Shown piece by piece: positions 1 through 36,726 of a DNA stretch of 36,726 bases; the first letter of the stretch is position 1, and each line of letters opens with the position of its first letter. Source of the DNA: Bacteroidota bacterium (GTDB lineage Bacteria > Verrucomicrobiota > Verrucomicrobiia > Methylacidiphilales > UBA1321); the NCBI GenBank assembly GCA_903970335.1, contig CAJCII010000089.1, positions 1 to 36,726 of the forward strand. The letters are read 5' to 3'. The notes under the pieces were generated by a model that worked only from the letters and a program-made list of their open reading frames with translations, made no database searches and was not told the DNA's origin. Both the position numbers and the translations under genes were made by a program.

Positions 1-520
1 CGGTTTCGACGTTGTGGTTGAGGATGTCGGGTTGGGCGTCGAGGACGGTCTGGAGGTCCTGCCAGCGGCCCTTGAAGTCGGGGATGAGAACTTCGATGGC
101 GGTGTGGGGGTTTTGTTCGCGGACGGCGCGGATGGTTTCGGCCCAGATGGCGGCACCGCCGTCGAGGAGTTCGTCGCGCGCGACGGAGGTGATGACGGCG
201 TGGCGGAGGCCCATGAGGCGGATGGCCTCGGCGACGCGGCGGGGCTCGTCGCGGTCGAGTTCGGTGGGGCGTCCCGTCTGGACGGCGCAGAAGCCGCAAC
301 TGCGGGTGCAGATGTTGCCGAGGATCATGATGGTGGCGGTCTTGCGGGACCAGCATTCGCCGAGGTTGGGGCACTGGGCGCTTTCGCAGACGGTGTGGAG
401 CTTGTGCTCGTGGACGATTTTCGTCGTTTCCTGGTAGACGGGCCCGCCCGGAATTTTAGCGCGGAGCCAGGCGGGTTTACGGGCGTTGAGCGGGAGAGGC
501 CCGGCGGCGAGGGTTTCCAT
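1..520 (-). CDS. lipA: Lipoyl synthase, N-terminal part (cut by window edge)
   Basis: Radical-SAM enzyme that inserts sulfur into protein-bound octanoyl groups to make the lipoyl cofactor of 2-oxoacid dehydrogenases and the glycine cleavage system. About 173 residues are visible. The auxiliary-cluster motif [12 protein letters not shown] (CX4CX5C) lies near residues 45-56, and the radical-SAM motif CTRSCGFC (CX3CX2C) lies near residues 71-78. The pattern [17 protein letters not shown] is diagnostic for LipA. The start at 520 follows an in-frame TAA closely, so no longer start is possible. The 3' part runs off position 1. It lies downstream of the 576-1473 gene pair on the same strand with a gap of about 55 bases, so cotranscription is possible. 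No strong Shine-Dalgarno sequence is visible. Confidence 0.95.
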
Positions 521-575
521 GAAGGAGGCAGGTTAGCGCGGTTTGGGGAAAGCTTCAAACTTTCTTGGGGGAAGG

Positions 576-1010
576 TTAGGGAGCATTCTTGAGCGGAATA
601 TCAGCGTTTTTGCCGTTGGGTCTGTAAATATAGGCCTTCTTGAGCAATCCGTTAATCCACTCTCCATCAGGCGCTATTTGCTTCGGCTCTACGATTAATC
701 CAAGAGTAAATCCATTCGATAAAGTAAACCCATCACTCCAGCCAAAACTGTCTCCGATTGCCCCCATGTCTTCCTTGAGGCCATTTCGTTTCAGAAAGGC
801 GAGCGCAGTTTCTTCCGGCATTCCATAAGTCAGTTGTGATGCCAGCTTGATGGCTGCGTCCCGACTAATTTTGTTTGGGGCAAAAGGCGTGGATGGCACA
901 AACGTGCTGGTCATACCTGGTCCCATCCTATTTGTGAAGGGATGGTGCTGAGTCGAAGAGGCAGTAAGGGCCAAGACGGAGAAAAGAAGGAATAGGGCAG
1001 ATGAATTCAT
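576..1010 (-). CDS. Small exported protein, possibly BamE/SmpA-like fold
   Basis: A protein of 144 residues. The N-terminus (MNSSALFLLFSVLALTASS) is a plausible signal peptide, so export to the periplasm is likely. I chose the start at 1010 over an upstream in-frame Met at 1046, because the longer version would overlap the previous gene and put 12 residues ahead of the signal peptide. The mature part has a short segment (KLASQLTYGMPEETALAFLKRNGL) reminiscent of the GM-x-x-EV-x-x-L-L motif of small BamE/SmpA-type domains, followed by short beta-like stretches. That resemblance is weak. It begins 13 bases after the stop of the zinc-protein gene at 1024-1473, so the two probably form an operon. 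Function unknown. Confidence 0.7.
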   Translation of the reverse strand: MNSSALFLLFSVLALTASSTQHHPFTNRMGPGMTSTFVPSTPFAPNKISRDAAIKLASQLTYGMPEETALAFLKRNGLKEDMGAIGDSFGWSDGFTLSNGFTLGLIVEPKQIAPDGEWINGLLKKAYIYRPNGKNADIPLKNAP

Positions 1011-1023
1011 GGTTGCTGCCAAA

Positions 1024-1473
1024 TTAGCTGGCTTTATCGCGACCATCTTGTTTTCGGCGCTCTTTTAGGAGGAGAATCGCTTTCTCACTACGGGCTTCAA
1101 ATTGCGCGATTTCATCTGGGGGAAAGTTCGTGTTTAAAAAAGAGCGACTTAGCGTCACACGATTCTTCCAATCAGGATTTTCAGCCCTGAACAACTCCGC
1201 GCGGATGTGGTTGTATTCCAATCCGCAATCGAAACACCAAAAGGTGGACTTGGTTTTCGGGCTGCCGACTCCAGAATAAGCAGCTTGCCCGCAAAACTCG
1301 CATTTTTTACCGATGATCGAATGGGACTGGATTTCCTCGACGGTCAACCCCTCAAAGCCGGTGGAAGGAGAGCAGTCCTGGCAAAAGTGCATTTTTTCTT
1401 TTTCCACGCCATTGAAGACGCTGGTGATGTGGATGGTTGCCTCGTTCCGATGGCATTTGGAGCAGAGTGGCAT
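1024..1473 (-). CDS. McsA-like zinc-binding protein with four CxxC motifs
   Basis: A protein of 149 residues. It starts MPLCSKCHRNEATIHITSV and carries four CxxC pairs (CSKC, CQDC, CEFC, CFDC), consistent with two zinc ribbons. The first pair with ATIHIT and the second pair about 30 residues later match the N-terminal layout of McsA-type proteins, which in Firmicutes activate the McsB arginine kinase and control Clp proteolysis. The C-terminus (FEARSEKAILLLKERRKQ) resembles the UvrB/UvrC-interaction helix often found in this group. The start at 1473 places the first CxxC four residues in, as in relatives; an upstream in-frame Met at 1542 gives an unrelated N-terminus. No mcsB-like gene is in the window, so the partner is unknown. 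Confidence 0.75.
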   Translation of the reverse strand: MPLCSKCHRNEATIHITSVFNGVEKEKMHFCQDCSPSTGFEGLTVEEIQSHSIIGKKCEFCGQAAYSGVGSPKTKSTFWCFDCGLEYNHIRAELFRAENPDWKNRVTLSRSFLNTNFPPDEIAQFEARSEKAILLLKERRKQDGRDKAS

Positions 1474-1567
1474 GAGGGGATTAGTATCCTTGGCGGGAGA
1501 GAGGCGCAATTGTTTCTTTGATGCTGCAAACGCGATTGGCAACGAAGACTGGATAGCAAAGTCGCTT

Positions 1568-1974
1568 CGTCATCCCGAACTTGTCGAGGGATCAGTTCGG
1601 TTGCAGCGTTGGTTCGAGTGAAGGATTACTTCGTCTACATTCTGTCCAACAACTCGCAAGTTTTGTATATCGGTGTGACCGGCAATTTGGATGGCCGACT
1701 GTTTGGCCACATCAGGGAACGTGATCCCTCGAGTTTTGTGGCCTGTTATAACCTGGATCGACTGGTTTATTTCGAAAGATTTCCCACTGCTCTTGAGGCG
1801 ATTGCGAGAGAAAAACAATTGAAAGCCTGGAATCGGGAAAAGAAAAAGAAATTGATGCAAAGGAGCAACCCGATGTGGCGGAATTTATGGGACGATCTGA
1901 AATCGGGAACTCTGGAGATCAAGGATGAGGAAAAAGGCAGGCGGAACTGATCCCTCAACAAGCTCCTCATGACG
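1568..1974. mobile_element. GIY-YIG gene bounded by 31-bp inverted repeats
   Basis: A 31-bp sequence at 1568-1598 (starting cgtcatcccgaacttgtcga) recurs inverted at 1944-1974 with 26 of 31 positions identical. The two copies enclose the GIY-YIG endonuclease gene completely, and its TGA stop (1948-1950) lies inside the right copy. The unit is about 407 bp. Repeats with the core CATCCCGAACTTGTCGA are, from general knowledge, dispersed in many bacterial genomes and often lie next to GIY-YIG genes. No transposase is present and no clear target duplication is visible. Calling it mobile is inference. Confidence 0.5.
1618..1950 (+). CDS. GIY-YIG nuclease domain protein (YhbQ-type)
   Basis: A single-domain GIY-YIG nuclease of 110 residues. 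The N-terminus MKDYFVYILSNNSQVLYIGVTGNLDGRLFGH carries the GIY-YIG core (here VYI ... YIG) followed by the expected helix, with Arg and His in the catalytic region. LVYFERFPTALEAIAREKQLKAWNREKK is the typical second half, including the conserved Glu-Lys segment. Proteins of this size are annotated as YhbQ/UPF0213-like or excision-endonuclease-like. A GTG at 1618 gives the best N-terminus; a TTG at 1609 in the same frame would add three residues. The gene sits alone between inverted repeats that include its stop codon, suggesting that the gene and repeats travel together. Confidence 0.85.
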   Translation: MKDYFVYILSNNSQVLYIGVTGNLDGRLFGHIRERDPSSFVACYNLDRLVYFERFPTALEAIAREKQLKAWNREKKKKLMQRSNPMWRNLWDDLKSGTLEIKDEEKGRRN

Positions 1975-2042
1975 CCTTTTGCAAGGCGTTCATTATCAAC
2001 ACAAAAGGCCCCAGCGCTTCGGTGTCTCGGGATGACGGTTCG

Positions 2043-2085
2043 TTTTTTTGGGACGGGATGGCTCGCGGCGCTCGGGGACGGTGGT
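2043..2085. repeat. Dispersed repeat, copy 1 (partner at 27628)
   Basis: The segment containing ttttgggacgggatggctcg and the following gcggcgctcgggg is nearly matched at 27628-27666 (ttttgggaggggatggctcg then ctgcgctcgggg). Both copies lie in gene-free sequence on the same strand, more than 25 kb apart. Only two copies were noticed, so this is a dispersed repeat of unknown type. Confidence 0.5.
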
Positions 2086-2108
2086 CATAGACCAACGCTA
2101 GAGGAGGG

Positions 2109-2729
2109 TCAGGGGACGACGTCGACGGGGGTGCCGACGGAGATGTTGGAGTAGAGGAGTTCGGCGAAGGCGTGGGGCAGGCGGATGCAGCCGTGGGAGG
2201 CGGGGTAGCCGGGGAGGTAGCCGGCGTGGAGGCCGACGCCGTCGTCGCGGATGCGGAGGTAGTAGGGCATGTCGGCGGAGTCGTAGACGGCGCCGGGCGG
2301 GGGTTTTTGGCCGACTTCGGCGTTGCCGTCGATGATGTAGCCGTTGGCGTCGAGGAAGACGCCGTAGAGGTTCGACTTGTGGTCGATGTCCTTGACGAGG
2401 ACGGTGTAGTGACCGGGAGGGGTGTCGTGGCCGGGTTTGCCGGTGGTGATGGGGCTGATACCGGCGACGCTGTCGCCCTGGTAGACGTAGACTTTTTGTT
2501 CGCCGAGGCGGACTTCGACGCGGGTGATGGGCTGGTTGGGGTCGGGTTTCCAGGTGTAGTCCCAGAGTTGGTAGCGGATGCGGTCGTCCTGGGTGTACTG
2601 GCGAACCATGACGCCCTTGGAGGAGAAGACTCCCTTGTGGGAGAAGCGGGAGGAGTCGTTGTTGTCCGCGCGCAGGGAGGGGGCCAAAGCCAGAAGGGCG
2701 AGGAGGGCGGCGAGGCGGAGGGGGTTCAT
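2109..2729 (-). CDS. Exported L,D-transpeptidase (YkuD domain)
   Basis: A protein of 206 residues with a signal peptide (about residues 1-21, MNPLRLAALLALLALAPSLRA). The YkuD domain covers about residues 68-205. The catalytic signature is clear: H168 (VGLHAGYLPGYPASHGCIRLP), H179 and the nucleophile C181 in SHGC-I-R-L. Earlier conserved elements such as KVYVYQGDSV and TTGKPGHDTPPGHYTV are also present. Such enzymes form 3-3 crosslinks in peptidoglycan or attach proteins to it, acting in the periplasm. It stands alone: upstream is a repeat-rich gap and downstream a convergent GIY-YIG gene. The start is the ATG directly before the signal peptide. Confidence 0.93.
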   Translation of the reverse strand: MNPLRLAALLALLALAPSLRADNNDSSRFSHKGVFSSKGVMVRQYTQDDRIRYQLWDYTWKPDPNQPITRVEVRLGEQKVYVYQGDSVAGISPITTGKPGHDTPPGHYTVLVKDIDHKSNLYGVFLDANGYIIDGNAEVGQKPPPGAVYDSADMPYYLRIRDDGVGLHAGYLPGYPASHGCIRLPHAFAELLYSNISVGTPVDVVP

Positions 2730-2945
2730 GGGTTGGGGGCGACTTCGATCAGGGGTTAGAAATTGCCAGCAGAGGGCAGAAGAATCCAGCAGAAACGGAG
2801 CGGGGGCGGCGGAGAGAATAGTCCCAACGGGAACAAGGCGGGGAGCTTTTTGGCGCCTTTTGCCTTCGCTCTCCTCTATGGGGACCTCTTTGATTCGGGT
2901 GATTTAGGGCCTGTTAAGGCAAAAAGGACGGGATGGCGCCAGTCG

Positions 2946-3028
2946 CAGGAGGGTCTGGAGCAAGGCGCGAACGAGGAACCGAGCGGTGGCTACGTGACGA
3001 GTGAGCAACGCGGCTTCGAACCCTCCTG
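2946..3028 (-). repeat. Hairpin repeat unit A
   Basis: This 83-bp unit has ends caggagggt and accctcctg, a 9-bp perfect inverted repeat. The interior, read on the minus strand, matches units B and C (GCGTTGCTC, then GTCACGTAG, then TCGCGCCTTGC). The stem sequence differs from those of B and C while remaining self-complementary. Confidence 0.6.
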
Positions 3029-3053
3029 TGCCTAGCCCGAAGGGTTGCCGTTC

Positions 3054-3132
3054 TTTGGGCCACAGACTTCGTTGCTCGTCGGTCACGTAGCTACGGCTAT
3101 GCTCCCTCCTCGCGCCTCGCCTGTGGCCCAAA
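3054..3132 (+). repeat. Hairpin repeat unit B
   Basis: This 79-bp unit has ends tttgggccacag and ctgtggcccaaa, a perfect 12-bp inverted repeat. The interior includes CGTTGCTCGTCGGTCACGTAG and TCGCGCCTCGC, which match units A and C. It faces unit A in opposite orientation inside the 271-bp element. Confidence 0.65.
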
Positions 3133-3380
3133 TCCCTGGCAACGCCACTCGCCCTTTTTACCTTAACAGGCCCTAGTGGAAGGCGTTGCGGGGAGTCGGT
3201 TGGAGGGTTGGCTTTTGAGATTTCCTGGCTTGCAGGTGGAAACAGGGTGAAGAGGAGCGAAAAGCCATCGGGATGATGGTCAGAGTCTGCCATGAGCGCC
3301 ACCTGCTTTTAACGCGTTAATTCATGCTTTAACGTGAGTTAGGAACCCAGCGGTAATAACCTGGACAATCTGGCTTGCCC

Positions 3381-3461
3381 TTTTGGTCGGAGGCTGCGTT
3401 GCTCGTCGGTGACAGACCGCTTCGGGTATGCGCCTTCGTCGCGCCTTGGCACCGACCAAAA
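3381..3461 (+). repeat. Hairpin repeat unit C (solo)
   Basis: This 81-bp unit has ends ttttggtcgg and ccgaccaaaa, a perfect 10-bp inverted repeat unrelated in sequence to the stems of A and B. The interior (GCGTTGCTCGTCGGTGACAG ... TCGCGCCTTGGC) is clearly related to both. It lies alone, without the 271-bp element's outer repeats. Confidence 0.65.
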
Positions 3462-3558
3462 AGCTGCGCCACAGGAGTAGATACCGATCAAGAATCTGGT
3501 GGAAGTTTGGGTCATAATTGCGGGCATAACAATATGCCGATACCACATTCGTTCCAAT

Positions 3559-3571
3559 GGGGTGAAGCCCC
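3559..3571. repeat. Short palindrome, variant of the TGGGGTG family
   Basis: GGGGTGAAGCCCC forms a 4-bp stem around TGAAG and resembles the more perfect palindromes at 4065, 14744, 16375 and 17519. It lies 39 bases before the small membrane protein gene at 3610. Confidence 0.4.
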
Positions 3572-3609
3572 TACTGGTAGTTATGTGCGCGAGGACTAAA
3601 ATCAGTATT

Positions 3610-3762
3610 ATGAATCTACTCGTGATTTTGGTTGTGTTGATGCTCTTGTTCGGTGGCGGCGGTTTTTATCTCGGCGGCCCATTGGTCGGCGGAGGTGGGT
3701 TCGGACTTATCTTGCTGATCTGTCTGATTCTGTTTTTTACCGGGAGCCTTGGTCGTCGATAA
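3610..3762 (+). CDS. Tiny hydrophobic membrane protein, DUF3309-like
   Basis: A protein of 50 residues beginning MNLLVILVVLMLLFGGGGFYLGG. It has two hydrophobic segments (about residues 2-14 and 31-45) separated by a glycine-rich linker (GGGGFYLGGPLVGGGGFG). This is the layout of the DUF3309 family of small membrane proteins, often found near stress genes. The start at 3610 gives exactly this architecture; an upstream in-frame Met at 3499 would add 37 residues drawn from the repeat region and is unlikely. It probably opens the accessory cluster that continues with the next small gene and rpiB. Molecular function is not known. Confidence 0.7.
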   Translation: MNLLVILVVLMLLFGGGGFYLGGPLVGGGGFGLILLICLILFFTGSLGRR

Positions 3763-3861
3763 GAGGGAACAAAATCCCGACGGGCGCGATGTGAGGCATT
3801 CACGTGCCTCTCCTTAAACGGCGTTGGACAAAGACCGGCTAAAACCACGGGAGAACCACTC

Positions 3862-4041
3862 ATGCCTCAAGGCGATAAATCCAGCTACACGGACAAACAA
3901 ATACGCCAAGCGGAACACATTGAAGCTGGCTACGAGAAAAAGGGGCTTAGCACCAAAACTGCGGAAGCACGGGCCTGGGCCACCGTCAACAAACTCAGCG
4001 GCGGCGGCAACAAAAGCGGATCCGGCAGAAAATCAACATAG
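3862..4041 (+). CDS. Small hydrophilic conserved protein, 59 residues
   Basis: The protein starts MPQGDKSSYTDKQIRQAEHI, continues with EAGYEKKGLSTKTAEARAWA and ends in a glycine/lysine-rich tail (KLSGGGNKSGSGRKST). The pattern YTDKQ-RQAEHIE-GYE-G-A-ARAWATVNK-SGGG-KSGSG matches a family of 60-80 residue proteins seen in many proteobacterial genomes, sometimes labelled plasmid stabilization protein without good evidence. The coding nature is supported by this pattern and by the in-frame ATG and TAG. It lies 99 bases after the DUF3309-like gene and 178 bases before rpiB. The charged, helix-rich body and flexible tail suggest a nucleic-acid or stress role, but that is inference. Confidence 0.7.
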   Translation: MPQGDKSSYTDKQIRQAEHIEAGYEKKGLSTKTAEARAWATVNKLSGGGNKSGSGRKST

Positions 4042-4064
4042 TCGATGGACCGGCCTGACACCTG

Positions 4065-4084
4065 TATGGGGTGTTCACCCCATA
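4065..4084. promoter_or_regulatory. Perfect-arm palindrome upstream of rpiB
   Basis: TATGGGGTGTTCACCCCATA has 9-bp perfect arms around TT. It belongs to the set of near-identical palindromes at 14744, 16375 and 17519. It lies about 135 bases before rpiB. It may be an operator or a REP-type repeat; the sequence alone does not decide. Confidence 0.5.
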
Positions 4085-4219
4085 GAAAGACGGTACACCA
4101 TGTCTTAGGGTCTATCCCCCACCGGCAAATAAATCCTTCCGGTTCCGAAAAAAGTGTCGTCGGCGTGGTGGACATAAGACCCGCCACGCAAACAAGAAAC
4201 CATCTGCAGCGAAAGCGAC

Positions 4220-4717
4220 ATGCCCGATCTCCCCTCCATTTTTCCACCGACACCGAAAGTGATCGGGATTGCCGCCGATCACGGTGGCTTCGAGTTAAAA
4301 CAATATCTGGTCGATCGATTACGCGAAGACGGCTACCAACCGATCGATTTCGGCGACGGAGAGCCCAAACCGGATGACGATTATCCCGATTACATCGTGC
4401 CCCTTGCCCGTGCCGTTTCCAGCGGGGAAGTGGAACGAGGCGTGGCCATCTGCGGAAGCGGCGTTGGGGCGTCGGTCGCGGCGAATAAAATCCCGGGGGT
4501 CCGGGCCAGTCTGATTCACGAAAGCTTTTCGGCGCACCAAGGCGTCGAAGACGACAATCTGAACATGATCTGTTTCGGGGGGCTGGTCATCGGGCATGCC
4601 CTGGCCTGGGAATTAGTCCAAACCTTTCTCGCGGCGCGATTCAGCGGCGACGAGCGTCACCGTAGACGTCTGGCCAAAATCGCGGATTTGGAAAACCTTG
4701 CGCCCCCACGATTATGA
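4220..4717 (+). CDS. rpiB: Ribose-5-phosphate isomerase B family protein
   Basis: RpiB interconverts ribose-5-phosphate and ribulose-5-phosphate in the non-oxidative pentose phosphate pathway. The 165-residue protein has GIAADHGGFELK near its start and CGSGVGASVAANK with the catalytic Cys at residue 78, as in RpiB/LacAB proteins; HESFSAHQGVEDDNLNMICFGG is the second conserved block. An N-terminal extension of about 12 residues (MPDLPSIFPPTPK) precedes the first strand. The family also contains LacA/LacB and erythrose/allose-phosphate isomerases, but cluster context with phosphoketolase favours a pentose phosphate role. Its stop overlaps the glgP start (ATGA), so translation of the two is probably coupled. 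Confidence 0.9.
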   Translation: MPDLPSIFPPTPKVIGIAADHGGFELKQYLVDRLREDGYQPIDFGDGEPKPDDDYPDYIVPLARAVSSGEVERGVAICGSGVGASVAANKIPGVRASLIHESFSAHQGVEDDNLNMICFGGLVIGHALAWELVQTFLAARFSGDERHRRRLAKIADLENLAPPRL

Positions 4718-7260
4718 TTGAAACACCCCTCGCTTTTCATTCGTGGCAGGTCGATCTTCCGACAAAGATCGAAGGATTCGACCAGATGGCGGAGCTTGCC
4801 CTCGATCTGCGTTCATCGTGGAATCATGGTGGCGACAACCTTTGGCGTCAGCTTGACGCCACCCTTTGGGACCTCACGCAAAATCCGTGGGTCATATTGC
4901 AGACCGTCTCACGAGACCATTTGGAACGGAAACTGGCCAATCCAGCATTTCGGAAAGAGATCGACGAATTGCTTAAAGCCAAGCACGACGCGGAAGATAC
5001 TCCCGCGTGGTTTCAGAAAAATCATCCCGATTCTCCCCTTACCTGCGTCGCCTATTTCAGCATGGAGTTCATGTTGAGCGAAGCTCTCCCGATTTACTCG
5101 GGCGGTTTGGGCAACGTGGCGGGCGATCAGCTCAAAGCGGCCGGCGATCTGGGGGTCCCCGTCGTTGGCGTGGGGTTGCTTTACCAGCAGGGTTATTTTC
5201 GCCAGGTCATTGACAAAGACGGCGCGCAACAAGCCCTCTATCCCTACAACGATCCCGGGCAGTTACCGATCAAGCCCTTGAGGCACCCGAACGGCGAGTG
5301 GCTGCGACTGGAGATCGCCCTGCCGGGCTATTCGGTTTGGCTGCGCGCCTGGGAGGTTCAGGTCGGACGCAGGAAGCTTTACCTTTTGGATAGCAACGAT
5401 GCCGCGAATTATCCCGCTCATCGCGGAATCACCAGTGAGCTGTATGGCGGCGGCCCCGAACTGCGTCTCAAGCAGGAACTGTTGCTTGGCATCGGGGGAT
5501 GGCGCTTGCTTCGGTCTCTCGGCCTTCAACCGGAAGTGTGCCACCTGAACGAGGGGCACGCAGCATTTGCCATCCTGGAGCGGGCTCGCAATTTCATGGA
5601 AGATTTCGATCAACCCTTTGAAGTCGCCTTGGCCGCCACCCGGGCCGGAAACCTTTTCACGACGCACACCGCCGTGGCGGCAGGCTTCGATCGCTTCGAT
5701 CCGGCGCTCATCGAGCAGTATGCAGGTCTTTACGCGAAAAAGCATCTCGGGATTGCACTGCGCGATCTGATGGCACTCGGTCGGAAAAATCCGAACGACT
5801 CGACGGAGCCCTTTAACATGGCCTATCTGGCTGTCCGTGGCTGCGGTGCGGTGAATGGAGTGAGCCGCCTGCACGGTAAAGTCAGTCGCCACTTGTTCGA
5901 GCCGCTTTTTCCGCGTTGGCCTGAAGACGAGGTGCCCATCGGCCATGTGACCAACGGGGTCCATATGCCAACGTGGGACTCGGCAGCCGCCGACGATCTT
6001 TGGACGAAAGCTTGCGGAAAGGACCGCTGGTTGGGGACGAAAGAGAGCCTCGAACATGACATGCACGCCGTGTCCGACGCCACGCTTTGGCAGTTCCGAC
6101 TGGAGGCGAGTAAGTCTTTGGTCGAATACGCCCGCGAGCGTCTGGCACGGCATGATGCGGCCACCGGAGCTTCGGCCGAAACGGTTGGGCAGGCGCGGCA
6201 TCTCTTCAATCCCGGCACGCTGACTCTCGGTTTCGCGCGCCGTTTCGCAACCTATAAAAGACCCAATCTCCTCCTGGAAGACCCCGATCAGTTCCTGCGG
6301 TTACTTTCCAACCCGGAACGCCCGGTGCAGTTGATCCTTGCGGGCAAGGCGCATCCGGCGGACACGGCGGGACAAGCCCTGATTCAGAGATGGATACAAT
6401 TCGTTCGCCAGCCCGCAGTCCGTCCGCACGCGATTTTTCTGAGCGATTACGACATGAACTTGACCGAGCGCCTGGTTCAGGGAGTGGACGTCTGGATCAA
6501 CACCCCTCGTCGACCTTGGGAGGCTTGCGGAACGAGCGGGATGAAAGTTCTGGTCAACGGCGGCATCAATCTTTCGGAATTGGATGGCTGGTGGGCGGAA
6601 GCTTTTGTGCCGGACTTGGGTTGGGCGTTGGGCGATGGGAAGGAGCATGGGAACGATCCCGGATGGGATCGCGCCGAGGCCGAGAGGCTGTACGCTTCGC
6701 TCGAAAACGAGGTGGTCCCCGCGTTCTATGACCGCAACGATCAGGGCATTCCAACGGCCTGGGTCGCCCGAATGAGGGAAAGCATGGCGCGGCTGACACC
6801 CCGCTTCTCAGCCGAACGAACGGTGCGCGAATACACCGGGCAACACTATCTGCCGGCGGCCAACGCCTACAACTTACGAAAGGCGGATAAAGGCAAAATG
6901 GGGCGACAGATGGTCGACTGGCGGCGAAGTCTACAACAGGAATGGCAGTCCATCCATTTCGGCGAAGTTAAGTTCGAAACACGGAACGGACAGCATGTCT
7001 TCGAGGCGCAAGTTTATCTCAACGACCTCGACCCTGGGGCGGTGCGGGTTGAGCTGTTTGCCAACCGTGGCGCGGATGGCCAGACCATGCGAAGCGAGAT
7101 GAAGCACATCCGCGAACTCGCTGGAGCCACCGGTCTGCATCTTTACGGCGGATCTGTTCCGGGAGATCGTCCGGCAGCCGATTATACCGCTCGTATCGTG
7201 CCTTACTTCGACGGGGTCTCCGTGCCATTGGAAGACGAACGAATCCTATGGCAGAGATGA
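4714..7260 (+). CDS. glgP: Alpha-glucan (glycogen) phosphorylase, GT35
   Basis: An 848-residue cytoplasmic enzyme that releases glucose-1-phosphate from glycogen or maltodextrin using inorganic phosphate and PLP. It belongs to the short alpha-glucan phosphorylase group with the N-terminal DUF3417 segment (MAELALDLRSSWNHGGDNLW, about residues 24-45). The glycine-rich stretch EALPIYSGGLGNVAGD and HLNEGHAAFA are typical active-site regions. The PLP lysine is K611 in EACGTSGMKVLVNGG. Length matches the family. It starts inside the rpiB stop (ATGA) and converges with the GH130 gene after a 65-base gap. With the opposite operon it can feed hexose phosphates to glycolysis or phosphoketolase. Confidence 0.95.
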   Translation: MIETPLAFHSWQVDLPTKIEGFDQMAELALDLRSSWNHGGDNLWRQLDATLWDLTQNPWVILQTVSRDHLERKLANPAFRKEIDELLKAKHDAEDTPAWFQKNHPDSPLTCVAYFSMEFMLSEALPIYSGGLGNVAGDQLKAAGDLGVPVVGVGLLYQQGYFRQVIDKDGAQQALYPYNDPGQLPIKPLRHPNGEWLRLEIALPGYSVWLRAWEVQVGRRKLYLLDSNDAANYPAHRGITSELYGGGPELRLKQELLLGIGGWRLLRSLGLQPEVCHLNEGHAAFAILERARNFMEDFDQPFEVALAATRAGNLFTTHTAVAAGFDRFDPALIEQYAGLYAKKHLGIALRDLMALGRKNPNDSTEPFNMAYLAVRGCGAVNGVSRLHGKVSRHLFEPLFPRWPEDEVPIGHVTNGVHMPTWDSAAADDLWTKACGKDRWLGTKESLEHDMHAVSDATLWQFRLEASKSLVEYARERLARHDAATGASAETVGQARHLFNPGTLTLGFARRFATYKRPNLLLEDPDQFLRLLSNPERPVQLILAGKAHPADTAGQALIQRWIQFVRQPAVRPHAIFLSDYDMNLTERLVQGVDVWINTPRRPWEACGTSGMKVLVNGGINLSELDGWWAEAFVPDLGWALGDGKEHGNDPGWDRAEAERLYASLENEVVPAFYDRNDQGIPTAWVARMRESMARLTPRFSAERTVREYTGQHYLPAANAYNLRKADKGKMGRQMVDWRRSLQQEWQSIHFGEVKFETRNGQHVFEAQVYLNDLDPGAVRVELFANRGADGQTMRSEMKHIRELAGATGLHLYGGSVPGDRPAADYTARIVPYFDGVSVPLEDERILWQR

Positions 7261-7325
7261 TGCCGAAGTAGATGGGTGGTCCGACACTTGTCGCGCATAT
7301 TGTCGCAGGCAATCGACAGGATGGC

Positions 7326-8438
7326 TTAGACTTTCCCTTGCGGCAGAGCGGTTACGCCTCCCGATGGCAAAGAATCCGGTAATTCAAGACGCGCCACGCC
7401 GATCCGGTTGTCGGCCATGCCGTAATAAACGTCGAAGCGATCGGCGGTGCCAAGATCGTCGCGGCGGTCGATGCCGGTGGGGAAGACGACGTTGCCAATC
7501 GTTCCGATTCGTTCCTGCGGGAGGGTCGGGGTCAAGATCGGTTCTGCCGAACGATAGAGGACCTCGCGCGGATGCTTTTCCGACAGCACCATGACGCCAG
7601 CCGAGTAGCACAAATGGTGGGCGTCGTTGCCCGACCCCGCCATGTCGCCGACACCGTGGTAAATGATCATCCACCCGTGCCGGGTCAGAACCGGCGGAGT
7701 ACCTGCGCCAATTTTCAGGCGCGCCCATGGAGCCACGGGCGCGGCGAGTCGGCGATGCGAATTGAAGAGGCCAAGCGGCTCCGGTTCGCACGCCTTCCCG
7801 GGCATCGGGCAGTAGGAAATCCAGATACTTTCATGGTCCAAGTCCACGTAACGGGGGCCTTCGTGGCAGGCGGTTTCCTCGGGTCGAGTACCGGGGAAGA
7901 GAGGCCGATGGAGGAGAGCCATCTGCATTTTTCCGCAGTGACTGGGGATCGCGACAGGGAAGAGGCTGGCGTCCTTGTTGTCCACATGGACGAAATCGAT
8001 GCCGTTATAAGGCGCGAAGGTCGCAAGGCCCAGTCGCTTCCAGTGAAACAAATCTTTCGAAACGGCGAAGGCTATCCGTGGACCAAGAGAAGAAAGCGCC
8101 GCGTAAGTCATCACGTAGCACTTGAGCGGTTCCACGAACGTGATGCGCGGGTCCTCGCAGCCACCGCCGCCATGAGAAGTTCGCTCATAGTCCGCTTCAG
8201 GCTCAAGCGCGATGCCCAGACGCTCGACTCCGCAAGGATCGCCGTCTTGGTTAAATTTAACCCGGGCGATGCCGATACGGGAGTAATTGCATTTGGCGAC
8301 CAGCCGCGGAAACAAGTAAAGGTGGCCGTCCGGTCCACGCGCGACTCCCGGATTCAGGACGCCCTCGACCTCCTGCGGATTGCCGGGTTCCGGCTCCATA
8401 AGCATGCCCAGCCGATGCAACCCGAAGGGAATGGTCAA
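7326..8438 (-). CDS. GH130 family beta-mannoside phosphorylase or mannosidase
   Basis: A protein of about 370 residues with the five-bladed beta-propeller pattern of GH130: LNPGVARGPDGHLYLFPRL near the start, GGCEDPRITFVEPLKCYVMTY with the GxEDPR signature and probable catalytic Asp, YNGIDFVHVDNKDASLFPV, and a late YYGMADNRIGVARLEL. GH130 members phosphorolyse beta-mannosides to mannose-1-phosphate, or hydrolyse them. The next genes upstream (a PMM-like HAD protein and mannose-6-P isomerase) argue for phosphorolysis. There is no signal peptide, so it acts in the cytoplasm. I prefer the TTG at 8438, which overlaps the HAD stop (TTGA) behind GGAGGA; a TTG at 8453 would give five more residues. 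Confidence 0.88.
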   Translation of the reverse strand: MTIPFGLHRLGMLMEPEPGNPQEVEGVLNPGVARGPDGHLYLFPRLVAKCNYSRIGIARVKFNQDGDPCGVERLGIALEPEADYERTSHGGGGCEDPRITFVEPLKCYVMTYAALSSLGPRIAFAVSKDLFHWKRLGLATFAPYNGIDFVHVDNKDASLFPVAIPSHCGKMQMALLHRPLFPGTRPEETACHEGPRYVDLDHESIWISYCPMPGKACEPEPLGLFNSHRRLAAPVAPWARLKIGAGTPPVLTRHGWMIIYHGVGDMAGSGNDAHHLCYSAGVMVLSEKHPREVLYRSAEPILTPTLPQERIGTIGNVVFPTGIDRRDDLGTADRFDVYYGMADNRIGVARLELPDSLPSGGVTALPQGKV

Positions 8439-9184
8439 CTGTCCTCCAGACAAGCGACGATGGCTTCAATCACTCGCTTGGTCTCGTGAGGGTCTCTGAC
8501 GCGGATGGATAAAGCGCCTGCTTCCCTGGCCGGATAGTCGTTGCCTCCCGGGAACACGGCGTCGCCGACAAAAATCATCTCCGAAATGGGAATACCGAGG
8601 ACATCCCGCAGCTTGCGAATGCCATAGGCCTTGTCGATGCCGTGCTTGGTGACATCGATGGAGGTCGCGCCACCCAAGCGCACGGAAAACTCGGGGATGA
8701 GTTTGTCGAGCAGCACTTTAATCTCCTTTCGCCTGGCAAAGTCGGGGTCCCATTTTTTCTTCTCTTCGAGTGGAGCCTGCTGCCCCAGGCCGGAGAACGT
8801 AATCTGGCTACCCCGGTCTTGAATCAGATCACCCCACGTTTGAGTGGGCTTAAGTTCGGGTGTCTCGGTTGCCTGTTGCAACGAGACAAGGATTTTCTTC
8901 TTTTCCGCTGCGGTGAAATCCTCCGAATAGAGCAGATCCCATTTCGAATCGTATTGGTAGAACTTGGTGCCGCAGGTGGGTAGAAGGGACAGGTTCTGGA
9001 GGCGCTCGTCTTGAGAAAGGTGAGCCAGCACCTGTTTTTCGAATTGTAACCAGGCACCGCCGGAAATAACGGACACCTTCACGATTTTCAGGAGACGATC
9101 GAGCAGTGCGGCCATCTCCGTATCGATGGATGCCTTGCTCTCGGCCAGCGTGCCGTCCAGATCGAAGACAATGAGTTTTTTCAC
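8435..9184 (-). CDS. HAD-IIB phosphatase/phosphomannomutase-like protein
   Basis: A 249-residue haloacid dehalogenase superfamily protein. Motif I is FDLDGTLAES with D8 and D10; motif IV is FVGDAVFPGGNDYPA, nearly identical to the GDA-FPGGNDY signature of the eukaryote-type phosphomannomutase/HAD-IIB group. In that group the enzyme interconverts mannose-1-phosphate and mannose-6-phosphate. A cap domain lies between (about residues 85-180). A GTG start overlaps the stop of the isomerase gene (GTGA), and its stop overlaps the GH130 start, so it is translationally coupled on both sides. It is the missing link between a GH130 product (Man-1-P) and the isomerase substrate (Man-6-P). A plain sugar-phosphate phosphatase remains possible. 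Confidence 0.85.
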   Translation of the reverse strand: MKKLIVFDLDGTLAESKASIDTEMAALLDRLLKIVKVSVISGGAWLQFEKQVLAHLSQDERLQNLSLLPTCGTKFYQYDSKWDLLYSEDFTAAEKKKILVSLQQATETPELKPTQTWGDLIQDRGSQITFSGLGQQAPLEEKKKWDPDFARRKEIKVLLDKLIPEFSVRLGGATSIDVTKHGIDKAYGIRKLRDVLGIPISEMIFVGDAVFPGGNDYPAREAGALSIRVRDPHETKRVIEAIVACLEDS

Positions 9185-10182
9185 GCGTTCACAATCTCCG
9201 GAAGTGAAATCTCCAACAGAGTGGCCGTCCCATGAGGCGAGCAGGAACAGGCCCCGACGACAGCGGGTAAAAGCAAGACCTCACCTTTGCCGAAACGATA
9301 TTGGATGCTGGCGTGCTCCAGTTGCCCCCCGCCATCGAGACACACCAGGATGCGACAGGTTCCTGCCGCACCCGTGATAAAGGGCTTCGCTCCGGTTACC
9401 CTGCATACCCCAAAGCGATCGCAATGAAGGAGGTTTTCTCGATGGACAGAGTCTTTTTCCCGCGCCTCCAGCGTAGCTGGCCGAATCGAACCTTGCGTAA
9501 AATCGATGCAGGCCATGGCTTGATCGACCTGCAAAGCCCTCGGCTGGCGGGTCGTGGGATCGAGATGGTTCCAATCGAAAAGGCGAAAAGTTACATCGCT
9601 GTTTTCCTGAACTTCGAAAACCACGACGTCCCTCAACGAATGAACGGTGCCGGCCCGAATCAACACACCTTCGCCGGGCTCGGGCGTGAAACCGGCCAAA
9701 TGGTCGGCCAGCGATCCTCCGGCTATTGCCTCCCGCATGACCTCGGCGGTAGTGCCCGGTTTTAGACCCGCGTAAATTCGAGCATCTGGCCCTTGGTCCA
9801 GGACCACCCAAGCTTCGGTCTTTCCGGTCTCGCCGACGGGAATGAGTTCCGTGCGGTCATCCGAGGGATGCACCTGAACCGAGAGCCCTTTTTGCACATC
9901 GAGAAATTTCAGCAGGAGGGGAAATCGAGTGAAATGCCTGGCCAAATTACCGAGCATGGGTTCAGGCGAATGCTTAAGCAATTCGTGGATCGACCGCCCC
10001 TTGAGCGGCCCGTCGGCCACGAGGCTGGGATGGTCGTCGCGGTCGCTTAGGATCCAAGCTTCGCCGATGGGGCCATTGCCCGGCAGCGGGGCCGACAACA
10101 GGTTGGACAAACGCCTACCACCCCAGAGCCGATACTGGTAGATTGGCTCGAATCGCAGGGGATAGAGGGGTGGGTGATCCAT
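9181..10182 (-). CDS. manA: Mannose-6-phosphate isomerase, class I
   Basis: A 333-residue zinc-dependent cupin enzyme interconverting mannose-6-phosphate and fructose-6-phosphate. Typical elements: the N-terminal YQYRLWGGRRL, the zinc motif QVHPSD at residues 103-108 (H105), KTEAWVVLD at 121-129 with the zinc-binding Glu, and the later GTVHSLRDVVVFEVQENSDVTFRLFDW block. The length matches the short bacterial class I form. The ATG start lies two bases after the aldolase stop and has AAGGGG just upstream. Its stop overlaps the HAD gene start. In the operon it passes mannose carbon to fructose-6-phosphate, the substrate of phosphoketolase. Confidence 0.93.
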   Translation of the reverse strand: MDHPPLYPLRFEPIYQYRLWGGRRLSNLLSAPLPGNGPIGEAWILSDRDDHPSLVADGPLKGRSIHELLKHSPEPMLGNLARHFTRFPLLLKFLDVQKGLSVQVHPSDDRTELIPVGETGKTEAWVVLDQGPDARIYAGLKPGTTAEVMREAIAGGSLADHLAGFTPEPGEGVLIRAGTVHSLRDVVVFEVQENSDVTFRLFDWNHLDPTTRQPRALQVDQAMACIDFTQGSIRPATLEAREKDSVHRENLLHCDRFGVCRVTGAKPFITGAAGTCRILVCLDGGGQLEHASIQYRFGKGEVLLLPAVVGACSCSPHGTATLLEISLPEIVNA

Positions 10183-10184
10183 CT

Positions 10185-11207
10185 TTATTCCCCTTCCATG
10201 GCCGCGGGGTAATTACCTTGGCGAGCGACCCGATTGCATTTGGCCCGATAACCGAGGGCGTTCTGGGCCAGGAGCACATTGGCCTCCCGACCTCGCCAAA
10301 TCTCGAGGGCCGGTTGCTGGATGGCGCGGGCAAAGGAGAACGCGAGAGCCCACGGGAGTTGTTTGCTAAATCGAACATTCATGGCATTCAGCCGGGCCGA
10401 CGCCAGTTCGCCGGATTGGCCGCCCGATAAGAACGCAATCCCCGGTACCGCAGCGGGAACGGCACGCAAAAGACACTTCACCGTCGCGTCGGCCACCTCG
10501 TCGACGGTCGCTTGCTCGGGACAAGTCAGGCCCGGAAGAACCATGTTGGGCTTCAGGATCATCCCTTCCAGCATCACCTGTTGCCCGTAAAGTTCTTCGA
10601 AGACCATGCGCAAGACTTCTTCCGTCAGGGCGAAACACCGTTCGATGGCGTGATTGCCATCCATCAGCACTTCTGGTTCGACGATGGGAACCAGCCCGGC
10701 TTCCTGACACAACGCGGCATAGCGAGCCAGCGCCTGGGCATTGGCCTCGACACAACCCCGGCTCGGTATGCCGTGACCAATGGCGATCACCGCGCGCCAC
10801 TTGGCAAACCGGGCCCCCATTTGCGCGTATTCTTCCAGACGTTCGCGCAGGCCATCCAGGCCCTCGGTAATCTTTTCGCCAGGTTGACCGGCCAGATCTT
10901 TGGCTCCTTCATCGACTTTGATCCCGGGAATGAGTCCCGCATCGGCGATGATTTTAAGAAACGGAGTGCCGTCTTTCGTCTTCTGGCGGATCGTTTCGTC
11001 GTAGAGAATCACGCCGCTGATGGACTCGCCGAGACCTGGGGTGGTGACGATCAATTCTCGATAAGAGCGGCGGGCCTCCTCGGTCTGCGGGATGCCCAAT
11101 GCGGCAAAGCGTTTGTTGCAGGTGGGATTGCTTTCATCCATCGCCAGCAAACCCTTGTCGTCGGCGACCAGGGCCTGGGCGGTTCCGATCAACTCGAGCG
11201 CAATCAC
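10185..11207 (-). CDS. Fructose-bisphosphate aldolase, class I
   Basis: A Schiff-base aldolase of about 340 residues cleaving or forming fructose-1,6-bisphosphate. It shows the animal/plant-type class I signatures: KGLLAMDES near the N-terminus, KVDEG in the first third, [10 protein letters not shown], and [12 protein letters not shown] with the Schiff-base Lys (residue 219 from the start chosen here). The GTG start at 11207 overlaps the phosphoketolase stop (GTGA), with GTGGGG upstream as possible ribosome site; GTG at 11222 and TTG at 11228 are alternatives. Length and motifs fit a complete enzyme. The C-terminus ends [10 protein letters not shown], lacking the classic terminal Tyr of animal enzymes. 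Confidence 0.92.
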
Positions 11208-13579
11208 TTGGAAGCGCCCCACTGCCAATTCCGGATCTCGGGCAAGTCCTGGCCATGCCGATCGATGTAGACTTTGTGCTCGATGAGCTTGTCCCGCATC
11301 ATCTGCTTGAGATAGGCCCCTTTGGTTCCCAAGTGCGGCATCCTATCCACCACATCCTGCACCAAATGAAACCGGTCGAGTTCGTTCTGCACCCGGATGT
11401 CGAAGGCCGTCGTGATCGTGCCCTCTTCCTTGTATCCCCGGACGTGCAGGTTGCGATTGGTCCGGCGATAAGTCAGCCGGTGGACCAACCAGGGGTAGCC
11501 ATGAAACCCGAAGATGATGTGCTTGTCTTTGGTGAAGAGGGAATCGTAGTCCGTCTCGCTCAAGCCGTGCGGGTGCTCGCTGGCGGACTCCAGCTTCATC
11601 AAATCGACCACATTGATTACCCGGATTTTAAGCTCGGGCAAGTGCTCGCGGAGAATGGAAGTGGCGGCCAAAATCTCCAACGTGGGAGTATCCCCGCAGC
11701 AGGCCATCACGACGTCCGGTTCGGCGTTCTGGTCGTTGCTGGCCCACTGCCAGATGCCGACACCCTCCGTGCAATGCACCACGGCTTGGTCCATCGTGAG
11801 CCATTGCGGCAAGGCGTGCTTGCCCGCCACAACCACGTTGACGTAATGCCGACTGCGTAGGCAATGATCGAAGACCGAGAGCAGACAATTCGCATCTGGG
11901 GGCAAATAAACACGAACGATGCTGGCTTTCTTATTGATGACGTGGTCGAGAAAACCAGGATCCTGGTGGGTGAACCCGTTGTGGTCCTGCTGCCAGACGT
12001 GGGAGGCGAGCAGATAGTTCAGCGACGCGATTTTCCGCCGCCAGGGCAGTTCCGAGGTCACCTTCAGCCATTTGGCGTGTTGACTGAACATCGAATCGAC
12101 GATGCGAATGAAAGCCTCATAGCTGTTGAACAGGCCGTGCCGACCGGTCAGCAGATAGCCTTCCAGCCATCCCTCGCACTGGTGCTCGCTGAGCATGGAA
12201 TCGAGTACGCGTCCCGAAGGTGCGAGGAATTCGTCGTTTTTGACTTCGCGGGCGTCCCACTGCCGGTCGGTGACTTCAAAGACCGCTCCCAGCAGATTGG
12301 AAAGCGTTTCGTCCGGGCCGAAGATACGGAAGTTGCGCTGATCCTGATTTAGCTCCGCCACGTCGCGAAGGAATTTTCCAAGTACGATGGTGTCCTGCCC
12401 ATCAATCGCACCGGGCGATGGCACCATGACCGCGTGCCGATGAAAGTCCGGCATACGCAAGTCGCGCAGCAGCAGACCTCCGTTGGCGTGCGGATTGGCT
12501 CCCATGCGTCGGTCGCCCTTTGGGGCCAACTCGGCCAGTTCCGGCAGAAGACGGCCATTGGCATCAAATAGCTCTTCCGCCTTGTAGCTTCGCATCCAGT
12601 CTTCCAAAAGTTGAACGTGATCCGGGTGCTCGGCATCGACCAGAATCGGCACCTGATGCGCACGGAACGTACCCTCGATTTGCAGACCGTCGACGACTTT
12701 CGGTCCGGTCCAACCTTTGGGAGATCTGAGCACAATCATCGGCCAGCGTGGCCGAGAAGTGGCGTTGTGGTCCCTGGCATTTCTTTGGATTTGCTTAATG
12801 TCCTCGATCGCCTTTTCCAAGGTGCTCGCCATCAGCTCATGCATCTTTTCCGGTTCGTCACCCTCGACAAAATAAGGCGTCCAACCGCAGCCCCGGAAAA
12901 ACTGCTCCAGTTCTTCGGGCTCAATCCGGGCAAGAATGGTCGGGTTGCTGATTTTATAACCGTTGAGGTGGAGAATGGGCAGTACGGCTCCGTCCGTGAG
13001 GGGATCGAGTAGTTTGTTGGACTGCCACGCGGTCGCCAGCGGACCTGTTTCCGCTTCGCCGTCGCCAACCACGCAGGCGACGATTAACCCCGGATTGTCG
13101 AACGCTGCCCCGAAGGCATGGCTGAGCGAATAGCCCAGTTCACCGCCTTCGTGAATCGATCCGGGAGTCGTTGGAGCGACATGACTGGAAATGCCGCCGG
13201 GAAATGAAAATTGCTTGAACAGCTTTTGCAGCCCGGTCTCGTCCTGGGTCACGTTGGGATAGATCTCGCTCCACGTGCCTTCGAGATAGACGTTGCCCAC
13301 GATGGCCGGACCACCGTGACCGGGACCGGCCACGTAAAACATGTCGAGGTCGTACTTCTTGATGACCCGGTTCAAGTGGACGTAGATGAAGTTTTGGCCC
13401 GGCGTCGTCCCCCAGTGTCCGACGACGAGCGGCTTAACATGTGATAGCTTCAGCGGCTCCTTGAGAAGCGGATTGTCATAGAGATAAATCTGTCCGACCG
13501 ACAGATAGTTGGCCGCGCGCCAGTAGGCGTTCATCTTCCGAAGAAGATCCGGTGTAAGTGTGGTTGCGTTTGCGTGCAT
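11204..13579 (-). CDS. xfp: Xylulose-5-P/fructose-6-P phosphoketolase
   Basis: A 791-residue thiamine-diphosphate enzyme that cleaves xylulose-5-P or fructose-6-P with phosphate to acetyl phosphate plus glyceraldehyde-3-P or erythrose-4-P. Signatures: [13 protein letters not shown] (residues 52-64), [11 protein letters not shown] (85-95), and the diphosphate-binding [15 protein letters not shown] near 172. Full family length. I start at Met 13579 ([13 protein letters not shown]), which matches phosphoketolase N-termini; a Met at 13657 would overlap the slipin gene. It leads the carbon genes of the operon and is coupled to aldolase through GTGA. No acetate kinase or phosphotransacetylase gene is in the window, so the fate of acetyl phosphate must be set elsewhere. 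Confidence 0.95.
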
Positions 13580-13628
13580 GTTTGGTCCGTTCTCTTTTTT
13601 CAATACCCGTTGGTTGGAATCGATCCGT

Positions 13629-14585
13629 TTACTTGGACGCGACTTCCTGATGTCCATTGGCTGGTTCGGGAAGTCTGCTGGGCAAAGCCGGCGCCCCGCC
13701 GGCGCGTTCCTGGCCCAACCCCATGGTCAGCGCGGTCATCCCCGCGAGTCCGCCAAGCTGCATGCTTTCCACCGCCGTACTGGGAACGATGACGATGGTG
13801 GCATTCTCCTTAAGCCCCTCGTAAAGCATGTTCATGGCGCGCAAATGGAACGCGATGGGATTGTTCTCGTAGTGTTTGCCGGCTTCTTCAAACTTCTCCG
13901 CGATCTGACGTTCGGCATCGCCCAGGATCACCCGGGCCTGGCGCTCGCGTTCCGCCTGGGCCTGCATGGACATCGCATCTTCCAGGCCGGACGGAATGAG
14001 GACATCTTTGACTTCGACGGAGATGACATTGATGCCCCATGGCTCCGTTCGCTCGTCGATGATCTTTTGCAGGAGGCTGCTGATCTTGTCTCTGCCCTCG
14101 AGCATATCGGAAAGCATCGTCTTGCCGATGACATCGCGGAGCGCGGTTTGGGAGGCCCAACTGATGGCGCTCCGGTAATCGGCGACATCGAGTGCCGCTT
14201 TCTTCGGATCGACAACTTTCCAGAACAGCACGGCATCCACATCGACCGGCACCGTGTCTTTGGTGAGGGTCTTCTCCGCCTTGAAGCCGGTCGTGATGAC
14301 CCGGATATCGATCCAATACGGAATTGAGTCGATCACCGGAATCATGAAAAACAACCCTGGCCCCCTGAGCGAGTGGAATTGGCCAAGGCGCAGGATGACG
14401 GCCCTGTCCCACTGATCGGCGACTCGAATGGCCGAGGAGGCGACGATGGCAACCACGAAGGCGAGAACGCCGATACCACCTGCGGCAACATTGCCCGCAG
14501 TATCGTTAACGAGAAACGCCAAGGCCCCTCCAAGGCCCACGATGATGAAAAATACCAAGATTCCGAAGGATCCGTTCTGTCTCAT
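13629..14585 (-). CDS. SPFH/band 7 (slipin-type) membrane protein
   Basis: A protein of 318 residues. Two hydrophobic segments (about 7-27 and 35-53) are followed by the SPFH domain: [36 protein letters not shown], then [61 protein letters not shown] is the usual C-terminal coiled coil. Slipins scaffold membrane microdomains and often accompany proteases, but no NfeD or protease gene is adjacent. The start at 14585 is preceded by AAAGGTGACAG, a fair ribosome site; the upstream Met at 14633 adds only a charged stretch. It lies 49 bases before xfp and probably opens the operon. Confidence 0.9.
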
Positions 14586-14743
14586 ACTGTCACCTTTCTC
14601 TCGCTCGTTGTTGGAGCGTGTTTTGTTGACCATGAAATGGGCGGGGACGACTGGGTTAACCCGTCCGGGCGCTTACCCGGCCGATGCGCTTGGCCGGTGG
14701 CGCGTTGTGAACGTGAAAATAATCCTTATGACGGCGAGTGACT

Positions 14744-14761
14744 ATGGGGTGAACACCCCAT
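14744..14761. promoter_or_regulatory. Palindrome upstream of the slipin-xfp operon
   Basis: ATGGGGTGAACACCCCAT has 8-bp perfect arms around AA. It lies about 160 bases upstream of the slipin start and between it and the divergently spaced DUF2934-like gene end. Same family as 4065, 16375 and 17519. Confidence 0.5.
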
Positions 14762-14882
14762 GGGGTATGTTGGAGCAACCCAGCTACGGAAAATGGGCTT
14801 CAGCCCAAGGTCCGGCATTTATCCTTTCGAGAAAGTCGTCGCTGAAAATGCGGGCGGGGTCACTCCGGTGGCGGCGAGGCTT

Positions 14883-15293
14883 TCAACCTCCGCGCTTATT
14901 CTTTTTCTCCTCGGCGCGAGCGGCTTGAAGCATTTGGTCGTGCCCGGCTTCCTGAACTCCCTCGTCGATTAGCTTTTCGCCCATGCTTTGCCCGTCGTCG
15001 TCTTCGCCGTCAATGGAAGTCACGGGGACAATGTGGCCGGTTGACCCGGGCAATGGATCCCAGCGTTCCGATTCGGGGGCAGATTCGAGCAGGGCTTCTT
15101 TCGGGTCGATGTCCGGCTTGCCCGTCAATTCCCGCTTGGCTTGTTCCCAATCGGTCGCCAACACGTCTTGGGCGGAACGTCCGTTGATCAGCGCCAGTTC
15201 GGTGGCTCGCTCTCGCACCATCTTGCGGGTCACCGTGCCGATGCCGGTGGAATTGATGATCAAAACGGCGTCCTGGGGTGGGTCGGTTTTCAT
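14883..15293 (-). CDS. DUF2934-like small acidic protein
   Basis: A protein of 136 residues. The stretch RERATELALINGRSAQDVLATDWEQAKRELTGK (about 27-60) resembles the DUF2934 pattern, a short helical motif with a terminal DW-x-x-A-x-x-E-L seen in many accessory bacterial proteins. The C-terminal half is acidic and low in complexity (DGEDDDGQSMGEKLIDEGVQ). There is no signal peptide or membrane segment. It follows the 62-residue gene at 15303 by nine bases on the same strand, so they are probably cotranscribed. Function unknown; co-location with PRC-barrel and slipin genes suggests stress adaptation, which is inference. Confidence 0.65.
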   Translation of the reverse strand: MKTDPPQDAVLIINSTGIGTVTRKMVRERATELALINGRSAQDVLATDWEQAKRELTGKPDIDPKEALLESAPESERWDPLPGSTGHIVPVTSIDGEDDDGQSMGEKLIDEGVQEAGHDQMLQAARAEEKKNKRGG

Positions 15294-15302
15294 AAGCGGT
15301 AA

Positions 15303-15491
15303 TTATTTCGAGTGCGGAAACGTCTCCGATTTATGGGTTGTCTTCATTTGGCGCGTGTCGCGGTCTTCCCGTACGTCGCGGGATTGAGAAAACGTGTTGT
15401 CGCGCTTCTGCGGCTTCGGACCTGGATTGGCTTCCTTCGCCTTTCGTTCCAGTTCGTGGAGTGCCTTCTGGGAGACGGTAAGTTTGTTCAT
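15303..15491 (-). CDS. Small basic hydrophilic protein, unknown
   Basis: A 62-residue highly charged protein (MNKLTVSQKALHELERKAKE...), with no hydrophobic segment and many Lys, Arg, Asp and Ser residues; likely disordered after residue 20. It lies 37 bases after the PRC-barrel gene stop and nine bases before the DUF2934-like gene, in the same direction, which is the main support for its being real. I recognise no family. Confidence 0.5.
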   Translation of the reverse strand: MNKLTVSQKALHELERKAKEANPGPKPQKRDNTFSQSRDVREDRDTRQMKTTHKSETFPHSK

Positions 15492-15528
15492 GATGGATTA
15501 CGTTTGAATGGCCGATGGCTGGTTGGTT

Positions 15529-16263
15529 TTACTTGCCGGCGACGAGCGCCGGTTCATCGAAAGCCCACGGGGGGACGGGGTATTCCGGGGCTTTCAAGAT
15601 TGCTTCCTTGGTCACACTCACGAACACCTTGGATTCCTCATAGCTGATGCGGACAATCTGTTTTGGGAAAATCACGATCTCCTTGCCCGCAAACCAGTGT
15701 CCGGTCTCGACCACAACATGACAGATGGCCCACGTTTCGTGATCGACGACGAAGTCGATGACATGACCGATGGCTCCTTCGTCGGTTTGAATATGATAGC
15801 CATTCATGGCCTGAGTGCTTCTAAGATGCGCCTCGCCACGCTTGTGCCAGGAAGCCGCTTCACTGGCCGACGCGGACGGGCGTTCCTCCGGGGGCGGCAC
15901 TACAATGGGAAAGGCACCGATCCCCCACAAGCCGCCACCCTGCCAATAGTTGGCCCATCCGTAATATCGATAATAGTCGTCTTCGTATTGCCGTGAAACC
16001 GGTTTCTCCGAATCGAAATCGGGGCTGTTTTCAATCTGCTTTCGCGTCAGGTTCACTCCCCGACGTACGCCATCGAGATCGAAGTTGGTGAAAACATGGG
16101 GAGAGATCAGCACCAAACGTCCCGATAGCCAGGTGCCGGTGTCCACGACCACATACCGAACGGCCCAGTTCTGGTCGTCGAAATAGAAGTCCTTAATGTG
16201 GCCGATTTCGCCATCGGTCGCTCTAAGTTCGTCTCCATACAATTGTTTGATGCTTCGCAACAT
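15529..16263 (-). CDS. Protein with two PRC-barrel domains
   Basis: A 244-residue protein. The first PRC-barrel (about 1-75) reads MLRSIKQLYGDELRATDGEIGHIKDFYFDDQNWAVRYVVVDTGTWLSGRLVLISP. The second (about 145-225) reads AMNGYHIQTDEGAIGHVIDFVVDHETWAICHVVVETGHWFAGKEIVIFP. Both have the G-x-I-G-x-(I/V)-x-D-F signature. A linker with YYRYYGWANYWQGGG separates them. PRC barrels occur in RimM and photosynthetic reaction-centre H subunits; free-standing tandem forms are common in stress-associated bacterial loci. I start at Met 16263, directly before the first barrel; an upstream GTG at 16386 lies in a palindrome and is unlikely. Confidence 0.88.
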   Translation of the reverse strand: MLRSIKQLYGDELRATDGEIGHIKDFYFDDQNWAVRYVVVDTGTWLSGRLVLISPHVFTNFDLDGVRRGVNLTRKQIENSPDFDSEKPVSRQYEDDYYRYYGWANYWQGGGLWGIGAFPIVVPPPEERPSASASEAASWHKRGEAHLRSTQAMNGYHIQTDEGAIGHVIDFVVDHETWAICHVVVETGHWFAGKEIVIFPKQIVRISYEESKVFVSVTKEAILKAPEYPVPPWAFDEPALVAGK

Positions 16264-16374
16264 AAGATAAGCCTCGATGTAATGGGTGATTCCGCTGAAG
16301 GGAACGCTCTGCTCTCGAACGAGCCTTCCCTTCTTTCTCTCCCACAAACTACCCGAATGCTTTGACGCGGAAAA

Positions 16375-16390
16375 TGGGGTGAACACCCCA
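16375..16390. promoter_or_regulatory. Palindrome upstream of the PRC-barrel gene
   Basis: TGGGGTGAACACCCCA, 7-bp perfect arms around AA. It lies about 110 bases upstream of the PRC-barrel start, just after the histidine phosphatase gene. Same family as 4065, 14744 and 17519. Confidence 0.5.
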
Positions 16391-16444
16391 CGCGAAACGA
16401 CTTGCTTCTAGCGGAGGGATGCGGTGTCAGCCCAAGCGGCCTCG

Positions 16445-17188
16445 TCATGCATCAGCGGCCGATCGACCGACTTTGGTCTGATGGACGCCGTTGGGCTGGG
16501 ACCTTTCGTCGGCAATCTCTCCCCCATCGGTTTCCCATCGTTGAATCGCCCGCTCCTTCATTGTCCTGACATCACCCAGTGCGGGGTGTGGCAGTAATGC
16601 CAACATCTCGTGGGAAAAAGCGTTCCAAAGCGCAATGACCGGGACCCCCGGATGGTCGGGATCGTAACCGAGAACACTGAGCGACGCCGTACCCAGCACG
16701 AAGTGAGGCCCGTCGATGACAGGCAATCCAATCCACCTTGCCGCAAGGACGCACCCAAATTGGCCGTGAGAGAAGAGCGCCACTTTCCCGTCCAGCTTTT
16801 GAAGCTGCGCGATCAGCCGGTCGGCGCGGTCGGAAACTTGTCCGGGCGATTCCCCGCCGGGGCACCCATCACGGAAGATATTCCAGTCGGGATGATCCTT
16901 ACGAATGTCCACCGTGCGCGCTCCTTCGTAATCGCCGTAATTCCATTCCGCGAGGTCCGGTTCGATTGCTACACTCCTGTCCAGTCCAGCCAGCGCGCAA
17001 GTCCTCCGTGCCCGCCGACTCGGGCTGCTGAACACCTGCGCGAAGGTGGTGCCCCTCAATCGTTTTCCGAGTTGTCGCGCTTCCTCTTCGCCATGTTCGG
17101 TCAACGCAATATCTGTGCGACCGGTATGCTGATGCGTTAGCGACCAGGTGGTTTCACCGTGCCGAACAAGGTAAAGATGCAGGGCCAT
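16445..17188 (-). CDS. Histidine phosphatase family protein (phosphoglycerate mutase-like)
   Basis: A 247-residue protein of the histidine phosphatase superfamily. The phosphorylated His is in LYLVRHGETTWSL (R9-H10-G11). Other conserved pieces are HTGRTDIALTEHGEEEARQLG, FSSPSRRARRTC, EPDLAEWNYGDYEG and the second catalytic His in VALFSHGQFGCVLAARW. Likely substrates are sugar phosphates or phosphoglycerate; the sequence does not tell which. The last 40 residues (ERAIQRWETDGGEIADERSQ...) extend beyond the usual domain and look disordered. It starts six bases after the small membrane protein gene, so the two are one transcription unit. Confidence 0.88.
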   Translation of the reverse strand: MALHLYLVRHGETTWSLTHQHTGRTDIALTEHGEEEARQLGKRLRGTTFAQVFSSPSRRARRTCALAGLDRSVAIEPDLAEWNYGDYEGARTVDIRKDHPDWNIFRDGCPGGESPGQVSDRADRLIAQLQKLDGKVALFSHGQFGCVLAARWIGLPVIDGPHFVLGTASLSVLGYDPDHPGVPVIALWNAFSHEMLALLPHPALGDVRTMKERAIQRWETDGGEIADERSQPNGVHQTKVGRSAADA

Positions 17189-17194
17189 ACGGAA

Positions 17195-17419
17195 TTATTT
17201 CTCGCCGGACCCTGCCGAGGGCGACTGGGGCTCTTGGACCCTGGGGCGCCACGACAAGTCCTCGGTGGCCAGATAAATGAACATCGATCCGAAGATCAAA
17301 ATCAGCCCAAGCCAGAAACGCCAATTGTGATGCGCGAATTTCCAGTACGCACGATGCCCTTGCTTGGCCGCATCCCGATCATGATCGGGCTTGTGGTGAC
17401 TGTGATTTATTTCGTTCAT
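17195..17419 (-). CDS. Small single-pass membrane protein
   Basis: A 74-residue protein: a His/Asp-rich N-terminus (MNEINHSHHKPDHDRDAAKQ), one membrane segment (about 35-51, FWLGLILIFGSMFIYLA), and a short Pro/Ser-rich tail. The His-rich N-terminus could bind metal. It precedes the histidine phosphatase gene by six bases on the same strand. I recognise no specific family. Confidence 0.65.
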   Translation of the reverse strand: MNEINHSHHKPDHDRDAAKQGHRAYWKFAHHNWRFWLGLILIFGSMFIYLATEDLSWRPRVQEPQSPSAGSGEK

Positions 17420-17518
17420 GGCTTATGTGGCGGTGAGAACTGATTCCCGGAAGCGATAAGAAAATGGTCTTCTGGGCGCGTTCAGCTTTCACCTTAAGCA
17501 CAACACGGGACTCGATCC

Positions 17519-17536
17519 ATGGGGTGTAGACCCCAT
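17519..17536. promoter_or_regulatory. Palindrome upstream of the small membrane protein/phosphatase genes
   Basis: ATGGGGTGTAGACCCCAT, 7-bp perfect arms around GTAG, 100 bases upstream of the gene at 17419 and 127 bases upstream of the divergent PL4 gene. It is a slightly variant member of the palindrome set of this cluster and the last copy to the right. Confidence 0.45.
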
Positions 17537-17662
17537 GATCGAATGACTTGGCCGCCTTTCCGGTAGAACCTTGCGATATTGCGCAATTCCCGCCCACATC
17601 GCACCGTCAACTGATATTGTCATTTTCTTATTCCAAGCCACACTTCCTCCAAGCGTCGTCCC

Positions 17663-19840
17663 ATGAACCTCTCCCCTCCCGCCGATCCACGCCGACTTCT
17701 CGCCCTAGCCCTCCTTTCCCTCGCCCTGGCCCTGCCTGTCTTACGTGCCGCCGATTCCCCACCGGTCGTCGATCACCCCACCGTCGGCACCCCCGTCACC
17801 CTCACCGATAACGGCCAGACCTGGACGCTCGCTAACGGCATCGTCAAGGCCGTCATCGACAAGCATGACGCCTCCATGCACTCCCTCTTCTTCAAGGGCA
17901 TCGACACCATGGGCCACGACCAGGGCAAGACCGGCTATTGGGAACAAGACCCCTCCGCTGCCGAGGCGGCGGGCGGCTTGACCGACTCCGTCACCATCGA
18001 TCCCTCGGGCAATGGCGGCGACCGCGCCGAAGTCTCCGTCAAGGCCGTCACCAACGGCCAGACCGAGCTTTCCCCCGGGGCGCCCGGCGGCGGCACCTAT
18101 TGCGATATGGAAGTCCGCTATGCCCTCGGTCGCGGCGAGAGCGGCATCTATGTCTACGCCATTTTCTCCCACCCCGCCTCCTACCGCGCGGGTGGCGTCG
18201 GTTCGGAAAGCCGCTACCTCGTCCGCATCAACCAGACCTTCAACTGGATTTCCGTCGATGCCGACCGCAACATGCTCGAGTGCGCCCCCACGGACTGGGG
18301 CACCGGCGTCGTCGTCCACGCCAAGGAACAGCGCATCATGAGCACCGGCCCCTATAAAAATTCCGTCGAGCACAAGTACAACTACTCCGGCGTCCAATAC
18401 CGCACCCCCGCCTTCGGCTGGTCCAGCACCAAGGACCACCTCGGCATCTGGTTCATCAACCCCACCATCGAATACATGAGCGGTGGCCCCTTCAAGCAGG
18501 ACCTCGATTGCCACTACGGCGACAACGACAACCCCGACCCCATCATCCTCAATTACTGGGAAGGTGGCCACTACGATACCGGCGCCCGCTGCAACGTCGC
18601 CGCCGGGGAGGAGTGGACCCGCGTCGTCGGCCCGATTTTCGTTTATGTCAACTCGTTGTCCAACGCCGAGGAACCGTCCCAGTCGGACTTGGATACCTTC
18701 GCCGCGACGGCTGGCAATCCGACCGTTCCACCCGCCTGGACCGACAACGCGAACGCCCTCTTCCAGGACGCACTCGCCCAGGCCAAAAAGGAAAACGCCG
18801 CCTGGCCCTACGATTGGGTCAACGGCGTCGATTACCCCCACAAGGACCAGCGCGGAAACGTGACCGGCCAAATGGTCCTCGACGACCCGCTCGCCCCCAC
18901 CCCTTCGACCAAGCTCTCCAACCTCATCGTCGGCCTCGCCCATGCGGATGAGGGCAATGTCCCGTGGATTCATAACGCCAAGTATTACCAGTTCTGGAAC
19001 GACGGCACCGACGACGGCAAGTTCACGATTACCAACGTCCGCCCCGGCCGTTACACCCTCCACGCCTATGCCGACGGCGTGCTCGGCGAGTACACCCAGG
19101 CCGATATCGACGTCGAACCCGGCAAATCGCTCGACCTCGGCAATCTCGACTGGAAACCCGTCCGCTACGGTCGGCAACTCTGGGACATCGGTTACCCCGA
19201 CCACACCGGCGACAAATTCTTCAAGGGCGACGGCCCCAACTACTGGCTCTGGGGCTGGAACCTCCGCTACGCCCTCCTCTTCCCGAACGACATCACCTAC
19301 ACCATCGGCCAAAGCGATTACCACAAGGACTGGTTCTTCGAGGAAGTCCCCCACGCCACCGACTTGTCCTTCGTCAACCCCGACGCCAAGGACCCCGCCA
19401 ACCAGCGCTTCGGCTGGGTCAAGGCCGAATCGCTCACGCAATATCCGCAGACCAACACGCACGGCCCCTGGGCCATCTACGGCAAGGGCAAGGAGACTGT
19501 CTGGACCGTCAAATTCAACCTCGACAAGCCGGTCCAGGGCACGGCCTTTTTCCGCGTCGCAATCGCTGGCGTCAACGGCATCAACCAACTCGCCGTCGGC
19601 GTCAACGGCCAGAGCGTCGGCGCCATCGGCGACGGCAAGGACCCCGACAACGCCCCCCTCATCAACACCAACACCATCCGCTACAACTCCGACAAGGGCC
19701 TCTGGCAGCAACGCACCGTAAAGTTCGACGCCTCCATCCTCAAGGCGGGCGAAAACGACCTCACCCTCACCGTCCCCGCCGGCGACCTCCAAAGCGGCGT
19801 CGTCTGGGACTACCTCCGCCTCGAACTCAAAGACAATTGA
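17663..19840 (+). CDS. Secreted rhamnogalacturonan lyase, PL4-type
   Basis: A 725-residue exported protein with a signal peptide (about 1-29; hydrophobic core LLALALLSLALALPVLRA). The N-terminal catalytic beta-sandwich (about 35-370) has the PL4-like start TLTDNGQTWTLANGIVKAVIDKHDASMHSLFFKG. A fibronectin-III-like module follows (about 450-495, GKFTITNVRPGRYTLHAYADGVLGEY), then a carbohydrate-binding jelly roll (about 500-725, QLWDIGYPDHTGDKF, WTVKFNLDKP, VVWDYLRLEL). This three-module order is that of rhamnogalacturonan endolyases cleaving the pectin backbone by beta-elimination. It stands alone with repeats on its 3' side. Strong third-position C makes a long false reading frame on the other strand. 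Confidence 0.88.
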   Translation: MNLSPPADPRRLLALALLSLALALPVLRAADSPPVVDHPTVGTPVTLTDNGQTWTLANGIVKAVIDKHDASMHSLFFKGIDTMGHDQGKTGYWEQDPSAAEAAGGLTDSVTIDPSGNGGDRAEVSVKAVTNGQTELSPGAPGGGTYCDMEVRYALGRGESGIYVYAIFSHPASYRAGGVGSESRYLVRINQTFNWISVDADRNMLECAPTDWGTGVVVHAKEQRIMSTGPYKNSVEHKYNYSGVQYRTPAFGWSSTKDHLGIWFINPTIEYMSGGPFKQDLDCHYGDNDNPDPIILNYWEGGHYDTGARCNVAAGEEWTRVVGPIFVYVNSLSNAEEPSQSDLDTFAATAGNPTVPPAWTDNANALFQDALAQAKKENAAWPYDWVNGVDYPHKDQRGNVTGQMVLDDPLAPTPSTKLSNLIVGLAHADEGNVPWIHNAKYYQFWNDGTDDGKFTITNVRPGRYTLHAYADGVLGEYTQADIDVEPGKSLDLGNLDWKPVRYGRQLWDIGYPDHTGDKFFKGDGPNYWLWGWNLRYALLFPNDITYTIGQSDYHKDWFFEEVPHATDLSFVNPDAKDPANQRFGWVKAESLTQYPQTNTHGPWAIYGKGKETVWTVKFNLDKPVQGTAFFRVAIAGVNGINQLAVGVNGQSVGAIGDGKDPDNAPLINTNTIRYNSDKGLWQQRTVKFDASILKAGENDLTLTVPAGDLQSGVVWDYLRLELKDN

Positions 19841-20465
19841 CCGCCGACGGTGTCTCCCTCCGTTGGTAGCCGTCGATCTCCGAGCGACGTAATCTCTTAA
19901 TGTAGCGGCGGTCTGTGACCGTCGCATTAATCTGCCTTCCTCGGTTGGCAGTCGTCGATTTCCGAACGACAAAATCCTTTTTTCCGCTCGTTACCAAGTT
20001 GTACTTGGAAACGTCCCTTGTCCCCGAAGCTTTGCTTCTCGCTCCCAAACGTACTGCCCTCCGCAGGAGTTTGGGAACACCCGTGTCTGCGCAATTCCAT
20101 TGCCCGTGCTGCGCAGATGCCTGGAGGGCGAGGCGCCTACCGAACCGTGCTCCCTCCATCGGTAGCCGTCGGCCTACCTACACACTCTAGAACGCTGCGA
20201 CTATCCGCCGGAAGCGCCTCTCAATCAAGCTGAACTCGCGAATATCTGGTTTAACTCTCGATTGCTCAGTGGATCGCATTTTTGGTCGCACTGGTCGCAA
20301 ACTTGGTCGCATGTTCACGAGGGCAATTCACTGCAAATTGATTTAAATGACAAGGATCCCAGGGGGTGAGCATCAAGAGTTCGAGAGCGAGAAATCCGAA
20401 TAAAGTCTCGCCGCCGTCCCCACGGGCCGAGTTAAATAGAACGTCGCCCAACTCGGCACAAAATT
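19841..20465. repeat. Repeat-rich gap with a row of hairpins
   Basis: No gene seen. Three related segments (ggtagccgtcg or close) occur at about 19864, 19942 and 20161. A palindrome at 19901-19929 contains gcggcggtctgtgaccgtcgc. A further row follows: ccaagttgtacttgg (about 19994-20008), gaagctttgcttc (about 20026-20038), tcccaaac/gtttggga (20043-20076) and tctgcgca/tgcgcaga (about 20086-20117). Near 20277 the heptamer ggtcgca occurs three times. These look like dispersed non-coding repeats rather than one regulatory site. Confidence 0.55.
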
Positions 20466-20472
20466 TGAGAAC

Positions 20473-20919
20473 ATGAAGGACACATTTCTTTTAGGCACCA
20501 TTTTTCTTCTGCTGACCGCAACAAGCGCGCCTCTTTTTGCAGCTGATAAGCAAGAGGACGTAAGGATGGCTTTGCAGGTCGTGCAGAAGATTTACGCATA
20601 CGGCTCTAGTCATAAGTGGGCTCAAAGCTCTATGTCGGACACAGCCATCACTCCCCTCGTCGATGTCCTCTCAAGGCCTCGCGAACTAGAAAAGTGCGCA
20701 ATTCTTTGCATGAACATTGCGTTTCCAGGTGATGCTGACGAAGTCGGTTTCGATAATTACTTTTATTCCGGTTATCACGCCTGCGTAAATAAGTTAAGTA
20801 ACGTAAAAGGTACAGAAGCCACTGCTGCTTTGAAAGAAATCGAATGGTCAATTCATGCAGACGGTGGAGAACGAGAATTCTTAGATGATGCAATAGCGTA
20901 CCAAACAAAGCTCAGATAG
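20473..20919 (+). CDS. Small exported protein of unknown function
   Basis: A 148-residue protein with a signal peptide (MKDTFLLGTIFLLLTATSAPLFAADK; cleavage near residue 24). The mature part is mostly helical and contains ITPLVDVLSRPRELEKCAILCMNIAFPGDADEVGFDNYFYSGYHACVNKL with three cysteines that could form a disulfide. Codon use is clearly more AT-rich than the PL4 gene to its left. It stands alone between a repeat-rich gap and an integrase relic, so recent acquisition is plausible. I recognise no family. Confidence 0.65.
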   Translation: MKDTFLLGTIFLLLTATSAPLFAADKQEDVRMALQVVQKIYAYGSSHKWAQSSMSDTAITPLVDVLSRPRELEKCAILCMNIAFPGDADEVGFDNYFYSGYHACVNKLSNVKGTEATAALKEIEWSIHADGGEREFLDDAIAYQTKLR

Positions 20920-21286
20920 CTATGAAAGTCGAAACGGAGAGAGCCTATCATAGCATTGGGAAACATGTTTAGGATCAGTGTAATAAAAGCAGGACACGCC
21001 ACCTCCAAGGTTTTGGATGCACGTTGCGCACGGTAGGTGCGTCACGCGTCATCAGCGTCTTCTTCATACAATGCATACCGCGCATGACCGTCGCCACCTG
21101 CCGCTTTCCGTCAACGCTGTCGCCGCGCGTCACCGCTGTCGGCACCTGTCGACGCTATCGTCTTCCGTCATCACGACTACGCGGTAATCGGCCATGACGG
21201 CAGCGCCTCGCTTCCAAACCGCCCCCGGCGGGGGCCTCTATGGGGCGTTTTGGCTTCGAAGCGCTGGGTATTCTGCGGCGTGGTTT
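20920..21286. other. Gene-free stretch
   Basis: No convincing gene. It contains irregular recurrences of cgtca and gctgtcg (about 21045-21170) and a stem-loop at about 21216-21236 (gcccccggcgggggc). It may be decayed mobile DNA next to the integrase relic. Confidence 0.4.
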
Positions 21287-21433
21287 CTAGACTGCGTTTG
21301 TGAACTGCACCACGTTTTCGCGCTTTTGCGCTTCGTAGAATTCCAGCGGCAACGTCGCGACCGTGGCACCGCCCGCATAGGCCGCGTGGATCGCATGCGA
21401 CTCATGCCCAAGATGGTTCATGGCCTCGCGCCT
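21287..21433 (-). pseudogene. C-terminal relic of a tyrosine recombinase/integrase
   Basis: On the minus strand the last 45 codons before a TAG at 21287-21289 read MNHLGHESHAIHAAYAGGAT then VATLPLEFYEAQKRENVVQF. This resembles the C-terminus of tyrosine recombinases, where the H-L-G-H motif is followed by the catalytic Tyr (here the Y of AAYAGG). Upstream on the same strand the reading frame is not integrase-like, so only the tail is left. It marks an old integration near the repeat-rich gap. Confidence 0.5.
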
Positions 21434-21725
21434 CGACTTTCTGCCGCAAGAGTCTCGTTTCGTGGAGCAGTTGCTTGAGTTCGGTTTCCTCGATTTTTTT
21501 CAGCGGCTCCAGAAACACGGTTGCGAGATCGTCGCGGTCTCGAGATTCAACTCCGCGATCGCCGCAAACACCGTGATCAGGATAACGGAAACCACTCCCG
21601 TCCGCGCCCGGTGTCGATAGAAATCCCGGTCGTCTCCGGCGAAAGCCGCACCAGGGTCTGGATCGCAAAAACAATCAGGACGTAAACCGTGATTCTGGAT
21701 GACCCTCGCCGTAAAATCGGCCCGG
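21434..21725 (-). pseudogene. Possible frame-broken small membrane protein
   Basis: Three minus-strand frames carry protein-like pieces in order: ITVYVLIVFAIQTLVRLSPE (about 21690-21630), TGVVSVILITVFAAIAELNLE (about 21605-21543), and LEPLKKIEETELKQLLHETR leading into LRQKVEARG (about 21510-21425). Joined by two frameshifts they would make a two-helix membrane protein with a C-terminal coiled coil. No single frame covers them. This may be a decayed gene, or chance. Confidence 0.3.
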
Positions 21726-21784
21726 AATCGCTGTTGACGAAAGCCGGAGTTTCCCGTTTGCTTTCGGGTCAACCCCGGAGGCCC

Positions 21785-22441
21785 ATGTCCTATTCGGAAA
21801 TACCGCCCACCGACGACCTCAACGGAACCCGCGCCGTTTCTCCTCTGGAGGATAACCGCACCTTGCAGGAGATTCTCGAGGCCAATCGCGCCTATGCCGA
21901 AAGCTTTGGCGACAAGGCCCGGTTGACCGGCGCGCCCCGCCGACGGATGGCCATCCTCACCTGCATGGATGCGCGGATGGACCCGGCCCGCTTTAGCGGC
22001 CTGAGCGAAGGCGACGCCCACGTCATCCGCAACGCGGGCGGACGCGCCAGCGACGACGCGATCCGGTCGCTGGTGGTCTCCTGCAAGCTCATGGGCACGA
22101 CCGATTGGTTCGTCATCCACCACAGCGGCTGCGGCATGCAGTCCTACACCGACGAGGACATCCGCCACCTGCTCGGTCTCGACGACGACCACGACCATGC
22201 CGAGGGGACCAAGTGGCACCACGTCAAGAAGAGCTCCCACACCGCGTCCGACATCCACTGGCTGACCTTCACCGATCTGGCCCAGAGCATCGTCGAGGAT
22301 GTGGAGCGCATCCGGCAGCACCCGCTGGTGCCCCCGACCGTGGCCATCTACGGCTACATCTACCACATCCACCACGGGACGCTGGAACCGGTGGCCGAGG
22401 CGAACCGGATCGGCGCTCCCCGGACGCCGTCGCCAGCCTAA
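21785..22441 (+). CDS. Beta-class carbonic anhydrase
   Basis: A 218-residue cytoplasmic zinc enzyme interconverting CO2 and bicarbonate. The zinc site is C60 in ILTCMDARMDP (C-x-D-x-R), H113 and C116 in IHHSGCGMQ. DAHVIRNAGGRASDDAIRSLVVS is the typical core between them. The sequence resembles the compact Rv1284-type beta enzymes, with an inserted His/Asp-rich loop (LGLDDDHDHAEGTKWHHVKK). The start at 21785 is preceded by CGGAGG; an in-frame ATG at 21689 would add 32 unrelated residues. It ends at a strong hairpin at 22445-22480. Confidence 0.92.
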   Translation: MSYSEIPPTDDLNGTRAVSPLEDNRTLQEILEANRAYAESFGDKARLTGAPRRRMAILTCMDARMDPARFSGLSEGDAHVIRNAGGRASDDAIRSLVVSCKLMGTTDWFVIHHSGCGMQSYTDEDIRHLLGLDDDHDHAEGTKWHHVKKSSHTASDIHWLTFTDLAQSIVEDVERIRQHPLVPPTVAIYGYIYHIHHGTLEPVAEANRIGAPRTPSPA

Positions 22442-22444
22442 AAT

Positions 22445-22487
22445 GGCCAGTCTGGCCTATAAAAATAGGTCAGACTGGGCATTTTGG
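22445..22487 (+). terminator. Hairpin terminator between convergent genes
   Basis: A 16-bp stem (22445-22460 with 22465-22480, arms including cagtctggcctat and ataggtcagactg) closes on a short A-rich loop and is followed by ATTTTGG. It sits right after the carbonic anhydrase stop and 30 bases before the convergent gene end at 22510, so it may serve both. Confidence 0.7.
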
Positions 22488-22509
22488 GCAGAAAGGGCAG
22501 ATGAGCGAT

Positions 22510-22911
22510 TCAGGCGGCGCGCTTCGAGGAGGGGGCGGAGCGGGGAGGGGACTTGGCGGGCTTAGCCGGTTGGGCCTTGGGATGGGGGGAGGCGTGGCTT
22601 TTGACGAAGCCGGTTTCCTGGAGGACGTGCTCGATGCCTTCGCGGAGGAGCGCCCGCTTTTTGTCGGAGAAGAGCATTTTCGCCCAGAAGGGGCCGGACC
22701 CGAAGACGGTGACGCGATGGGGCGCGAACCAGATTTCCCACTTCACGGGAAAGGTGGTGAGGTGGAGGAGGTGGTCGTTCTCTTCGTCCCAGTGGAACGA
22801 AGTAGCCCATTTCGACTTGGGCGCATTTTTGGTGAGAAAGCGGTCGAGGGCCTTGCGCCGGGCCGGGGTGAGCGGGTGCTCGAGATTGAATTCGTAGATT
22901 TTTTCTTTCAT
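22510..22911 (-). CDS. Conserved-looking small protein with basic tail
   Basis: A 133-residue protein. Residues 1-95 form a compact alpha/beta region: FNLEHPLTPARRKALDRFLTK, then FHWDEENDHLLHLTTFPVKWEIWFAPHRVTVFGSGPFWAKMLF, then a C-terminal helix. The helix/beta-meander order and the HPLT start are loosely like polyhydroxyalkanoate granule-region proteins (PHA_gran_rgn), but this is a weak guess. The last 30 residues are rich in Pro, Lys, Ala and Ser (SHASPHPKAQPAKPAKSPPR) and look disordered. It is the first of three neighbours with such tails. No signal peptide. Confidence 0.65.
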   Translation of the reverse strand: MKEKIYEFNLEHPLTPARRKALDRFLTKNAPKSKWATSFHWDEENDHLLHLTTFPVKWEIWFAPHRVTVFGSGPFWAKMLFSDKKRALLREGIEHVLQETGFVKSHASPHPKAQPAKPAKSPPRSAPSSKRAA

Positions 22912-22969
22912 CGACGGTAGGTCAACCCGCGTGACGGGGAGGGCCGGAAGTGCGGGGAACGATCAGGCA

Positions 22970-23365
22970 CTAGTGGCCAAAGGTGCCGGTGGCGAGAGGC
23001 GTTTCCACCTCATGGACGACAGCCGGCTTGCGGCGTGAGGCCTTGCGTTTGGGCGCGGGGCGGACGCTGGTGAAAGGGGTAGGGCTGCCATTGCGGCGGG
23101 AGGCGGTTGGCGTGCCGGAGGCGACCTTCGCCTTGGCGCGGCGGGCGCGGGGACGAGGGACTTCGGCGGCTTCCGCAGCCATGGCTTCGGCGGAGAATTC
23201 TTCCATGCCGGTGGCGGAAAGGAAGTCGCCCAGGTCGGCCATTTGGAGGCCGAGCTTTTCCAGGAGCGGCCCGATTTTCTTGCGCAGTTTGGGCCAGTTG
23301 GCGCCAACGGCAACGCCAGCCCCAAAAGCGATTAATCCGGTAAGAACAACGTCGCGTCTCGGCAT
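22970..23365 (-). CDS. Small membrane-anchored protein with basic tail
   Basis: A 131-residue protein starting MPRRDVVLTGLIAFGAGVAVGANWPKLRKKI: one membrane-spanning segment with a glycine pattern typical of small anchored proteins, followed by a helix (GPLLEKLGLQMADLGDFLSATG). From about residue 65 it is a Lys/Arg/Ala/Pro-rich disordered tail (RPRARRAKAKVASG, APKRKASRRKPAVV). I prefer Met 23365, which begins right at the membrane segment; a Met at 23434 would add 23 unconvincing residues. It is transcribed divergently from the ExoD-family gene. Confidence 0.6.
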   Translation of the reverse strand: MPRRDVVLTGLIAFGAGVAVGANWPKLRKKIGPLLEKLGLQMADLGDFLSATGMEEFSAEAMAAEAAEVPRPRARRAKAKVASGTPTASRRNGSPTPFTSVRPAPKRKASRRKPAVVHEVETPLATGTFGH

Positions 23366-23493
23366 ACGGGTAGAATTGGGCGTTCCTCCGGGGCATGGCA
23401 ATACTAATCGCGAGGAAATCGGCAACTTTTCCACGACAAAGCATCGACCGGACTTGACAGAAGCGTGGCTGAATCCAGCTTCGTTAGTAACCT

Positions 23494-24219
23494 ATGACCG
23501 CGACCGCACTGCCGGATAATATTCTCCTTTTGCCCAAGGTAGCCACGCGCACGCGCAAAAAGGCCCCGGTCAAGAAAGTCGCGGCGGCGCGGGCCAAGGC
23601 CAAGCCAGCGGCCAAGACCGAGACGCGCCCGGTGCGGACGTCGAAGATCCTGCGCGAGCTGCTGGAGAAGAACCCGGACAAGAGCTTTACGGTGCAGAAG
23701 ATCGTCGATTCCCTCGGGGGGTCATCGTCGTTCGGGACGTCGCTGCTGGCGTTTTCGATTCCCGAGGTGCTGCCGATTCCGATTCCGGGTCTTTTTACCA
23801 TTGTGGTGACTCCGACGGGCATCATTTCGGCGCAAATGATCGCGGGGAACAAGCAGCTCAAGCTGCCGAAGTTCCTGCTGAAGCGGTCGATTCCGCGCAA
23901 GGTACTGGCGACGGCGATCCATTCGATTCTGCCGTTTTTGGAGAAGACGGAGAAATATGTGAAACCGCGCTGGCGTTGGGCGGTGCATCCGGCTGCGCAA
24001 CGCTTCATCGGCACTTTCGTTTTTCTGCTGGCGCTGGCCATCGCTTTGCCGGTGCCCGGCACGAACATGCCGCTGGCGATCGCGATTTTTATCATTGCGC
24101 TGGGGCTGATCGAGAAGGACGGGATGTTGATTACGCTGGGGATTTTAATCGGGCTGGCCTCGCTGGCGCTGATGGGCGGGATTATCTGGGGCGGGTTGGC
24201 GTTGTTGGGGGTGGTTTAG
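23494..24219 (+). CDS. ExoD-family membrane protein with H1-like basic N-terminus
   Basis: A 241-residue protein. Residues about 48-240 match the ExoD family (exopolysaccharide synthesis protein ExoD of rhizobia): SFTVQKIVDSLGGSSSFGTSLLAFSIPEVLPIPIPGLFTIVVTPTGIISAQMIAG, then several membrane helices (FIGTFVFLLALAIALPVPGTNMPLAIAIFIIALGLIEKDGMLITLGILIGL). The first 47 residues are unusual for the family: RTRKKAPVKKVAAARAKAKP and similar Lys/Ala/Pro-rich sequence, like histone H1-type tails. ExoD's biochemical role is poorly known. The ATG at 23494 lies about 130 bases from the divergent start at 23365. Confidence 0.85.
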   Translation: MTATALPDNILLLPKVATRTRKKAPVKKVAAARAKAKPAAKTETRPVRTSKILRELLEKNPDKSFTVQKIVDSLGGSSSFGTSLLAFSIPEVLPIPIPGLFTIVVTPTGIISAQMIAGNKQLKLPKFLLKRSIPRKVLATAIHSILPFLEKTEKYVKPRWRWAVHPAAQRFIGTFVFLLALAIALPVPGTNMPLAIAIFIIALGLIEKDGMLITLGILIGLASLALMGGIIWGGLALLGVV

Positions 24220-24298
24220 GGTGTCAGCGAGAAGGCGGTGTCGGACTGATGGGTATGGAAACTGTGCCGATCCAAGCTCAAACGTCAATTAAATCCAT

Positions 24299-24919
24299 AT
24301 GCTGCTAAAGACCTTTCATATCCTTTTTTCTATCTTCTTGGTCTTGGCAGCGTTGTTTTTGGTGTACTTTTGGCCCTCTCTTCCGTTCCAATACTACACT
24401 ACTGAAGCTTGGGCGGCGGTGGCTGCGTTTGGTTCTATAGCAGTAGCGATATTTTCCCTATATACCTCGTTCTGTCAAATATCAGCTGTAAATCGTGCGG
24501 CGAAGCTGAGTGTACAACCTAACCTTTTTTTTGTCTTCGCAGATGGAGTTAAACATCCAGTAGGACTATATCTTAAGAATGAAGGGCTAGGGCCGGGGCG
24601 GATTATCGAATGGACATTTTCAATTAATAACAAAGACATTCCTGAAAAGAACAAAGTAGGTTTCGATTGCATTATCCAAGAATATAAGTTGGAGACATAT
24701 GCCCACAGGTATCCGATGCAACCCAAATCCGCTTTGGCTGCAGGTAAACAAGAGGGTATCATTTTCATCCCAGAGGAGTTCGGTCAATATTTTATACATG
24801 ACACTGGGTACAATGCCAACGGCATGATGCGGAAGTTAGCTGATGAGGTGAATATTAAGCTAAAGTACGAATCGGCTTACGGTGACGAATTGCATACAGA
24901 GTCGCGAAACGCTTCCTAA
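24299..24919 (+). CDS. Membrane protein of unknown function, AT-rich
   Basis: A 206-residue protein with two N-terminal membrane helices (about 5-25 and 37-57), then a soluble part of mixed beta character (KLSVQPNLFFVFADGVKHPVGLYLKNEGLGPGRIIEWTFSINNKDI). The LYLKNEGLGPGRI stretch is reminiscent of extracytoplasmic beta-sandwich segments found after two-helix anchors. Base composition is much more AT-rich than the flanking genes, suggesting transfer. No recognised family. Confidence 0.65.
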   Translation: MLLKTFHILFSIFLVLAALFLVYFWPSLPFQYYTTEAWAAVAAFGSIAVAIFSLYTSFCQISAVNRAAKLSVQPNLFFVFADGVKHPVGLYLKNEGLGPGRIIEWTFSINNKDIPEKNKVGFDCIIQEYKLETYAHRYPMQPKSALAAGKQEGIIFIPEEFGQYFIHDTGYNANGMMRKLADEVNIKLKYESAYGDELHTESRNAS

Positions 24920-24980
24920 GTGATTACGACTTTAACCTTTGCCGCCTCGTGGTTCGATGTGCTCATGTGGTCTATCAAAT

Positions 24981-25364
24981 ATGAAACTGATGGTCAATAA
25001 TTATTTAGACATGCTATCATGTTTGATGGTATTCTTCATCACATGTGTGATTCCGGTGTCGTTCGCTGTTCTTTCAATGCGCTATACGATATATCGAAAA
25101 GTCATATGCGCAGCACTTAGCATTATAATAGTAACTATGGGATTGGCTGCCTGGTCATACTTTATTGACGGCCCACTTAATCAACCAGCAGAATCCACCG
25201 CTTATGTGCCGCCTGATGAGATAATGAGTGACACAGCTAACAATGCTGTTGGGATGCTTTTATCGCTTCCCATAGCTATCCTTGCTACGACTTTATCATT
25301 TGTCTTCGTTCTATTGGTAATTAAAATATATATGTATTTTAGGAAACAACGGACAACGAGTTAA
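24981..25364 (+). CDS. Small membrane protein with three hydrophobic segments
   Basis: A 127-residue protein starting MKLMVNNYLDMLSCLMVFFI. Hydrophobic segments lie at about 10-32, 42-62 and 92-118, with a short polar loop (DGPLNQPAESTAYVPPDEIMSD) in between. AT-rich like the gene before it, 61 bases downstream, same strand; the two may be cotranscribed. The start at 24981 avoids a Met at 24939 with an odd Cys-rich leader. No family recognised. Confidence 0.55.
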   Translation: MKLMVNNYLDMLSCLMVFFITCVIPVSFAVLSMRYTIYRKVICAALSIIIVTMGLAAWSYFIDGPLNQPAESTAYVPPDEIMSDTANNAVGMLLSLPIAILATTLSFVFVLLVIKIYMYFRKQRTTS

Positions 25365-25721
25365 AAGTGAACTCCACACTCCAACCATAGCACTCGAGTT
25401 GCCAATAATGAGATAAACGCTGAAACAGCTTCTCGGCTATGAACGCAACCTATGGAAGCAAAGATCGCCTACTTAAACTCAACAGCCAAACGGCATGCCC
25501 ACCTCGTACCGCTGTCCCGGTTAACCGGGGATGTCGTGGAAGTTTTTTTCACTCTCAACATCCGGATCGCCTTCGGTCATGAGGGGGTCAGTCCTCACTA
25601 TTGACACCAACAAACGGCATGATAATCAGTGTAGTAAGTGAGGACTGACCCCTTCACTAACAGCAATCTCCAACTCCGAACAGCGGCCAACAACAGAGAG
25701 AAATCCGATAAATAATCCGTA
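25365..25721. other. Gene-free stretch with palindromes
   Basis: No gene seen. It holds a perfect 14-bp palindrome cccggttaaccggg at 25516-25529 and the MITE-like element at 25584-25652. Confidence 0.5.
25584..25652. mobile_element. 69-bp MITE-like element
   Basis: The left end reads GGGGTCAGTCCTCACT; the right end is its exact reverse complement, and partial similarity continues inward over 24 bases on each side (ending in GACAC and GTGTA). The middle is about 20 bases. Similar ends, from general knowledge, flank IS200/REP-associated transposase genes in several phyla. No transposase is present. Confidence 0.6.
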
Positions 25722-26009
25722 ATGAACTCATTCGATATGCCTAACGAAACGATGGTTGTTACCTCTTCCTTTGTTACTGACCAGGGGATGCCAATTCTTT
25801 ACGTTAGTCACGAAGACGACGAAGAGGGTGGGAGCTTGTGGCAATTTCATTGTGGCAATAACGATTACTCAATGGAGAAGATGCAACTGGTGCGTTTAGG
25901 AACCATCTTAAAGCTAGACGCTAGCATCAATGACACCGCGAAAATGAAAAAGGGGATGTGCGCTAAGAGAGCGGGATCAAATGCTCCCTGGACTTTCCAA
26001 CAACTGTAA
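25722..26009 (+). CDS. Small soluble protein, possibly DUF2185/immunity-like
   Basis: A 95-residue protein: MVVTSSFVTDQGMPILYVSHEDDEEGGSLWQFHCGNNDYSMEKMQLVRLGTILKLDASINDTAKMKKGMCAKR. The order (residual strand ending in G-x-P-I, acidic loop, W-x-F-x-x-G, then L-x-x-I-L-x-L-D-x-x-I) resembles DUF2185-type proteins, some of which act as immunity proteins; the match is by eye only. Upstream Met residues at positions 6 and 11 are alternative starts. No toxin-like gene is adjacent. Confidence 0.55.
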   Translation: MNSFDMPNETMVVTSSFVTDQGMPILYVSHEDDEEGGSLWQFHCGNNDYSMEKMQLVRLGTILKLDASINDTAKMKKGMCAKRAGSNAPWTFQQL

Positions 26010-26534
26010 ACGGGGTTATAGCACAAAGTGGGGGGCAGTGCTCTGTGAAAATCCCCACGGCCCTGAATCGCATTTGGGCTACGCCTGTCACATGGGGGTC
26101 GCATGGCCGGGGCGCTTTAGGCGCCGCGGCAGCGGCGCATCATCAGCGGACGGCAACAGCCCCGTCCTCGATGGAAAGGTGATAGGTGTTCCGAACTTTT
26201 TTGTCATCGTAGCGTAATACGCAATTGGCATCGTAGCGTTTTGGGGATTTGACCGGACTGCGGTCGTGTTTTGTGACCGGAATGGTCGTATGCGATAAAG
26301 ACCGGAGCCGTGTGGCAGGTCAAAAAGTCGATTTTTCGTCTTTTGAGAGTTGCCCGGTTTGGCGTCGTAGGATGGAGGCGTTAAAGGATTGGTGGAGAAC
26401 GGGGAGATTGGATTTTCTTACGATGGCAGCGTGGTGGGGAGGAAATCGGCATCGCTGCGCCAGTGGGGTTGGAGCAGGACGCGGTTGACCTGTTTGAGAT
26501 CGACGCATTTGGTCTGATCGCGGACGGCCTCCAG
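26010..26534. other. Gene-free stretch
   Basis: No convincing gene. There is a perfect 7-bp-stem hairpin gcgccgcggcagcggcgc at 26121-26138 and a direct repeat atcgtagcgt at about 26206 and 26231. Protein-like short frames on the minus strand have no start and no recognised family. Confidence 0.4.
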
Positions 26535-26630
26535 TAAAAAAATGGGACAGGCACGGACGGTCTTGAGTTTCGACTTGGTTTTGCCATCCTTGACCGTGTG
26601 CCATGGCATCTTTTTCCTTGTCCCCTTTTT
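26535..26630 (+). repeat. Direct repeat copy 1, left of the toxin-antitoxin pair
   Basis: This ~95-bp unit begins aaaaaatgggacaggcacgg and ends near ttgtccccttttt; its middle (gtttcgacttggttttgcca, then tccttgaccgtgtgcc) is nearly identical to 27341-27429 in the same orientation. Ends are partly complementary. Confidence 0.6.
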
Positions 26631-26693
26631 CCTGCGCGCCAAGCTTGAGTGGAGGTTGCCAAAAACCGGCCCTCAGCATAAGGTATCTCTATC

Positions 26694-26915
26694 GTGAGCG
26701 TGTTGGAATCGATCGTCAGAGATCTCGAAACTCTCCCAGCGCCAAGGCTGGTGGAGGTGGCCCACTATGTCAGCGGCCTCAACCCCAAACGCCGGGAAGA
26801 GCGCCTGGCGGCGCTCCGGGCCACCGCCGGATGCATGAGCGGAGAAGAGGGAGCGACTTTTGAGCGGCTCGTGCGTGAGGAAGCCGACCGGGTGACCGTC
26901 GATGACGGCAAATAG
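26694..26915 (+). CDS. Antitoxin-like protein of a VapBC-type pair
   Basis: A 73-residue protein starting at a GTG: MSVLESIVRDLETLPAPRLVEVAHYVSGL followed by a charged tail. The segment LETLPAPRLVEVAHYVSGL resembles the N-terminal helix-turn region of small VapB/DUF2281-type antitoxins (often LPP-x-x-L-x-E-V-x-x-F). AAGG lies just upstream. Its stop overlaps the start of the PIN-domain gene by 14 bases in another frame, the usual antitoxin-toxin layout. The C-terminus (ERLVREEADRVTVDDGK) would be the toxin-binding part. Confidence 0.7.
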   Translation: MSVLESIVRDLETLPAPRLVEVAHYVSGLNPKRREERLAALRATAGCMSGEEGATFERLVREEADRVTVDDGK

Positions 26916-27294
26916 CGTCCTGCTCGACACGAGCGTGGTCGTCCGCCATTTTCGCGAGGCCAACGCCCTGGCAGAAAGACTCGCCGCCTACGAGGAGCTT
27001 TAGCTGCCGGGTCCCGCCCTCGCCGAACTTTACTACGGAGCGTTCAAGTCCAACCGGTCTCAGCAGCACCTCGAGCAAATCGACTTTTTCCTTGCCGCCG
27101 CCGATGTCCTCACACCCGATCAAGGCACCTCCGTTCATTATGGAAAAATCGCTGCCCAACGGTCCCGCAAGGGAACTCCCATCCCGCAAAACGACATCTG
27201 GATAGCAGCTCTTTCGATTCAGTGCGACCTGCCACTGGCCACTACCGACCGCCATTTCCAGCAGATCGAGGGACTGAATCTTCTGCTCTGGTAG
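26902..27294 (+). pseudogene. VapC-type PIN toxin with in-frame amber codon
   Basis: The frame from ATG 26902 encodes MTANSVLLDTSVVVRHFREA, then runs through AAYEEL, a TAG at 27001-27003 (codon 34), then LPGPALAELYYGAFKSNRSQ and on to NDIWIAALSIQCDLPLATTDRHFQQIEGL before TAG at 27292. All four PIN acidic positions are visible: D9 in LLDTS, E in LAELYYG, D in QNDIW and D in TTDRHF. A VapC of this type should have a Tyr codon (TAT/TAC) where TAG stands. A protein restarting after the stop would lack D9, so the toxin is probably dead. TAG is used as a normal stop by neighbouring genes, which argues against readthrough. Confidence 0.75.
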
Positions 27295-27340
27295 AATCGC
27301 TTCATTCCGTGGAAGAGCTTTGGGAAAGACTCGACTGATG

Positions 27341-27429
27341 AAAATGGGGCCTGGCACGCGGTGGCCTTGAATTTCGACTCGGCTTTGCCATCCTTGGCCG
27401 TGTGCCTGTCCCGTGCCTGCCCCTTTTTT
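27341..27429 (+). repeat. Direct repeat copy 2, right of the toxin-antitoxin pair
   Basis: Begins aaaatggggcctggcacg and ends gtgcctgccccttttt; the middle matches 26535-26630 (atttcgactcggctttgcca, tccttggccgtgtgcc). The ends of this copy are complementary (tggggc-tggcacg / cgtgcc-tgcccc), suggesting a hairpin-forming REP-like repeat. Confidence 0.6.
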
Positions 27430-27449
27430 CCCAAGATGACGGATTGTTT

Positions 27450-27550
27450 AGTGCGCCCCTTCGGGGCTTGGGGTTGGTGTGGCGTTTTCCTGGGGCCGTT
27501 GCCCAGGGCTGGGGGTAGGTTGCCCCGTTGGGGCTGGGGAGGCAGAGAAA
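27450..27550. repeat. Three-hairpin intergenic repeat
   Basis: Three short perfect hairpins follow each other: gccccttcggggc (27455-27467), cctggg...cccagg (27489-27507) and gccccgttggggc (27522-27534). No gene is seen between 27430 and 27708. Confidence 0.5.
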
Positions 27551-27627
27551 AGGTGAGGGGCACGCGGGCGGTTTTGAATTGGGATGATGAGTTGCCATTG
27601 CCGGCTTCGTGGGCCGATTATTCCGAC

Positions 27628-27666
27628 TTTTTTGGGAGGGGATGGCTCGCTGCGCTCGGGGGTGGC
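27628..27666. repeat. Dispersed repeat, copy 2 (partner at 2043)
   Basis: Near-identical to 2043-2085: ttttgggaggggatggctcg then ctgcgctcgggg, same strand, also in gene-free sequence, 40 bases before the FHA gene end. Confidence 0.5.
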
Positions 27667-27708
27667 TCGGCAGGCGCCTTGCCGTCCAGTAGAGCAGTGG
27701 AGCAGGCC

Positions 27709-28518
27709 CTAGGCTTTTTCCAGGATAAAGTGGAGGTGTCCGATCGTCAGCTTGTCGCCCACGCTGACGTAGCCTTCCTTGAGCGGGATGCCGTTGACTC
27801 GGGTGCCGTTGGTCGTGTCGAGGTCTTTCACATGCAGCCCGCGGTCGGTCAGTTGCAGGAGACAATGCTGGCGCGAGATGGAGGTGTGGGAAATGGTGAG
27901 ATCGCAAGCTTGATTGCGGCCGACCAGGCTGCTGACGCGACTTATTTTCATCCGGGTGCCCGGATTGTCGACCGAAGCAAGCGCCAGCTTATGCTTCGTG
28001 AGGAGCGCTTCTTCCTGCGTCGCGCGGACTTCTGCCGTGAGGGCGAAGGGTTTCGTGGCCGTGAGGCTGCTGTCCAAATCCGCCGCTCTCGGGCGCGTGG
28101 AAGTTACCTGGACCAGCGGACCGGTCGATTGGCCTTTGGCTGGAATCATGATCACGGGAGTGCTGGGAGGTGTGGGAGGAGCGCCGCCCGCCACGGCCGC
28201 CACTTTTTCGCACCGGGCGCTGGCCTGCCAGTGGGCGAGGAACTCGGGAACGACGATTTTCAGCGGCTTGAGAGAGCCCTGGGTTGGGGCGGCATTCGGT
28301 TGCCAGAGATAATGCACGGTGTTCCACTCCAGGACCTGTTTGAGCACCTGTTCGCCGTCGGTCGGGCCTTGACTGGCGGCGACGATGAATCCGTCTTTGA
28401 AAAAGACGTTGGCCGATTCGTTGGCGGTGTAGATGTGAAAACATCCTGTCATTCGCCTGCGTGCGAAGCGCTCGAAAATTTCGTCCACGCCAAACAAGTG
28501 AAAAATCGTGGAGTCCAT
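27709..28518 (-). CDS. DUF4388-FHA domain signalling protein
   Basis: A 269-residue protein. Residues 1-95 fit the DUF4388 type: MDSTIFHLFGVDEIFERFARRRMTGCFHIYTANESANVFFKDGFIVAASQGPTDGEQVLKQVLEWNTVHYLWQ, a module common in PVC and myxobacterial regulators. A Pro/Thr-rich linker follows (about 105-150). The C-terminal FHA domain (about 185-265) shows SSLVGRNQACDLTISHTSISRQHCLLQL and LDTTNGTRVNGIPL, with the phosphothreonine-binding Arg, Ser and Asn. It should bind phosphothreonine partners, probably of a Ser/Thr kinase not in this window. Start ATG at 28518. Confidence 0.88.
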   Translation of the reverse strand: MDSTIFHLFGVDEIFERFARRRMTGCFHIYTANESANVFFKDGFIVAASQGPTDGEQVLKQVLEWNTVHYLWQPNAAPTQGSLKPLKIVVPEFLAHWQASARCEKVAAVAGGAPPTPPSTPVIMIPAKGQSTGPLVQVTSTRPRAADLDSSLTATKPFALTAEVRATQEEALLTKHKLALASVDNPGTRMKISRVSSLVGRNQACDLTISHTSISRQHCLLQLTDRGLHVKDLDTTNGTRVNGIPLKEGYVSVGDKLTIGHLHFILEKA

Positions 28519-28833
28519 GACGTCGAAGATAAGCGATTACGAAAAGAAATCGACGAGATAAGTCATTGACTTGCCATTATATAGGACGAATATTTGCTCA
28601 AGAAGATCAAAAGAATTCAAGGGATGAAGAAAAATGCGGCAAATTTTAACAAAAATTCTTTTGACATCGGGGGATGATTGCCCCATGCTCAAGCAAGATC
28701 GAGGCCACTCTTGAATTTAGGGCGTAAGTTTTAAATTCGAGCGTGGACTTTTTGCCTTTATCGCAGGGACAGGAGCAGGATAAGGGCCGGGAACAGTCGG
28801 CTTCACGGCCACTTGCTCGGTGATTCGTCAAGT
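28519..28833. other. Gene-free stretch upstream of tRNA-Thr
   Basis: No gene seen. AT-rich around 28560-28660. Probably contains the promoter of the tRNA-Thr-tuf transcription unit and of the divergent FHA gene. Confidence 0.5.
28661..28689 (+). promoter_or_regulatory. Possible promoter of the tRNA-Thr-tuf unit
   Basis: A perfect -35 hexamer TTGACA (28661-28666) is followed, after 17 bases, by CATGCT (28684-28689), a weak -10 match, about 145 bases before tRNA-Thr. Spacing is ideal but the -10 is poor. Confidence 0.35.
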
Positions 28834-28906
28834 GCCCATGTAGCTCAGTCGGTAGAGCACATCCTTGGTAAGGATGAGGTCACCGGTTCAAACCCGGTCA
28901 TGGGCT
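28834..28906 (+). tRNA. tRNA-Thr (anticodon GGT)
   Basis: A complete cloverleaf of 73 bases: acceptor GCCCATG/CATGGGC, D arm GCTC-GAGC, anticodon stem CATCC/GGATG with loop TTGGTAA (anticodon GGT, reading ACC/ACT), T arm ACCGG-TTCAAAC-CCGGT, discriminator T. CCA is not encoded. tRNA-Thr directly before tuf is a classic bacterial arrangement. Confidence 0.97.
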
Positions 28907-29042
28907 TGCCCCTCACCGGTGGAAGGCAAAAAGCGAGCTCGCCAGGAGAAAGAACGAATTTAACCACGACGGGTCGATGAAGCCGGGCGAAAGCCGGGTG
29001 AAAAAGGCCGAACCAAGATACGAAACTCAGGAGTAACGACAC

Positions 29043-30227
<1,185 letters not shown>

Positions 30228-30247
30228 TCTACAGAAAGAATTGCGCC

Positions 30248-30298
30248 AAACCGTCGGATCTCGGAGGGCCAGGACGGCCTCCGGAGGCCCGGCGGTTT
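30248..30298 (+). terminator. Large stem-loop between tuf and tRNA-Trp
   Basis: aaaccgtcgg (30248-30257) pairs with ccggcggttt (30289-30298, one G-T pair), enclosing a second hairpin (agggcc...ggcct). There is no U-tract after it, so it may be a processing or partial-termination signal rather than a simple intrinsic terminator. Confidence 0.4.
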
Positions 30299-30339
30299 CG
30301 GCGTCAAAAAACACGGAACAAAATTTTATCCAGCCAGTT

Positions 30340-30412
30340 AGGGCAGTAGCTCAATTGGTAGAGTAGCGGTCTCCAAAACCGTCGGTTGGGGGTTCGAGTC
30401 CCTCCTGCCCTG
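30340..30412 (+). tRNA. tRNA-Trp (anticodon CCA)
   Basis: A complete cloverleaf of 73 bases: acceptor AGGGCAG/CTGCCCT, D arm GCTC-GAGT, anticodon stem GCGGT/ACCGT with loop CTCCAAA (anticodon CCA), T arm GGGGG-TTCGAGT-CCCTC, discriminator G as usual for tRNA-Trp. CCA not encoded. Its position before secE is conserved in many phyla. Confidence 0.97.
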
Positions 30413-30439
30413 GACCAAGTCGAATTCACCCGCACAAAC

Positions 30440-30730
30440 ATGAGCACCGGAACCATTTTCCTCTTCATCGGACTCGCCGCCCTCGCGGCCCTGTTCTTCC
30501 GTTATCGGACTCCGATCGTCAAGTTCGTCGGGGAGGTCAAGGTCGAGCTCGACAAGTGCAGCTGGCCCTGGGACCCGAACCAGACCGGATTCAAGAAATA
30601 CAAGGAACTCATCGAATCGACCGTTGTGGTCGTCATTTCCGTGGTTCTTCTCGCCGGTTACGTTACCTCTTGGGATTTCCTCCTGGCCCACGTGGTCGGT
30701 TTCCTGACTGGCACCGCGATTGCAAAATGA
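30440..30730 (+). CDS. secE: Preprotein translocase subunit SecE
   Basis: A 96-residue small Sec translocon subunit in the inner membrane. An N-terminal hydrophobic segment (STGTIFLFIGLAALAALFF) precedes the conserved amphipathic region IVKFVGEVKVELDKCSWPWDPNQTGFKKYKELIEST (the F-x-x-E-V-x-x-E-L-x-K-x-x-W-P core), then the final membrane helix VVVVISVVLLAGYVTSWDFLLAHVV. The insertion around WPWDPNQTGFKK is slightly longer than in E. coli. I start at Met 30440; a Met at 30386 lies inside tRNA-Trp. The stop overlaps the nusG start (ATGA). Confidence 0.93.
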   Translation: MSTGTIFLFIGLAALAALFFRYRTPIVKFVGEVKVELDKCSWPWDPNQTGFKKYKELIESTVVVVISVVLLAGYVTSWDFLLAHVVGFLTGTAIAK

Positions 30731-31326
30731 TTATGTCCGAAATCAACTCCGAGACCGAGACTCCGCAATCCCCCGAATTGCCGCCCCAGTGGTATGCCCT
30801 GCACGTTCTTTCCGGCCAGGAAAAGAAAGTGAAGGAAAGCCTCGAACGTCGCGCCAAGACCGAGGAAATGGGCGATCTCATCCGGGAAGTCGTCATCCCC
30901 ACCGAACGTGTCTCCGAAGTGAAGCGCGGCAAGAAAATCGAATCGGAACGGAAGCTCCATCCGGGTTACGTCTACATCAACATGTACCTGCGCGACGAGG
31001 AAAAGAAACTCGTCGATCGCACCTGGTACTTCGTCCGCGAAACCAACGGTGTCATCGGCTTCGCCGACGGCGACAATCCCCAGCCCATCCGCCTGAGCGA
31101 AGTCGAAACCATGCTCGGCCAGATGCGCGAGCGCGAGGAAAAGGTGCTGCCCAAGATCGCCTTCTCCATCGGCGACAAGGTCAAGGTCGGCGATGGCCCC
31201 TTCCAGAATCAGGAAGGTCTCATCGAAGGCGTCGATATGGATCGTGGCAAGCTCAAAGTCTCCGTCAACATGTTCGGACGCTCCACCAGCCTCGAACTCG
31301 AATACTGGCAGGTCGATAAAACCTAA
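30727..31326 (+). CDS. nusG: Transcription termination/antitermination factor NusG
   Basis: A 199-residue factor binding RNA polymerase and linking transcription to Rho or ribosomes. The NGN domain covers about residues 20-140: [24 protein letters not shown], then the loop region [36 protein letters not shown]. The KOW domain (about 148-199) starts [26 protein letters not shown] short acidic extension ([17 protein letters not shown]) precedes the NGN domain. The ATG at 30727 overlaps the secE stop; Met 30733 is an alternative. Confidence 0.96.
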
Positions 31327-31337
31327 GAGAAAACATT

Positions 31338-31763
31338 ATGGCAAAAGAAGTCACAGGCATCATCCGTTTGCAGATTCCCGCCGGTCAGGCGAATCCCGCT
31401 CCCCCCGTCGGCCCCGCCCTCGGTCAGCAGGGCGTCAACATCATGGCCTTCTGCAAGGAGTTCAACGCCGCCACGCAAAAGGACGCGGGCAACATCCTGC
31501 CCGTCGTCATCACCGTCTACAAGGACAAGACCTTCACCTTCATCACCAAGTCGCCCCCGGCGGCGGTGCTGCTTAAGAAGGCGGCCAATATCGCCAGCGG
31601 CTCCAAGGAACCAAACCGTACTAAAGTCGGCAAGGTCACCAAGAAGCAGGTGATGGACATCGTCAAAATCAAACGCAAGGACCTCAACGCCAAGAGCGAC
31701 GAGGCGGCGTTCCGCGTCATCGCGGGAACCGCTCGTCAGGCCGGCATCGAGATTGTCGATTAA
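31338..31763 (+). CDS. rplK: Ribosomal protein uL11
   Basis: A 141-residue L11, which with 23S rRNA forms the GTPase-associated centre. Signatures: [36 protein letters not shown] near the start and [14 protein letters not shown] further on; the C-terminal rRNA-binding domain ends ...[12 protein letters not shown]. It lies 11 bases after nusG. Length is canonical. Confidence 0.98.
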
Positions 31764-31819
31764 TCCAAACTTAATTTAGAAAAATCCTGTTAATTCCGTA
31801 AACATCAGTCCGACATAAC

Positions 31820-31850
31820 CCGGTGGGAGGACGTCAGCCCGTTAGGACCA
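31820..31850 (+). promoter_or_regulatory. Predicted L1-binding mRNA hairpin upstream of rplA
   Basis: In the 102-base rplK-rplA gap, GGT (31822-31824) can pair with ACC (31847-31849) and ACG (31831-31833) with CGT (31840-31842), leaving an internal loop GGGAGG / TAGG. GGTGGGAGG is the same as the L1-binding strand of 23S rRNA helix 76 (from memory of E. coli AGGUGGGAGGCUUUG), the known mimicry used in L1 autoregulation. Confidence 0.5.
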
Positions 31851-31865
31851 CAAGAAAACAAAACC

Positions 31866-32567
31866 ATGGCACAGAAACGCAGCAAACGATACGAAGCCGC
31901 CGCCAAGTTGGTGGACAAGACCAAGGTCTACTCCTGGTCCGAAGCGGTTAAAATCCTCAAGCAGGTCCCGCCGACCAAGGCCGACCAGACGATCGATCTC
32001 GCTTTCAAATTGGGCGTCGATCCGAAGCAGAGCGACCAGATGGTGCGCGGCACCGTCGCCCTCCCGGCCGGTTCGGGCAAGAATGTGCGTGTTTTGGTCT
32101 TTGCCAAAGGCGCCGCCGCCGAAGCCGCCAAGGCCGCCGGTGCGGAATTCGTCGGATTCGAGGACCTGATCAAGAAAGTCACCGAAGGTTTCCAGGATTT
32201 CGACGTCGCCGTCGCCACGCCCGAAGCCATGGGCGAAGTCCGCAAACTGGGCCGTGTCCTCGGGCCACGCGGTCTCATGCCGAATCCCAAGACCGGTACC
32301 GTCACCGACGATGTCGCCAAGGCGATCAAGGAATGCAAGGCGGGTCGCGTCGAGTTCAAGCTCGACAAGGCCGCCAACCTCCATGTTCCCTGCGGAAAGT
32401 TCTCCTTCCCCGCGGAAGCGATCGAGGCCAACGGTCGCGCCGTCATCGAGGCCATCGTCCGCAGCCGTCCTCCGGCGGCCAAGGGCCGGTTCATCGAGAC
32501 CGTGACGCTTTCGTCCACGTTCTCCCCCGGTATCCGCATCGACATCGGACCGTTCCTTACCTCGTAA
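31866..32567 (+). CDS. rplA: Ribosomal protein uL1
   Basis: A 233-residue L1 of the ribosomal L1 stalk, which also represses its own operon by binding mRNA. Typical pieces are MAQKRSKRYEAAAKLVDKTKVYSWSEAVKIL, VDPKQSDQMVRGTVALPAGSGKNVRVLVFAKG, RVLGPRGLMPNPKTGTVTDDVAKAIKECKAGRVEFKLDKAANLHVPCGK and ...SRPPAAKGRFIETVTLSSTFSPGIRID. Unusually for a core operon there is a 102-base gap before it, holding a likely L1 operator. It is followed by rplJ after 21 bases. Confidence 0.98.
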   Translation: MAQKRSKRYEAAAKLVDKTKVYSWSEAVKILKQVPPTKADQTIDLAFKLGVDPKQSDQMVRGTVALPAGSGKNVRVLVFAKGAAAEAAKAAGAEFVGFEDLIKKVTEGFQDFDVAVATPEAMGEVRKLGRVLGPRGLMPNPKTGTVTDDVAKAIKECKAGRVEFKLDKAANLHVPCGKFSFPAEAIEANGRAVIEAIVRSRPPAAKGRFIETVTLSSTFSPGIRIDIGPFLTS

Positions 32568-32588
32568 CCTTTCAACGTACCCGCTCCC

Positions 32589-33113
32589 ATGAGACCCGAA
32601 AAAAATTTAATCATCAACGAGATCAAGGCCCGCGTCGATCGCACGCCCTACGTTCTCCTCACGGACTACACCGGTATGCAGGTCCCGCAGTTCAACGAGC
32701 TGCGCAACCGCCTCGTCGCCGCCCGTGCGGAATTCCGCGTCGTCAAGAACACGCTCTTGCGTCGTGCCCTGCAGGGCTCGCAACTCCCCGACCTCGAGAT
32801 CTACCTCCACGGACAATCGGCTGTGGTCATCGGCGACAGCGATGTCAGCGCCGCCGCCAAGATCATCAAGAACTTCACCGCCGAATTCCAGAAGCCGAAG
32901 CTCAAAGTCGGCATTCTCGACAAGACGGTCCTCGATGTTCCGCAGATCCTGGCCTTGGCCGACCTCCCCTCGAAGGAAGTCCTTCAGGCCAAGTTGCTTG
33001 GCTTGCTCCAGGCTCCTGCCTCCACGTTGCTGCGTCTGCTCAATACGCCAGCCTCGCAGATTGCACAGGTGCTCAAGGCGCACAGCGAAAAAGGAGCGAC
33101 ACCGGAGACATAA
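32589..33113 (+). CDS. rplJ: Ribosomal protein uL10
   Basis: A 174-residue L10, the base of the L7/L12 stalk. Conserved pieces: RPEKNLIINEIKARVDRTPYVLLTDYTGM, LRNRLVAARAEFRVVKNTLLRRAL and a C-terminal helix (ASTLLRLLNTPASQIAQVLKAHSEK) that should bind L12 dimers. Only 21 bases separate it from rplA, so there is no room for the classic L10 leader in front of it. Confidence 0.97.
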   Translation: MRPEKNLIINEIKARVDRTPYVLLTDYTGMQVPQFNELRNRLVAARAEFRVVKNTLLRRALQGSQLPDLEIYLHGQSAVVIGDSDVSAAAKIIKNFTAEFQKPKLKVGILDKTVLDVPQILALADLPSKEVLQAKLLGLLQAPASTLLRLLNTPASQIAQVLKAHSEKGATPET

Positions 33114-33183
33114 AACGATTTGATCCGGTGCCAAACGCCGGGTCGGTAAGGGCAAATAAAAACAAAAACGATAGCCCATCTAG

Positions 33184-33225
33184 CTCCAAAGCCCTTTGGA
33201 GTTAATTGTCCGGCGGGTGCCGGAC
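33184..33225 (+). promoter_or_regulatory. Two hairpins in the rplJ-rplL gap
   Basis: ctccaaa (33184-33190) pairs with tttggag (33195-33201), and gtccggc (33208-33214) with gccggac (33219-33225). Both stems are 7-bp and perfect. They lie 35-76 bases before the rplL start, without a U-tract. They may mark processing or protect the rplL message, which must be translated more than rplJ. Confidence 0.45.
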
Positions 33226-33259
33226 ACTAGGTGGACTCAGTGAAGAAAGAGACTATATT

Positions 33260-33649
33260 ATGGCAAACTTGGATACACTAGTAAGCGACATCAGCGGCTT
33301 GACCCTGCTGGAAACCTCGGAACTCGTCAAACTGCTTGAAGCCAAACTCGGCGTCTCGGCGGCGGCTCCCGTCGCGGTTGCGGCGGCCCCGGCGGCGGGT
33401 GGCGGTGCGGCGGCTCCGGCGGCGGCAGAAGCGAAGACCGCTTTCGACGTCGTCCTCAAGGAAATCGGCGCGAACAAGATCGGTGTCATCAAGGAAGTCC
33501 GTGCGGCGGTTCCCGGCCTCGGGTTGGCGGAAGCCAAGGCCCTGGTCGAAAGCGCTCCCAAGACGATCCGCGAAGGCGCGACGAAGGAAGAAGCCGAAGA
33601 GATCAAGAAGAAGCTCGAGGCGGCTGGCGCCAAGGCTGAGATCAAGTAA
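33260..33649 (+). CDS. rplL: Ribosomal protein bL12 (L7/L12)
   Basis: A 129-residue stalk protein that recruits translation factors. The N-terminal dimer domain is [30 protein letters not shown]; the hinge is an Ala/Gly-rich stretch ([26 protein letters not shown]); the C-terminal domain reads [47 protein letters not shown]. The ATG at 33260 is preceded by GAAGAAAGAGA; a Met at 33206 would add 18 residues from the hairpin region and is rejected. Confidence 0.97.
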
Positions 33650-33671
33650 GCAGGCAAGTTTAAAGGGTGTT

Positions 33672-33696
33672 GCCCGCCGCGGTCCGGCGGTGGGCG
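33672..33696 (+). promoter_or_regulatory. Hairpin in the rplL-rpoB gap
   Basis: gcccgccg can pair with cggcggtgggc (one bulge) around cggtc, 22 bases after the rplL stop. In E. coli an attenuator and an RNase III site occupy this gap; the position is the same, but the sequence gives no more. Confidence 0.4.
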
Positions 33697-33772
33697 ACAA
33701 TCCGATCGGGGCAGTGACGGTTCCGGGCCATACATTTTTCGATAATCGATCAGCAAGGAAAGGCAGACATCC

Positions 33773-36726
33773 ATGGCAACGACTAACGGCGAGCAGATTA
33801 AGTTTCACAAGACGGACGACCCCATCGCCCTGGCCCGGACCACCGGACAGCGGGTCAATTTCGGTCGCTTGGCCGAGGCCATCGAGGCCCCGAATTTGAT
33901 CGAGGTCCAACTCAATTCCTATGCCGACTTCCTCCAGAAGGATGTTCCCCTCAGCAAGCGCAAGAACGAGGGCCTGCAAGCGGTTTTCTCCGAGGTTTTC
34001 CCCATCGAAAGCTACGACGAAAAAATCAAGCTCGAGTTCGCCGACTACGAAATCGGCGATCCCAAGCTCAGCCCGCTCGAATGTCAGCGGGAAAGCCAGA
34101 CCTTTGCCGCGCCGCTCTACGTCACCTTCCGTCTCCGTGAAGACAAGAACGTCAAGGAAGAGCGCGTTTACATGGGCGAACTCCCGCTCATGGCGCCGCA
34201 GGGCACTTTCATCATCAACGGCGCGGAACGCGTCGTCGTCAGCCAGTTGCATCGCTCCCCCGGCATCTGTTTCGAGTCGAGCCTCCATGCCAACGGCAAG
34301 GTGCTCTACTCGTACCGGATCATTCCCGATCGCGGCTCCTGGCTTGAAGTCATGTACGACACCAGCGATTTGCTCTACGTCCATCTCGATCGGCGCAAAC
34401 GTCGCCGGAAGTTCCTCGTCACCACTTTTCTGCGCTCGCTCGGTTACTCGACGGACGAGGAAATCATCAAGCTGTTTTACACCATCGCCGATCTCAAGCT
34501 GAAGGCCGATCTCGACGACGAAGCCATCGGCACCAAGGTCCTCATCGCCGAAATCCGCGATACGGCCAATGCCGATGTCGTGGTCGCCCGTGCCTTCGAG
34601 CCGTTGACCCAGGCCGTCATCCGGCAGTTGCTCGATCTCCAGATCAAGACGGTCAAGGTCATCGACATCAAGGACGACGACACGATCATCAAGTGTCTCA
34701 AGAAAGACCCCACCCACGACACCGAGGAGGCGCTCAAGGACATCTATCGCCGCCTCCGTCCCGGCGATCCGCCAACCGTCACCAACGCCAAGGCCCTGCT
34801 CAAGCGCCTCTTCTTCGATCCGAAGCGCTACGACATCGGTCGCGTCGGACGTTACAAGATCAACCAGAAGCTCTCCATCGACGTCGATCTCGAGACCCGG
34901 ATCATCACCAACGAAGACATCGTGGCGGCGACCCGTTACGTCATCAGTCTCCGTCGAGGCGAGGGAAGCACCGACGATATCGATCACCTCGGCAGCCGCC
35001 GTGTCCGTACCGTCGGCGAACTTCTCGCCAACCAGTGCCGCACCGGTCTCTCCCGCACGGAGCGTCTCGTCAAGGAACGCATGACGCTGTTCGACGTGAA
35101 CACCGAAGGCATGACGCCGCAGAAGCTGATCAACCCGAAGGCGCTCTCCGCCGTCATCCGCGATTTCTTCGGGCGCAGTCAGCTCTCGCAGTTCATGGAC
35201 CAGACCAACCCGCTCGCCGAGTTGACGCACAAACGTCGCCTCTCCGCGCTTGGGCCAGGCGGCCTCTCCCGCGACCGCGCCGGCTTCGAAGTCCGCGACG
35301 TTCACCCCTCCCACTACGGACGCATCTGCCCGATCGAAACGCCGGAGGGCCCGAACATCGGTCTCATTTCGTCGATGTCGTGTTTTTCGCGCATCAACGA
35401 ATTCGGCTTCATCGAGACCCCGTATCGAAAGGTCGATAGCGGGCGCGTCACCGACAAGGTCGATTACCTCACCGCCGATCAGGAGGAAAACTTCATCGTC
35501 GCCCAGGCCAACGCGCCCATGGACGCCAACGGCAAGTTTACCGAGCCGAAGGTCTCCGTCCGCTACAAGGGCGACTTCCTCGAAGTCGAACCGGATCGCG
35601 TCAGCTACATGGACGTGTCGCTCAAGCAACTCGTCTCCGTCGCCGCCAGCCTCATCCCGTTCCTGGAACACGACGACGCCAATCGCGCGCTCATGGGCTC
35701 GAACATGCAACGCCAGGGCGTGCCGCTGATCAAGACCGAAGCGCCGCTGGTCGGCACCGGCATGGAGGGCAAGGTCGCCCGCGATTCCCGCGCCGTCATC
35801 GTCTCGGAAGGCCCCGGCAAGGTCGCCTCGGTCACCGGTAACTTCATCATCGTCACCCCCGACGGCGAACTGCCCGAAAGCAAGAAGAAGCTCAAGCACG
35901 ATCCCGAAGACGGCATCTACGTCTACGAGTTGCGCAAGTACATGCGTTCCAACGCGGGTACCTGCATGAACCAGAAGCCGCTCGTCGTCAAGGGCCAGAA
36001 GATCGGCAAGGGCCACGTCATCGCCGACGGTCCCTGCACCGATCATGGCGAACTCGCCCTCGGTCGCAACGTGCTCGTCGCGTTCATGCCGTGGAACGGT
36101 TACAACTTCGAGGACGCCATCCTCATTTCCGAAAAGATCGTCAAGGAGGACATCTATACCTCCATCCACATCGAGGAATTCGAGATCAGCGCCCGCGACA
36201 CCAAGCTTGGGCCGGAAGAAATCACGCGCGACATTCCCAATGTCGGCGATGAGGCCCTCCGTAATCTCGGCCCCGACGGCGTTGTCCGCATTGGTGCGGA
36301 AGTGAAGCCCGGCGATATTCTCGTCGGCAAGATCACGCCCAAGAGCGAAACCGAACTGGCCCCCGAGGAACGTCTCCTCCGCGCCATCTTCGGCGAGAAG
36401 GCCGCCGACGTGAAGGACTCGTCCCTCACCGTTCCCTCCGGCACCTATGGCATCGTCATGGACGTCAAGGTCACCTCGGGCAACGCCAAGGCCGCGCGCC
36501 AGAAGCTCACCCCGACCGAAGCCAAGCGCCAGTCGAAGGCGATCCAGGACAAGTTCTCCGAACGCGAAGCCGCACTCACCGAGGAACTGACCCAGGCGCT
36601 CTCCAACATCCTCCTCAACGAAAAAATCCCCCTCGACGTCGTCAACGCCGAGACGGGCGAGATCATCATCCCGGCCAATCGCAAGATCACCAAGACCCTC
36701 CTGCGCAAGCTCGCCTCGGTCTACGA
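33773..36726 (+). CDS. rpoB: RNA polymerase beta subunit, N-terminal 984 residues (cut by window edge)
   Basis: Catalytic-core subunit of RNA polymerase; about three quarters of the protein is visible. It starts MATTNGEQIKFHKTDDPIAL behind AAGGAAAGG. VNFGRLAEAIEAPNLIEVQLNSYADFLQ and NGAERVVVSQLHRSPG are standard early blocks. The rifampicin pocket near residues 468-496 reads FFGRSQLSQFMDQTNPLAELTHKRRLSALGPGG, with the Asp, His and Ser positions linked to resistance in their wild-type state. VRDVHPSHYGRICPIETPEGPNIGLI follows. It runs off the right edge. The rplL-rpoB gap is 123 bases. Confidence 0.99.
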   Translation, partial: MATTNGEQIKFHKTDDPIALARTTGQRVNFGRLAEAIEAPNLIEVQLNSYADFLQKDVPLSKRKNEGLQAVFSEVFPIESYDEKIKLEFADYEIGDPKLSPLECQRESQTFAAPLYVTFRLREDKNVKEERVYMGELPLMAPQGTFIINGAERVVVSQLHRSPGICFESSLHANGKVLYSYRIIPDRGSWLEVMYDTSDLLYVHLDRRKRRRKFLVTTFLRSLGYSTDEEIIKLFYTIADLKLKADLDDEAIGTKVLIAEIRDTANADVVVARAFEPLTQAVIRQLLDLQIKTVKVIDIKDDDTIIKCLKKDPTHDTEEALKDIYRRLRPGDPPTVTNAKALLKRLFFDPKRYDIGRVGRYKINQKLSIDVDLETRIITNEDIVAATRYVISLRRGEGSTDDIDHLGSRRVRTVGELLANQCRTGLSRTERLVKERMTLFDVNTEGMTPQKLINPKALSAVIRDFFGRSQLSQFMDQTNPLAELTHKRRLSALGPGGLSRDRAGFEVRDVHPSHYGRICPIETPEGPNIGLISSMSCFSRINEFGFIETPYRKVDSGRVTDKVDYLTADQEENFIVAQANAPMDANGKFTEPKVSVRYKGDFLEVEPDRVSYMDVSLKQLVSVAASLIPFLEHDDANRALMGSNMQRQGVPLIKTEAPLVGTGMEGKVARDSRAVIVSEGPGKVASVTGNFIIVTPDGELPESKKKLKHDPEDGIYVYELRKYMRSNAGTCMNQKPLVVKGQKIGKGHVIADGPCTDHGELALGRNVLVAFMPWNGYNFEDAILISEKIVKEDIYTSIHIEEFEISARDTKLGPEEITRDIPNVGDEALRNLGPDGVVRIGAEVKPGDILVGKITPKSETELAPEERLLRAIFGEKAADVKDSSLTVPSGTYGIVMDVKVTSGNAKAARQKLTPTEAKRQSKAIQDKFSEREAALTEELTQALSNILLNEKIPLDVVNAETGEIIIPANRKITKTLLRKLASVY

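Follow-up and report, generated by a model that had tools for sequence, protein, structure and literature searches.

A bacterial MITE family is usually defined by its ends, and its known range is normally a single genus or family. The RUP element of Streptococcus pneumoniae is about 107 bp long, has a TA target and TIRs like those of IS630-Spn1, and its mobilisation in trans has been inferred (PMC2229807); it differs from the elements described here in being confined to one species, in having no cross-phylum core and in that no conserved folded-strand module has been reported for it. The ERIC/IRU and Correia/NEMIS elements (about 100-160 bp) are TA-ended and their transcripts form long hairpins (PMC2229807). 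The ERIC and NEMIS hairpins act at the mRNA level, for ERIC in an orientation-dependent manner, and are the nearest functional precedents (PMC2229807). As described, these families are limited to particular lineages and defined by their ends, with no centre common to elements with unrelated ends. GTAG- and CGTC-tagged REPs and REPINs are palindromes of several phyla that occur as inverted pairs and carry an unpaired tag, and no transposase is known for the CGTC type (PMC3733652). The REPs are tagged palindromes of 20-40 bp, whereas long IS630-like TIRs and duplication of TA characterise the present elements.

IS630 (Tc1/mariner) and ISAzo13 insertion sequences (ISs) share the TA/CTAG target with the present elements and resemble them in their TIRs, but they are autonomous and encode a transposase, and the core described below was not found in the intact ISs examined. 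The target of IS630-family elements is TA, which is duplicated on insertion (PMC2170065), and a preference of the family for CTAG is stated in the title of a work cited there. The TM-ECO and PIT intrastrand triplex repeats have another sequence (CCCTCNCCC..GGGNGAGGG), and no association with a transposase has been reported for them. In integron attC sites, R' and R'' sites of the form GTTRRRY/RYYYAAC flank a folded bottom strand; the core (GCGTTGCTC / GAGCAAC) does not fit this consensus. An earlier description of the core element was not found in open-access full text, either by sequence or by words. Rfam covariance models gave no match to the core even at E up to 1, and at gathering score they detected only tRNAs in the window (Table 1).

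Three hairpin units in two elements

The window is a stretch of 36,726 nucleotides from a contig (C89) of a 2.88-Mb draft genome. The preliminary description had reported three hairpin units, A, B and C, with different self-complementary arms, and the positions and arms of all three were found in the sequence as described (Table 1). It had treated them as separate repeats, but A and B are the halves of a single TIR element, in which they form inverted hairpins that face outwards from a spacer of about 23 nt. The element that carries unit C starts with TAGGAACCCAGCGGTAATAACC and has a left TIR (TAGGAACCCAGCGGTAATAACCTGGACAA) that is the same as in full family 1 copies elsewhere in the genome (L003 and L047). 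Compared with such full copies it has no right TIR, its end being missing from about position 3473. A promoter scan of positions 2700-3650 gave nothing, and only weak terminator-like sites were seen.

Table 1. Features of the window (positions in window coordinates).
Feature	Position	Strand	Description
Element with units A and B	2905..3175		Complete two-hairpin, TA-flanked MITE of family 2, 271 bp; TA at 2905-2906 and 3174-3175; TIRs TAGGGCCTGTTAAGGcAAAAAGG/..ACCTTAACAGGCCCTA, 26-nt ends, 92% complementary (repeat search)
Left TIR, family 2 element	2905..2930	+	Repeat search; genome copies
Hairpin unit A	2946..3028	-	Core 2961-3010, minus strand; covariance model R1, 48.5 bits, E 5e-10
Unit A arms	2946-2954 / 3020-3028		CAGGAGGGT / ACCCTCCTG
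A-B linker	3029..3053	+	Contains CCCGAAGGG
Hairpin unit B	3054..3132	+	Core 3070-3120; covariance model R1, 83.3 bits, E 4e-20
Unit B arms	3054-3065 / 3121-3132		TTTGGGCCACAG / CTGTGGCCCAAA
Right TIR, family 2 element	3150..3175	-	Repeat search; genome copies
Element with unit C	3340..3472	+	Single-hairpin MITE of family 1, right-truncated
Hairpin unit C	3381..3461	+	Core 3397-3449; covariance model R1, 67.6 bits, E 1.5e-15
Unit C arms	3381-3390 / 3452-3461		TTTTGGTCGG / CCGACCAAAA
tRNA-Thr(GGT)	28834-28906
tRNA-Trp(CCA)	30339-30413

Copies in the same genome and in other phyla

A covariance model (R1) was built from 73 core copies. Searching the window's genome with this model returned 16 core copies, far above chance, with E values down to 4e-20. 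The core elements of this genome have at least four different terminal repeats, namely TAAGGAACCCAGCGG in family 1, TAGGGCCTGTTAAGG in family 2, AGAGGCTGTCCGAA at two further loci (L279 and L280) and another one on contig C121. Short forms of 54-63 bp, which consist of the two ends only and miss the centre, occur in the same genome. The sequence of the short form on contig C169 looks like that of a full element with its interior deleted, and family 2 is present elsewhere in the genome both as further copies and as TIR-only short forms. On contig C96, an IS630-family IS (L278:1261-2536) with a transposase split into two ORFs and with ends TAGTACCATGTAACATTAG adjoins a 54-bp TIR-only form of family 2, and a CTAG is common to both.

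Outside this genome the core was found across many phyla. The exact two-part 20-base core pattern occurs in at least 117 stretches of GTDB genomes, and the matches listed come from Pseudomonadota, Acidobacteriota, Planctomycetota, Verrucomicrobiota, Myxococcota, Omnitrophota, Elusimicrobia, Nitrospinota and Actinomycetota, among others. Copy numbers range from 1 to 78 per genome (25 core-bearing genomes). Of 145 genomes from the phylum of the window, 8 have the core; in Pseudomonas it is present in 77 of 150. The distribution is patchy, as expected of a mobile element. Among 72,556 plasmids the 52-nt core consensus had only two weak partial matches (E ~1), and no match was found among 50,697 phage records; carriage of the core on plasmids or phages was rejected. 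At 15 of 75 loci, belonging to several phyla, a second core lies head-to-head with the first and always in the same relative orientation, the spacing between the cores being 22-25 nt in nearly all of them and about 35 nt in one; the A-B element of the window is of this type. In some copies of genome G018 (L292:384-586 and L293:316-526) an extra palindrome of about 40 nt (CCCCAACGCGGCTGCCGCGTTGGGG) is inserted in one arm, which gives a 203-bp size class alongside a 163-bp class.

Terminal repeats, target sites and transposases

Copies within a genome have long TIRs and are flanked by TA, commonly as CTAG. The one-hairpin type (about 165-175 bp, TA/CTAG ends) was seen at about 45 loci of many phyla, and the elements measure 160-290 bp. 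One Pseudomonas copy is missing from most of 60 congeners; at this locus the empty site GGC-TA-GGG corresponds to the filled site ..GATA / GGGTCTG...CAGACCC / TATGG.. (slashes at the junctions), in which TA is duplicated, and TA is found on both sides at many other loci. The elements are short, non-coding, multicopy and dispersed, with TIRs and with a TA duplication at a filled/empty site (one locus), as MITEs are, and they have the TA insertion with CTAG preference that marks MITEs derived from IS630 or ISAzo13.

A closed genome (G021) contains IS630-type ISs of 1152 and 1202 bp with ends CTAGTGTGCTGTCCCGGAAATAC and CTAGTGTAGTGTCCTTAACAG, and the end CTAGTGTGCTGTCCCGGAAATAC is identical in 16-18 of 20 bases to core-element TIRs in Lysobacter (L066) and other genomes. 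The window's genome (G000) contains an intact ISAzo13-family IS (PF07592, E 6e-143), whose TIR has 16 of 20 bases in common with family 1. G021, G018 and G000 each have an IS630 that sits in the CTAG terminating a core element or a TIR-only short form. An autonomous IS with TIRs identical to those of the local MITE was not found, and for most families no identical partner turned up in the same genome; for the exact MITE TIRs of G021, G018 and G014, the lone matches examined were a mini-palindrome, decayed ends and contig edges. An IS630 DDE_3 match was lacking in 6 of 10 core-bearing genomes and an ISAzo13 match in 22 of 25, so that in many cases the cognate enzyme is missing, has been lost or belongs to a different family. 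ISAzo13 was rejected as the general partner: 2 of 25 genomes have a match above the cut-off, and the one intact copy in G017 is without matching TIRs. Based on the TIRs, the TA duplication, the CTAG sites and the similarity to IS630/ISAzo13 TIRs, the elements were filed as MITEs served by TA-targeting transposases, and the evidence points to transposases of the IS630/ISAzo13 type as the probable companion enzymes. In an unsystematic look, no linked IS200-like gene came up. The initial proposal that these repeats are the reverse of mobile repeats with conserved ends needs to be modified: between copies in one genome the TIRs are conserved, while across genomes and families they differ and the core is constant, as proposed.

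Covariation of the stems and the probable folding strand

Both halves of the core are invariant columns in the alignment, and the arms are variable. With the arms in register 65% of positions form Watson-Crick pairs, compared to 33% ± 1.3% after exchanging arms among the copies. Covariation of the stems is overwhelming: over the entire structure, pairs make up 72.9% of cells (47.4% ± 0.9% for shuffled data), with a covariation score of 0.549 versus 0.165. The inner stem covaries as well, with AT, TA, GC and CG pairs all present at one position. In Pseudomonas the arm segment adjacent to the core is fast-varying yet complementary (CTGTTGTGC/GCACAACAG, CTGTTGCGC/GCGCAACAG, CTGTTTTGC/GCAAAACAG and CTGTTATGC/GCATAACAG), and several of the mismatched intermediates have C.A on the plus strand, which is G.T on the minus strand. 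The preliminary description had argued from three units that the structure is conserved and not the sequence of the stem, and the covariation relative to shuffles, the inner stem and the compensatory pairs bear this out; the arms are complementary in the large cross-phylum set too. The possibility that the core is part of a degenerate coding gene was rejected, as only 15 of 66 usable copies lie inside a long ORF, most copies are intergenic and the inner stem covaries. Arm complementarity alone is no proof of selection for folding, because the outermost arms are TIRs, for which complementarity is expected with a transposase that acts on dsDNA; the complementarity of the outer arms is in part that of ordinary TIRs. 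The original step from complementary arms to a selected structure needs more than the outermost arms; what upholds it is the compensatory pairing, the inner stem and the mismatch asymmetry described below. In many elements (L084, L087 and L111 among them) the outer arms contain a second internal-loop motif, CGTCT opposite ATCCAT, which occurs in both orientations relative to the core and recalls the CGTC...ATCCA ends of CGTC-tagged REPs.

Isolated mismatches only were counted in a set of 98 elements, non-redundant at 20 of 50 arm positions. On the plus strand A.C outnumbers G.T (99 vs. 22) and T.C outnumbers G.A (58 vs. 17), and, counted by element, 57 lean in one direction and 10 in the opposite direction (sign p 4e-9). 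For the loci of the GTDB scan alone, among the matches listed, the ratios are 78:13 and 43:9. The asymmetry is greatest up to about 40 nt from the core and weakens in the terminal repeats. In minus-strand terms, the mismatches that are tolerated become G.T(U) and G.A, with A.C and C.T being rare. G.G and C.C mismatches are nearly balanced, a balance which simple helix stability does not predict. These mismatch statistics show that the strand with the G.T and G.A mismatches, and not its complement, is the core strand apparently kept foldable; a mutation bias that acts on one strand could produce part of the same pattern. Reading the depletion of G.T on the plus strand as an argument against RNA was dropped, since the mismatch analysis indicated a strand effect.

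The putative folding strand of the core, 5'-GCAAGGCGCGAGGAG...CGACGAGCAACG-3', can be read as a helix that contains two tandem G.A steps (GCGAGGAG/CGACGAGC), together with an apical stem-loop and, on its flanks, long stems. On the minus strand, GCGAGGAG and CGACGAGC are opposed as G-C, C-G, G.A, A.G, G-C, G.A, A.G, and G-C. The second tandem G.A step has changed to Watson-Crick pairs jointly in some lineages, for example to GGA/TCC in Pseudomonas (odds ratio 15, p 2e-8), which supports the pairing register of the core. DNA cruciforms, single-stranded DNA and RNA had all been considered initially as the form in which the structure is selected. Duplex ends alone, or a cruciform, are expected to give strand-symmetric mismatches; the observed asymmetry disfavours the cruciform and points to one specific strand that would fold, either as RNA or as single-stranded DNA.

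Proposed explanation and alternatives

We consider it likely that the elements are MITEs mobilised in trans, the enzymes being DDE transposases of the IS630 (Tc1/mariner)/ISAzo13 kind with TA as their target, and that each carries a conserved core which can fold on one strand. Such transposases would move short non-coding elements with either one hairpin or two head-to-head hairpins, whose loop-proximal core is near-invariant across phyla, and the TIRs would diverge along with their transposases while the core module stays constant. The folded strand is presumed to be a structure recognised by a protein while the element is single-stranded or transcribed, and we infer that a conserved factor may read it as RNA or ssDNA. 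Our first choice would be an RNA hairpin in read-through transcripts, which might make insertions tolerable to the host or might be bound by a widespread RNA-binding or RNA-processing factor; an ssDNA hairpin during replication would be the second choice. The strand of the core showed no bias relative to the orientation of neighbouring genes (24 vs. 31), giving no support for a cis-acting RNA. A more far-reaching proposal, which we hold only tentatively and think rather less probable than not, is that the core is an independent selfish folded-strand module (RNA/ssDNA), recognised by a factor that is conserved across bacteria and re-equipped with the TIRs of whichever TA-targeting transposase is available. 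The core would then be a modular passenger and not a decayed insertion sequence, and would have been carried across phyla for very long times.

Part of the evidence can be read in other ways. REP/REPIN-like elements, whose folded single strand is recognised by a RAYT-type Y1 (HUH) transposase and whose inverted pairs resemble the two-hairpin form, would account for the strand-specific folding, the fixed head-to-head pairs of hairpins and a distribution that is chromosomal rather than plasmid-borne, and the outer CGTCT/ATCCAT motif recalls the CGTC-tagged REPs, which are without a known transposase (PMC3733652). We nevertheless regard this as improbable, given TIRs that match the ends of IS630 and ISAzo13, a size of 160-290 bp compared to 20-40 bp for GTAG/CGTC REPs, and a TA duplication, although IS200/IS605-type insertion 3' of TA could mimic the latter. 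In these respects the elements depart from a REP, which is a GTAG/CGTC-tagged palindrome of 20-40 bp and has no target duplication.

It is well established that quasi-palindromes are corrected by template switching, and the elements could be ordinary MITEs, for which a palindromic shape is expected, with stems that covary only through this correction and a centre frozen by common descent. The process should correct mismatches in the core too, but these are invariant; it predicts no strand asymmetry, and the tandem mismatch changes to pairs jointly. The chance that template switching suffices, already weakened by these observations, appears slim. That a host factor binds the core as duplex or cruciform DNA, with the folding signal being incidental, would be in line with the near-invariant core sequence and with the IHF or methylation sites of other MITEs (PMC2229807). 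A duplex site needs no compensatory inner stem, however, and in a cruciform, with both strands exposed, mismatches should be symmetric, contrary to the asymmetry, making this the least credible alternative and a very improbable one.

Returning to the MITE reading, we rate the elements as a cross-phylum bacterial MITE superfamily that is defined by its centre rather than by its ends and whose conserved core is unexplained. One centre is common to differently-ended elements in at least eight phyla, and the sequence statistics suggest that one strand must fold. If this is true, a widely conserved cellular partner or process would read the tandem G.A hairpin, with an RNA-binding protein, a nuclease, or a step of replication or transposition as candidate partners. 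The elements would also represent a common class of intergenic structure, for which no annotation was found and which can be detected with one covariance model.

Two further repeats were observed. One, in the closed genome G021 (L288:1154-1188), is a palindrome some 35 bp long with TA on each side, which consists of little beyond both TIR ends of the local element family. During the search for empty sites in Pseudomonas, an unrelated repeat of about 80 nt (L107:6690-6771) surfaced, which is 87-92% identical between many dispersed copies in several Pseudomonas genomes.
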